Part shown: piece after piece, positions 1 through 47,884 of the stretch | Numbering within the stretch: position 1 is the first letter of the stretch | How the letters are laid out: every line of letters starts with the position of its first letter | NCBI GenBank assembly: GCA_017617655.1 | Contig: JAFZVU010000009.1 | Location: 1 to 47,884 of the forward strand | Direction of reading: 5' to 3' | Length of the DNA: 47,884 nucleotides | From: Bacteroidales bacterium | GTDB lineage: Bacteria > Bacteroidota > Bacteroidia > Bacteroidales > UBA932 | Made by a program: the position numbers and the translations under genes | The notes under the pieces: generated by a model | Databases searched by the model: none | Told to the model about the DNA's origin: nothing | What the model saw: only the letters and a program-made list of their open reading frames with translations

Positions 1-2
1 AA

Positions 3-212
3 ACGTGCAGATTGCATAACAAGTATTATGCAAAAACTACCAGGAATGCCATCAAGGCTATCCGCAACACTACAGACAAGGCAGCAGCCGAGGCTCTTGC
101 CCCCAAAGTATTTTCAATGATTGACAAACTTGCAAAGACATCTGTCATTCACAAAAACAAAGCTGCAAATCTTAAAAGCGGAATCGAACTTCATATCAGC
201 AAACTCGCATAA
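3..212 (+). CDS. rpsT: 30S ribosomal protein S20, 3' part
   Basis: Small-subunit ribosomal protein that binds 16S rRNA. The reading frame is open from the left window edge, so the N-terminus lies outside. The visible part reads [22 protein letters not shown], matching the basic first helix of S20 after its usual start of about 18 residues, and ends ...ELHISKLA before TAA. The TTG at 12 should not be taken as the start. The rest is Lys/Ala-rich and helical, as expected. It is followed by a strong rho-independent terminator, so it is probably transcribed apart from radC. Confidence 0.93.
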
Positions 213-242
213 ATTGTCGATACGAAGCATCCGGGTATGAAA

Positions 243-275
243 AACTTTCCAACCTTTGGCTGGAAAGTTTTTTTT
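243..275 (+). terminator. Rho-independent terminator after rpsT
   Basis: Nine-base stem AACTTTCCA (243-251) / TGGAAAGTT (261-269), followed by a T run to 275. It lies 30 bases after the rpsT stop and just before radC. Confidence 0.9.
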
Positions 276-286
276 ATTACCCGACC

Positions 287-964
287 ATGAAAGCAATCAA
301 ACAATGGCAGGCAGAAGAGCGCCCGAGGGAGAAGATGGCCACCAAAGGTGCGGATGCCTTATCTAATGCAGAACTACTGGCCATCATATTGCACACCGGC
401 GACAGCGGACTCACCGCAGTCGACCTGGGAAGAGAACTGATAGACCTTGCGGGCGGCTCCCTGAAGGACCTGGCCGGCATGACTGCTGACAAGATGACTA
501 CCATAAAAGGTATCGGCCCGGCAAAGGCCGTGACCATAGCCGCTGCGGTGGAGCTGGGCAAACGGATCGCGCTGGACCGCTGCGAGGAGCTGCCGAGGAT
601 TTACAGCTCCAAGGCGGTGGCCGACATGATGCGGCCCCAGATGGAAGGTCTGCTGCACGAAGAATGCTGGGTGCTCTACCTCAACCGGGCCAACCGCCTG
701 ATAGGCAAAGAACGCATCAGCTCTGGCGGGGTCGCATCGACCGTCATGGACATCAAGATAATCGCCAAGAAGGCGGTGGAAAAACTCGCCGGGAGCATCA
801 TCCTCCTCCACAACCACCCGTCGGGAACCGTGGTTCCCAGCGCGGAGGACAAACGCCAGACGACGGCTCTGCGTAAAGCCGTGTCTCTCTTTGACATAGA
901 CCTTATGGACCACATTATTTTCGGAAACAGCAGATATTTCAGTTTTTGTGACGAAGGGATTTGA
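287..964 (+). CDS. radC: RadC-family JAB/MPN+ domain protein
   Basis: 225 residues, the normal length for the family. The N-terminal half carries helix-hairpin-helix-like signatures (GIGPAKA near residues 75-81). The C-terminal half is the JAB domain with the metalloprotease-type motif HNHPSG (His175, His177) and Asp188, so the expected zinc ligands are present. Named for an old DNA-repair phenotype in E. coli; the true biochemical role of chromosomal RadC is not settled, so only the family is asserted. The ATG at 287 follows the rpsT terminator by 11 bases. Its stop codon overlaps the upstream box of the rpsO promoter. Confidence 0.92.
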   Translation: MKAIKQWQAEERPREKMATKGADALSNAELLAIILHTGDSGLTAVDLGRELIDLAGGSLKDLAGMTADKMTTIKGIGPAKAVTIAAAVELGKRIALDRCEELPRIYSSKAVADMMRPQMEGLLHEECWVLYLNRANRLIGKERISSGGVASTVMDIKIIAKKAVEKLAGSIILLHNHPSGTVVPSAEDKRQTTALRKAVSLFDIDLMDHIIFGNSRYFSFCDEGI

Positions 965-990
965 TTTTGAGAAAAATGTTTCTACCTTTG
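960..990 (+). promoter_or_regulatory. Housekeeping promoter of rpsO
   Basis: TTTG at 960-963, 19 bases, then TACCTTTG at 983-990. This fits the Bacteroidota primary-sigma consensus (TTTG about 20 bases upstream of TAnnTTTG). The boxes lie across the radC stop codon, and the rpsO ATG follows 33 bases after the -7 box. Confidence 0.8.
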
Positions 991-1022
991 CCCCCCGATT
1001 AACCAAACGAATTTTTTGCATT

Positions 1023-1298
1023 ATGGCAGAGTATTTATCAGCTGACAAAAAGCAAGAGATTTTCGCTAAATACGGGAAGTCTAATACTGACACCGGCTCA
1101 GCAGAGAGTCAAGTTGCTTTATTTTCCTACCGTATCGCTCACCTCACCGAGCATCTGAAGAAGAACCACAAGGACCACAACACCCAGCGTGCTCTTCTCC
1201 GTCTCGTAGGTAAGAGGCGTCGCCTCCTCGACTATCTCAAGGAGACTGACATTGAGAGATACAGAAATATTGTGAAGGAACTCAACCTTCGTAAATAG
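1023..1298 (+). CDS. rpsO: 30S ribosomal protein S15
   Basis: 91 residues starting MAEYLSADKKQEIFAKYG, with the S15 signature (TGSAESQVALFSYRI, then HLKKNHKDHNTQRALLRLVGKRRRLLDYL). It binds the central domain of 16S rRNA. The frame is open further upstream, but the ATG at 1023 gives the standard length and sits 33 bases behind a good promoter. A strong terminator follows. The rpsO-pnp gene order is the widespread bacterial one. Confidence 0.97.
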   Translation: MAEYLSADKKQEIFAKYGKSNTDTGSAESQVALFSYRIAHLTEHLKKNHKDHNTQRALLRLVGKRRRLLDYLKETDIERYRNIVKELNLRK

Positions 1299-1318
1299 TC
1301 ACATAGGAAATTTATTGA

Positions 1319-1351
1319 GGGGCTGCCGTTACCGTACAGCCCCTTTTTTTT
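1319..1351 (+). terminator. Rho-independent terminator between rpsO and pnp
   Basis: GGGGCTG (1319-1325) pairs with CAGCCCC (1337-1343) and is followed directly by eight T (1344-1351). Some read-through into pnp is possible, since pnp starts only 26 bases later. Confidence 0.92.
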
Positions 1352-1376
1352 GGATATATTATTTTTTGTTGTATTA

Positions 1377-3662
1377 ATGAACGTTATCAAGAAAGTTATT
1401 CAATTGTCGGATGGCAGGACAATTGAGATCGAAACCGGCAAGCTTGCAAAACAGGCCGACGGTTCTGCTGTTGTCAAAATGGGTGGCACTATGTTGCTGG
1501 CCACCGTCACCGCTGCCAAAGAGGTAAAAGAGGGTACTGATTTCATGCCCCTCACTGTCGACTACAAAGAGAAGTATTACTCTGCCGGCCGTTTCCCTGG
1601 CGGTTTCATGAAAAGGGAAGGCAAATCATCTGATTACGAGATCCTCATCTCACGTCTCATCGACCGTCCTATCCGTCCCCTCTGGCCGGATGACTTCCAC
1701 CTGGAAGTGTTCGTGAACGTGTACCTGATCTCTGCAGAGAAAGACATCCAGCCCGACGCTCTCGCCGGTCTGGCAGCTTCATGCGCACTTGCATCCAGCA
1801 ACCTGCCGTTCGGCGGCCCTATCTCAGAAGTAAGGGTAGCCCGCATCGGCGGTGAATTCAAGATCAACCCGAACTTCAGCGAAATGGCTGACTGCGACCT
1901 CGACCTTATGGTTGCAGCAACCGAAGAAAATATCATGATGGTTGAAGGCGAGATGAACGAGGTTAGCGAACACGACATGCTCGAGGCCATCAAGTTTGCA
2001 CACGAAGAAATCAAGAAGCACTGCCGCGTGCAGAAAGAACTCATCACCGAGCTCGGCAACGACGAAAAGCGCGACTATCCTCACGACGTAGAGGATGAAG
2101 ACCTGCGCAAGGCCGTCCATGAGTTCTGCTACGACAAGTGCTATGCACACGCCAAGTCGTTCAAGTCTAAACACGAAAGGGAAGACGGCTTCGTAGCCAT
2201 CAAGGACGAATTCCTCGCTACTATCCCCGAGGAAGAGCTCGAAGAGAAGACTCCCCTTGTAGAGAGATATTACCACGCCGTTGAAAAAGAGGCCATGCGC
2301 AACATGATCCTCGACGAAGGCATCCGCCTCGACGGCCGTGTATGCAACGAAGTCCGCCCTATCTGGTGCGAAGTTGACTACCTGCCCTGCGCACACGGTT
2401 CAGCTATCTTCACCCGCGGCGAGACTCAGTCGCTTGCTACCGTTACCCTCGGCACCAAGCTCGACATGAAAGAGATGGACGAAGTTCTCATCCAGGACGA
2501 CCAGCAGTTTGTCCTCCACTACAACTTCCCTCCTTTCGCTACCGGCGAAGCCAAGAGCCAGCGCGGCGTAGGCCGTCGTGAGATCGGTCACGGCAACCTC
2601 GCAATGCGCGCCCTCAAGCCCGTCATCCCGATGATGCCCGAGAATCCCTACGCAGTACGCGTCGTTTCCGACATCCTCGAGTCCAACGGTTCTTCATCAA
2701 TGGCTTCTGTATGCGGCGGCTGCCTCGCCCTCATGGATGCAGGCGTCCAGATCCGCAAACCGGTTGCCGGCGTTGCAATGGGCCTTATCACCGACGAGAC
2801 CCGTCCTAACGACCGTTACGCCATCCTCACCGACATCCTCGGCGACGAAGACCACCTCGGCGACATGGACTTCAAGGTTACAGGTACCGCCGACGGTATC
2901 ACCGCCACCCAGATGGATATCAAGGTTGACGGTCTTTCATACGAAGTTCTCGAAAAAGCTCTCGAGCAGGCACGCCAGGGCCGTATGCACATCATGGGCG
3001 AGATGATGAAGACCATCGACAAACCCCGTGAGGACTACAAGCCCTTCGTTCCCCGCATCAAATCATTCGAGATTGCCAAGGACTTCATCGGTGCAGTTAT
3101 CGGCAAGGGTGGTGAGACCATCCAGAAGATCCAGGCTGAGACCGGCGCTGTCATCAACATCGACGAAGTTGACGGCAAGGGTATCGTCGACATCGCTACC
3201 AACGACGCCGAGGCAATGCAGAAAGCATACGACTGGATCATGGGCATCTGCGCCGTTCCCGAGGTTGGCGAGACCTACCACGGAAAGGTTGTCAGCTGCG
3301 TAGAGTTCGGTGCTTTCGTAGAAATCCTCCCCGGCAAGGAAGGTCTGCTCCACATCTCAGAGATCGACTGGGGCAAGACTGAGAAAGTCGAGGACGTGCT
3401 CCACGAAGGCGACGAGGTTGACGTGAAGCTCATCGAGGTCGACACCAAGACCGGCAAGCTCCGTCTGAGCCGCAAGGCCCTCCTTCCGAAACCCGAAGGA
3501 TATGTAGAGCCTGTACGCAAACCCCGTCCCCAGAGCCAGAGCGACCGTCGCAACAGCAACGACCGCAAACCTTCAGGCGACCGTCGTAACAACAACGACC
3601 GCAAGCCGAGGAACGACCGCCCGCAGCACTCTCACAAGAGCGAAAAACCGGCTGAGGAATAA
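1377..3662 (+). CDS. pnp: Polyribonucleotide nucleotidyltransferase (PNPase)
   Basis: 761 residues. A 3'-5' exoribonuclease that phosphorolyses RNA to nucleoside diphosphates as a trimer. Visible order: first RNase PH domain ([24 protein letters not shown] onward), helical linker, second RNase PH domain ([12 protein letters not shown], then [14 protein letters not shown]), KH domain with the GKGG loop ([15 protein letters not shown]), and S1 domain ([15 protein letters not shown]). The C-terminal tail of about 45 residues is rich in Arg, Asn and Asp in near-repeats such as [20 protein letters not shown], likely a disordered RNA-binding extension. The ATG at 1377 is preferred over the upstream TTG at 1350, which lies inside the preceding terminator. 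Confidence 0.97.
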
Positions 3663-3683
3663 ACCTCCCGACCGTAACAAATA

Positions 3684-3722
3684 AAACCCCGGAAGCTCAA
3701 AGGCCTCCGGGGTTTATTTTTT
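3684..3722. terminator. Bidirectional terminator between pnp and the glucuronidase gene
   Basis: AAACCCCGGA (3684-3693) pairs with TCCGGGGTTT (3706-3715). A T-rich run follows on the plus strand (3713-3722), and an A-rich run precedes it, giving T-rich sequence on the minus strand. It serves two converging genes. Confidence 0.88.
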
Positions 3723-3737
3723 TCTGACCGGCTTGGT

Positions 3738-5858
3738 CTACAGATCCGGATATTTGGGAAGAGTATACTCGGGCAGGACTTCGTAAATTTCCGGCCTGCG
3801 CACACGCGGCATACCAGGAGTCCAGCGGAAGACACCCACCTGCTTCAGCTCATCGAGAGTGTGCTGGGGGGGATAGCAGTCGTCAGGGATAGGCATGTTA
3901 GAGAAGGTCTGGAAGTAGAGTATCACTGCGTCTCTCCACCACATGGCGTCTTTTGCCTGGCGGATAAGCTTGGTGCGAACTTCCTGGTAGCGCTGGTTGT
4001 CGACATACGGTTCAACCTTCTCCCAGATCTTTATGTAATCGGCTGCATCCTCGATACCGTGCTGGTAGGTGTAGCAGAGCTCGTCCCACAGAGTCTTGCC
4101 GTCTTTCATCTTGTAATCCCACGGAACATGGTGGAACCACAGCAGCAGATTCTCGGGGCAGGTGTCGATGTTCTCGTAGGTAGACGCCAGCGGCTCGTTG
4201 TACTGAGCGGTAGCTCCTGAGCCTGTGGCGACTGTGCGGTCGAAGCCGACGCCGTCAGGGCCTGCCTTGTGGTAGAAGAGCGGAGACCAGTCCTTGCGGT
4301 AGCTGTCCTCCCACGGGCCGGGGCCGAAGTGGGCGTTGGAAGCCATAATATGGTGCAGTCCGAGAGGCATCTCGTAGCTGACGGTGACTTCCCTCGAACG
4401 GTCGAGCATATCTTTCACCGGCTTGATGAACTTCGGGTCGCTGCTGAAGGTCTGGCGGAGCCATTCGTCAGCAATCTGATCTGAACTCAGGTCGGGATTC
4501 CATGCCATACGGCCGTAAGCATACCAGTTGATCTGGATCATCTGGTGTCCGCACCAGTTCACGTCGTTGCCGATGTTGGTAACGCCGGAAATGGCGCTGA
4601 GCTTGTTGTTACGGTACTTGCCTTCGGTGATGGCCGCTACGGTAGAGCCTTCGCCGAACTCGTATGTGTCGGTGTCAAGACATTCTTTCCAGAGGGGATG
4701 GAGATAAACCATGTGCTTAGAGTGGCCGAGGTATTCCTGGGTGATCTGCACCTCGAGCATCAGGTTGGTGTTCGGAGCCTGGCCGAACAGAGGGCTGATG
4801 GGCTCGCGGGGCTGGAAGTCGATCGGACCGTTCTTTACCTGGATGAGCACGTTGTCGCGGAACTGGCCGTCCAGAGGCACGAACTCGTCGCTGGCCTGCA
4901 TGGCGCGGTCTTCAGCCTGTGCGTCATATACGAAAGCCCTCCAGAACACTACTCCGCCGTAAGGGGCGAGAGCGTCAGCGACCATGTTGGCTCCGTCGGC
5001 GTGGGTGCGGCCGTAATCCTGAGGGCCTGACTGGCCTTCTGAATTGGCTTTCACCAGGAAGCCTCCGAAGTCGGGGATCAGAGAGTAAATCTCAGCCGTC
5101 TTGTCTTTCCAGAACTGCACGACCCTGGGATCAAGAGGATCCGAAGTGTCGAGGCCGCCGATGTGCTTCGGAGCGGCGAAGTTCAGGGAGAGGAATATCT
5201 TCAGACCGTAGGGACGGAAGATGTCGGCCAAAACCTTCACTTTCTTAAGATAATCGGTTGTCAGGATATCGGCATTCGCATTGACATTGTTGATGGCAGT
5301 GGCGTTGATGCCGACAGAGGCGTTGGCGCGGGCATATTCCTGATATACCGGAGACACCTTGTCGGGAAGCTCGGCCCAGTTCCACAGAGACTGGCCTGCG
5401 TATCCACGCTCGACGGAGCCGTTCAGGTTGTCCCAGTGGTTGAAGGCGCGGTACTCGAAGGCGGGCACCTCGGTGATGGTCTTCGCTCCCTTGGGGAGGG
5501 CGTCAGTCTGCTGAAGACGCAGAAGGCCGTACACTCCGTAGAGGGTGCCGATGGCAGTGTTGGCTTCTACAGCCACCTTGCCCTTGGAGAACACGAGCCT
5601 GTAGCCATCGCGGCCAAGAGCCTCGTCCTTCTGGTCGAGCACTTTGATCTCTACGGCAGCCTTGCCTTTCCAGTACTGGTCTATCTCGCTCTGGGCGATG
5701 GCCTCGGTAGTATACTCTGCGGGCGCTGCATCAGCGACCTTCTCGAGATTGTGGAACCACAGGTCGTGGCCGTCGGTATCGGCCGGTTTCTCCACCTTGC
5801 AGCTTGTCACTGCAAGGAAGAGAGCCGATATTATTGCGAATGTCCTGAGAACTTTCAT
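3738..5858 (-). CDS. Alpha-glucuronidase, glycoside hydrolase family 67, lipoprotein
   Basis: 706 residues. GH67 enzymes remove (4-O-methyl-)glucuronic acid from the ends of glucuronoxylo-oligosaccharides. Three acidic residues sit at the family spacing: Glu274 in NSEGQSGP (acid), Asp347 in GPIDFQP and Glu375 in ITQEYLG (base pair), i.e. 73 and 28 residues apart as in characterised members. The start at 5858 gives MKVLRTFAIISALFLAVTSC, a lipoprotein signal with Cys about residue 20, so it is probably periplasm- or outer-membrane-anchored. Its ATG is two bases after the nifJ stop and no separate promoter is visible, so co-transcription with nifJ is likely. No SusC/SusD pair is nearby. Confidence 0.93.
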   Translation of the reverse strand: MKVLRTFAIISALFLAVTSCKVEKPADTDGHDLWFHNLEKVADAAPAEYTTEAIAQSEIDQYWKGKAAVEIKVLDQKDEALGRDGYRLVFSKGKVAVEANTAIGTLYGVYGLLRLQQTDALPKGAKTITEVPAFEYRAFNHWDNLNGSVERGYAGQSLWNWAELPDKVSPVYQEYARANASVGINATAINNVNANADILTTDYLKKVKVLADIFRPYGLKIFLSLNFAAPKHIGGLDTSDPLDPRVVQFWKDKTAEIYSLIPDFGGFLVKANSEGQSGPQDYGRTHADGANMVADALAPYGGVVFWRAFVYDAQAEDRAMQASDEFVPLDGQFRDNVLIQVKNGPIDFQPREPISPLFGQAPNTNLMLEVQITQEYLGHSKHMVYLHPLWKECLDTDTYEFGEGSTVAAITEGKYRNNKLSAISGVTNIGNDVNWCGHQMIQINWYAYGRMAWNPDLSSDQIADEWLRQTFSSDPKFIKPVKDMLDRSREVTVSYEMPLGLHHIMASNAHFGPGPWEDSYRKDWSPLFYHKAGPDGVGFDRTVATGSGATAQYNEPLASTYENIDTCPENLLLWFHHVPWDYKMKDGKTLWDELCYTYQHGIEDAADYIKIWEKVEPYVDNQRYQEVRTKLIRQAKDAMWWRDAVILYFQTFSNMPIPDDCYPPQHTLDELKQVGVFRWTPGMPRVRRPEIYEVLPEYTLPKYPDL

Positions 5859-5860
5859 GA

Positions 5861-8800
5861 TTATTCTTTGCCGGCCATGCGTTTGTAAGTGTTGAGCCTC
5901 CACTGGGCAAACTCCTGAGTGCGCTCGAAGAGTTCCTGAGCCTGCTCAGGGAAGGTCTTCTGGAGCGATGCGAAACGGACCTCACCCTTGAGGAAGTCCT
6001 GGAAGAGGCTCCAGTCGGGCTCCTTGCTGTCGAGGCTGAACGGGTTCTTGCCCTGCTCCTCGAGAGCCGGGTTGTAACGGTACAGATGCCAGTAACCGCA
6101 CTCGACGGCACGTTTTTCCTCGAGCTGGCTGTGTCCCATGCCGGCTTTCAGACCGTGGTTGATACAAGGTGCGTAGGCGATGATCAGTGACGGGCCGTCG
6201 TATGCCTCAGCTTCCTTGATAGCATTGAGGAACTGAGCCTGTGAGGCGCCCATAGCAACCTGGGCGACATATACATAGCCGTAGCTGATAGCCATCATGC
6301 CGAGGTCTTTCTTGCGAACCCTCTTACCTGAGGTGGCGAACTTGGCAACGGCGCCGGCAGGAGTTGACTTGGATGACTGTCCACCGGTATTTGAGTAAAC
6401 CTCGGTATCGAGCACGAGGACGTTTACGTTCTTGCCAGATGCAAGCACGTGGTCGAGTCCGCCGTATCCGATATCGTAACCCCAACCGTCACCACCGAAG
6501 ATCCACTGGCTGCGGGCAGGGATGAAGTTTTCGAGAGCGAGGAGCTGCTTGCAGGTGTCGCAGCCGCATTCTTTCATCAGAGGAACGAGCTTGTCGCATA
6601 CCTCGCGGGTGATTGCAGCGTCGTTGCGGTTCTCGAGCCACTGGGTGTAGAGAGCCTTGATCTCTGAAGAGCACTTCGGGCATTCCAGACCCTTGGTCAT
6701 GAGGTCTGCAACGGTAGCGCGGACTCTGTCAGAACCGAGCTTCATACCGAGACCGAACTCGGCGTTATCCTCGAACAGTGAGTTGTCCCATGCGGGGCCG
6801 TGGCCGGCAGCGTTGGTGCAGTAAGGAGAAGCGGGGAACGATGCTCCGTAGATTGAAGAGCAACCCGTTGCGTTAGATATCATCATGTGGTCGCCGAAGA
6901 GCTGGGTGATGGCCTTGATGTAAGGAGTCTCGCCGCAACCTGCGCAGGCGCCTGAGAACTCGAAGAGCGGCTGGCTGAACTGTGAGTTCTTGACATTCTG
7001 CATCTTCGAAGCCACGGTATCCTTGTAGCCGACCTTTGCGTGCAGGTAATCGAAGTTGGCCTGCTCGGCTTCCTGAGAATCCATAGACTGCATGCTGAGG
7101 GCCTTGTTGCCTTTCATGCCCGGGCATACGTCAACGCAGTTGCCGCAACCTGTACAGTCGTAAGGGCTCACCTGCATGGTGAACTTGTAAGCCTTGAAGG
7201 TGGCGTTGCCCTGGACGGTCTTGATGCCGGCGGGAGCTGCAGCAGCCTCTTCCTCTGTCATGAGGAACGGACGGATAGCAGCGTGAGGGCAGATGAATGC
7301 GCACTGGTTGCACTGGATACAGTTGGCGGGATCCCATGAAGGAACGGTGACGGCGATGCCGCGTTTCTCGTATGCTGCAGTGCCTGAAGGGATGGTACCG
7401 TCCACGAGGTCTTCAGAAGCGAAGGCGCTTACGGGCAGGTCGTTTCCGCACTGGGCGTTGACAATGTCAGCCACGTTGCGGATCCACTCGGGAGCCAGAC
7501 GGTTGAAGTTCGGGTTGACGAACTTGCCGGTAAGGTTCTTCCACTCGGCTGGAACCTCTACCTCGACATATTCTGCGCCGCGGTCTACGGCTGCGTAGTT
7601 CATCTTGACTACGTTCTCGCCTTTCTTGCCGTATGACTTGTCGATAGCTTTCTTCATATAGCCGACTGCCTCCTCGTAAGGGATGATGCCGGTGATCTTG
7701 AAGAATGCCGACTGGAGGATGGTGTTGGTGCGTCCGCCGAGGCCGATTTCGCCGGCGATCTTGGTAGCGTTGATTATGTAGAACTTGAGTTCCTTGCTGG
7801 CGATCTCCTTCTTCACGAAGTCAGGGATGCGCTTGAAGGTCTCCTCTACGCTCCACATGCTGTTGAGCAGCAGGGTGCCGCCCTTCTTGATGCCGCGGAG
7901 AACGTCGTACTTGGACAGATATGAAGGCACATGGCATGCCACGAAATCGGGAGTGGTCACCAGGTAAGGAGCCCTGATGGGAGTGTCACCGAAACGCAGG
8001 TGGCTGCAGGTGTATCCGCCTGACTTCTTTGAGTCATAGTCGAAATAGCCCTGGCAGTATTTGGGAGTGTGGTCGCCGATGATCTTGATGGTGTTCTTGT
8101 TGGCGCCGACTGTACCGTCAGAACCCAGACCGAAGAACTTGCACTCGTAGGTGCCGGCCTTGGCCAGGGAGATTTCCTCTTTCTGAGGCAGAGACTTGAA
8201 GGTCACGTCGTCGACGATGCCGATGGTGAAGTCGTTCTTCGGCTCCTTGCGCTCGAGGTTCTCGAATACTGAGAGGATCTGGGCGGGAGTGGTGTCCTTT
8301 GAAGACAGACCGTAGCGGCCGCCGACGATGGTGATGTCGTTGCGTCCGTAGAGGACTGACTTGACGTCGATGAGCAGAGGCTCGCCGTTTGCGCCGGGCT
8401 CTTTGGTGCGGTCAAGCACTGCGATGCGCTTAGCGCTCTTCGGAAGGGCGCGCAGGAAATACTTGGCTGAGAACGGACGATAGAGGTGTACGCTGATCAG
8501 ACCGCACTTCTTGCCCTTGGCTTGCAGGTAGTCGATGGTTTCCTTGATGGTCTCGCAGACTGAACCGATAGCGATTATGATGTTCTCGGCATCCGGGTCG
8601 CCGTAGTAGTCGAAAGGAAGGTGGTAGCGGCCGGTGAGAGAGCCGATCTCGCCCATGTAGCGAGCTACGATGTCAGGAACTTCCTCGTAGTACTTGTTGG
8701 AAGCCTCGCGGGCCTGGAAGTATACGTCAGGGTTCTGGGCGGTACCGCGGGTTACAGGCCTGTTGGGGTTGAGAGCCCTGCTGCGGAACCTTGCGAGAGC

Positions 8801-9400
8801 CTTCTCGCTTACGAGCGGACGGAGGTCCTCAGCCTCGAGGACTTCGATCTTCTGGATTTCGTGAGATGTACGGAAACCGTCGAAGAAATGAACGAAAGGA
8901 ACGCTTGACTTGATTGCTGAAAGATGGGCTACAGCCGCGATGTCCATAGCTTCCTGCACGCTGTCTGATGCGAGCATTGCGAAACCTGTTGCGCGGGCGC
9001 TCATCACATCCTGATGGTCACCGAAGATTGAGAGGGACTGGGCTGCAAGGGCGCGGGCTGAGACATGGAAGACTGCCGGGAGAAGTTCTCCTGAGATCTT
9101 GTACATGTTGGGGATCATCAGCAACAGACCCTGGCTGGCCGTGAAGGTGGTTGTAAGGGCGCCTGCCTGCAGAGAACCGTGCACTGCTCCGGCGGCACCG
9201 CCTTCGCTCTGCATCTCGGTAACCTGTACGGTCTCGCCGAACATGTTCTTCTTTCCGAACGCTGCCCACTCGTCCACCAGCTCTGCCATTGTAGAGGATG
9301 GAGTGATAGGGTAGATAGCCGCATGCTCACTGAACAGATATGCTACGTGAGCGGCGGCAAAGTTACCATCACATGTGATGAATTTCTTTTCTTTTGCCAT
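5861..9400 (-). CDS. nifJ: Pyruvate:ferredoxin (flavodoxin) oxidoreductase
   Basis: 1179 residues, the full single-chain PFOR architecture. It converts pyruvate and CoA to acetyl-CoA and CO2 and reduces ferredoxin, which feeds the Rnf complex encoded further right. Visible parts: N-terminal pyrimidine-binding domain (FAAAHVAYLFSEHAAIYPI), gamma-type domain, two 4Fe-4S motifs (CIQCNQCAFICPH and CTGCGNCVDVCPG), a third cluster Cys set beginning CAGCGETPY, and the TPP site GDGWGYDIGYGGLDHV with DTEVYSNTGGQ. The ATG at 9400 starts MAKEKKFITCDGN. Upstream is a weak promoter candidate and the fabD terminator. Confidence 0.97.
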   Translation of the reverse strand: MAKEKKFITCDGNFAAAHVAYLFSEHAAIYPITPSSTMAELVDEWAAFGKKNMFGETVQVTEMQSEGGAAGAVHGSLQAGALTTTFTASQGLLLMIPNMYKISGELLPAVFHVSARALAAQSLSIFGDHQDVMSARATGFAMLASDSVQEAMDIAAVAHLSAIKSSVPFVHFFDGFRTSHEIQKIEVLEAEDLRPLVSEKALARFRSRALNPNRPVTRGTAQNPDVYFQAREASNKYYEEVPDIVARYMGEIGSLTGRYHLPFDYYGDPDAENIIIAIGSVCETIKETIDYLQAKGKKCGLISVHLYRPFSAKYFLRALPKSAKRIAVLDRTKEPGANGEPLLIDVKSVLYGRNDITIVGGRYGLSSKDTTPAQILSVFENLERKEPKNDFTIGIVDDVTFKSLPQKEEISLAKAGTYECKFFGLGSDGTVGANKNTIKIIGDHTPKYCQGYFDYDSKKSGGYTCSHLRFGDTPIRAPYLVTTPDFVACHVPSYLSKYDVLRGIKKGGTLLLNSMWSVEETFKRIPDFVKKEIASKELKFYIINATKIAGEIGLGGRTNTILQSAFFKITGIIPYEEAVGYMKKAIDKSYGKKGENVVKMNYAAVDRGAEYVEVEVPAEWKNLTGKFVNPNFNRLAPEWIRNVADIVNAQCGNDLPVSAFASEDLVDGTIPSGTAAYEKRGIAVTVPSWDPANCIQCNQCAFICPHAAIRPFLMTEEEAAAAPAGIKTVQGNATFKAYKFTMQVSPYDCTGCGNCVDVCPGMKGNKALSMQSMDSQEAEQANFDYLHAKVGYKDTVASKMQNVKNSQFSQPLFEFSGACAGCGETPYIKAITQLFGDHMMISNATGCSSIYGASFPASPYCTNAAGHGPAWDNSLFEDNAEFGLGMKLGSDRVRATVADLMTKGLECPKCSSEIKALYTQWLENRNDAAITREVCDKLVPLMKECGCDTCKQLLALENFIPARSQWIFGGDGWGYDIGYGGLDHVLASGKNVNVLVLDTEVYSNTGGQSSKSTPAGAVAKFATSGKRVRKKDLGMMAISYGYVYVAQVAMGASQAQFLNAIKEAEAYDGPSLIIAYAPCINHGLKAGMGHSQLEEKRAVECGYWHLYRYNPALEEQGKNPFSLDSKEPDWSLFQDFLKGEVRFASLQKTFPEQAQELFERTQEFAQWRLNTYKRMAGKE

Positions 9401-9460
9401 CTTTTAAGTGTTTAATTTATTGATATTTATGTTGTTGTCCGATATAGGCGTACAATCGCG

Positions 9461-9494
9461 TAAATTTAGCACTTTATTTCGGGAAAATGACAAA
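9461..9494 (-). promoter_or_regulatory. Candidate promoter of nifJ
   Basis: On the minus strand TTTG (9494-9491), 22 bases, then TAAATTTA (9468-9461), one base from the TAnnTTTG consensus. The upstream box overlaps the fabD terminator. It would leave a leader of about 55 bases. Confidence 0.45.
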
Positions 9495-9523
9495 AAAAGT
9501 GATACGGTATGTATCACTTTTTT
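9491..9523. terminator. Symmetrical terminator after fabD
   Basis: Arms of 13 bases (9493-9505 and 9511-9523) around the loop GGTAT; the stem core is GTGATAC/GTATCAC with A/T runs on both sides, so it can end transcription in either direction. It sits 21 bases after the fabD stop. Confidence 0.85.
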
Positions 9524-9544
9524 AATACTGTGCAACTATGACTG

Positions 9545-10396
9545 TCAATAGATTATCTTTCCGAGCAAATTGGTGAGCACATCGCCGGGGCCGAGTTCGA
9601 CGAAATCGGTCGCTCCGTCTTCCACCATGTGGACTATGGTATGGCTCCAGAGCACCGGGCTGGTGAGCTGTGCGACAAGATTTGCCTTGATTTCTTCAGG
9701 GTCGGTATGGGGCCGCGCGTCGACGTTCTGGTAGATGGGGCACACGGGCGTCTTGAAGGGAACTGACGCAATAGCTTCGGCCAGCTTAGCACGGGCAGGC
9801 TCCATCAGCGGAGAGTGGAAGGCTCCGCCCACCGGCAGCGGAAGAGCCCTCTTGGCTCCTGCGGCCTTGCAGGCTTTGCAGGCCTGGTCAACTGCGTCGG
9901 CATCGCCGGAGATGACGATCTGGCCGGGTGCATTGACATTCGCGGCCACAACTATCCCTTCTGTCTGCGCGCATATTTTCTTCACTATCTCAAGGTCAAG
10001 CAAAATGACGGCTGCCATCTTGCCGGGATTCATCTTGCAGGCTTCGTTCATGGCGTTGGCCCTAGCGGCGACCAGTCTCAGAGCGTCTTCGAATTCCAGT
10101 GCGCCGGCTGCGACAAGCGCCGAGAACTCGCCGAGGGAGTGCCCCGCCACCATGTCGGGGGCAAAGTCGTCGAGGGCGCGGGCGGCCGCCACGGAGTGGA
10201 TGAATATAGAAGGCTGGGTGACGGAGGTCTCCCTGAGCTGCTCGTCGCTGCCGTCGAACATTATCTCCACTATGTCGAATCCGAGGATTTCGCGGGCTTC
10301 GTCAAAGATGGCGCGTGCGGCCGCGGAGCTTTCGTACAGGTCTTTTCCCATTCCGGGGAACTGCGCTCCCTGACCAGGAAATAAATATGCCTTCAT
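9545..10396 (-). CDS. fabD: Malonyl CoA-acyl carrier protein transacylase
   Basis: 283 residues. Transfers malonyl from CoA to ACP at the start of fatty-acid elongation, in the cytoplasm. It begins MKAYLFPGQGAQFPGMG, carries the nucleophile motif GHSLGEFSA (Ser near residue 90) and the catalytic His region GGAFHSPLME. The frame is open upstream through the antisense of the tRNA gene, but that extension is artefactual: the ATG at 10396 gives the family N-terminus and lies 24 bases behind a perfect -7 box. Confidence 0.97.
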   Translation of the reverse strand: MKAYLFPGQGAQFPGMGKDLYESSAAARAIFDEAREILGFDIVEIMFDGSDEQLRETSVTQPSIFIHSVAAARALDDFAPDMVAGHSLGEFSALVAAGALEFEDALRLVAARANAMNEACKMNPGKMAAVILLDLEIVKKICAQTEGIVVAANVNAPGQIVISGDADAVDQACKACKAAGAKRALPLPVGGAFHSPLMEPARAKLAEAIASVPFKTPVCPIYQNVDARPHTDPEEIKANLVAQLTSPVLWSHTIVHMVEDGATDFVELGPGDVLTNLLGKIIY

Positions 10397-10420
10397 CTCT
10401 ATTCCTTTATTTGAATCAAT

Positions 10421-10428
10421 CAAAGTTA
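10421..10428 (-). promoter_or_regulatory. -7 box of the fabD promoter
   Basis: TAACTTTG on the minus strand, an exact match to TAnnTTTG, 24 bases before the fabD ATG. No clear TTTG box is seen at the usual upstream spacing. Confidence 0.6.
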
Positions 10429-10441
10429 ACAATAAAAGTTG

Positions 10442-10449
10442 TACTTTTG
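10442..10449 (+). promoter_or_regulatory. -7 box of the tRNA-Arg promoter
   Basis: TACTTTTG, an exact match to TAnnTTTG, 12 bases before the mature tRNA 5' end. It is back to back with the fabD -7 box. The upstream TTTG at 10410-10413 is 28 bases away, longer than usual. Confidence 0.6.
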
Positions 10450-10461
10450 CCGAGCAAGTCC

Positions 10462-10536
10462 GCGCCCGTAGTTTAATGGATAGAATTGAGGATTCCGGTT
10501 CCTTAGGTTGGGGTTCGATTCCCCACGGGCGTACCA
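10462..10536 (+). tRNA. tRNA-Arg, anticodon CCG, CCA encoded
   Basis: Cloverleaf read by hand. Acceptor GCGCCCG pairs with CGGGCGT (first pair G-U). The D arm carries AATGGATA in its loop. The anticodon stem GAGGA/TCCTT encloses loop TTCCGGT (anticodon CCG), and the T arm is TGGGG-TTCGATT-CCCCA. The 3' end ACCA is encoded. There is no sign of an integrated element at its 3' end. Confidence 0.93.
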
Positions 10537-10651
10537 ATCATTTAGCCCACCCGCCTACCTATTATCACCCTGATTGGCTTTATTTGATTTGTGGAACTAT
10601 CTAACATGGTTCCCCACCGCACATTGGGTCTCTTGCAGCCCCATCCCTAAA

Positions 10652-10672
10652 TCCCTTCCCACGGGGAAGGGA
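10652..10672. repeat. Perfect GC-rich hairpin after tRNA-Arg
   Basis: TCCCTTCCC (10652-10660) and GGGAAGGGA (10664-10672) around a three-base loop ACG. It lacks a T run and lies four bases from the stop of the converging OstA-like gene, followed by a smaller GCCC-TTC-GGGC hairpin (10683-10693) inside that gene's last codons. It may act as a transcription barrier for both genes, or be a dispersed intergenic repeat. Confidence 0.6.
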
Positions 10673-10676
10673 CTTC

Positions 10677-13301
10677 TCATCGCCCTTCGGGCTCTAAAAA
10701 GACAAGTTTATTGTTCCTCATAACTTCCTTATATAGCGCACGGAAGAAACGTTTGTCATTCCTTTGAATAAGATAATCTAACCTTCGTAATATCCGTTGC
10801 TCGCGTCTAGTGGGTTCGGGCAGCACTGCGGCAGGCTCCGGAGCGGCCGGGGCCACAGAGGGCTGCGGCTTATCTGCAGCAGGTTCTGCTGCAACCGGCT
10901 CCTCAGTCTCCTTGTCGCGATTCTGTCTGCGGCGGCCAGCCAGAGTCGGCTTCTCTTCTTCCTGCAGTTCTTCAACCTCGGACGGGACGGTCTCAGCACC
11001 GGCGGCGGCAAGCGAATCAACAGCAGCTTCGGGAGCCTCAGCCTCTATCTCCAGCATATTTTCGAGGGCGTAGATAGAATCCTGCTCAGCCATCAAGGCC
11101 ATCTCCTTCTCCGCCGCAGCTACGGAATCACGCCGCGCCTTGGCAAGGATCTTCGCATCTTCGCGGGCAATTATCTCGTCGTACACCTTGCTCATGTACT
11201 TGTTGAAATAGCGGTTCGATATGATGAACACCGGCATGGTCACATCGTCGTAGGCTTCCCTCTCGGAGGGTTTCAGATCCCTGTCAGTGACGGCGTAGCG
11301 GCTTGTGGGACGCTCGTCCCCGCGCCACTGGAAGCCCTTGATGCGCTGCTTGTCCATCTCCAGATTGTAGATAGGATAAGCGTCGCTCTGGGTCTGCTCG
11401 TAATATTTGATGCGCTGCGCAGTGCCGTCCTTCAGGGCCATGGTCATGAAGCGCGACTCCTTGATGTTGATGGTGGTCAGTTCCTCCTTCTCCTTGAGGT
11501 AGAACATGGCGTTGACTCCGCCGAGGGCGTCGTAGCGGTAGAGGTCGTCGTCGCGGAAGTGACCGATCATCTCGGTACTCTTTATCTGGTCGAAATGGTC
11601 TTCATCTTCCTGCATCACCAGCATGGCGTTCTGCTGCATGCTGCCCCTGTTCAAAGTCTCGTCTTTCATCAGCAGGATCATGACGTCGGAGGTCAGCTGG
11701 TTGCGGGTCTTATACCACATGACAGGATTGCCGTGCAGGCGGGCCAGCGAATCAACGTCGCTGTAAGCGAGGGAGTCGCAGAGCAGCTGCATGTCGGAGC
11801 GGTATATCCTGACGTTCGGCCAGCCGTGCAGGAATTTGATCTTCGTAGTGTCGGGCGGAACACGGACAGCTGCCAGAGAGTCTACTGGAGCCATCAGACC
11901 AGCTGCAGCCGTGGTGTCAGCTGGAGCCGCGGTCTCAGGAGCCTCCATGACCGCTTCGTCAGGCATGGCCGGTTCTTCACCCCCTGCCAGCAGGGCACTG
12001 CCCTGCTCTTTTATTGAACCGAATTTTCCAAGAATCTTATCCCTCTCATCAGCCGCGTCCAGACCTGCTGCCTTATAAAGTGAATCGGAAGCTGCTATGC
12101 CAAGCGCGGCAAGGCTGTCTATTGTAGCCTGCGCAGCCAGCTTCTCTCTCTTCTGCCTTGCTATGTTCTCCGGCCTCTTGGCCTCTGCCTCGGCCCGCGC
12201 CTTCTCCCTTTCCTCGGCAGCCTTCAGCTCCGCTTCGGCTATCGCATCGAAAAGGATGTCCTCGCGCTCCTTCAGTCGCGCTTCCTTGTCAGCCAGCGGA
12301 ATGTCACAGTTGCGCACCGTGTATATGCGCAAGGTATCCGCAGCCACGAACAGAGAGTCTTTCACATGCTCCTCGTTCTCCCCGAAGTAGAACACCGCAG
12401 GGTTCTGGGTGAACTCCATGTGCTGGTTGTTCAGCGAATCCGTCACCACCACCGCCTTGTGCGCCACGAACGCCGACTCGTTCAGCGTGTCGAGCACCAC
12501 CACGTTCCGGTAGGCTTCGTATCGCGAGATGCGGCGGTAATAGTACACCTCGTCGGCCCACATCTCGTAGTCCGGGTCGTTCATGTAGACGTCGTCGCTG
12601 AAGTGGATCACCTCGTTGTCGGTGTCATACCATCCGGCCAGAGCCTTCATGAAGCCGTTGTCCCGCCAGACGTATGTCCTGTCGCGGAAATATGCTTTCT
12701 TCTCGTTAGATAGATAATCCAGCTTCTGGGTCGTGAGGAAGATGGAGTCGGTGAACATCTGGACATTGCCCTGGAAGGTGAATGTCTTGCGGGACGAAGT
12801 GTAGATGCCGGTGTTGCCCTCGATCATATTGCCTTCCTTGTCTTTCATGGCTCCGCCGCCGCGGAATATGGCAAGGCTGTCTCTGGTGTTGTAGTCGAGG
12901 TTGTTGGTGCGCAGCGTGTCGCCCTCGTTGTCGAAGACCTCAACCAGAGGCCCGCGGAACTGCGCAAGGTCTTCCTGGATGAGATAGGTCAGGCTGTCGC
13001 TGCGAAGGACAGTGTTGTCCTGGGTCAGCCGGACTCTGCCGTAGGCCTTGATTACCTCGCGGTCGATGTTCCATGCTGCCGAGTCGCAGAACAGATAGGC
13101 ACCGTTATGGTAGAATGCCGCAGGGCCTTTTATGAGACGATAATTGGAGAAACCGATCTTCATCAGCTTCGCCCATTCGGCATTCAGAAGGGTTATGACG
13201 CTGTCGGCCTTGACAGGCTTCTGATTACGATTCTGTGCTTCCGCAGGGCAAATGCAGAACAGCAACACCAGTGCAGTTGTAATGATTGCCTTGCGCAGCA
13301 T
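10677..13301 (-). CDS. OstA/LptA-like outer-membrane biogenesis protein
   Basis: 874 residues with signal peptide MLRKAIITTALVLLFCICPAEA. Residues about 50-330 show the repeating short beta-strand pattern of the OstA-like (LptA/LptD N-terminal) beta-jellyroll (GAYLFCDSAAWN, EVIKAYGRVRLTQDNTVLRSDSLTY, FTFQGNVQMFTDS), and a second block follows about residues 490-620 (NVRIYRSDMQLLCDSLAYSD). Between and after them are long Ala/Glu/Lys-rich low-complexity stretches. The family passes lipopolysaccharide across the periplasm; the low-complexity linkers and length differ from proteobacterial LptA, so the exact role is inferred. Last gene of the guaB operon, three bases after the SurA-like gene. Confidence 0.82.
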   Translation of the reverse strand: MLRKAIITTALVLLFCICPAEAQNRNQKPVKADSVITLLNAEWAKLMKIGFSNYRLIKGPAAFYHNGAYLFCDSAAWNIDREVIKAYGRVRLTQDNTVLRSDSLTYLIQEDLAQFRGPLVEVFDNEGDTLRTNNLDYNTRDSLAIFRGGGAMKDKEGNMIEGNTGIYTSSRKTFTFQGNVQMFTDSIFLTTQKLDYLSNEKKAYFRDRTYVWRDNGFMKALAGWYDTDNEVIHFSDDVYMNDPDYEMWADEVYYYRRISRYEAYRNVVVLDTLNESAFVAHKAVVVTDSLNNQHMEFTQNPAVFYFGENEEHVKDSLFVAADTLRIYTVRNCDIPLADKEARLKEREDILFDAIAEAELKAAEEREKARAEAEAKRPENIARQKREKLAAQATIDSLAALGIAASDSLYKAAGLDAADERDKILGKFGSIKEQGSALLAGGEEPAMPDEAVMEAPETAAPADTTAAAGLMAPVDSLAAVRVPPDTTKIKFLHGWPNVRIYRSDMQLLCDSLAYSDVDSLARLHGNPVMWYKTRNQLTSDVMILLMKDETLNRGSMQQNAMLVMQEDEDHFDQIKSTEMIGHFRDDDLYRYDALGGVNAMFYLKEKEELTTINIKESRFMTMALKDGTAQRIKYYEQTQSDAYPIYNLEMDKQRIKGFQWRGDERPTSRYAVTDRDLKPSEREAYDDVTMPVFIISNRYFNKYMSKVYDEIIAREDAKILAKARRDSVAAAEKEMALMAEQDSIYALENMLEIEAEAPEAAVDSLAAAGAETVPSEVEELQEEEKPTLAGRRRQNRDKETEEPVAAEPAADKPQPSVAPAAPEPAAVLPEPTRREQRILRRLDYLIQRNDKRFFRALYKEVMRNNKLVFLEPEGR

Positions 13302-13304
13302 ATC

Positions 13305-14666
13305 TTATTTAATCCAGCCTTCTCGTGAGAAATTGCATCCGGTGAAGAGCGGATCTATCACGATATAAGTAGTCTTCTGCTTCTCGTTGATGAACTCGTC
13401 GATAGCCTTGTTTGCGTTGCGGTTGTTGGCCACGGTAGTCAGGATGTCGAAGTCTCCGTCGTATGTAGCCACGTGCGAAGGGATTATTTCTTCAAGCTTG
13501 ATGATCTTGTAGATGGTGTTGCCCCTGCCCTCGTTGTCGACAGACTCGAAAGGCTCGGATACTTCGCCGATCTTCATATCCCTCAGCACGATATAGTCGT
13601 TAGGCTTGAGCTGGTCCTTCTCGAAGACTGCGCTGCCGGTGTTCTCGTCGACCATCATGCCGCCGTTTGTGCGGGTCTTGAAATCCTGGGAGAACGCCCA
13701 TGCGGCCTGCTCGAAGGTAAGGGTGCTGTCGACCACAATCAGAGTCCTGACGCTGTCGAGCCTTGCAAAAGCCTTGTTGCGGTCCTCGGCGGTATATTTG
13801 GGCTTGATGAGGATATGGCGGGCGTTGAACATGTCGCCTTCCTTCTCAATCATCTGGATTATATGGAAGCCGTCCGGGGTTTCAACTATAGGCGAAACCT
13901 GGTCAACCTTCAGAGCTGTTGCGGCGTCTGAGAACTCAGGCCAGTAGACAGTCTTGTTGGCCATTCCGAGCTCACCTCCCCTGATCGCGCTGCCGGGGTC
14001 CTCGGAATAGAGCCTTGCGAGGGAAGTGAATTTCTCGCCGTTTACAATCCTTTCGCGGATCTCAAGCAGCCTTTCCTTCACCAGTGTGGCAGCAGAGTCT
14101 TTGTCTGGATAAAGGACTATCTGGCGGAGCCTGTACTGGTCCGGAATCACCGGCATTTCCTCGGCCGCAGTCGTGTCGGCGAAGTTTTTCACATCTCTGG
14201 GAGTCATCTTCGGCACTGCGCCGATCACTTTCTGCTGCATCTGCTGGGTGAGCAGCTGCTCTTCGATAGCCTCCCTCCAGATATTTTCAAGTTCGTAGCG
14301 GTCATGGCCGAAATACTCTTCCATCGCCTTCTCGCCACCCAGCTGGGTGGTGACGCTGGCGAACCTCTGGCTCAGGTTGTTCTGGACTTCAGCTTCCTGC
14401 ACCACCAGGGAGTCGAGCCTGGCCTGGGTGAGGAACAGCTTGCCCATCATGGCCTGCTCGAGGATCTCGCATCTTGTGTTGCGGTCGGTGGCCATACCGT
14501 TGACCCTCATCATCTGGACCTCCTGCTCAATGTCCGACAGCATTATGGCATCGTTTCCAACCAGTGCCACTATCTTGTCAATAAGACCGTCTTGATATCT
14601 CTGGGCCGCTGCGGGCAGGCAGCTGAGAATCACAACCGCCGCCAGAACGGCAAAACGCTTAATCAT
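13305..14666 (-). CDS. SurA-like periplasmic peptidylprolyl isomerase
   Basis: 453 residues with signal peptide ending ...LPAAAQ. It has a SurA-type N-terminal region (IDKIVALVGNDAIMLSDIEQEVQMM) followed by two parvulin (PpiC) domains: about 185-285 (RLRQIVLYPDKDSAATLVKE..., SEDPGSAIRGGELGM) and about 285-395 (FNARHILIKPKYTAEDRNKA). It is expected to chaperone unfolded outer-membrane barrels in the periplasm. The start overlaps the preceding lipoprotein gene by eight bases, so the two are translationally coupled. Confidence 0.9.
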   Translation of the reverse strand: MIKRFAVLAAVVILSCLPAAAQRYQDGLIDKIVALVGNDAIMLSDIEQEVQMMRVNGMATDRNTRCEILEQAMMGKLFLTQARLDSLVVQEAEVQNNLSQRFASVTTQLGGEKAMEEYFGHDRYELENIWREAIEEQLLTQQMQQKVIGAVPKMTPRDVKNFADTTAAEEMPVIPDQYRLRQIVLYPDKDSAATLVKERLLEIRERIVNGEKFTSLARLYSEDPGSAIRGGELGMANKTVYWPEFSDAATALKVDQVSPIVETPDGFHIIQMIEKEGDMFNARHILIKPKYTAEDRNKAFARLDSVRTLIVVDSTLTFEQAAWAFSQDFKTRTNGGMMVDENTGSAVFEKDQLKPNDYIVLRDMKIGEVSEPFESVDNEGRGNTIYKIIKLEEIIPSHVATYDGDFDILTTVANNRNANKAIDEFINEKQKTTYIVIDPLFTGCNFSREGWIK

Positions 14667-15501
14667 ATATCTGCAATTTTTTATTTTCGAGGGCTTCCTT
14701 CAGCAAGTCCTGTTCCAATTTTGACAAAATCTCCTGCTTTCTGATGCTGATTATGGCATCTTTTATCTTTTCTTCGTTGAATTCCAAGGGGGTGAGCGTG
14801 CCGGGAGCGAAGCTGTCGAGGAAGAATATCAGGGTGTTCTTCTGCTCGCCCTCAAGGATGTAGCTGCTCTGTTTAGCACAGATTTCCTCGAGGTCCGACA
14901 CCATCATGCCGACATCCTTTGCCAGCTGGGGGATGGAGACATACCTGCCGCCGTAGTCCTCATACCTTTCGGCGTATGAGCGGCTCAGCTCGGCCAGCTC
15001 GGCAACCTTGTCTTCATCCTTCGATTTGTAGAGCTCCTTTATCTGGGAATAATAGGGAGAGCGGACATTGATGACTATGTATCTGGCCTTGACCACCGGA
15101 TAGTCATACTTGAAGCTCTGGGGATGCTCCTCGTAATAAGCCTCTACCTGGTCTTCGCTAACTACTGTGTCGATGCGGCTCTCCATGAACATCTTCTCGT
15201 AGCGGAAGCTGAGAAGGTCGTTGCGGAAAGACTCTATCTCCTTGGAGATATCCCTTTCGTCCGGAGTGAGCTGCTCCGCTGCCTTGAGGGTCTTGAGTCT
15301 TACGAGCGCCCAGTTCTGCACATACTGGTCCACCATGTAGGCGCTGTCTTCCGGACTTGTGCCCGGAGGGACGAGCTTGGCCACCTCGCTCTTGTAGAGC
15401 ACATCCTTCCCTATCTTCGCGAGGACATCCCCGCGGGACTGGAAAAGGCTGCATGAAGAGGCGAGCAGCACGAGGGCCAGTAATGCACAGATGCGTTTCA
15501 T
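14659..15501 (-). CDS. PpiC/SurA-like lipoprotein
   Basis: 280 residues. [21 protein letters not shown] is a clear lipoprotein signal (Cys17). The sequence just after it (DVLAKIGKDVLYKSEVAKLVPPG) resembles the start of SurA-type chaperones, and the middle (ESRIDTVVSEDQVEAYYEEHPQSFKYDYPVVKARYIVI) resembles the region leading into a parvulin domain. A complete parvulin active site is not evident, so it may be a chaperone without isomerase activity. Its ATG overlaps the guaB stop by one base (TAATG) and its end overlaps the SurA-like gene, placing it in the middle of the operon. Confidence 0.75.
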   Translation of the reverse strand: MKRICALLALVLLASSCSLFQSRGDVLAKIGKDVLYKSEVAKLVPPGTSPEDSAYMVDQYVQNWALVRLKTLKAAEQLTPDERDISKEIESFRNDLLSFRYEKMFMESRIDTVVSEDQVEAYYEEHPQSFKYDYPVVKARYIVINVRSPYYSQIKELYKSKDEDKVAELAELSRSYAERYEDYGGRYVSIPQLAKDVGMMVSDLEEICAKQSSYILEGEQKNTLIFFLDSFAPGTLTPLEFNEEKIKDAIISIRKQEILSKLEQDLLKEALENKKLQIYD

Positions 15502-16970
15502 TATCTGCTGTAGTTCGGAGCTTCCCTTGTTATCGATACGTCGTGAGGATGGCTCTCTGCCATACCTGCGGCGGTGATTTTAACGAATTTGGCGCTGCGC
15601 AGCTCCTCGATGTTGCGGGCTCCGCAGTAACCCATGCCGGCTTTCAGGCCACCCACGAGCTGATAGATCACTTCGGCCAGAGTACCCTTGTAAGGAACCT
15701 GGGCTACGATGCCTTCCGGCACGAGCTTCTTGATGTCCTCTTCCATATCCTGGAAGTAGCGGTCCTTCGAGCCTTTCTGCATGGCCTCGAGAGAGCCCAT
15801 GCCGCGGTATGACTTGAATTTACGTCCATTGAGGATGATGGCCTCGCCGGGAGCTTCCTCGACGCCTGCAAAGAGAGAGCCTGCCATGATGGTAGATGCG
15901 CCGGCTGCGAGGGCTTTGGTGATGTCACCTGAATAACGGATGCCGCCGTCAGCGATGACGGGGATGCCGCTGCCCTTGAGGGCTCCGGTGGCGTTCATGA
16001 CTGCGGTGAGCTGCGGCACGCCGATACCGGCGATGATGCGGGTGGTGCAGATAGAACCCGGGCCGATGCCGACCTTGACTGCGTCGACGCCGCACTCCTT
16101 GAGGGCTATTGCAGCCTCGGCGGTGGCGATGTTGCCGGCCACGATCTGCAGATGCGGGAAGGCGGCGCGGATCTTCTTGATGGTGTCAAGCACGAATACC
16201 GAATGGCCATGGGCGGTGTCGAGCACCACGGCGTCGGTGTCGACGCTCACCAGCTTCTCTACGGTCTCAAGGCTGTGGGAGTTGATGCCCACTGCGGCTG
16301 CGACCAGAAGCCTGCCCTTGCCGTCCTTGCTGGCGGTGGGGTTGTTCTTGATTTTCTTGATGTCCTTGTAGGTGATCAGGCCCACGAGGCGGCCGTTCTT
16401 GTCGACTACCGGGAGCTTCTCGACTTTATACTTGTGGAGCACCTCGATGGCGTGCGGGATGTCGTCGCCATGGTCGATGGTGACGAGGTTCTCGCTGGTC
16501 ATCACGTCCTTTATAGGAGTTGCGGGATTGTCTTCGAAACGGAGGTCACGGTTGGTGACGATACCGATCAGCTTCGACGACGAGTCGACTACGGGGATGC
16601 CGCCGATATGGTTCTCGGCCATGAGCTTGAGGGCGTCCCCCACCGTCTGGTTCACGTCGATGGTAACCGGGTCGTAGATCATTCCGTTCTCTGCCCTCTT
16701 CACCCTGCGCACCTGGTCCATCTGCTCGTCGATAGCCATATTCTTGTGGATGACGCCGATGCCGCCTTCGCGGGCTATGGCTATCGCCATGTTGGCGTCC
16801 GTCACGGTATCCATGGCGGCTGAAACGATGGGCACGTTCAGCGGGATTTCCCTGGTGAACATGGTGTTTGTCACTACGTCGCGCGGGATGACCTCGCTGC
16901 GGGCGGGAATCAAAAGCACGTCGTCGAAGGTGAGACCTTCCATAACGACTTGGTCAGAAAACTGTTGCAT
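15501..16970 (-). CDS. guaB: Inosine-5'-monophosphate dehydrogenase
   Basis: 489 residues. Oxidises IMP to XMP with NAD+, the committed step to GMP. The TIM barrel is split by two CBS domains (about residues 95-210: [28 protein letters not shown] and ...[25 protein letters not shown]). The catalytic loop [15 protein letters not shown] contains the active-site Cys, followed by GMGSLEAM and the flap. It is first in an operon with the two chaperone-like genes and the OstA-like gene. Unusually for this phylum it has a strong Shine-Dalgarno sequence. Confidence 0.98.
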
Positions 16971-16979
16971 ATATTGTAA

Positions 16980-16987
16980 CCTCCTTT
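16980..16987 (-). promoter_or_regulatory. Strong Shine-Dalgarno sequence of guaB
   Basis: AAAGGAGG on the minus strand, nine bases before the guaB ATG, and continuing GGAGGTT. Most genes in this window have no such element. Confidence 0.75.
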
Positions 16988-17008
16988 ATATAATCGTCCT
17001 AAATTGAG

Positions 17009-17039
17009 CAAATTTACACAAAAATACGTTTAATACAAC
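17009..17039 (-). promoter_or_regulatory. Promoter of the guaB operon
   Basis: GTTG (17039-17036), 19 bases, then TAAATTTG (17016-17009), an exact TAnnTTTG match. The upstream box lies inside the last codons of the radical SAM gene. Confidence 0.75.
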
Positions 17040-17953
17040 CTCCCCTGCCATGTATCGCGCTCTTCTAGCCGTTTTTCGAGCATTTCTATCAGCTGCGGGT
17101 TGCGCACCAGGCCCCAGGGGGTCTCGTTGACGAAGCGCGGAGGCACCTCGCCGGCGAAGCGCTCGATGTGCAGGTCGGGCCGCAGTCTCTCCAGGAAATC
17201 CACGAAGAAGTCGATGTATCCGTCCAGCGTGAAGGTCACGAAGTCCTCCCTCCTTTCCCTGAACTCGCGCTCCATCGCAGTGCCTTTAATTATCTGCAGC
17301 TGGTGGAACTTCACGGTGTCGAGTGGAAGGTTGTTTATAGCCGGAGCCATGTCCATCATCATCTGGCGCGTCTCGCCGGGCAGGCCGAAGATGAAATGCG
17401 CGCCCTGCATTATGCCCTTCTCTGCTGTAAGCTCCACTGCCTTCTGCGCCTGAGCGAAGGTATGGCCGCGGTTGATGCGGCGCAGCGTGGCGTCATGGCA
17501 AGATTCGATGCCGTATTCTATTATCACGACTTTGTCCTGCGACAGCTCCTTCAGGTAATCCAGCTTGGCAGCATCGATGCAGTCCGGACGGGTGCCGACG
17601 ACTATGCCTGCTATGTCTTTGTGGGCGAGGGCCTCCTCATAGGCCCTGCGCATCTTCTCCAGCGGGCCGTAGGTGTTGGAGTATGCCTGGAAATATGCCA
17701 GATATTTCGTCACGGAACGGTAGCGCCCCTGGTGGAACTCTATTCCTTCGTCCAGCTGGCGGGTGATGCTCTTGTCGGGGGTGCTGTAGTTCGGATGGAA
17801 GGCGGCATTGTCGCAGTAGGTGCAGCCGCCGGTGGACAGCGTGCCGTCGCGGTTGGGGCAGCTGAAGCCTGCGTCGACCACAAGCTTCTGCAGCCTGCAG
17901 CCGTACTTCTCCTTCAGGTATCCTACGAAACTGTTGTAGCGGCGCTCTTCCAT
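17030..17953 (-). CDS. Radical SAM protein, TIGR01212/YhcC-like
   Basis: 307 residues. It starts EERRYNSFVGYLKEKYGCRLQKLVVDAGFSCPNRDG, and the cluster-binding cysteines are in CPNRDGTLSTGGCTYCDN, the widely spaced arrangement of this subfamily. Later motifs IIEYGIESCHDATLRRINRGH and GAHFIFGLPGETR fit the radical SAM barrel. The family's substrate is not established. It starts 13 bases after the lemA terminator hairpin, and I see no clear promoter of its own. Confidence 0.88.
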   Translation of the reverse strand: MEERRYNSFVGYLKEKYGCRLQKLVVDAGFSCPNRDGTLSTGGCTYCDNAAFHPNYSTPDKSITRQLDEGIEFHQGRYRSVTKYLAYFQAYSNTYGPLEKMRRAYEEALAHKDIAGIVVGTRPDCIDAAKLDYLKELSQDKVVIIEYGIESCHDATLRRINRGHTFAQAQKAVELTAEKGIMQGAHFIFGLPGETRQMMMDMAPAINNLPLDTVKFHQLQIIKGTAMEREFRERREDFVTFTLDGYIDFFVDFLERLRPDLHIERFAGEVPPRFVNETPWGLVRNPQLIEMLEKRLEERDTWQGRLY

Positions 17954-17966
17954 GTTTTTATATAAA

Positions 17967-17996
17967 GATGCCCCTCAGGAAAACCTCAGGGGCATC
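17967..17996 (-). terminator. Hairpin terminator after lemA
   Basis: GATGCCCCT (17967-17975) and AGGGGCATC (17988-17996) with an inner AGG/CCT extension across one mismatch. On the minus strand it is followed by TTTATATAAAAAC, a modest T-rich tail, so termination may be partial and allow read-through into the radical SAM gene. Confidence 0.65.
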
Positions 17997-18016
17997 ATCG
18001 ATGTCTTGTCCAGAGT

Positions 18017-18613
18017 TTAGAACTGAACCTTCGGAGCCTGGTCGCTACCCTCGGCAGCCTTGAAGTAAGCTTTCTTGTCGAAGCCTGCAATCTTGGCCAC
18101 GATGCTTGCCGGGAACTTGCGGATCATGCTGTTGTAAGGCTGCACGGCCTCGTTGAACTTGTTGCGCTCGACGGAGATGCGGTTCTCGGTGCCTTCCAGC
18201 TGGGCCTGGAGCTCCCTGAAGTTCTGGGTAGCCTGGAGCTCGGGATAGCGCTCGAGCACTACCATCAGGCGTCCGAGAGTCTGGCTCAAGTTGTCCTGAG
18301 CTGCCTGGAAAGAAGCCATGTTCTCTTCAGTGAGGTCGGAAGCGTCAAGAGTAGTCTGAGTGGCTTTGGCGCGGGCCTCGATAACGGCTTCGAGGGTTGA
18401 CTTCTCATATTCTGCTACGCCCTTGACTGTCTCCACGAGATTCGGGATCAGGTCGGCGCGGCGCTGATATGCGTTCTCTACGTTACCCCATGCCTTGGAA
18501 ACATTTTCCTCGGCGGCCACCATCTTGTTGTTGGTCTTAATGCCCCACATCACGAGGATAGCCGCGATGATGAGCAGTATCACAAGACCACCTAATTTCT
18601 TTCCTGCTGCCAT
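18017..18613 (-). CDS. lemA: LemA family protein
   Basis: 198 residues. One N-terminal membrane helix (GGLVILLIIAAILVMWGI) is followed by the long-helix LemA domain: NKMVAAEENVSKAWGNVENAYQRRADLIPNLV, then AQDNLSQTLGRLMVVLERYPELQATQNF and AEYEK. Anchored in the inner membrane with the domain outside. Biochemical function of the family is unclear. It follows a small conserved-looking gene by four bases and shares its promoter. Confidence 0.95.
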   Translation of the reverse strand: MAAGKKLGGLVILLIIAAILVMWGIKTNNKMVAAEENVSKAWGNVENAYQRRADLIPNLVETVKGVAEYEKSTLEAVIEARAKATQTTLDASDLTEENMASFQAAQDNLSQTLGRLMVVLERYPELQATQNFRELQAQLEGTENRISVERNKFNEAVQPYNSMIRKFPASIVAKIAGFDKKAYFKAAEGSDQAPKVQF

Positions 18614-18617
18614 GGCT

Positions 18618-18935
18618 TTATTTTACTAATGAGCTTAACTTGTCAAAAAGCTTGTCGTAACCTTCGTAAAGGTCTTTCTGGATCTCTTTATAGTGAGCCT
18701 TCACTTCTTTGCCTTCCTTGCGGACGAATTTCTCGGCTCCGCGGGCAGTTGTAACGACCTTCTTGGGGAAGTTCACGCGGGCATTGAGGTTGTCAGACAG
18801 GGCGATGCCTTCTCTGATGAGGCTTACCACCTCCTCCTCTTTCTTGCCGTCGCTGAAATCGTTGTACAAAAGGCAGTCGCTCACGAAATCATTCATAAGG
18901 AATTCGATATCCTTCTTCAATACACGTAAATTCAT
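18618..18935 (-). CDS. Small helical protein of unknown function upstream of lemA
   Basis: 105 residues from the ATG at 18935 (MNLRVLKKDIEFLMNDFVSDC...). It has no signal peptide or membrane segment, is rich in Lys, Glu and Asp, and is predicted helical by eye. It has 14 Lys in the second half and a mid-protein VVTTARGAEKFVRKEGKEVKAHYKEI stretch. I do not recognise a family. The upstream in-frame extension to 18992 crosses the promoter and is rejected. It is separated from lemA by four bases and so belongs to a two-gene operon. Confidence 0.8.
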   Translation of the reverse strand: MNLRVLKKDIEFLMNDFVSDCLLYNDFSDGKKEEEVVSLIREGIALSDNLNARVNFPKKVVTTARGAEKFVRKEGKEVKAHYKEIQKDLYEGYDKLFDKLSSLVK

Positions 18936-18959
18936 AGCATTCTTGTTTTTAATCGGGTG

Positions 18960-18993
18960 CAAAGATACGAAAAAAATCAGTCCCGTCCACAAA
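18960..18993 (-). promoter_or_regulatory. Promoter of the small gene-lemA operon
   Basis: TTTG (18993-18990), 22 bases, TATCTTTG (18967-18960), both exact matches. The ATG follows 24 bases after the -7 box. The upstream box lies in the arm of a hairpin (18987-19010) that begins repeat island A. Confidence 0.8.
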
Positions 18994-19030
18994 AAGGGGG
19001 TGTTTTGTGGCCAGAACCACTTTCCGAGCC

Positions 19031-19068
19031 CATCTGGCCAGGAAAAGGCCAGTTTGCGGGGCCAGATG
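19031..19068. repeat. 9-20-9 palindrome, copy A1
   Basis: Arms CATCTGGCC and GGCCAGATG, 20-base centre AGGAAAAGGCCAGTTTGCGG. Closely related to the next palindrome. Confidence 0.85.
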
Positions 19069-19081
19069 CTCGCCCAAAGCC

Positions 19082-19119
19082 CGTCTGGCCCGTGGAAGGC
19101 CTGTTTGCGGGGCCAGATG
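19082..19119. repeat. 9-20-9 palindrome, copy A2
   Basis: Arms CGTCTGGCC and GGCCAGATG (one G-U pair), 20-base centre CGTGGAAGGCCTGTTTGCGG; 16 of 20 centre bases match copy A1. Confidence 0.85.
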
Positions 19120-19130
19120 ACAGTTGCGCC

Positions 19131-19375
19131 GAGTTTATCCTAGCCGGAAATAGTGAGCCGTCAGGCCGAGCTCGCTATTCTGGCTGGAGATAAACTCCTC
19201 CCCACCGCGGCCGGAAGAGCTACCGTCCAAGAAGATATCCTCGCCCGGCAGCAGGAGACCGTCCAAATCTCCTGCTGGCGGACGGGAGATATCTTCTTCT
19301 GTTCCGCTTGCTCCCTTCCGCCAGTTTCGCAGCTCCAGCCCCGGCCGAAAGAAATACTCTCCCAGACTCATTTTT
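19131..19375 (-). repeat. Compound palindromic element, island A copy
   Basis: Read on the minus strand it runs from AAAAATGAGTCTGG (19375-19362), through a nested stem with outer arms AAGAAGATAT/ATATCTTCTT (19229-19298) and inner arms AGCAGGAGA/TCTCCTGCT, to a double stem with outer arms GAGTTTAT/ATAAACTC (19131-19197) and inner arms AATAGTGAGC/GCTCGCTATT. The last 100 bases (19131-19230) match 32503-32602 at 91 of 100 positions in opposite orientation. Confidence 0.8.
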
Positions 19376-19518
19376 GACGCTTGGTATGAATGGCTGCCGG
19401 GGCTCATACATTTCGAGCGGCTATTTTGCGAGAAATCGGCGGAAAATGCCGCTTGGTATTGATAGATGGGCAGCTACGTTCATATCAAGCGCCTGACAGT
19501 TATTGCGGAAGCCTGTAT

Positions 19519-19574
19519 GGGGTAGGTCCCGGCATGTTTTGGGATAGGTGGTGGCACACTTTGGGATAGGTCCC
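19519..19574. repeat. 22-bp tandem repeat, about 2.5 copies
   Basis: Units begin GGGGTAGGTCCC, GGGATAGGTGGT and GGGATAGGTCCC, each followed by GGCA(T/C)(G/A)(T/C)TTT-like sequence. It immediately precedes the truncated FISUMP fragment. Confidence 0.6.
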
Positions 19575-19581
19575 TTGAGAT

Positions 19582-20169
19582 GTGGCAGTTTATTTCAACC
19601 AAAACAGTCTTAAACACGATTGGGGCGAGACAATTGGCAATGGATGGTTCACGCTCAGCAAAGCTCAATGGACCTACTTGATGGACCGCAACTCAAATGG
19701 CGCTACTATTTCAAGTATTACTTATGGAGGAAAAACCATTGAGGCATGTTTTTTCAAGGCAACTGTAGACGGTGTTGCAGGCGTGGTTTTCTTTCCGGAC
19801 GATTTTACTTGGCCTGCGGTTATTGTAGATTTGCAAGCAGGTTTAGTGGAAACTAATTGGCCGCGTCTTAATCATCCTTCGAAGGATTTTGACTATTATC
19901 TTGATGCCACTCAATGGGGATATCTTGAAGCGGCCGGGTGTGTTTTCCTTCCCGCTGCAGGAAGACGTGAGGGAAATAGTGTACAATATGTGCCCGGAGC
20001 CACCGATACTACACCGAATGGTGATTATTGGTCTTCAACAAATACTGAGGTCCGTATAGCTGCCCTGCGTTTTTCTGGGGGAAATTATGGTATGCTTAAC
20101 GTTATTGATACTTATGGCACAAATGCTTATTACGGCATGTCTGTCCGTCTGGCATATCCCGCCAACTAA
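19582..20169 (+). pseudogene. 5'-truncated FISUMP-type (C-type-lectin-like) domain fragment
   Basis: Open frame of 195 codons beginning inside the domain (AVYFNQNSLKHDWGETIGNGWFTLSKAQW) and containing family-typical pieces: FPDDFTW, LEAAGCVFLPAAGRREGNSV, GDYWSSTNTE, VRLAYPAN. Such domains normally follow a lipoprotein signal and a repeat region; here an in-frame TGA lies just upstream, the only start is GTG with no leader, and no signal peptide exists. The frame runs intact to a proper terminator, so the 3' end is original. Probably the remnant of a larger secreted protein whose 5' part was lost or replaced by the adjacent repeats. Confidence 0.7.
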
Positions 20170-20187
20170 TCTTTTCTAATATCATTC

Positions 20188-20228
20188 AAACCCTGCCATC
20201 CCCCAAGGACCCGGCAGGGTTTGTTTTT
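20188..20228 (+). terminator. Rho-independent terminator after the FISUMP fragment
   Basis: AAACCCTGCC (20188-20197) pairs with GGCAGGGTTT (20213-20222), followed by GTTTTT. Confidence 0.88.
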
Positions 20229-20238
20229 GCCACCCGGC

Positions 20239-20276
20239 CACAGAACGGCTGGGAGTGCCCATTTGTCAACTCTGTG
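20239..20276. repeat. Degenerate 9-20-9 palindrome
   Basis: Outer six bases CACAGA/TCTGTG pair, the inner three do not, but spacing is still 9-20-9. The centre GCTGGGAGTGCCCATTTGTC resembles the centre of the copy at 32163-32200 (TGCCCAT in the same place). Confidence 0.65.
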
Positions 20277-20294
20277 TCCAGAAAATGAGTTGGC
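20265..20294. repeat. Inverted repeat overlapping the preceding one
   Basis: GTCAACTC (20265-20272) pairs with GAGTTGGC (20287-20294) with one G-U; it shares bases with the previous palindrome, so the two structures exclude each other. Confidence 0.5.
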
Positions 20295-20311
20295 ATTAGC
20301 TGCAATAACAA

Positions 20312-20339
20312 AGGTGGATGGCTGTCAGGCCATCCACCT
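20312..20339. repeat. Perfect 11-bp hairpin upstream of the esterase gene
   Basis: AGGTGGATGGC (20312-20322) and GCCATCCACCT (20329-20339), loop TGTCAG. Five T occur 11 bases later (20351-20355). Between the previous terminator and the esterase promoter; role unknown. Confidence 0.6.
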
Positions 20340-20414
20340 CGCGCTGGTCATTTTTATGCGCTTACCATATTCAAAAAGAATTGACAATTAGCGCTATATC
20401 TGCTCCTTTTTACG

Positions 20415-20422
20415 TATATTTG
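20415..20422 (+). promoter_or_regulatory. -7 box of the esterase gene
   Basis: TATATTTG, exact TAnnTTTG match, 42 bases before the ATG. No TTTG is found at the normal upstream spacing (nearest TTG at 20381-20383). Confidence 0.55.
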
Positions 20423-20461
20423 TTACAATACCTGTCAGCCAAACAAACCTAAAACAGATAA

Positions 20462-21655
<1,194 letters not shown>

Positions 21656-21669
21656 AATCTGCCCGCCCA

Positions 21670-21696
21670 CAGAAATTCGGAATTTCCGAATTTCTG
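21670..21696. repeat. Perfect 27-base palindrome between two esterase genes
   Basis: Arms CAGAAATTCGGAA (21670-21682) and TTCCGAATTTCTG (21684-21696) around a single central T, starting 14 bases after the esterase stop. No T run follows, so it is not a standard terminator; it could be a terminator-like hairpin or an operator. Confidence 0.65.
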
Positions 21697-21823
21697 CAAG
21701 AGACACCTTTTACTACAACCTCGATGTCATAATATCAGTGGGATATCGGGTAAAATCCATAATGGGATGACTTGCTTGCATTCGCTGGGCTTTTGAAGTA
21801 GCATTTGTAGAAATGTCAATATC

Positions 21824-23317
21824 ATGAACGATATGAAAAGTATTATCAGAGTTTGTATATGCATTGCTTTGGCAATGATGATAGCTGCTTGCGAGCAGTG
21901 TGAGAAACTCAGTCCTGTACTAAGCATCGAAGGTGGACAAGTGCAGGGCGTTGCGGCCGATCTGGAAGGAGTATTTGTTTTCCGCGGTATTCCCTATGCC
22001 GCGCCTCCGACTGGAGATTTGCGATGGAGGGAGCCACAGCCAGTGAAGCCTTGGGAAGGCATCCTCAAGGCCGATGAGTTCGGACATCCAAGCTATCAAG
22101 CGGTGCATTACCCTGGTAACTACTTCACGGAGTGGGGCTACGGCGAGGAGAAGCAGTGCAGCGAAGACTGCCTCTACCTCAACGTTTGGACAAAGTATCC
22201 CGGACAGACAGACCGCAAAGCCCCTGTGGCTGTCTGGATTCACGGTGGCGGTTATCGCGAGGGCTGGGGTTCCGAACCCGAGTTTGACGCACAGGAGTGG
22301 GCTGCCAGAGATGTGGTCCTTGTATCCATCAACTACCGCCTCGGCATCTTCGGATTCATGGCGCATCCTGCCCTTTCGTCCGAAAGCACTTATGGAGTAT
22401 CTGGCAATTACGGCATCCTCGACCAGATAGAATCGCTGAAGTGGGTCAAGAAGAACATCGCACAGTTCGGAGGCGACCCTGACAATGTGATGATCTTCGG
22501 CCAGAGTGCAGGAGGCGGCAGCGTCAGGACGCTTTGCGCATCTCCCCTTGCCAAGCCGTACTTTCACAAGGCCGTAATCATGAGCGCCAACGGATTGAAC
22601 GTCGACAAGAATCAGGAGTTCAAGCTTGCTGCAGGCCCCGTCGTCCCTCCGTCAATGATCAAGATGATGTTTGGTGGCCAGACCCTTGCCGAGGCCGAAG
22701 CTGAGGCCAAAGCCGTCATGGACTGGGCAGGATTGACCGATCTGCAGAAGATGCGTTCCGCCGCGACTGAATCCGTTCATGCGGCCAGCGCCCTTTATAC
22801 TCAGGCCACCGGAAAAGCCGGCATCACCATTACCCCTATCATCGATGGCCATGTGTCAGTAGAAGTGTTTGACGATGCTGCAGTTGATGGTTCACTTGCC
22901 GACGTCCCGTATATGATTGGCTACACCCAGAACGATATGGCCGATATGTCGGCCGGCATTGCAGCTTTCTGCAAGAACCGTCAAGAGCAAGGCGGCAAGG
23001 CATGGGCATATGAATTCGCCCGTCCTCTGCCGGATGACGGTTCCCACCCGGAAGACAGGCTCAAAGGCGCTTTCCATTCATCCGACCTGTGGTTTGTGTT
23101 CAAGTCTCTCCAGCACTGCTGGCGACCCTGGACTCAGGGAGACTGGGACCTTGCCGACAAGATGATTGCGGCCTGGACAAACTTCGCCAAATACAGCGAC
23201 CCCAATGGCCCGGACGGCGGAGTCTGGACTCCCTGCACAAAGGAAAACGACAACTTCATGCTCTTCAAGCTGGATGCTGCAGATGCCGAGGCTTCCGAGA
23301 TGGGACGGCCTTTCTAG
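21824..23317 (+). CDS. Type-B carboxylesterase, lipoprotein
   Basis: 497 residues. The N-terminus (MNDMKSIIRVCICIALAMMIAAC) has a lipobox with Cys23. The fold signatures of the carboxylesterase/lipase family are complete: RGIPYAAPPTGDLRWREPQP, EDCLYLNVW, PVAVWIHGGGY (oxyanion hole), INYRLGIFGF, and the nucleophile in NVMIFGQSAGG (Ser228). The C-terminal catalytic His is probably in KGAFHSSDLWFVF. Real substrate unknown. A second start codon lies three codons in. It lies 168 bases after the CE1-like gene; no clear promoter is seen, so read-through from that gene is possible. Confidence 0.9.
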   Translation: MNDMKSIIRVCICIALAMMIAACEQCEKLSPVLSIEGGQVQGVAADLEGVFVFRGIPYAAPPTGDLRWREPQPVKPWEGILKADEFGHPSYQAVHYPGNYFTEWGYGEEKQCSEDCLYLNVWTKYPGQTDRKAPVAVWIHGGGYREGWGSEPEFDAQEWAARDVVLVSINYRLGIFGFMAHPALSSESTYGVSGNYGILDQIESLKWVKKNIAQFGGDPDNVMIFGQSAGGGSVRTLCASPLAKPYFHKAVIMSANGLNVDKNQEFKLAAGPVVPPSMIKMMFGGQTLAEAEAEAKAVMDWAGLTDLQKMRSAATESVHAASALYTQATGKAGITITPIIDGHVSVEVFDDAAVDGSLADVPYMIGYTQNDMADMSAGIAAFCKNRQEQGGKAWAYEFARPLPDDGSHPEDRLKGAFHSSDLWFVFKSLQHCWRPWTQGDWDLADKMIAAWTNFAKYSDPNGPDGGVWTPCTKENDNFMLFKLDAADAEASEMGRPF

Positions 23318-23330
23318 CAGATTCCATTCT

Positions 23331-23367
23331 ATCAAAAAGCCCTGCCGGTTCGACAGGGCTTTTTGAT
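23331..23367. terminator. Bidirectional terminator between carboxylesterase and glyA
   Basis: ATCAAAAAGCCCTG (23331-23344) and CAGGGCTTTTTGAT (23354-23367) form 14 pairs with A/T runs inside both arms, serving the two converging genes. Confidence 0.92.
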
Positions 23368-23383
23368 TGTCTTTATGAAAGGA

Positions 23384-24664
23384 TTACCACCTGTTCAGAG
23401 GCAGGCCGTGCATCATCATGTGGGCCTGGTCCTTCACTTTCTCGATGACTTTTTCGTTCTCGATGTTGTTGAGGACGGTGTCGATCATGTCAACGATATT
23501 GAGCATGTCTTTCTCCACCAGGCCTCTTGAAGTGACGGCCGGAGTGCCGACGCGGATGCCGGAAGTCTGGAAAGGAGAGCGGCTGTCGAAGGGCACCATG
23601 TTCTTGTTGACGGTGATGCCTGCGCGCACGAGGGTCTTCTCAGCCACCTTGCCGGTCAGCTCGGGGAATTTGGTGCGGAGGTCGATCAGCATCAGGTGGT
23701 TGTCGGTGCCGCCTGAAACTACGTGATAACCCTTGTCGATGAATGCTGACGCCATGGCCTTGGCATTCGAAGCGACTTGCTGCTGGTAGAGCTTGAATTC
23801 GGGCTGCAGGGCCTCGTAGAACGAAACAGCCTTGGCAGCGATGCAGTGCTCGAGCGGGCCGCCCTGGACGCCGGGGAAGACGCTTGAATTGATCATCGCC
23901 GACATCTTCTTGATTTCGCCCTTGGGAGTCTTGACACCCCAGGGGTTCTCGAAGTCCTTGCCGATGAGGATCACGCCGCCACGCGGACCGCGAAGGGTCT
24001 TGTGAGTAGTCGAAGAAACGATGTGCGCGTATTTCACAGGGTTCTTCAGCAGACCTGCGGCGATGAGACCGGCGGGATGGGCCATATCAACCCAGAGGAT
24101 GGCGCCGATCTTGTCGGCAATAGCCCTCATGCGCTCCCAGTCCCACTCGCGTGAATAGGCAGAAGCACCGCCGATGATGAGTTTCGGCTTGTATTCAAGA
24201 GCCTTCTTCTCCATGTCGTCATAATCCACAAGACCGGTCTCTTCGTTGAGTTTGTAAGCCACTGCATTGTAGAGGATGCCGGACATGTTGACGGGAGAAC
24301 CGTGGGTCAGGTGGCCGCCGTGGGCGAGGTCAAGTCCCATGAAAGTGTCGCCAGGCTTGAGGCAAGTCATCATGACAGCCATATTGGCCTGGGCGCCGGA
24401 ATGCGGCTGGACGTTGGCATATTCTGCGTCGAAAATCTTGCAGAGACGGTCGATGGCGATCTGCTCCACCTGGTCGACTACTTCGCAGCCGCCATAGTAG
24501 CGGGCGTTGGGGTAACCTTCAGCATATTTGTTGGTCAGCACAGAGCCGAGAGCCTCGAGAACCTGCCTGCTTACGAAATTTTCAGAAGCGATGAGTTCGA
24601 TGCCGTCGATCTGACGTTCTTCCTCTTTTCTGATCAGATCCAGAATTTGTACGTCTTGTTTCAT
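23384..24664 (-). CDS. glyA: Serine hydroxymethyltransferase
   Basis: 426 residues, normal length. PLP enzyme that converts serine and tetrahydrofolate to glycine and methylene-tetrahydrofolate. Seen: [49 protein letters not shown], and the Schiff-base lysine in [15 protein letters not shown] (Lys222). Single-gene unit with its own promoter; shares an intergenic space with the divergent methyltransferase gene. Confidence 0.98.
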
Positions 24665-24686
24665 GGGGATGGTTATTTACATTGGG

Positions 24687-24694
24687 CAAAGATA
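24687..24694 (-). promoter_or_regulatory. -7 box of glyA
   Basis: TATCTTTG on the minus strand, exact consensus, 22 bases before the ATG. No obvious upstream TTTG. I see no recognisable riboswitch in the short leader. Confidence 0.6.
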
Positions 24695-24747
24695 ACATTT
24701 TTCGAAACAGATTTTTACCTTTACAACCGAATGTTCATAACTTGTGT

Positions 24748-25272
24748 ATGTTCCGCAAACTTGTCAACGATGAGCTCGGCAGGATAAGCGTAGAGGAGTT
24801 CAAGACCGCTCCCAAGCAGGACGTAGTGGTCGTCCTCGACAATGTCCGCAGCCAGCACAACATAGGCTCTGCCTTCCGCAGCTGCGACGCCTTCCGCGTC
24901 AGCAAGCTCTTCCTCTGCGGCATCTGCGCGGTGCCGCCGTCTGCCCAGATCCACAAGTCGGCCCTGGGTGCGGAGTTCAGCATGGACTGGGAGTATTGCG
25001 AGAACACCATGGACGTGGTGGAGCGGCTGCGCGCCGAGGACTACGTCATAGTCAGCGTGGAGCAGGCGGAAGACTCCACTTCGCTGGAGCAGTTCAGCCG
25101 CGAGGCCGGCCGCAAATACGCCCTTGTCTTCGGCAATGAGGTGCACGGCGTGGCGCAGGACGTAGTCTCAGCCAGCGACGCCTGCCTCGAAATCCCCCAG
25201 TACGGCACAAAGCACTCCCTGAACGTCTCCGTCTCTATCGGAATCGTCCTCTGGGCGCTGCTGGGGCGCTGA
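24748..25272 (+). CDS. SpoU/TrmH-family RNA 2'-O-methyltransferase
   Basis: 174 residues from the ATG at 24748 (MFRKLVNDELGRIS). The three SPOUT motifs are present: LDNVRSQHNIGSAFRSCDAF (motif 1), YALVFGNEVHGV (motif 2) and LEIPQYGTKHSLNVSVSIGIVLW (motif 3), giving the knotted SAM-binding fold. Small size fits TrmH/TrmL-type tRNA methyltransferases rather than the longer rRNA enzymes, but the RNA target cannot be told from sequence. An upstream extension to 24682 lies in the divergent promoter region and is rejected. Confidence 0.9.
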   Translation: MFRKLVNDELGRISVEEFKTAPKQDVVVVLDNVRSQHNIGSAFRSCDAFRVSKLFLCGICAVPPSAQIHKSALGAEFSMDWEYCENTMDVVERLRAEDYVIVSVEQAEDSTSLEQFSREAGRKYALVFGNEVHGVAQDVVSASDACLEIPQYGTKHSLNVSVSIGIVLWALLGR

Positions 25273-25280
25273 CCGCCCCC

Positions 25281-25350
25281 GTGTCATCAGCCTTTAGCCC
25301 TGTGCCATCCTGAGCGCACCCCGTGTCATCCTGAGCGAAGCGAAGGATCT
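25281..25350. repeat. Degenerate copies of a TCATCCTGAGCGAAGCGAAGGATCT-type intergenic repeat
   Basis: Three successive partial copies: GTGTCATCAG (25281), TGTGCCATCCTGAGCGC (25300) and a full copy from 25323 to 25350 with inverted ATCCT...AGGAT. The full copy runs into the stop codon of the converging lipoprotein gene. From memory this repeat type is common in intergenic DNA of many bacteria; no search was run. Confidence 0.7.
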
Positions 25351-25993
25351 ATCGATCCAGAACTACCTCCACAAAATAGCCGATGTAGCTTGAATTCGTA
25401 TCAGAATTGAATGTAATTCCCTTTTCTGGCTTCATCTCCTTTCCGTCTATGACAACCTTGGTGCAAGCCGGGAAAAACTCGTAATTGCTGCCCTGGATGC
25501 CCGCCGTCCAGTAAGAGATTATTTCATGCACGGAATCGTCCCCGAAGATGACGGGACAGGTGAACTTGTATTTAAGATAATCGTGATGAGTGACGCCGCT
25601 GTCCATCACAAAGCCTCGGAAGTTAAGGTACCACTTTCCGTCGGGGCCGTATGTTCCATCAGCATTAGGAGTCTCCATGACATACTGCTCGCTGAACTTC
25701 GACATGGTCAAAGAAGCGCTGATATTTTCGGCCACCACTTCTGCCTTGGACAGCGTCAGATCGAGTGTATACTTTTCGGGATTGATCTCGCCGCGCCAGG
25801 CTGAGCTCGCATCAGTCTTGTAAACTTCCGCAGCAAGCGGAGCCGCAAACTCGTTCCCCTCCCGGTCAGTAAAACTTATATGCAGGAAGTAGCTATATTT
25901 ATTTTTAACAGGAATAATCGGACTGAACCAGTCGCAGGCAGTCACGGACAGGACCGTAACAACCAGTACAAATACAAATCTGAACCGTTTCAT
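25349..25993 (-). CDS. Lipoprotein of unknown function, paralogue 1
   Basis: 214 residues; signal MKRFRFVFVLVVTVLSVTAC with Cys20. Not a family I recognise, but it is clearly paralogous to the products at 33986-34723 and 34990-35592. Shared pieces are G-N-E/D-F/L-A-APL near residue 50, W-x-GEINPEKY-x-L-D (about 70), TCPVIFGDDSVHEIISYW (about 150), a Cys before GKE (about 185) and the C-terminal YFVEVVLDR. The last gene of the TonB receptor operon, 54 bases after a barrel gene, with a possible extra -7 box of its own in that gap. Probably a surface or outer-membrane-anchored partner of the small barrels. Confidence 0.8.
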   Translation of the reverse strand: MKRFRFVFVLVVTVLSVTACDWFSPIIPVKNKYSYFLHISFTDREGNEFAAPLAAEVYKTDASSAWRGEINPEKYTLDLTLSKAEVVAENISASLTMSKFSEQYVMETPNADGTYGPDGKWYLNFRGFVMDSGVTHHDYLKYKFTCPVIFGDDSVHEIISYWTAGIQGSNYEFFPACTKVVIDGKEMKPEKGITFNSDTNSSYIGYFVEVVLDR

Positions 25994-26014
25994 CTTTTCA
26001 GTTTTGGATTACTG

Positions 26015-26022
26015 CAAAGATA
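26015..26022 (-). promoter_or_regulatory. Possible internal -7 box before lipoprotein paralogue 1
   Basis: TATCTTTG on the minus strand, exact consensus, 21 bases before the ATG; no matching upstream box. Confidence 0.4.
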
Positions 26023-26047
26023 ATATGATTATCTCTATTTCATATCG

Positions 26048-26527
26048 TCAGAAGGTGAAGCCGACGGTGGCGCCGACGCCCCAGAGATTGGCCTGGATGC
26101 CGACCATAAGGTGCGGCAGCTGGCCGCCGAGATCGAAGTCGAATCCCAGCTTCTCGCTCAGGAAGATTGAGCTTTGTCCCCTGAAAATCCACATATACCC
26201 TATATCCGTCCCGAAATAGACTGAATGCTTGCCGGCTGCTCCCATCGGATAGTAATGGGTATAATCAATAAGCAGCGGTATTCCATATTGCATAGTCCCG
26301 TTTAATTTGAGCAATCCCGTCTGGAAACCCCAATAGTTTTCTCTGTTTCTGCGGCCTCCTATCGAAACGGTTGCACTCATCTGGCCAGGGTTCCAGTTGT
26401 ACCAGTCATATCTCAACATAGTCGTGAGCTGGAAATGCCTCTCATCGAAATGATTGTCATCGCCGGTCTGGGCGTAGAGACTGCCCGCCAACAGCAGAGC
26501 AGCCAGAGTCATCAATATCTTTTTCAT
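26048..26527 (-). CDS. Small outer-membrane beta-barrel protein, paralogue 1
   Basis: 159 residues; signal peptide MKKILMTLAALLLAGSLYAQ, alternating strands and a C-terminal ...GATVGFTF with terminal Phe, as in outer-membrane barrels. About 140 mature residues would make roughly eight strands. It shares YGIPLLIDYTHYYPMG, a LGFDFDLGG-type segment and the end GFTF with the products at 26544-27080 and 33435-33959. Function unknown. Sixteen bases after paralogue 2 in the same operon. Confidence 0.8.
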   Translation of the reverse strand: MKKILMTLAALLLAGSLYAQTGDDNHFDERHFQLTTMLRYDWYNWNPGQMSATVSIGGRRNRENYWGFQTGLLKLNGTMQYGIPLLIDYTHYYPMGAAGKHSVYFGTDIGYMWIFRGQSSIFLSEKLGFDFDLGGQLPHLMVGIQANLWGVGATVGFTF

Positions 26528-26543
26528 CGAGCTTCAGTTTTAG

Positions 26544-27080
26544 TTAGAAAGTAAATCCTATTGAGACTCCGTAACCCGGATAACTCAACAATACCCCGAT
26601 TTGCAGATGAGTGACATCGGCAATATTGAAATCAAATCCGTTCTTTACACAGACATAATATGCAAGGCTGGAAGAAGGCTCGACGGTAGAACCCCATCTC
26701 GTCTGGCCGCCGGAGAAATGGATTATATAACCGCCGCCTTCAACACCGGCGAAAAATGAATTCCGCTTCTTTTTGCCCATAGGGAAATAGTGGATGTAAT
26801 CAGCCAGCAAGGGTATTCCCGAATATTTGCCTGCGGTATCATTTATCTCATAGCTGGTGACAATGAATGCATATCCAGTCTGGAAACCGAGGTAATTCCC
26901 TCGGTTGAAACGGTATCCGGCTGTAGCATTGGCTGATAACTGTTTTCCGGACATCAATAGTTCCTGCTTATACGCCACTCCCCACTGTATACCCTTGACC
27001 TCTTCGGTCTGGGCGTATGCGCTGCCTGTCAGAAGCAGCATGGCCAAAATCAGCAATAAACGCTTCATATATATGTTCAT
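26544..27080 (-). CDS. Small outer-membrane beta-barrel protein, paralogue 2
   Basis: 178 residues; MKRLLLILAMLLLTGSAYAQTEEVKG follows a short MNIY extension, so the true start may be the ATG four codons in. Shared family pieces: TAGYRFNRGNYLGFQTGY, GIPLLADYIHYFPMG, NGFDFNIADVTHLQIGV and VSIGFTF. It closely resembles paralogue 3 (33435-33959), especially TAGYRFN-x-GNYLG and FDFNIADxTHLQ. The gene abuts the DUF4249 gene with no spacing. Confidence 0.8.
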   Translation of the reverse strand: MNIYMKRLLLILAMLLLTGSAYAQTEEVKGIQWGVAYKQELLMSGKQLSANATAGYRFNRGNYLGFQTGYAFIVTSYEINDTAGKYSGIPLLADYIHYFPMGKKKRNSFFAGVEGGGYIIHFSGGQTRWGSTVEPSSSLAYYVCVKNGFDFNIADVTHLQIGVLLSYPGYGVSIGFTF

Positions 27081-28112
27081 TTATGGATAAATAATTTTGC
27101 CGTCTTCGAAGTGAATCATCACATAGGCACGATCCCATCTTACTGGTATTTGGGTAAATGAGCCGAAAATACCCACTCCGCCGTGAATGTTGGTATATAC
27201 GTTATCCCTGATGTAAATAGAAGAAAGGTCATCGCTTACCTCCCCTTGATAATACTTGAAAGCCTCACACAGGTAACGGTCGTAATCGTCCGAAAGGGAG
27301 GCGAAATAAAGCACACCTTCTTTCCCTGACGGCTCCCGGGGAGAATCATCATTATAATTGTAATAATCTCCCCTGAACTTCCCGCCAACGGAAACCAGAG
27401 CCTTGGGATAGTCACTCTTCGGGAAACGCAGGAAGCGATGATGAAATACCTGCTGATATGTGCAGTATTCATCATAGGAACCCATATCTCCTGACATAGG
27501 CGTACCAGGAAAAGGCCAGTTTGAATCGGTATCCAACTCACCTGACACATTCAGGTCATCCACATAGGGATAATCAGTAGAAAGCTGTTTGACAGGTACA
27601 TGCTGGTTCTGTTCGGCATCATAGTTCTCCGCCCATGCCCAGACGGGGCGGGAAAGATTCAATCCATATTGCAAACCCCACTTGTCTCCATTTTTGGGTG
27701 GGTTAGGATATTCGGGCCTTTTCGTTACAGAAATATCGACCTCCGGCACTTCAGGCACAGTCTGCTCCGCCCATACAGGTTCGTGGCCGGGTACTGCTAC
27801 ATCAAGACGGTAACTGTGGCCGGTGAGCGGGGTATAATCAAGTTGCCAGAGACCTTCGCCGCGACGGTCGAAACGGCCGGCCTCACGGTTTTCGGTGAGA
27901 TCTGTAAGTACTGCAACAGCCTCTGTCACAAGGGGAGCCTCAGCCTGAGACGGGCCTTTGGTCCAGGACAGCTGCAACGTCTGCACAGAGTCCTGGCTGA
28001 GGATGCACGCCACCACCAGCAGCGGCTCTTCGTTCGCATCAAGGATAACATCCTTCACGCAGGAGCTGAGCCCTGTCGAAAGAACCAGTATAAAACATAG
28101 GAATTTCTTCAT
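27081..28112 (-). CDS. DUF4249-type lipoprotein
   Basis: 343 residues; lipoprotein signal MKKFLCFILVLSTGLSSC (Cys18). The sequence (DANEEPLLVVACILSQDSVQTLQLSWTKGPSQ, then YRLDVAVPGHEPVWAEQTVPEVPEVD) matches the DUF4249 family, a Bacteroidota group encoded beside TonB-dependent receptors. By analogy it may be the surface-exposed partner of the receptor, but its ligand is unknown. It follows the receptor gene by 11 bases and abuts a barrel gene. Confidence 0.85.
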   Translation of the reverse strand: MKKFLCFILVLSTGLSSCVKDVILDANEEPLLVVACILSQDSVQTLQLSWTKGPSQAEAPLVTEAVAVLTDLTENREAGRFDRRGEGLWQLDYTPLTGHSYRLDVAVPGHEPVWAEQTVPEVPEVDISVTKRPEYPNPPKNGDKWGLQYGLNLSRPVWAWAENYDAEQNQHVPVKQLSTDYPYVDDLNVSGELDTDSNWPFPGTPMSGDMGSYDEYCTYQQVFHHRFLRFPKSDYPKALVSVGGKFRGDYYNYNDDSPREPSGKEGVLYFASLSDDYDRYLCEAFKYYQGEVSDDLSSIYIRDNVYTNIHGGVGIFGSFTQIPVRWDRAYVMIHFEDGKIIYP

Positions 28113-28123
28113 CGCAGCAGTTT

Positions 28124-30145
28124 TTAGAATGTAATCCTCCAGCTAAAGTTCGGCATAATCGGCAACAGGGCGATCTCCTTCCAAGATTCGCTCTCCGCAT
28201 CAAAGTAGAGCATAAACGGATTGAAGTGATTGGTCACATTGCAGACACCCACATTGACACTGTGCTCCACACGTCCGGTGGTGAAGTTCTTCTGCCAGCC
28301 GAGGTCCAGGCGCAACACTGTCGGCATGTGGTAGTTGTTGACTCCCGAGAAGTATTTCGCAGTGAACGAATCATCCATATATGGGAGTTGGTAGGTTACT
28401 GCCTCTCCGTTCTCCCAGTGGCCGCTCTGCAGGATCATAGTGGCCGAGAAGCCTTTCCACTGCAGGGTCGCGTTCAGCATGTGACGGCGGTCGAAACGGG
28501 CGTGGAAAGGCGCGCCGTCATAGAACGATGGGAAGTTTTCGCGAGTGGTCTTCGAAAGCGTGTAGGATGCCCTCGCATACCAGTCCCCATGCTGGAATTC
28601 ATAGAGAGTCTCCAATCCGTATGAGCGTCCGTCGCCCAGTTCGACGTGCTCAGCCCATCCGGCCAGGCCGCCGCTGAAAAGTTCCTGCGAATACTTGTAG
28701 TAAACGAGGTTGTTCATCATCTTGTAGAATCCGCCTACCGAGAGGCTGTGGTCGCCGAAACGGCCGGACAGGCCCGCTCCGGCCTGCAGAGACTTTTCCG
28801 GCAGCACACTTTCGACTGTCGGCACAATCAGGTCCAGCGACCATCCGACCGGCATTCCCTCAAGGGTGTGGTAGTACTGTACCAGACGGTCAAAAGTGGC
28901 TTCAAGAGCCAGATGCGGAGTGAAAGTCCATTTGACGGCAAGGCTTGCTTCCGGGTCTACTCGGCTGCCTCTTCCGAGATTCTCGCTTGTCAGCGGGACG
29001 TAGTCCTTGTGATGATAATAATTGCCGCGCAGAACTGCCTTGACGGATATCTTGTCCGGGATATTATAGCTTGCCTGCACCCAGGGAGTTGCAAGGATTG
29101 TGTTGGTCTTCCTCATATTCTCCCCTACCTGTCCGGGCGCGAACTGGGCGTAGCGGACAGTGAAGCCTTCATCGAGCACGAACGGGCCGTCAAACAAATG
29201 GTGAAATTTGGACTGCAGGCTGTATTCCTTCAGGCCCGAACTCAGCGACAGATTGTTCCGGGTCCCGTGATACACCTTGTCCTGATTCTGGATGCTCCCG
29301 TAGTTGTTGTATGCAGCCGTCACGTCAAAACGAGTGATGTCGCCCCGCCAATGGTACTGCACTATTCCGATTATATTGTGCCATCCCATAGCTTCGTTCG
29401 AGTTCTTAGACATACTGAAGCTGTAATGGTCCTGGCTGGCGAGGACAGACGCGGTAGCATAGCTGACGTTATTGATTCGGAAGTTGATCTTGCCATAGAC
29501 ATCTCCTACGAAGGCGCCGAAGTTCTCCAGGCCGCCAAGCTTTCCGGGGAGAAGCCCTTTGACTGCCTGATATTCCAGAGGGAGCGGCGACACTCTGGCT
29601 GAGACTATATAGTTGCGTCCAACCCTGTCGTCGCCTTCTATGCCTGCGCTTACCAGGAAGTTGTTCAGCGCGAAGCTCCATTTATGGTTGCCGTCGGGCT
29701 GGCGTGTGACGACTCGAAGATGCGAGGCGGTGAAGTTGCTCTCGTCACCGTCGAAACCACCCTTGCTCAGTTCGGCACTCTCTATAACATCTGTAGGTAC
29801 GAGGGTAGTCAGGCCCAGGATGTGGGAATAGCCGTAGACCGGCACTCCGTCCAGAGTGAAAAGGTTGTTGCCTGAGCTGCCACCACGCACATACATAGCA
29901 GTAGTGCCGTCGGCTCCGGTGGTCACACCGGGAAGGCTCTGCGCCCAGCGGATCGGGTCTCCTTCTCCTACCGGCGAGACAATGCTTCTTATGCCTTCGA
30001 TACCTGTATGGAGGTGTCCCAGACTCGCCTCTATGCGACGGAAATCAGTCTTTATGGCTGCGTCCAGCGTATCGAGCCACGACGGCTCCTGTGCGGCGCA
30101 AGTCAAAGAGACGAGAATCAGTAAAAGCGTCGCAATCTTTTTCAT
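28124..30145 (-). CDS. TonB-dependent receptor
   Basis: 673 residues with signal peptide MKKIATLLLILVSLTCAAQ. A plug domain is visible (about 45-140: IRSIVSPVGEGDPIRWAQSLPGV, GTTAMYVRGGSSGNNLFTLDGVPVYGYSHILGLTTLVP, DVIESAELSKGGFDG), followed by a barrel that ends ...MPNFSWRITF with terminal Phe. It lacks the N-terminal carboxypeptidase-like domain common in SusC-type receptors and is shorter. It belongs to the DUF4249-associated type. First gene of a five-gene operon and preceded by the GACGTATT-N14-GTTATA element. Ligand unknown. Confidence 0.9.
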   Translation of the reverse strand: MKKIATLLLILVSLTCAAQEPSWLDTLDAAIKTDFRRIEASLGHLHTGIEGIRSIVSPVGEGDPIRWAQSLPGVTTGADGTTAMYVRGGSSGNNLFTLDGVPVYGYSHILGLTTLVPTDVIESAELSKGGFDGDESNFTASHLRVVTRQPDGNHKWSFALNNFLVSAGIEGDDRVGRNYIVSARVSPLPLEYQAVKGLLPGKLGGLENFGAFVGDVYGKINFRINNVSYATASVLASQDHYSFSMSKNSNEAMGWHNIIGIVQYHWRGDITRFDVTAAYNNYGSIQNQDKVYHGTRNNLSLSSGLKEYSLQSKFHHLFDGPFVLDEGFTVRYAQFAPGQVGENMRKTNTILATPWVQASYNIPDKISVKAVLRGNYYHHKDYVPLTSENLGRGSRVDPEASLAVKWTFTPHLALEATFDRLVQYYHTLEGMPVGWSLDLIVPTVESVLPEKSLQAGAGLSGRFGDHSLSVGGFYKMMNNLVYYKYSQELFSGGLAGWAEHVELGDGRSYGLETLYEFQHGDWYARASYTLSKTTRENFPSFYDGAPFHARFDRRHMLNATLQWKGFSATMILQSGHWENGEAVTYQLPYMDDSFTAKYFSGVNNYHMPTVLRLDLGWQKNFTTGRVEHSVNVGVCNVTNHFNPFMLYFDAESESWKEIALLPIMPNFSWRITF

Positions 30146-30173
30146 GTTATAGCATTGGCATTGTGTCTTATAT

Positions 30174-30201
30174 TATAACGGACAAAACACCAAAATACGT
30201 C
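30174..30201 (-). promoter_or_regulatory. Putative alternative-sigma promoter of the TonB operon
   Basis: On the minus strand GACGTATT (30201-30194), 14 bases with TTTT at spacer positions 7-10, then GTTATA (30179-30174), 28 bases before the ATG. The same bipartite element precedes the ECF sigma gene and the lipoprotein gene at 34990-35592. No TAnnTTTG box is evident here. Confidence 0.75.
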
Positions 30202-30261
30202 TTCATTAAGATGTATTTTTCAGAAAAAGTAGCAATTGTGCCGGAAATGAGCCGATTATCT

Positions 30262-31698
30262 CTATTTCTTGGCAGCGGGATGCTTCACTATCTTCCACCC
30301 TATCGCTGCCATCAGGATTGACATGAAGGGCGAGATTATGTTGAAGAAGCAGAAGGGGGCGTAGACCAGCGTCGGGACTGAAAGGATGGTGGCCTGGGTC
30401 ATTCCGCAGCTGGACCACGGTACGAGGGGCGAAGTGACGGTGGCGGAGTCTTCGACGCTGCGGCTCAGCAGGCGCGGCTCATATCCGTCCTTTTCGTAGG
30501 TTTCCCTGTAGATGTTCGAAGTGAGGATTATGGAGAGGTACTGGTCGGAGACTATGCCGTTGAGGGCCGTTCCGGTCACCACGGTGGATGCCACAAGGCC
30601 TGTGCGGGTGCGGGTGAACGGAGTCATCACCCTGGCCAGGTCGGCAATCATGCCGCTGGCCCTCATGCAGGCCCCGAAGCACATCGCGCAGATTATCAGG
30701 AATACTGTGTTCAGCATTCCCACCATACCCCGGGAGGTCACAAGCATGTCGACATCGGCATTGCCGGTAGCTATGGAAACAGTGTTGTAGATAGTTTCGG
30801 CCACGCCGGAGAACATTATCCTTGCCCTGCTGCCGTCAGTCACGCCCTCGCCGATGGTGGCGATAATGTCGGGCTGGAATATCAGCGCAGCGATGGCGGC
30901 GGTGAGGGTCGACAGCGCCAGCACCAAAATAGCCGGCAGCTTCTTCCATATCATCAGCACCGTCAGCGCCGGGACTATCATCAGCCAAGGCGTTATGTGG
31001 AAGTTCTCAGCAAGCACACTGGAGTAGACGCCGATCTGCCCTTCTTCAGTTCCGCTGTGGGACAGTCCCAGGATGGTGAAGATCACGAGGGTGATTATTA
31101 TCGAAGGGACCGTCGTGAGCATCATGTAGCGGATGTGGGTGAACAGGTCGACTTTGTTGAACGACGAGGCCATGACGGTGGTGTCCGACAGGGGGGAAAT
31201 CTTGTCGCCGAAGTAGGCTCCGGAGATTATGGCGCCGGCCGTTGCCGCGTCGCTGAAGCCTTCGGCCCGGCCGATGCCGAGCAGCGCCACTCCTATCGTA
31301 GCTATGGTGGTCCATGAAGAGCCTGTCATCAGGGAGACTATTGCGCAGATCACGCAGGATGTCAGAAGGAACACCTTGGGGCTGATTATTTACAGGCCGT
31401 AGCAGATGAAGGCTGGCACCACGCCGCTGGCCATCCATGTGCCGGAAATCGCTCCGATCAGCAGCAGGATTACAATCGCCATCGACACGTCCCCTACTCC
31501 TTCCGCTATTCCCTTCTCAAATACTTTCCAGGGAGTCTTGTAGACAGTCATGGACAGCAGTATGCACACTCCGGCCGCCACCAGCAGCGACACCTGCGAG
31601 GCCCCGATTATGGAGTCAGCCCCGTAAATCGCGATGTCCAGCGCAAGAAGCGCCATCAACACCACCAGCGGCACAAAGGATAGTAAGGTGCGTTTCAT
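30262..31698 (-). pseudogene. nhaC: NhaC-type Na+/H+ antiporter gene with one in-frame stop
   Basis: The frame from the ATG at 31698 reads ...SGVVPAFICYGL, then TAA (31392-31390), then continues in the same frame IISPKVFLLTSCVICAIVSLMTGSSWTTIATIGVALLGIG to a TAG at 30262. The join is exactly the family sequence, with the stop at a position where Lys (AAA) would fit, so one base change explains it. The whole product would have 478 codons, the usual NhaC length, with about 12 membrane helices. The downstream part carries the conserved GAYFGDKISPLSDTTVMASS. No frameshift or other damage is seen, so the lesion is recent or a sequence error. Confidence 0.85.
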
Positions 31699-31716
31699 TG
31701 TCTCAGCGTCTGCCCG

Positions 31717-31748
31717 CAAAGTTAACACTTACCGCCACCTTTCACAAG
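31717..31748 (-). promoter_or_regulatory. Promoter of nhaC
   Basis: TAACTTTG (31724-31717) is an exact -7 box, 18 bases before the ATG. CTTG (31748-31745), 20 bases upstream, is a partial upstream box and lies inside the 15-base direct repeat that borders island B. Confidence 0.6.
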
Positions 31749-31750
31749 AG
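31736..31750. repeat. 15-bp direct repeat, left border of island B
   Basis: CACCTTTCACAAGAG, identical to 32638-32652. Here it overlaps the nhaC promoter. Confidence 0.75.
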
Positions 31751-31770
31751 CTCGTACAGCGGAGGCTGGA

Positions 31771-31838
31771 GGGTTATCCTCGGCGAAGCGAGGAGGGCCT
31801 TCCCCAGAGCCCCCCGCAGCGCCGCCGGGAGATAACCC
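31771..31838. repeat. Nested stem with 54-bp core, outer arms GGGTTAT/ATAACCC
   Basis: Core 31778-31831 begins CCTCGGC and ends GCCGGGAG. It is the exact reverse complement of 32441-32494 over all 54 bases, whereas the outer arms differ entirely. Confidence 0.85.
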
Positions 31839-31894
31839 GCTCCAAGCCCTTTCCACTAGCCCCTTTCCAGCCCCCTGCAAACAAAACACTTAAA

Positions 31895-31929
31895 GAGGTT
31901 ATCCTCGGCCCCCGCCGGGAGATAACCTC
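31895..31929. repeat. Short nested stem, outer arms GAGGTTAT/ATAACCTC
   Basis: Same inner frame CCTCGGC...GCCGGGAG as the 54-bp core element but with only CCCC as loop. The stem is continuous (15 pairs) apart from one bulged A. Confidence 0.8.
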
Positions 31930-31933
31930 AGAT

Positions 31934-31963
31934 GTTTTCCTTGCCTTCCGGGCTGGAGAAAAC
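31934..31963. repeat. Short nested stem, arms GTTTT/AAAAC
   Basis: GTTTTCCTTGCC-TTCC-GGGCTGGAGAAAAC, a diverged relative with inner CCTTGCC...GGGCTGGAG in place of CCTCGGC...GCCGGGAG. Confidence 0.55.
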
Positions 31964-31985
31964 TTCACGTCTCTCAGCAATAGCC

Positions 31986-32027
31986 GTCTCAGAATGAAAA
32001 AAACTGCCCATTCTTTCATTCTAAGAC
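31986..32027. repeat. Palindrome with 20-nt centre, arms GTCTCAGAATG/CATTCTAAGAC
   Basis: One C-A mismatch in the arms. Centre 31997-32016 is AAAAAAACTGCCCATTCTTT, with TGCCCAT at the same place as in the copy at 32163-32200. Confidence 0.8.
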
Positions 32028-32057
32028 ACGAAAACCCACCGATTCATGGAAACACCT

Positions 32058-32099
32058 GTCTCAAAATGGAAAAACCAGCCACTTTTTTCATTCTGAGAC
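32058..32099. repeat. Palindrome with 20-nt centre, arms GTCTCAAAATG/CATTCTGAGAC
   Basis: One A-C mismatch. Centre 32069-32088 is GAAAAACCAGCCACTTTTTT, which itself extends the stem (17 pairs in all) and keeps GCC at centre positions 10-12. Confidence 0.8.
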
Positions 32100-32162
32100 A
32101 TAAAAATGAATCTGGGAGAGTTTCAGAATGAATGGAGACAGGCCGTCTATCTGCCGGATGGC

Positions 32163-32200
32163 CACAGAATGTACCGGAATGCCCATCTGTTCATTCTGTG
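32163..32200. repeat. 9-20-9 palindrome, arms CACAGAATG/CATTCTGTG
   Basis: Perfect nine-base arms; centre TACCGGAATGCCCATCTGTT. Confidence 0.85.
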
Positions 32201-32233
32201 TCCTCAAACCAAGGTTTTTCGGCCCAAAACAGG

Positions 32234-32273
32234 CCACAGAATGGCTGTAGAGCCTGTTTGATTCATTCTGTGG
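32234..32273. repeat. 10-20-10 palindrome, arms CCACAGAATG/CATTCTGTGG
   Basis: Perfect ten-base arms; centre GCTGTAGAGCCTGTTTGATT, sharing GCCTGTTTG with copy A2 of island A. Confidence 0.85.
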
Positions 32274-32276
32274 AAC

Positions 32277-32602
32277 AAAAATGAGTCTGGAAGCGGGAGG
32301 ATGGGAAGAGTATTCTTTTGGCTGGGGGTGAAGCTGCGAGACTGGCGCCTGCAGGCGCTAGCGGAAGCCGTGAGTGCAGCATGAGCTGATAGCAGGCTGC
32401 AGCGGCGGGGTTTGGGGTAGCGCCCCAGTAAAGAAGTTTTCTCCCGGCGGCGCTGCGGGGGGCTCTGGGGAAGGCCCTCCTCGCTTCGCCGAGGAAAACT
32501 TCTTGGACGGAAGCTCCTCCGGCCGCGGTGGAGATGAGTTTATTTCCGGCCAGAATAGCGAGCTCGGCCTGACGGCTCGCTATTTCCGGCCAGAATAAAC
32601 TC
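32277..32602 (+). repeat. Compound palindromic element, island B copy
   Basis: Begins AAAAATGAGTCTGG as in island A, contains the perfect palindrome GCGCCTGCAGGCGC (32345-32358), a nested stem with arms AAGAAGTTTT/AAAACTTCTT (32431-32504) around the 54-bp core, and ends in a double stem with outer arms GAGTTTAT/ATAAACTC (32535-32602) and inner ATAGCGAGC/GCTCGCTAT. A third copy of the head alone is at 32102-32123. Confidence 0.8.
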
Positions 32603-32637
32603 CTTTGGGAGGCCGGCATACTTGTCGGCCGCTGACA

Positions 32638-32652
32638 CACCTTTCACAAGAG
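32638..32652. repeat. 15-bp direct repeat, right border of island B
   Basis: CACCTTTCACAAGAG; it contains the stop and last two codons of the sigma-factor gene read on the minus strand. Confidence 0.75.
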
Positions 32653-33171
32653 TTTCTTGCGGAGCCAGGCGCGGGCATGGCTGAGCTGGGAGCGGGAGCC
32701 GCCCTCCGAAATCGAGAGCATGCCGGCAATCTCCTCATGGGAGTAGCCTTCTATCACATAGAGGTTGAAAACGGTGCGAAAGCCGTCCGGCATGGAGTTC
32801 ACAAGTTCGAGGATTTCGTCTGCGCCCATCTTCTCGAGAGTGTTGCTGTGCGTCATCTGCATCGCCTGCGAGTCCTCGATGTTGTCGGAATCCTTCAGGG
32901 CGTCGTTGCGGCGCAGCTGCATCAGAGCCGTATTCACGAACAGCCGCCTCGCCCACCCCTCGAATGAACCCTCGCCTTTATAAGAGCCTATCTTCTCGAA
33001 CAGCCTCACGAACCCGTCCTGCATGACGTCCTTCGCCGCCTCCCGGTCCTTCATGTACCTCTGGCAGACGGCAAGCATCGCAGGAGCCAGCTTGTCGTAG
33101 AGTTCCCTCTGCGCTCTGGGCTCGCGCCTGCGGCATCCTTCAATTAGAGACTCGAGCTTGTTCATAGCCAT
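32644..33171 (-). CDS. ECF-type RNA polymerase sigma factor
   Basis: 175 residues (173 if the ATG at 33165 is used). Region 2 is at about 10-85 (ELYDKLAPAMLAVCQRYMKDREAAKDVMQDGFVRLFEKIGSYKGEGSFEGWARRLFVNTALMQLRR) and region 4 at about 110-170 (ILELVNSMPDGFRTVFNLYVIEGYSHEEIAGMLSISEGGSRSQLSHARAWLRKKL). Region 3 is absent, as in ECF factors. No anti-sigma (FecR-like) gene adjoins it. Upstream is the GACGTATT-N14-GTTATA element shared with two envelope operons, which suggests it transcribes itself and them. Its last codons form part of the direct repeat bordering island B. Confidence 0.93.
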   Translation of the reverse strand: MAMNKLESLIEGCRRREPRAQRELYDKLAPAMLAVCQRYMKDREAAKDVMQDGFVRLFEKIGSYKGEGSFEGWARRLFVNTALMQLRRNDALKDSDNIEDSQAMQMTHSNTLEKMGADEILELVNSMPDGFRTVFNLYVIEGYSHEEIAGMLSISEGGSRSQLSHARAWLRKKLL

Positions 33172-33213
33172 GGACTATTCCTTCTCCACCTGCGGATATA
33201 CATCCAGCATTTA

Positions 33214-33241
33214 TATAACACCGAAAAGTCCGGAATACGTC
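33214..33241 (-). promoter_or_regulatory. Putative autoregulated promoter of the sigma gene
   Basis: GACGTATT (33241-33234), 14 bases with TTTT at spacer positions 7-10, GTTATA (33219-33214), 42 bases before the upstream ATG. A second box GACGTAAT lies 32 bases further up (33273-33266) without a GTTATA partner. Confidence 0.75.
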
Positions 33242-33310
33242 AAGCCAGAAGCAAAAAATAATTGAATTACGTCAGGACTTGCATCTGCTACGCCAGTCTG
33301 CGCCGGCAGT

Positions 33311-33345
33311 GCTCCTACCGTCCCCAAAACTCGGACGGTGGGAGC
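33311..33345. repeat. 13-bp hairpin, first of a tandem pair
   Basis: GCTCCTACCGTCC / GGACGGTGGGAGC with one T-G pair, nine-base loop CCAAAACTC, followed on the plus strand by GTTTTATCCCCCTTTTT. Confidence 0.75.
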
Positions 33346-33362
33346 GTTTTATCCCCCTTTTT

Positions 33363-33397
33363 GCTCCTGCCGTCCCGGAAAGACGGACGGCGGGAGC
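33363..33397. repeat. 13-bp hairpin, second of a tandem pair
   Basis: GCTCCTGCCGTCC / GGACGGCGGGAGC with the T-G pair at the same place and a nine-base loop CGGAAAGAC. It differs from the first in the stem only by an A-T to G-C pair change. It lies downstream of the barrel operon but has no T run on that strand. Confidence 0.75.
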
Positions 33398-33434
33398 ACT
33401 AGTGTTGCACGAGAAGGGAAGTACGTATCGGCAC

Positions 33435-33959
33435 TCAGAAGGTGAAGCCGGCAGTGATGCCGAGGCCCAGGGGGAAGAGCCAGAAGGCTCCGAGCTGCAG
33501 ATGGGTGAAGTCGGCGATGTTGAAGTCGAAGCCGGCTTTTGCGCTGATGTATGGGTCAACGCCAGTGCGTGTCCTCGGTTCTATTATCCATTGTGTGCCA
33601 TCGTATGATCTGCCGCTTTCCTGAACCATCATATAATTGCCGCCGAGTTCCCCTCCCACAATAAAAGAATGCCTCCTCGATGCGCCAAGCGGAATATAAT
33701 TGATATAGTCCAGCCGCACAGGGATGCCTCGGAACTGGGTCTCAACGCCAGACCCCATGAGATACCCGCTCATCAAGCCCAGATAATTGCCCTGATTGAA
33801 GCGGTAGCCTGCTGTCGCATTTCCGCTGATCCAGTAAGAGCCTATTACTCCCTCCATCCTTGCCGACACCCCAAACTGGAAGCCCCTGTACTCATCAGTC
33901 TGAGCCCATGCGCTGCATGCCCAAACCAGCAATATAGCAATCACAAAAAAACGTTTCAT
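33435..33959 (-). CDS. Small outer-membrane beta-barrel protein, paralogue 3
   Basis: 174 residues, signal peptide MKRFFVIAILLVWACSAWAQ, C-terminal LGITAGFTF with terminal Phe. Shared pieces with the barrels at 26048-27080: TAGYRFNQGNYLGLMSGY, GIPVRLDYINYIPLG, AGFDFNIADFTHLQLGAF. The last gene of the second barrel/lipoprotein operon, 26 bases after lipoprotein paralogue 2. Its 5' part is duplicated in the fragment at 34813-34965. Confidence 0.8.
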   Translation of the reverse strand: MKRFFVIAILLVWACSAWAQTDEYRGFQFGVSARMEGVIGSYWISGNATAGYRFNQGNYLGLMSGYLMGSGVETQFRGIPVRLDYINYIPLGASRRHSFIVGGELGGNYMMVQESGRSYDGTQWIIEPRTRTGVDPYISAKAGFDFNIADFTHLQLGAFWLFPLGLGITAGFTF

Positions 33960-33985
33960 TCCCGTTAATAGAAGACTGTACTGAC

Positions 33986-34723
33986 TTATTTGTCTAGAAC
34001 TACATCGACAAAATAGCTATAATAATCTTTAAAATCCGTTGAATTAACAACAACTCTCTTTACTGCGACTTCTTTTCCATCAAACGACGCCCTTATACAT
34101 TCTGGATACAGATACCATGTTCTTGCATCCTGAAAATCGTATGAATTATCCGAATCTTCAGCCCAATAAGCAACCAGTTCATGAACCGAATTGTCACCGA
34201 ATATCGTTGGGCTTGATATCTTGTATATAATATGATCCTGTACAGGTTCTTCTATAATTGTATCATAGCTATCATCGGCATAATGAAACATTGGCGTACC
34301 ATATTCATTACTGAGATAATAATAACCATCTCCTTCCGTATATACTTCCTGTCCAAAATTGGATGTCAGCTGATAATTATTATCATACTTTGCCATTTTA
34401 AAATACGGACCCGTTTTCTTATCGAATTCCGGTTTTGGTGTGCTGATATACTGCATTTCATGAGGTGGATTTGAGAGAGTAATATCCAGCCCATACTTGT
34501 CAGGGTTAATCTCACCATACCAGTAGGAATGATCATTAGCTGGTTTCCACCTTTCATCTCCAAGCGGAGCGACTAAGTCCTTACCTATATTATCGCAGAA
34601 GTTGATTGATATACAATACCTGTATGAGGTGTCTTTTGTTTTTCCTCCGGGTGCTAACTTGCCACAGGAAGACAGTGCTAGCGCTATTAACACCAGCGAC
34701 ATAACTTTATTAATTGTTTTCAT
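33986..34723 (-). CDS. Lipoprotein of unknown function, paralogue 2
   Basis: 245 residues; signal MKTINKVMSLVLIALALSSC (Cys20). Family pieces: IGKDLVAPLGDERWKP, YWYGEINPDKYGLDITLS, ISSPTIFGDNSVHELVAYW, YPECIRASFDGKEVAVKR and YSYFVDVVLDK. It has an extra Tyr/Asp/Glu-rich stretch in the middle (about 105-165) absent from paralogue 1. Base composition is clearly AT-richer than the flanking core genes, a sign of relaxed constraint or transfer. It lies between the truncated barrel fragment (89 bases upstream) and barrel paralogue 3. Confidence 0.8.
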   Translation of the reverse strand: MKTINKVMSLVLIALALSSCGKLAPGGKTKDTSYRYCISINFCDNIGKDLVAPLGDERWKPANDHSYWYGEINPDKYGLDITLSNPPHEMQYISTPKPEFDKKTGPYFKMAKYDNNYQLTSNFGQEVYTEGDGYYYLSNEYGTPMFHYADDSYDTIIEEPVQDHIIYKISSPTIFGDNSVHELVAYWAEDSDNSYDFQDARTWYLYPECIRASFDGKEVAVKRVVVNSTDFKDYYSYFVDVVLDK

Positions 34724-34812
34724 AATTATCTATAATCTATTAATTGCCAAAAATTAAGGTTCTTCAATATAAATATTTTGTCTTGAATATTGGTAGTTTC
34801 CATTACCGCTGT

Positions 34813-34965
34813 CTACATTATTTGATGCGAACCACCCGTCGTGACTACTCCCTCCATCCTTGCCGACACCCCAAACTGGAAGCCCCTGTACTCATCAGTC
34901 TGAGCCCATGCACTGCCTGTCAAAAGCAGCAGCACGGCAATCATTAAAATGCGTTTCTTAACCAT
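34813..34965 (-). pseudogene. Truncated barrel gene, 50 codons
   Basis: Starts MVKKRILMIAVLLLLTGSAWAQ, then TDEYRGFQFGVSARMEGV identical to barrel paralogue 3, then runs out of the family sequence (VTTGGSHQIM) to TAG. About 65 bases at the DNA level (around 34845-34910) are identical to the 5' part of 33435-33959, so the duplication or gene conversion is recent. The signal peptide resembles paralogue 2 more than paralogue 3, so it may be a mosaic. It keeps the operon position between two lipoprotein genes. Confidence 0.8.
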
Positions 34966-34989
34966 GGATATTACCTTTCAACAACAAAG

Positions 34990-35592
34990 TCACTTGTCAA
35001 GGACAATATTCACGAAATATACATGACGATCATCCATCTTTTCTATGGCAAGCTCCTTTCCTTCAAATACTGCTTTTGTGCATCCCAGAAATGTACTATG
35101 TCCTGTTCTTTCTTTGGCATACCAATATGTCTCTATAATGTGCTCGGCATCATCACCGAATATTTCCGGACAAGTGAATCTATATGTCAGCTGATTATCC
35201 AACTTAAATGATTCTTTCTCGCTTACATTCATATAGACATTCATCAACAAATAACCAGCATAATCTTCGCTATTTTCCTCCATCCAAAAATATGGTCCCT
35301 TAAGCCTTTCCCGCTCTTCCATTTTCTGTTCTTTCCAAACTGTATTATCAGAGACTATGCTCAAGTCATATCGCTCAGGATTGATAGTACCATGCCATTT
35401 GGTTGAGCGTTCATTTACCGGTATCCACTGTTCGTCTCCCAATGGAGCCACCAGATCATTGCCTGAAGAATCCGCGATGCCGATTCCTATAAACTGATAA
35501 TAGTAATAGGGAGGTAGTGTATCTAGTACTGTACACCCGGAAATAAATACAAAAAGGAGCCCCAGAACCAGGGCATATCGGATTGTTCTCAT
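34990..35592 (-). CDS. Lipoprotein of unknown function, paralogue 3
   Basis: 200 residues from the ATG at 35592 (MRTIRYALVLGLLFVFISGC, Cys20); starts further up (35628, GTG 35631) would bury the signal peptide. Family pieces: SGNDLVAPLGDEQWIPV, KWHGTINPERYDLSI, FTCPEIFGDDAEHIIETYW, LGCTKAVFEGKELAIEK, VYFVNIVLDK. First gene of the second barrel/lipoprotein operon, behind the GACGTATT-N14-GTTATA element. A TAACTTTG box (35617-35610) also precedes it, so it might also use the housekeeping sigma. AT-rich compared with the core genes. Confidence 0.8.
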   Translation of the reverse strand: MRTIRYALVLGLLFVFISGCTVLDTLPPYYYYQFIGIGIADSSGNDLVAPLGDEQWIPVNERSTKWHGTINPERYDLSIVSDNTVWKEQKMEERERLKGPYFWMEENSEDYAGYLLMNVYMNVSEKESFKLDNQLTYRFTCPEIFGDDAEHIIETYWYAKERTGHSTFLGCTKAVFEGKELAIEKMDDRHVYFVNIVLDK

Positions 35593-35659
35593 TTTCGTTA
35601 TGGCTATTACAAAGTTATGAATTACCATCACAAGTTGCCTAATTAGAAGTTGCTATTTA

Positions 35660-35687
35660 TATAACTTCAAAAAAACAGAAATACGTC
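35660..35687 (-). promoter_or_regulatory. Putative alternative-sigma promoter of the second barrel/lipoprotein operon
   Basis: GACGTATT (35687-35680), 14 bases with TTTT at spacer positions 7-10, GTTATA (35665-35660); 67 bases before the chosen ATG. Confidence 0.75.
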
Positions 35688-35747
35688 TTCGGGTTGACAA
35701 CTATTTTATATAATGATGACGGAAAAAGAAACCACACCTGGGCAAAC

Positions 35748-35775
35748 AAAAAGAGGTGACCCGAAGGCCACCTCT
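35748..35775 (-). terminator. Terminator of the rnf operon
   Basis: AGAGGTG (35752-35758) pairs with CACCTCT (35769-35775); on the minus strand the hairpin is followed by TTTTTG. It lies 22 bases after the rnfA stop. Confidence 0.88.
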
Positions 35776-35797
35776 AACATAATTCTGAAGAGTGCAT

Positions 35798-36397
35798 TTA
35801 TACCATGCCGCTGAAGCCCATGAAGGCCATGGCCATGATGCCGGCGGTGATGAGGGCGATGGGGACGCCCTGAAATGCCTTAGGCACTTTAGAGATCTCG
35901 AGCTGCTCGCGGATGCCGGCGAAGAGGATGATGGCAAGGCCGAAGCCGATGGCGCTCGCGATGGCGAAGACTACCGACTGGCCGAGGTTCAGCATGTGGG
36001 CCTCACCGCCGAAGCTGAACTGCTTCTGCACTACCATCAAGGCGACGCCGAGCACGGCGCAGTTGGTGGTGATAAGGGGCAGGAAGATGCCGAGGGCCTG
36101 ATAGAGCGACGGGCTGATCTTCTTGATGATTATTTCAACCATCTGCACGAGGCCGGCGATCACGAGGATGAAGCAGACCGTCTGGAGGTACTCGACGCCC
36201 AGAGGCACGAGCACATAGTATTGCAGCAGATAGGTGACGCAGGTAGCAAGGGCCATGACGAAGGTCACTGCAGCGGACATGCCCAGCGCGGTGCTCACTT
36301 TCTTAGAGACACCGAGGAACGGGCACACGCCCAGGAACTGTGACAGCAGGATGTTGTTTACAAAGACTGCCGAAATTATGATCAGTATATATTCCAT
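35798..36397 (-). CDS. rnfA: Electron transport complex subunit RnfA
   Basis: 199 residues, six expected membrane helices, no soluble domain. Begins [31 protein letters not shown], the conserved RnfA/NqrE start, with the paired Cys region ([16 protein letters not shown]) that holds a shared iron-sulfur centre with RnfE in known structures. Part of the membrane ferredoxin:NAD+ oxidoreductase that pumps Na+ or H+. Last gene of the operon, eight bases after rnfE. Confidence 0.96.
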
Positions 36398-36405
36398 GGC
36401 CTGCG

Positions 36406-36990
36406 TTATTTAGTTGTCAATTTGCGGAAAAGAACCATCAGATAGCCCAGCACGATGAAGGCGCCGGGAGCGAGCACGAAGAGCAACATTCCGTCGGGAG
36501 CCATGAACTTCCAGCCGAATGCGCTGCCGCTGCCGAGAATCTCGCGGACGAGACCTACGACAGTCAGAGAGAGTGTGAATCCGAGGCCGATGCCCAGACC
36601 GTCACAAGCCGAGTCTATCACGCCGTTCTTGTTGGCAAAAGCCTCGGCGCGGCCCAGCACGATGCAGTTCACTACGATCAGCGGGATGAAGAGGCCCAGA
36701 GTCTCATAGAGAGAAGGCAGATAGGCCTGCATCAGCAGCTGCACTATAGTCACGAAAGCCGAGATTATGACGATGTACGACGGGATGCGCACCTTGTCGG
36801 GGATGAAGCGGGCCACCGCCGAAATCACGATGTTGGAAAGGATGAGTACGCACATAGTCGCAACGCCCATTCCCATACCGTTGATGGCAGAAGTGGTGGT
36901 ACCCAGCGTGGGGCACATACCCAGCACCAGGGCGAACGTAGGGTTGTCCTTGACAAGACCCTTGGTTATCAGTTTCCAGCGGTTGCTCAT
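36406..36990 (-). CDS. rnfE: Electron transport complex subunit RnfE
   Basis: 194 residues, membrane protein homologous to RnfA. Seen: [36 protein letters not shown] and [19 protein letters not shown], both diagnostic. Forms the membrane core with RnfA. Its start overlaps the rnfG stop by four bases (ATGA). Confidence 0.96.
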
Positions 36991-37619
36991 TGCTGTCCCT
37001 CCCAGTTAGTATTGGAAGCGCCGGTCACAACGTCACTTGCGTCCTCGCCCTTGATAGTCAGATAAACTTTGTAAGCCTCAGCGACACCTGAGGTGAAGGC
37101 CCTCGAAGTGATGGTGGAAGCCGTGATAGCGTCTATGTCGCCGCCATCCTTCTTGACCTGGAACTTAGTCTTTGCCGGATCCATGCCGTCGAACTGGCTG
37201 CGGAAGCTGCCGGCGCCGGACTCGGAGATCTTGGCGCCGAGGCCAGGAGTCTCAGAGTGTGAAACCACCGAGGTGTTGTAGATTATGCCGGTAGCGGCGT
37301 CGAAGCCCACCAGCATGTCGATGGTGCCGCCGAAACCGGTCGGGAGCACCTGGATAGCGTAGCCCACTATCTTGCCCTCATAGCTTGCGGGGTAGACTTT
37401 ATACTGCTTGCCGTCGACCTCGACAATCATCACATCCTCGCTGGGGACATTGTCGAAAGACGGCACGACTGCCGCAATGGCGTTATTCGTCTTGGCCAGG
37501 TTGGCCGCAGAGATAGGCTCTGCAGTCACATGGTTCACAAGGCCCAGCAGCGCCGAGCACACCAGACAGATGCACCCGAGGGCGAGGACCATATTTCCGA
37601 ATGAAGATTTTACTGCCAT
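36987..37619 (-). CDS. rnfG: Electron transport complex subunit RnfG
   Basis: 210 residues with one N-terminal membrane helix and an exported FMN-binding domain. The flavin attachment segment is DAITASTITSRAFTSGV, where a Thr carries covalent FMN. Preceded by GFGGTIDMLVGFD and SETPGLGAKI, typical of the domain. Three bases after rnfD. Confidence 0.95.
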   Translation of the reverse strand: MAVKSSFGNMVLALGCICLVCSALLGLVNHVTAEPISAANLAKTNNAIAAVVPSFDNVPSEDVMIVEVDGKQYKVYPASYEGKIVGYAIQVLPTGFGGTIDMLVGFDAATGIIYNTSVVSHSETPGLGAKISESGAGSFRSQFDGMDPAKTKFQVKKDGGDIDAITASTITSRAFTSGVAEAYKVYLTIKGEDASDVVTGASNTNWEGQQ

Positions 37620-37622
37620 ACT

Positions 37623-38621
37623 CTATTTCCTCCTTCCATAACCGTATCTAACCGGTTTGCAATATTTGTTCAACAACGGAACAGTGAGGTTCATGATCAG
37701 GATGGCGAACGAAACGCCTTCCGGATATGAGCCGAAGAAACGGATCAGTACTGTCAGCACGCCGATGCCCACGCCGAAGATTATCATACCCTTGTTGGTC
37801 ATAGGCGAAGTGACGTAGTCGGTGGCCATGAAGATCGAGCCGAGCATCAGACCGCCGGTGAACAGGTTGAAGAGCGGGCCGGTGTATTCGGCAGGATTGC
37901 AGAGCGAGAAGATGCCCGTCATGACAGCCACGGTGATCCAGATTGTGACGGGGATGTGCGGCTTGATGACCCTGCGGCAGAGCAGATAGACGAAGCCGAT
38001 CAGCAACGCAATCACAGACGCCTCGCCGGCCGAACCGCCAGCCCTTGCGAAGAGCATCTGGGCCGGAGTCAGATCCGGATTGGCGGCCAGGATTTCCTGG
38101 ACGGTGGAGCCGCTGTGCAGGCCTTCGTTGATGAGGGCCAGCGGAGTGGCGCCGCTGAAGGCGTCGACGCTGTGGAACCAGCTCTGCGGAGCTGTCCAGG
38201 TGGTCATAGCCACAGGGAAGGAAATCAGCAGGAACACACGGCCTACAAGAGCCGGATTGAAGACGTTCTGACCGAGACCGCCGAACGACATCTTGGCGAT
38301 GCCGATGGCAACTATGGAGCCTATCACTGCCACCCACCACGGCGCAGCCGGCGGAAGGTTCAGAGCCAGCAGCACACCGGTGACGATGCAGCTGCAGTCC
38401 ATGACGGTGACGGAGCATTTTAGCATGAACTTCTCTATGAGATACTGGACGGCCATACAGGTAGCAACGCAGCATACCAGCAGCAGAAGGGCGTTCCAGC
38501 CGTAGAAATACAATGAAACAAGCACCGCAGGAGCAAGGGCGATCAGCACGTCGCGCATCAGGCGGACGGTAGAGAACTCGCTGTGGACGTGCGGAGCCGG
38601 AGAAACTATTGTTTTTGACAT
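37623..38621 (-). CDS. rnfD: Electron transport complex subunit RnfD
   Basis: 332 residues, about ten membrane helices. The covalent FMN site is in DAFSGATPLALINEG (Thr of SGAT). Also FGGLGQNVFNPALVGRVFLL and DYVTSPMTNKGMIIFG, both conserved. Passes electrons across the membrane part of the complex. Twelve bases after rnfC. Confidence 0.96.
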   Translation of the reverse strand: MSKTIVSPAPHVHSEFSTVRLMRDVLIALAPAVLVSLYFYGWNALLLLVCCVATCMAVQYLIEKFMLKCSVTVMDCSCIVTGVLLALNLPPAAPWWVAVIGSIVAIGIAKMSFGGLGQNVFNPALVGRVFLLISFPVAMTTWTAPQSWFHSVDAFSGATPLALINEGLHSGSTVQEILAANPDLTPAQMLFARAGGSAGEASVIALLIGFVYLLCRRVIKPHIPVTIWITVAVMTGIFSLCNPAEYTGPLFNLFTGGLMLGSIFMATDYVTSPMTNKGMIIFGVGIGVLTVLIRFFGSYPEGVSFAILIMNLTVPLLNKYCKPVRYGYGRRK

Positions 38622-38633
38622 ATCTCTTTCCTC

Positions 38634-39968
38634 CTATTTTTTAGCGCGACTGCGGATTATCTTCATAACCTCGGCCTTGTTGACGCGGATAACGTCAAGC
38701 AGCGGGATATTGGCCGGGCAGGTATACAGGCAGCAGCCACACTCGATGCAGTCGAAAATCTTGTTTTCTTCCAGTTCGTCCATCCGGCCGCCGGCACGTG
38801 CAAGCTTGTTGAGCAGCCAGGGCTCCAGACCCATCGGGCAGGCCTCGGTACATTTGCCGCAGCGGATGCAGTTGCCCTCGGGTTTGCGGCGGGTCTGCTC
38901 TTCGGTGAGCAGCAGCAGGCAGGACGAGCCTTTCTGGGTGGTAGCTTCCATATTGGCGATGGCCTTACCCATCATGGGGCCGCCGCTGATGAACTTGGCA
39001 GCGTTCTCGGGAACTCCGCCGGCAGCTTCCAGCACGTATGACAGCGGGGTGCCGAGGCGCACCAGCAGGTTGCGGGGGCCTGCGACGCACTGCCCGGTGA
39101 CAGTCATCACGCGCTCGAAGAGCGGCTTGTTCTTCTGGATGGCCTCATATACGGCGTATGCGGTAGCCACGTTCTGGACAACGCAGCCGGTGTCGATGGG
39201 CAGAGCGCCCGAAGGCACCTGACGGCCTGTGACAGCGTCTATGAGCTGCTTCTCGCCGCCCTGCGGATATTTCTTCTTGAGCTTGAGAACCTTTATGTCG
39301 GGGAAGGTGACGCAAGCTTTCTGGATGGCCTCCATGGCCTCGGGCTTGTTCTCCTCGATGCAGATGAAGCACTTGCAGCCTCCGAGCACCTTGGCCATGA
39401 TGGCGGCGCCCACAACGACTCCGTCTGGCTTCTCGCGCATCAGGCGGTCGTCAGAAGTCACATAGGGCTCGCACTCGGCGCCGTTTATGATGAGGAACTC
39501 GGCCTTCTTGCCCTCGGGGGGATTCAGCTTGACATGGGTCGGGAAGGTAGCGCCTCCCATACCCACTATGCCGGCAGCCTTGATTTTGGCCAGCAGTTCT
39601 TCGCGGGGCAGCGTAATGTCTTTGACTATGGTGGAGCTGCGGTCGATAGAAGGCAGCCAGTCGTCACCTTCAACATCAATCACTACATGAGGCACCATGT
39701 TGCCGGCCAGGTCAGCCCTCGGCTCGACAGCCGCTACGGTGCCGGAAACTGAAGAGTGAACGAAGCCGGAAATGAAGCCGGCCGGCTCGCCGATTACCTG
39801 GCCTACAAGCACCTTGTCGCCCTTTGCCACAACGGGAGTGGCGGGAGCGCCCAGATGCTGGGCCATGGAGATGGCCACCTTGGTCGGAGGAGCCAGGGGA
39901 TCGATGGCCTCTGTACGGGCTATCTTGTTGTCATGCGGATGGACTCCGCCTATCTTGAAGGTTATCAT
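38634..39968 (-). CDS. rnfC: Electron transport complex subunit RnfC
   Basis: 444 residues. N-terminal barrel-sandwich domain, then the NADH/FMN-binding NuoF-like part (GIVGMGGATFPTHVKLNPP, GAECEPYVTSDDRLM) and a C-terminal pair of 4Fe-4S motifs (CIRCGKCTEACPMGLEPW and CIECGCCLYTCPANIPL). This is the NAD+-reducing subunit. Its ATG overlaps the rnfB stop by four bases. Confidence 0.97.
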   Translation of the reverse strand: MITFKIGGVHPHDNKIARTEAIDPLAPPTKVAISMAQHLGAPATPVVAKGDKVLVGQVIGEPAGFISGFVHSSVSGTVAAVEPRADLAGNMVPHVVIDVEGDDWLPSIDRSSTIVKDITLPREELLAKIKAAGIVGMGGATFPTHVKLNPPEGKKAEFLIINGAECEPYVTSDDRLMREKPDGVVVGAAIMAKVLGGCKCFICIEENKPEAMEAIQKACVTFPDIKVLKLKKKYPQGGEKQLIDAVTGRQVPSGALPIDTGCVVQNVATAYAVYEAIQKNKPLFERVMTVTGQCVAGPRNLLVRLGTPLSYVLEAAGGVPENAAKFISGGPMMGKAIANMEATTQKGSSCLLLLTEEQTRRKPEGNCIRCGKCTEACPMGLEPWLLNKLARAGGRMDELEENKIFDCIECGCCLYTCPANIPLLDVIRVNKAEVMKIIRSRAKK

Positions 39969-40882
39969 GCCGTTTCCTCCTTTGCTTTAACCTCGGCCTT
40001 CACTGCTGCAGGAGCGGCCTTCTCGACCGGAGCTGCGGGAGCGGCTGCAGGAGCCGCAGGCTTCTCGGGGAAATTGAACTTATGGATGGCACCCGTAGGG
40101 CACTCGGCGACGCACTTCGTGCAGAGTTTGCAGAGGTTGAAATCGATGTAGGCGAGATTGTTCTCCACGGTGATGGCCCCGAACGGGCAGACCTTCTGGC
40201 ACTTCGCACAGCCGATGCAGGCAGCCTTGCAGGCCTTGCGGGCCACGGCGCCTTTATCCTTGCTGCTGCAGAGCACCACTACCTTGCGGTCCTTCGGGCC
40301 GAGTGTACGGAGCTCGATGATGGTCCTCGGGCAGGCAGAAGCGCAGGCGCCGCAACCGGTGCACTTGCTCTCGTCCACCACGGGAAGGCCCGTGGCAGCA
40401 TCCATCGAGATCGCGCCGAACTTGCAGGCAGCCACGCAGTCGCCGCAGCCGAGACAGCCCCAGCGGCAGCCGGTGTCGCCGCTGTAGAGGGCGGCCTTCA
40501 CCTTGCAGGATGCATAACCGTCGTAATCGTTTGTCTTAGGTCTGTTTTCACATGTGCCGTTGCAACGGACAACGGCGACCATCTTCTTCTGGGCCACGAC
40601 TTCCTGTCCAAGCACCTGGGCGACCTTCTGCATTACATCATTGCCGCCTACAGGACAGAACAGCGAGCCTATCTCGGGAGCTGCAACCAGCTTGCAGGCG
40701 AAATCGCGGCAGCCCGCACTTCCGCAGCCGCCGCAGTTCGCTCCGGGGAGGCAAGCCTCCACCTTGTCGATACGCTCGTCTTCTTCTACCTTGAACTTCT
40801 GGGCCACGAAATACAAGACAACCGCCACTACTATACCTACCAGGGTAAGGATGGCAATCGTCGTCAGAATAGTAGAATCCAT
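39965..40882 (-). CDS. rnfB: Electron transport complex subunit RnfB
   Basis: 305 residues. One N-terminal helix (ILTTIAILTLVGIVVAVVLYFVA), then the four-Cys cluster domain LPGANCGGCGSAGCRDFACKLV, then several ferredoxin-type motifs (WGCLGCGDCVAACKFGA, CTGCGACASACPRT, CIGCAKCQKVCPFGA, CKLCTKCVAECPTGA). It accepts electrons from ferredoxin, supplied here for example by PFOR. The Ala/Pro/Lys tail (about 40 residues, AAPAAAPAAPVEKAAPAAV) is a low-complexity extension. Its ATG overlaps the rseC stop by one base. Confidence 0.97.
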   Translation of the reverse strand: MDSTILTTIAILTLVGIVVAVVLYFVAQKFKVEEDERIDKVEACLPGANCGGCGSAGCRDFACKLVAAPEIGSLFCPVGGNDVMQKVAQVLGQEVVAQKKMVAVVRCNGTCENRPKTNDYDGYASCKVKAALYSGDTGCRWGCLGCGDCVAACKFGAISMDAATGLPVVDESKCTGCGACASACPRTIIELRTLGPKDRKVVVLCSSKDKGAVARKACKAACIGCAKCQKVCPFGAITVENNLAYIDFNLCKLCTKCVAECPTGAIHKFNFPEKPAAPAAAPAAPVEKAAPAAVKAEVKAKEETA

Positions 40883-41319
40883 TATTTGTTAATTTTCTCT
40901 ATTGAAAAGGTAAATATCCTCTCAAGCCGGTTCCTGAAAAGGTACACGAACAAGTAGTAGACAGCGACACCCGCGAGGGAGAGCAGACCGACTGCCAGTT
41001 CGTTCAGGCCGGTATTAGACAAAATTAACAAAAAAACTATTAAAATTACAAGGGGGATTGCATAAGAAATGAACACCGCACTGACTCCCAGAGACTGGTT
41101 CAGCACGAGGTTGACCTTGTCGCCTACCTCATACTTTTCAACCAGCGTGCTGATGTTGTAGGGCACGTCCACAAGACGGATTTCCTTGTCGCCGGCGACA
41201 CAGAATCCCTTGGCGTGACACTCGGCGCACGCCGACTTGTTGACTATTTCTACGGTGATGTAATCTTCGCTTATTTCGCGGATTATCCCCTCGTGCGATA
41301 TCTTGTCGATCTTTTTCAT
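40882..41319 (-). CDS. rseC: RseC/SoxR-reducing-system family protein
   Basis: 145 residues. N-terminal part with Cys cluster SACAECHAKGFCVAGDKEIRL, then two membrane helices (VFISYAIPLVILIVFLLILS and LAVGLLSLAGVAVYYLFVYLF). Members associate with Rnf-type complexes; the position directly before rnfB agrees. It overlaps the upstream DUF3108 gene by four bases. Confidence 0.92.
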   Translation of the reverse strand: MKKIDKISHEGIIREISEDYITVEIVNKSACAECHAKGFCVAGDKEIRLVDVPYNISTLVEKYEVGDKVNLVLNQSLGVSAVFISYAIPLVILIVFLLILSNTGLNELAVGLLSLAGVAVYYLFVYLFRNRLERIFTFSIEKINK

Positions 41320-42152
41320 TTAACCTTGCTGGTAAGGGGATATTTGACGTTCTCCAGGCTGGTGGTGCGGATCTCCAGCTTGCCCACCGAGATGGGAACT
41401 GAGATGTATACGGGCAGACGGTTTTCGTCGTCAGTCAGCCAGATATAGACAGTATTCTTGATGTCGTCTCCGGTGGGGACGGTCAGCTTGGAGCTCTCGG
41501 TCTCCACATTCGCAACTCGTTTCAGATTCATGGCGAGGCAGACGGTGTTGAACTTGCCGAGGCCGTCGACCTGCCTGGTCTCGTTGCGCACGTAGCTCAG
41601 AGTCGCCCTGGTCACGTTGCGGTCCATGGCCGCCAGCATTGAGACACGCTTGCCGGCCTTCAGGGCCTTGATGTCGGAGGTACGGATGCTGTATATGAGG
41701 TTGATTACGTCACGGATGGTCTCGCCGCTCTTGAAGACAGTGTCGACAGGAGCCGCCATGGTGCTCTTCTCCACTTTCGCATAGAGCGTTTTCTTGTCAG
41801 CGCTCCACTTGTACTCGTTGAAGGCTGTGAAAGCGCCCTCATGCACCGAACGCATTGCGTATACAGGATCCATGTCCATCTCGAACTTGGACTCGTAGAT
41901 GTCCCTCACTTTATAGAAGGAATCGAAGAATTTGTTGGTGCGAGCGTTCAGAACTATGTGGAAGCAGGGGGTGCCGCTCTCGTTGACCTCCTGGAGGTTG
42001 AAGTTCAGGACAGCGATGTCCGCGCTGATGCCCCACTTGTAGTTCAGGGTAACCTCAATCCTCTCTCCCGCCTTGAAAGGCAGCGAGTTGGACTGGGCAA
42101 AAACTGAAAGGGAGAATATAGTAAATGCTGTTAGAAGCAGGACTTTCTTCAT
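41316..42152 (-). CDS. DUF3108-domain periplasmic protein
   Basis: 278 residues with signal peptide MKKVLLLTAFTIFSLSVFAQ. The mature part (LPFKAGERIEVTLNYKWGISADIAVLNFNLQEV, FYKVRDIYESKFEMDMDPVYAMRSVHEGAF, VYIWLTDDENRLPVYISVPISVG) fits the DUF3108 family of beta-rich envelope proteins of unknown role. It overlaps rseC by four bases and follows dnaB by 16. Confidence 0.88.
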   Translation of the reverse strand: MKKVLLLTAFTIFSLSVFAQSNSLPFKAGERIEVTLNYKWGISADIAVLNFNLQEVNESGTPCFHIVLNARTNKFFDSFYKVRDIYESKFEMDMDPVYAMRSVHEGAFTAFNEYKWSADKKTLYAKVEKSTMAAPVDTVFKSGETIRDVINLIYSIRTSDIKALKAGKRVSMLAAMDRNVTRATLSYVRNETRQVDGLGKFNTVCLAMNLKRVANVETESSKLTVPTGDDIKNTVYIWLTDDENRLPVYISVPISVGKLEIRTTSLENVKYPLTSKVK

Positions 42153-42168
42153 GTCGGTTTAACTTTTG

Positions 42169-43614
42169 TCAGTACTCTATATCAAAACTCGTACCGACAT
42201 CGTTCATCCTCGATTCATATTCCTGGTAATGCACGTTCGCATCCTCGAAACGGACCTCCGAAGCGACGAAGCGCATCTCCACGTCTCCGGTCTCTCCGTT
42301 GCGGTGCTTGGCGATTATGATCTGGGTCTGGCCGGGATAGGCGTCGGCCTCGGCGGTGCCGAAAAACTCGGGCCTGTGGATGAACATAACGATGTCCGCA
42401 TCCTGCTCGATGGCGCCGGATTCACGCAGGTCGCTCAGCTGGGGACGCTTGCTGCCGCCGCGGGTCTCCACCGAACGGTTCAGCTGCGACAGGGCGAGGA
42501 TCGGAACGTTCAGGTCCTTGGCGATTGACTTCAGGGCACGCGAGATGGCAGACACCTCCTGCTCCCTCATGCCGCGGAGCTCCACGGGGCCGGTCATCAG
42601 CTGCAGATAGTCGATTATGATCATTTTCACATTCTGGGTCTGCACCAGGCGGCGGGCCTTCGAACGGAACTCGTATATCGAAAGTGACGGAGTGTCGTCG
42701 ATCCACAGCGGGGCGCGCGACAGCTTGCCGATGCGCTCGTTGAGAGTGTCCCAGTCCTGCGGGTCGTTGAATTTCTTAGCACCCCAGATCTTGTCGGAAG
42801 GGATGCCGGTCTCGCTCACGAGGAGACGCTTCACCAGCTGGGTCTGCGACATCTCTAGCGAGAAGAAAGCCACCGGGACGTTGTAGTCGACAGCCATGTT
42901 GCGGGCCATCGTCAGCACGAACGCGGTCTTTCCGACAGAAGGCCTGGCGGCAAGGATTATGAGGTCGGAGGGCTGCCAGCCGTAGGTGATCTTGTCGATG
43001 TTGGCATAGCCGGAAGGCACGCCGCTCAAGCCGTCAGTACGCTCCTGGCCTTTCTGGATGTCGTCGATAGCCTGGTTGATTACCATCTGGATGGGGCTCG
43101 TGTCGCGCTTCATGTTGCGTTCCGCAAGCACGAAGACTTCCTGCTGGGCGTATTGCAGCAGGTCGTCGACAGGCATCGAATCCTCGAAAGACTGTTTCTG
43201 GACGCGGTATGAGATAGAAATCAGCTCGCGCTGGATGTATTTCTGGAGAAGGATCTTCGTGTGGTAGTCGGTATTCGCGGCGGCGCCTATCTTCATGCTC
43301 AGGGCGCTCAGATAGGATGCGCCTCCGACAGCCTCGAGGTCTCCTGTCTTGGACAGCTCGTCGGCTACGGTAAGGATATCCACCTTGTCATTGCGGGAGG
43401 CGATGGCAGTGATGGCAGTGAAGATCTTCTTGTTGCTTTCGTTGTAGAAGCAGTCGGGAGTCAGAGATTCAAGGACGTCGTTGATGCACTCTGAATCAAG
43501 CATCATAGCGGCAAGGACGGCCTCCTCGATATCGATCGCCTGAGGGGGTTTCCGTCCCATTTCCACCGCCAGCTGCGGCAGATCAACTTTTATTTCCTTC
43601 TTTCTGGCCGGCAT
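42169..43614 (-). CDS. dnaB: Replicative DNA helicase DnaB
   Basis: 481 residues. N-terminal DnaB domain (PPQAIDIEEAVLAAMMLDSECINDVLESLTPDCFY) and C-terminal RecA-like ATPase with Walker A ARPSVGKTAF, Walker B region KMIIIDYLQLMTG, and ALSQLNRSVE motif. It unwinds DNA ahead of the replication fork as a hexamer. No intein interrupts it. It lies between the zinc-ribbon gene (15 bases) and the DUF3108 gene, so it is probably co-transcribed with the Rnf genes. Confidence 0.98.
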   Translation of the reverse strand: MPARKKEIKVDLPQLAVEMGRKPPQAIDIEEAVLAAMMLDSECINDVLESLTPDCFYNESNKKIFTAITAIASRNDKVDILTVADELSKTGDLEAVGGASYLSALSMKIGAAANTDYHTKILLQKYIQRELISISYRVQKQSFEDSMPVDDLLQYAQQEVFVLAERNMKRDTSPIQMVINQAIDDIQKGQERTDGLSGVPSGYANIDKITYGWQPSDLIILAARPSVGKTAFVLTMARNMAVDYNVPVAFFSLEMSQTQLVKRLLVSETGIPSDKIWGAKKFNDPQDWDTLNERIGKLSRAPLWIDDTPSLSIYEFRSKARRLVQTQNVKMIIIDYLQLMTGPVELRGMREQEVSAISRALKSIAKDLNVPILALSQLNRSVETRGGSKRPQLSDLRESGAIEQDADIVMFIHRPEFFGTAEADAYPGQTQIIIAKHRNGETGDVEMRFVASEVRFEDANVHYQEYESRMNDVGTSFDIEY

Positions 43615-43629
43615 GACGACAGGATGTGC

Positions 43630-44463
43630 CTAGTCTTCTTTTGTGGTCTCTTCGAATTCCGGGCTGACCAGGATACGGCCGCAATATTCGCAGATTATGA
43701 TCTTCTTGTTCTGGGCGATGTCGAGCTGACGCTGAGGGGGGATCTGGTTGAAGCAACCGCCGCATGAACCTCTCTTGATGGTCACTACTGCAAGGTGGTT
43801 CTTGCAGCTGTTGCGGACGCGGTTGTATGCGATATACATACGTTCGTCAAGCTTCTTGGCAAGCTCTTCCTTGTGGGCCTCGAGCTGCTCCTCTTCCTTG
43901 GCGGTCTCGGTGATGATCTGTTCGAGCTCGGCTTTCTTGTTGGCGAGGTCGATCTCACGGCCTTCGAGGGCCTTGCGGGTCTCGTCGAGGAAAGCGGCCT
44001 TCTCGGCGAGGAGAAGGTTGGTCTCGCGGATATGCTTCTCGCTGGCTTCCTGCTCAAGCTGCTGGAACTCGATCTGACGGGTGATGGACTCGTACTCGCG
44101 GTTGTTCATCACCTTCTTGCTCTGCTCCTCGTATTTCTCTACGAGAACCTTGCACTCTTCAATCTTTGCGCGGAGGTCGGAAATGTACTTCTCAGCATCC
44201 TTTATCTCGGTCTGGGTGTTGCTTATCCTTGTATTGAGACCGGCGATGTCGTCTTCCAGGTCCTGGACCTCCAGGGGAAGTTCACCGCGGAGGAGGTGGA
44301 TCTTGTCGATTGAAGTGTCTGCCTGCTGGATCTTATAGAGCGTGCGGAGCTTTTCTTCCATTGACACACCGTCAGACTCGGTTACGGACTTCACCGCAGA
44401 GACGAAGGTTTCGCTCTGGTCAATAGGGGTAACGATTGCCTTGTTAGCTTTTTTTGTAGCCAT
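43630..44463 (-). CDS. Coiled-coil protein with C-terminal C4 zinc ribbon
   Basis: 277 residues. Residues about 40-215 are an almost unbroken coiled coil (LRTLYKIQQADTSIDKIHLL, then KYEEQSKKVMNNREYESITRQIEFQQLE). The end carries RGSCGGCFNQIPPQRQLDIAQNKKIIICEYCGRIL, two CxxC pairs that bind zinc. The family is widespread beside Nif3-like genes, as here (eight-base gap); its function is not firmly known, with nucleic-acid binding or translation-related roles suggested. Confidence 0.9.
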   Translation of the reverse strand: MATKKANKAIVTPIDQSETFVSAVKSVTESDGVSMEEKLRTLYKIQQADTSIDKIHLLRGELPLEVQDLEDDIAGLNTRISNTQTEIKDAEKYISDLRAKIEECKVLVEKYEEQSKKVMNNREYESITRQIEFQQLEQEASEKHIRETNLLLAEKAAFLDETRKALEGREIDLANKKAELEQIITETAKEEEQLEAHKEELAKKLDERMYIAYNRVRNSCKNHLAVVTIKRGSCGGCFNQIPPQRQLDIAQNKKIIICEYCGRILVSPEFEETTKED

Positions 44464-44471
44464 AATCTACT

Positions 44472-45233
44472 TTAATAGTAATATACTGGATTGTTGTTAT
44501 TCTGAGTTTTGCGGACTGCAAAGGTATGTATTTTTTCGCTAAGCAGGCCAAATAATTTTTCCACAATATCTATTTCACTTTCATAGTGTCCCACGTCGAG
44601 CAGCATGAAGCCTTCGCCGGTGAAAAAGTTGTGGTAGCTGATGTCTCCGCAGAGGTATGCGTCGGCTCCTGCAGCCCTGGCTTCCTCGATGAGGCTGCCC
44701 CCTGCCCCACCGCACATCGCGACTCTGCGCACCGGCGTCGGCAGCAGTTTCGAGCAGCGTACGAACGGCAGTGCGAAGGCCTTCTTCACCATCTCCACGA
44801 AAGCCTTGCTTTCCACAGGCTCCGGCAGGTTGCCCACGACGCCCAGGCCGTCTTCGCCCAGCGGGCAGACATCCTGCAGCCCCAGCTTGCCGGCCATCAG
44901 CCAGCTCACTCCGTCGGCGGCCTTGTCGGCATTGGTATGGGCGGCATAAATCACCATGTCGTGCTTGATGGCGCTGACTATGGCTGCGCCCGTGAAGGTA
45001 TCCGGATCTATTTTCTTTACGCCCTTGAAAATGAGGGGATGGTGGGTCACTATCATATTGCAGCCGGCAGCCACAGCCTCTTCTATGAGGGCCGGAGTGC
45101 AGTCGAAGCCCACCATCACACCTTTCACCTCGGCGTCGGGGCTGCCGATGCACAGGCCGGCGTTGTCCCAGCTTTCCTGAGTGTCCAGCGGAGCGAAGCT
45201 CTCGATTATTTCAGCTACCTGACGTGCCTTCAT
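44472..45233 (-). CDS. Nif3-like dinuclear metal-centre protein
   Basis: 253 residues, the short form without the central insertion domain. Metal-binding pieces are IVTHHPLIFKG (His-His), AAHTNADKAADGVSW (His and Asp) and the C-terminal DVGHYESE (His, Glu). Forms toroid hexamers in known members; probably a GTP cyclohydrolase 1 type 2-like hydrolase, with unproven substrate. It starts one base before the MerR gene's end and is followed by the zinc-ribbon gene, its common partner. Confidence 0.93.
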   Translation of the reverse strand: MKARQVAEIIESFAPLDTQESWDNAGLCIGSPDAEVKGVMVGFDCTPALIEEAVAAGCNMIVTHHPLIFKGVKKIDPDTFTGAAIVSAIKHDMVIYAAHTNADKAADGVSWLMAGKLGLQDVCPLGEDGLGVVGNLPEPVESKAFVEMVKKAFALPFVRCSKLLPTPVRRVAMCGGAGGSLIEEARAAGADAYLCGDISYHNFFTGEGFMLLDVGHYESEIDIVEKLFGLLSEKIHTFAVRKTQNNNNPVYYY

Positions 45234-45234
45234 G

Positions 45235-45552
45235 CTAGATTTCGTCCTTTACGGTTTCAAGCAGAGAGCGGATCTCTTTCAGCTTGTCGATTACCTCGAA
45301 GCGCTGGTCGGAAACCTCGGCGTTGCTGCCGAGAAGCTTGCGTGCGCCTTCGAGAGTGAGGTTGCGCTCCTTCACGAGGAAATGGATCTTCTTGAACATC
45401 TCCACGTCCTCCGGGCTGAACAGGCGGTTGCCCTTGTTGTTGCGGCGGGGATGGATGAAATCCGTGAAATTGTCAGACCAGAAACGGACCAGGGAAGTGC
45501 TCTCCCCCAGCAGTTCGGCGACTTCGCCTATCGTGTAACAGATCTTGCTCAT
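45235..45552 (-). CDS. MerR-family transcriptional regulator
   Basis: 105 residues. MerR winged helix: KICYTIGEVAELLGESTSLVRFWSDNFTDFIHPRRNNKGNRLFSPEDVEMFKKIHFLVKERNLTLEGARKLL. After it only a short helix remains, so no effector domain or metal-binding Cys is present. Target unknown; it sits between the M23 genes and the Nif3-like gene with gaps of 16 and 1 base. Confidence 0.92.
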   Translation of the reverse strand: MSKICYTIGEVAELLGESTSLVRFWSDNFTDFIHPRRNNKGNRLFSPEDVEMFKKIHFLVKERNLTLEGARKLLGSNAEVSDQRFEVIDKLKEIRSLLETVKDEI

Positions 45553-45568
45553 TGCTTGAGTTTATGTT

Positions 45569-46531
45569 TTAGTCTATTGATTGTCCTGTATAAGATGATA
45601 TCACCACCATGTCGCGGTAGACGGCCGGGCTCAGGTCGGCGAAGAAATAGTTCACCGGCTCCACGCTGCGGCCCTGGCGCACCACTTCGTAATGCAGGCC
45701 GCCGGAGAACGTCGTGCCGCTCATCCCCACTCGAGCTATCACGTCGCCCTGCTTGAGGTTCTGCCCTTCATGGACATAAATCTCGCTCAGGTGGCCGTAG
45801 ATGGTGCGGATGCCGTTGCGGTGGTCTATGGTGACGCTGTTGCCCATGCCCTTTGAAGCCTTGTCGATCTTGGCCACCACGCCGTCGGCGGTGCTGAGCA
45901 CCTGCGTCCCGACAGCAGCGATTATGTCAAAGCCGCCGTGGCGGCGGAGGGTCTTGTAGAAGGGGTTGATCTTCATGCCGAGGGATGCTCCCGTCTGCGC
46001 CAGCTTGAAGTTCTCGACCGGAAGGATGGAAGGCAGGCTGGTGGCCTTGAATTCCTCGTCGCCCAGGGTCTGGAAGATGGCCCTGATCTGGCGGTTAACA
46101 TTCGATATCCTCTCTTCTGCGCGGTCTACCTCTTCATTGGTATATGCTGCGAGCTCCTCGTCTGTCATAGAGGCCAGGAAACTGTCGCTGGCGATGGTGT
46201 CGGCCTCGATGAAGGTCTCCGTAGAGGGCGGATCCATGCCGAAGATGTCGTTGTAGATGGTCTTGTCGCGCAGCTCCAGATTCTTGATTACATCGTCGAG
46301 AAGGTCCACCTGCTCGCTCATCTTGTCGTATTCCTGCTCGAGATACTGGTTCTCCAGAGAGAGGCTCTTCTCACGCTCGGTGCTGAAGATAAGGGCGAAC
46401 AGAAGATACATCACGGCTGCTGCCGCTATGCCGTAAAGGCAGTATTTCAGCACGGTCAGGATTACCATGCCGGCTGAGAGAGACTCCTTGTCGAAAGACT
46501 TGCTTTCCCTGTTGAAACGATATTTCTTCAT
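45569..46531 (-). CDS. M23-domain envelope protein, possibly catalytically dead
   Basis: 320 residues: cytoplasmic N-terminus, one membrane helix (GMVILTVLKYCLYGIAAAAVMYLLFALIF), coiled coil, then a peptidase_M23 (LytM) domain from about residue 195. The first zinc motif is HGGFD and the YGHLS His is kept, but the usual GPHLHYE is SGGLHYE: the zinc His (second) is present while the catalytic His (first) is Gly. This suggests a non-enzymatic regulator, like the EnvC/NlpD type that activate amidases. Five bases after the intact M23 gene. Confidence 0.88.
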   Translation of the reverse strand: MKKYRFNRESKSFDKESLSAGMVILTVLKYCLYGIAAAAVMYLLFALIFSTEREKSLSLENQYLEQEYDKMSEQVDLLDDVIKNLELRDKTIYNDIFGMDPPSTETFIEADTIASDSFLASMTDEELAAYTNEEVDRAEERISNVNRQIRAIFQTLGDEEFKATSLPSILPVENFKLAQTGASLGMKINPFYKTLRRHGGFDIIAAVGTQVLSTADGVVAKIDKASKGMGNSVTIDHRNGIRTIYGHLSEIYVHEGQNLKQGDVIARVGMSGTTFSGGLHYEVVRQGRSVEPVNYFFADLSPAVYRDMVVISSYTGQSID

Positions 46532-46536
46532 CCCGC

Positions 46537-47505
46537 CTACCCCCTGCTTCTGGACTTAGAGATCATGTCCTGATACTCTTCGGGAGTAATGTCGTTCGAG
46601 AAAAAGTTCCAGGGGTTGACAGCGTTGCCCTTGTAGAGCACCTCATAGTGGAGATGGGGGCCGGTGGCACGCCCGGAGCTGCCGAGCTCGCCGATCTTGT
46701 CGCCCCTGCTGACCCTCTGGCCTTCGATGACGCTGGCGCCGAGAAGGTGGCCGTAGCGGGTAGTGTAGCCGAATCCGTGGTCTATGTCCACGACGATTCC
46801 GTAGCCGTAGTAGTTATAATCGACGCGGACGACGATTCCGTCGCCGGTAGCGTAGATGTCAGTGCCCTTGGGACCGCCGATGTCTATGCCGCTGTGGAAC
46901 TTCGCACCTCCGTTGAAAGGATCGGAGCGGTAGCCGAACGAAGATGTCTGCTGCATGGCCTTGGTGGGAACAACCGGATATATGCTGGGCACGCAGTTGG
47001 CCATGTCTCCCGCACGGGCCGAAAGCGCCTGGATATCGTCGAAAGACAGCGACTGAACGTATGCCTTCTTGGTGAGGATGTCGAGGCGGTTGCGGCTGGA
47101 GATGAGATAGTCGGCATCGAGGAAGAGCCTGAGGTCGGCATAGCGGTCGACGCCTCCGAAGCCGGCGTTGCGCACCGAATTGGGAATTTCGTCCATGCCG
47201 AAGACAGAACGGTAGACCACATTGTCCCTTTCCTGCAATTTGCTCAGAGCGGCGCTCTGGGCGTCCATCCTCTCGTTTATTTCCGTTATGGAGGCGAGCA
47301 TCTCGGCATTCTTTTTCTCAAGACGCGCGGTCTTGGGAGTGCTCTTGCCCAGAAGGCCGTTCCATATCCAGAAATACGAGAAGAAGAAGGCAAGACCGAT
47401 GGCCACGACGATGCCGAACCTCGTCCATCGGGTCAGACTCGACGGGACGTAGAGGTCGTACGACTGCGTCTTTGAATTGTAGATATATCGGCTTTCCTTA
47501 CTCAT
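46537..47505 (-). CDS. M23-family peptidoglycan endopeptidase
   Basis: 322 residues, same plan as its downstream neighbour: one membrane helix (FGIVVAIGLAFFFSYFWIWN), coiled coil (about 60-110) and a C-terminal LytM/M23 domain with all motifs: FHSGIDIGG, RYGHLL and GPHLHYEVL. It is expected to cut peptide cross-links in the periplasm. First gene of the minus-strand array; divergent from alaS. Confidence 0.94.
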   Translation of the reverse strand: MSKESRYIYNSKTQSYDLYVPSSLTRWTRFGIVVAIGLAFFFSYFWIWNGLLGKSTPKTARLEKKNAEMLASITEINERMDAQSAALSKLQERDNVVYRSVFGMDEIPNSVRNAGFGGVDRYADLRLFLDADYLISSRNRLDILTKKAYVQSLSFDDIQALSARAGDMANCVPSIYPVVPTKAMQQTSSFGYRSDPFNGGAKFHSGIDIGGPKGTDIYATGDGIVVRVDYNYYGYGIVVDIDHGFGYTTRYGHLLGASVIEGQRVSRGDKIGELGSSGRATGPHLHYEVLYKGNAVNPWNFFSNDITPEEYQDMISKSRSRG

Positions 47506-47537
47506 CCAAAAATGGAGAAATTGCTGATTGTAACATG

Positions 47538-47545
47538 CAAAGTTA
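47538..47545 (-). promoter_or_regulatory. -7 box of the M23-MerR-Nif3-dnaB array
   Basis: TAACTTTG on the minus strand, exact consensus, 32 bases before the ATG of the first gene. No clear upstream box. Confidence 0.6.
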
Positions 47546-47565
47546 TAATAATCTGATAAAAATGC

Positions 47566-47573
47566 TATTTTTG
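47566..47573 (+). promoter_or_regulatory. -7 box of alaS
   Basis: TATTTTTG, exact consensus, 39 bases before the alaS ATG; arranged back to back with the box of the divergent array. Confidence 0.6.
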
Positions 47574-47606
47574 CGACACATTAATATAAAACGCGATTCT
47601 ATATAA

Positions 47607-47884
<278 letters not shown>

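Follow-up and report, generated by a model that had tools for sequence, protein, structure and literature searches.

A putative ECF-type promoter class for surface-protein genes in an uncultured rumen Bacteroidales genus and an orphan sigma factor gene that looks like one of its targets

Comparison with Described Systems

The EcfO/Reo system of Bacteroides fragilis and Phocaeicola vulgatus, as described in PMC9308784 and PMC13114119, consists of an ECF sigma factor and a dual-membrane anti-sigma factor and has NigD lipoproteins in its regulon; an EcfO motif has been published, according to PMC7366714. The Das1/Dma1 and Das2/Dma2 pairs of Bacteroides thetaiotaomicron are placed in the ECF21 family, Dma having an N-terminal anti-sigma domain, a membrane helix, a long linker and a C-terminal barrel, and the orphan ECF sigma bt_2569 is raised in both dma mutants (PMC13088901). 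We compared with these a window of 47,884 nucleotides (the whole of contig JAFZVU010000009.1 of a Bacteroidales bacterium) that encodes an ECF sigma factor, here called S1b. Its apparent parent S1a, an EcfO/Das-like sigma, adjoins an outer-membrane-barrel anti-sigma of the dual-membrane type as in EcfO/Reo, and likewise surface lipoproteins belong to the proposed regulon and a sigma gene would be induced together with it (PMC9308784, PMC13114119). The genus differs from EcfO/Reo in that NigD_C matched 0/26 genomes, the recurrent lipoproteins being of a family, A2, that lacks a Pfam domain, and in that no anti-sigma gene is seen next to the window sigma. The likeness to Das/Dma lies in the apparent layout of the S1a partner, in the OMP_b-brl_2 barrel domain, matched in 35/35 aligned partners of S1a relatives, and in S1b, which bt_2569 parallels (PMC13088901). 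What differs is that targets and boxes are proposed here; the word "motif" does not occur in the main text of PMC13088901.

At NigD genes of other genera the de novo motif count did not exceed that of shuffles, and a pattern similar to GCAAG-AT-N14-[AT]TT[AT]TA was found in 0/80 sigma upstream stretches, so we make no claim of a NigD motif. By eye, 3 of about 30 upstream stretches of NigD genes from other genera resemble that pattern. The TIGR04133/TIGR04134 radical SAM/lipoprotein system is a further relative: a pair in G004 scores above both NCBIfam cut-offs and the radical SAM protein of C40 above that of TIGR04133. For the remaining exported protein encoded in the C40 operon there was no model match. 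A literature search by these two model names found no paper, and the difference here is the position of such genes under an ECF-type box.

Putative Promoter Boxes and Genes of the Window

Motif search of the window found GACGTATT-N14-GTTATA on the minus strand at 30201-30174, 33241-33214 and 35687-35660, each with 0 mismatches and a spacer of 14, in agreement with the sequence-only reading from which this work started. About 0.0002 exact sites are expected from base composition, far below the three present, and the remaining 3/6 matches each have 3 mismatches. As that reading also said, no box is overlapped by TAnnTTTG, and its account of the downstream genes was borne out by Pfam for the TonB plug, DUF4249 and ECF sigma proteins and by the presence of a lipoprotein/small-protein operon.

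All of these genes are on the minus strand. The first putative G-class promoter box (30174..30201) lies 28 nt before the ATG of a TonB-dependent receptor-like outer membrane protein with a plug domain (28124..30145; PF07715), which is followed by a DUF4249 protein (27081..28112; PF14054), two small exported proteins (26544..27080, related to the one at 33435-33959, and 26048..26527) and a family A2 lipoprotein, recurrent in the regulon and without a Pfam domain (25349..25993). The second (33214..33241) is 42 nt before the ATG of S1b (32644..33171), and from the third (35660..35687) it is 67 nt to 35592, where the lipoprotein operon has its likely ATG, and 28 nt to an in-frame GTG. This operon begins with a family A2 lipoprotein (34990..35592) and continues with a 50-codon truncated remnant of a gene like 33435-33959 (34813..34965), another A2 lipoprotein (33986..34723) and a small exported protein (33435..33959). 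G001 has a full-length copy at the place of the remnant. The stretch TAACTTTG follows the third box at a distance of about 42 nt and precedes the lipoprotein ATG by 25 nt. RNA family matches were absent from 25000-36500.

The label "barrel" given earlier to the three small proteins is a judgement by eye; Pfam at E 0.01 matched 0/3. We considered whether these free small proteins could be copies of the anti-sigma barrel, which was unsupported: hhalign gave a probability of 9.5%, and BLASTP showed no match that was clear.

Distribution of the Box Class

Genome-wide, there are seven exact sites, every one with N14. When spacers of N0-30 were allowed in 26 genus genomes, 16/17 matches had N14, compared to 21 control matches over 31 spacers (Poisson 5e-17). 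Degenerate sites in these genomes numbered 64 vs 5 in the control, the broader genus pattern being G[AC][AC]GTATT-N14-GTT[AT][AT][AT], and as the genomes are related the counts are not independent. The features that generalise are the 8-N14-6 geometry and the GTT core of the second box; spacer position 13 is often G (47/58 sites). The TTTT noted at spacer positions 7-10 holds for all three window sites, but in the genus it is found at only 6/16 exact-class and 11/62 broad-class sites. In genomes from outside the genus there is no enrichment of the exact pattern: 5/73 have a single match each, two of these being N14.

At most sites the genes that follow are lipoproteins, DUF4249 operons, radical-SAM/lipoprotein genes or ECF sigma genes. 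The target survey covered 62/64 sites, with one duplicate motif in one locus merged and the G019:C4 (L100) site, which has a DUF4249-like lipoprotein at 31 nt, added afterwards. By rule, a lipobox, sigma, radical SAM or signal peptide gene follows 45/62 sites, compared to about 4% of randomly chosen positions; by eye, a further 10 of the 62 precede lipoprotein or exported-protein genes. The box is non-palindromic and points towards genes, mostly 6-111 nt before their starts; two boxes at fixed spacing facing genes are the trait of an ECF sigma promoter class. The sites form a gene-directed set genome-wide and genus-wide, and their spacing, orientation, distribution and downstream genes support the proposed ECF-type regulon of surface proteins. 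That the box is instead the operator of a DNA-binding regulator is very improbable given this form and orientation, its occurrence in three genera at genes for ECF sigmas, and the lack of TAnnTTTG in the 250 nt that precede each of the first two window genes.

Sigma Factor Helices and Box Classes

The window sigma matches PF04542 and PF08281 (Sigma70 regions 2 and 4) over cut-off, with no region 3 family matched. The gene is an orphan duplicate of S1a: no adjacent dual-membrane anti-sigma gene was seen in the window, G014 or G019, nor any anti-sigma in the 373 downstream bases on the G001 contig. The core of region 2.4 and the helix core are common to S1b and S1a. The sigma4.2 helix of the window copy is EGGSRSQLSHAR, in which one residue is changed from R to H, as in the G001 and G014 copies; it is unchanged in G019.

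The element upstream of S1a relatives is TGCARCATT-N12-TGCATC (T-class); 8 genomes of the genus have it before S1a as TGCAGCATT-N12-TGCATC, and TGCA[AG] is found upstream in 66/80 named loci vs 20 in shuffles. Of 143 distinct sigmas, 93 were usable: 46 lacked a classed box, in 3 no helix was found and 1 was truncated where its contig ends. Those with an R/K-[S/T]-Q sigma4 helix are 67 T-class and 3 G-class, whereas of those with other helices 22 are G-class and one is T-class (Fisher 4e-17). Across usable sigmas, box class is predicted by the sigma4 helix. The three R/K-[S/T]-Q sigmas that break this rule are all S1b.

In two further sigma clades, S2 and S3, the GACGTATT-type box stands at most of the sigmas' own genes. 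At S2 genes G[AC][AC]GTATT-N14-GTTATA is 6-7 nt upstream in 5/5. The genus has 15 S3 genes in 14 genomes, with G014:C151 placed in S3 on comparison figures only and G003:C73 from a fragment; 14 were examined for a box, the G014 gene being left out, and 10 are directly boxed, two (G009, G022) are behind a boxed lipoprotein gene and two (G005, G020 C95) had no box seen. S3 orthologs in two further genera (61-73% identity) have GACG[TC]AT[TA]-N14-GTT upstream in 6/6, two pattern-matched and four read from printed sequence. The sigma comparison omitted proteins of <=140 residues (the G003 S3 fragment) and the more distant C10 sigma.

Occurrence of the GACGTATT class follows S3, with 13/14 S3-positive and 0/12 S3-negative genomes (p 2.7e-6), vs 9/11 S1-positive and 4/15 S1-negative genomes (p 0.015). 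These are strict counts; G015 is box-positive only via a GTTTAG second box, a variant sought in G015 alone, and counting it gives 14/14 vs 0/12 for S3 and 9/11 vs 5/15 for S1.

Candidate Readers of the Box

Our best reading, held with moderate confidence, is that an S2/S3-type sigma drives the window operons and S1b, and that S1b relays to S1-type promoters. GACGTATT-N14-GTTATA would be the promoter of an S2/S3-clade ECF sigma partnered by a dual-membrane-type (Dma-like) anti-sigma, which would let the sigma go upon outer membrane stress. The freed sigma would transcribe its own sigma/anti-sigma operon, surface lipoproteins, the TonB/DUF4249 operon, serpin lipoproteins and the radical-SAM/lipoprotein system, and S1b as well. 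Since S1b keeps the S1-type DNA-reading residues, it should act on TGCARCATT-N12-TGCATC promoters, the S1a/anti-sigma operon included, and would thereby relay the signal between two envelope-stress pathways. The box, geometry, regulon content, box classes and helix-box association were read from sequence, and we infer the sigma-box assignments, the stress signal and the relay. Against this reading, own-gene second boxes are GTTATA at S1b (3/3) and S2 (5/5) and other sequences at 9/10 directly boxed S3 genes (6 GTTTAT), which groups S1b with S2, not S3. GTTATA sites are present in G001, G002 and G004, where no S2 was found; their reader there could be S3, S1 or another sigma, and G000 has 11 Sigma70_r2 genes.

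Barrel models at E 0.01 matched 6/6 S3-type and 2/4 S2-type partners, with 2/10 over the Pfam cut-off. The S2 matches are weak and below that cut-off, and one S2 partner had no NCBIfam match; by eye, S2 and S3 partners have C-terminal sequence in common. Our confidence in the best reading is slightly lower because S2 partners match barrel models so weakly. A specificity change in S1b outside the helix and region 2.4 core may also have occurred, and this counts against it.

The sequence-only reading instead had the window sigma at 32644-33171 read GACGTATT-N14-GTTATA in positive feedback on itself and the two operons, which we now consider unlikely. ECF factors commonly transcribe their own gene, and the S1b genes with readable upstream DNA (G000, G001 and, as GCAGTATT, G019) are all under a GTTATA-type box. 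GTTATA second boxes are also confined to S1-positive genus genomes (8/11 vs 0/15, p 1e-4), which backs this much of the claim and counts against the S2/S3 reading. Against it, S1b has the DNA-reading helix of the S1 clade and is the exception in the helix-box association; autoregulation of S1b, our initial working view, lost ground because S1a relatives carry another upstream element. Furthermore, 5/7 S1-positive genomes without an S1b gene carry GTTATA-type sites (G002, G003, G004, G007 and G022, in assemblies 60-86% complete, though not G010 and G011). The GACGTATT class is likewise absent from S1-positive G010 and G011, and by the strict pattern it occurs in four S1-negative genomes (G005, G009, G016, G020; the G015 variant makes a fifth), tracking S3 instead. 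By these comparisons the window sigma gene looks like a target of the regulon rather than its reader.

It is also conceivable, but improbable, that S1a, S1b, S2 and S3 have overlapping specificity, reading related first boxes in the same 8-N14 geometry, with the regulon common to several envelope-stress sigmas. The T and G classes do agree in geometry (GCARCATT-N14-CATC vs GACGTATT-N14-GTTA), with GCAGTATT intermediate, and apparent orthologs swap GTTATA for GTTTAT/GTTTAA second boxes among species, as in the lipoprotein of C55, G022 and G014 and the radical SAM gene of C40 and G019. Against this, each helix class at the sigma genes goes almost exclusively with one box class.

Returning to relay by S1b under an S2/S3-type sigma, a more general proposal, to which we give slightly less than an even chance, is that dual-membrane anti-sigma pathways of Bacteroidota follow a sigma4 helix/first box code that is rewired in some lineages, where an anti-sigma-free EcfO/Das-like duplicate under the sister pathway's box would relay envelope stress between Das/Dma circuits past the brake. 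The box offers a concrete candidate promoter for such circuits in uncultured rumen Bacteroidales, together with a list of likely targets (lipoproteins, DUF4249/TonB, radical-SAM/lipoprotein systems and serpin lipoproteins). A rule that helix class predicts box class would allow many such sigma regulons to be read from genomes alone, and the cross-wired sigma suggests a route by which connections may arise between sister stress pathways. A caution follows as well: the sigma that reads a promoter may differ from the one encoded by the gene behind it.

On the G000 contig the S1a partner is present as its first codons only. A housekeeping promoter, TAAATTTG, was considered for S1a and dropped, as the stretch also holds the TGCAGC...TGCATC common to other families, though both could be true. 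T-class sites besides S1a are few and include tadA and a pnuC-like gene.

Distribution of the box in the window, genome and genus

The box, an 8-base element followed by N14 and GTTATA, was proposed from sequence alone at three places in the window, and we found all three (30201-30174, 33241-33214 and 35687-35660), each matching at 14/14 bases with a spacer of 14, while base composition predicts ~0.0002 exact sites in the window. Each is on the same strand as the gene it precedes: the first lies 28 nt upstream of a TonB-plug protein gene, the second 42 nt upstream of the ECF sigma gene (32644-33171, minus strand) and the third 67 nt upstream of a likely lipoprotein start. As the sequence-only reading had it, no box overlaps a TAnnTTTG, one of which lies downstream of the third box. 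The shared TTTT at spacer positions 7-10 holds in the window and does not generalize, being present at 6/16 exact-class and 11/62 broad-class sites of the genus.

With spacers of 12-16 allowed, the assembly (2.2 Mb, 84% complete, 88 contigs, the window being contig C43) holds seven exact sites, each at N14, and one match to the reversed control pattern. Two of them stand before operons (TonB/DUF4249 and the second lipoprotein operon) and two before ECF sigma genes (the window sigma and one on C38). The remaining three precede the gene of a TIGR04133 radical SAM protein on C40 and lipoprotein genes on C37 and C55. On C27, a lipoprotein gene and a serpin lipoprotein gene (PF00079, E 8e-97) each follow a site with one mismatch. 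Across 26 genus genomes, with spacers 0-30 allowed, 16 of the 17 matches are at N14 and one at N0, and the control gave 21 over all 31 spacers (Poisson 5e-17). The looser pattern GMMGTATT-N14-GTTWWW found 64 sites vs 5 for the control. Simple rules applied to 62 of these sites placed, within the next 120 nt, a gene for a lipoprotein, a sigma, a radical SAM protein or a protein with a signal peptide at 45, compared with ~4% of random positions, and 10 of the 13 genes classed as "other" encode lipoproteins or exported proteins by eye. Random placement of the motif genome-wide is therefore rejected within the genus, where sites mostly precede surface-protein or sigma-type genes. Seven sites look chance-like or distant (L096, L105, L107, L108, L111, L101 and L104), with the lipoprotein start 244 and 263 nt from the site at L101 and L104. 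Enrichment of the exact pattern does not extend beyond the genus: 5/73 other genomes have one match each (two of the five at N14), not above the reversed control.

Serpin-domain lipoproteins recur as likely targets (L049 and L120 tested, PF00079 E about 1e-96), and a lipoprotein family with no Pfam domain (A2, 20 aligned members) recurs at sites and in sigma operons. In G004 a TIGR04134/TIGR04133 pair lies downstream of a site. Several species have radical SAM or companion lipoprotein genes behind a box of this class (L054, L058, L114, L125, L126, L127, L139, L155), including G016, in which sigma clade S3 but no S1 or S2 gene was found; these calls are model matches for C40 and G004 only and by eye for the remainder. 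Serpin-like proteins, also by eye, follow several S3/anti-sigma pairs, with further loci of this kind at L123, L138, L134, L140 and L157.

Sigma factors associated with the box

Clade S2 is represented by five genes, two of them on C38 and the rest single genes in three other genomes, and all 5/5 have G[AC][AC]GTATT-N14-GTTATA 6-7 nt before the ATG (L046 72-105 and 6241-6275, L121, L131, L136), a spacing that would give a leaderless transcript, beginning at the start codon or beside it. In clade S3, GACGTATT-N14 is directly upstream of 10/15 genus genes, with the second box GTTTAT (6), GTTTAG, GTTTAC, GTCTAT or GTTATA; of four more that were examined, two sit behind a boxed lipoprotein gene and two show none. 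S3 orthologs from two other genera (six genomes, 61-73% identity) all have GACG[TC]AT[TA]-N14-GTT upstream, two matched by the search pattern and four read from sequence. Like S1a genes (below), S2 and S3 genes are followed by a gene for a large protein with a similar C-terminus, and lipoproteins come next at S2 and S3; barrel models match 6/6 S3 and 2/4 S2 partners at E 0.01, and 2/10 are above the Pfam cut-off.

The window sigma belongs to a third clade, S1, to which S2 and S3 are sisters and which was found in 11/26 genus genomes; no protein above 39% identity to it occurs in the other 15. S1 has two branches. The S1a gene overlaps the next gene, whose large anti-sigma-like product has a likely membrane helix, a long linker and a barrel at its C-terminus (in our genome the contig ends inside this gene), and the barrel domain was found by Pfam in 35/35 aligned S1a-type partners, chosen from the partners found. 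This is the layout of the dual-membrane anti-sigmas Reo and Dma, as described in PMC9308784, PMC13114119 and PMC13088901. S1b, which unites the window sigma with relatives from G001, G014 and G019, forms one weakly supported group in the tree (79/43), with no anti-sigma-like neighbour in the window, G014, G019 or the 373 bases visible in G001.

The window's box is absent upstream of S1a, which has a TGCARCATT-type (T-class) element instead: TGCAGCATT-N12-TGCATC is exact in eight genus genomes and ends 17 nt short of the start codon in the seven inspected, the first 60 bases in our genome being those of G001. Among 80 named Bacteroidota loci retrieved with the window sigma as query, TGCA[AG] precedes the sigma gene in 66, vs 20 in shuffles, commonly as TGCAAC...TGCATC. 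T-class sites with up to one mismatch number 42 in the genus vs 4 for the control; some of them stand ahead of tadA and a pnuC-like gene, others apparently occur by chance. In four species (L046 17872, L121 11284, L293, L296) TGCAACGTT-N12-TGCATC lies 68-257 nt upstream of tadA, and tadA is possibly an S1 target outside envelope functions.

Which sigma reads the box

The sequence-only reading had the window sigma driving itself and both operons. In its favour, the GTTATA subclass occurs only in S1-positive genomes (8/11 vs 0/15, p 1e-4), all eight of which also carry S3. The GACGTATT class as a whole, by strict pattern, is found in 13/14 S3-positive vs 0/12 S3-negative genomes (p 2.7e-6) and in 9/11 S1-positive vs 4/15 S1-negative genomes (p 0.015), and all these p-values overstate the evidence because the genomes are related. 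The recognition helix argues against this reading. Among 143 distinct sigmas, 50 of them not usable, an R/K-[S/T]-Q sigma4.2 helix goes with an upstream T-class box in 67 and with the window's class (G class) in 3, vs 1 and 22 for other helices (Fisher 4e-17). The window sigma's helix class pairs with the T-class box, and the three exceptions are this sigma and its relatives from G001 and G019. Between the window's S1b and S1a of the same genome the region 2.4 core and helix core are identical, and one residue beside the helix core differs. Most simply read, these sequences suggest that the S1b gene acquired a foreign promoter and the protein kept its old preference.

We propose that envelope stress, a signal suggested by analogy with EcfO/Reo, would free an S2/S3-type sigma from its partner. 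The freed sigma may then transcribe the lipoproteins, the receptor operon and S1b, as the sequence associations suggest, and S1b would in turn act on S1-type promoters, including the S1a/anti-sigma operon, a relay predicted from the helix-box pairing. Das/Dma and EcfO/Reo circuits with lipoprotein targets are already known, and an orphan ECF sigma is reported to be up in dma mutants of B. thetaiotaomicron (PMC13088901). An EcfO motif is in print according to PMC7366714, and the T class may be already; as far as our literature search shows, what is new is this box, the likely targets under it and the proposed cross-wiring of the duplicate sigma.

Other features of the window

A 50-codon gene remnant at 34813-34965 shares 66 identical bases with 33435-33959, and G001 has a full-length copy in its place, so in our genome this operon has apparently undergone duplication and rearrangement. 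At 30262-31728 is a Na+/H+ antiporter-like gene (NhaC-type, by eye) with one in-frame stop near 31390, either genuine or a sequencing error. Downstream of the sigma gene, a 64-nt inverted repeat (31773-31836 and 32436-32499, 97% complementary, 599 nt apart) flanks a 28-nt repeat containing CATTCT, which is present there in four degenerate copies.
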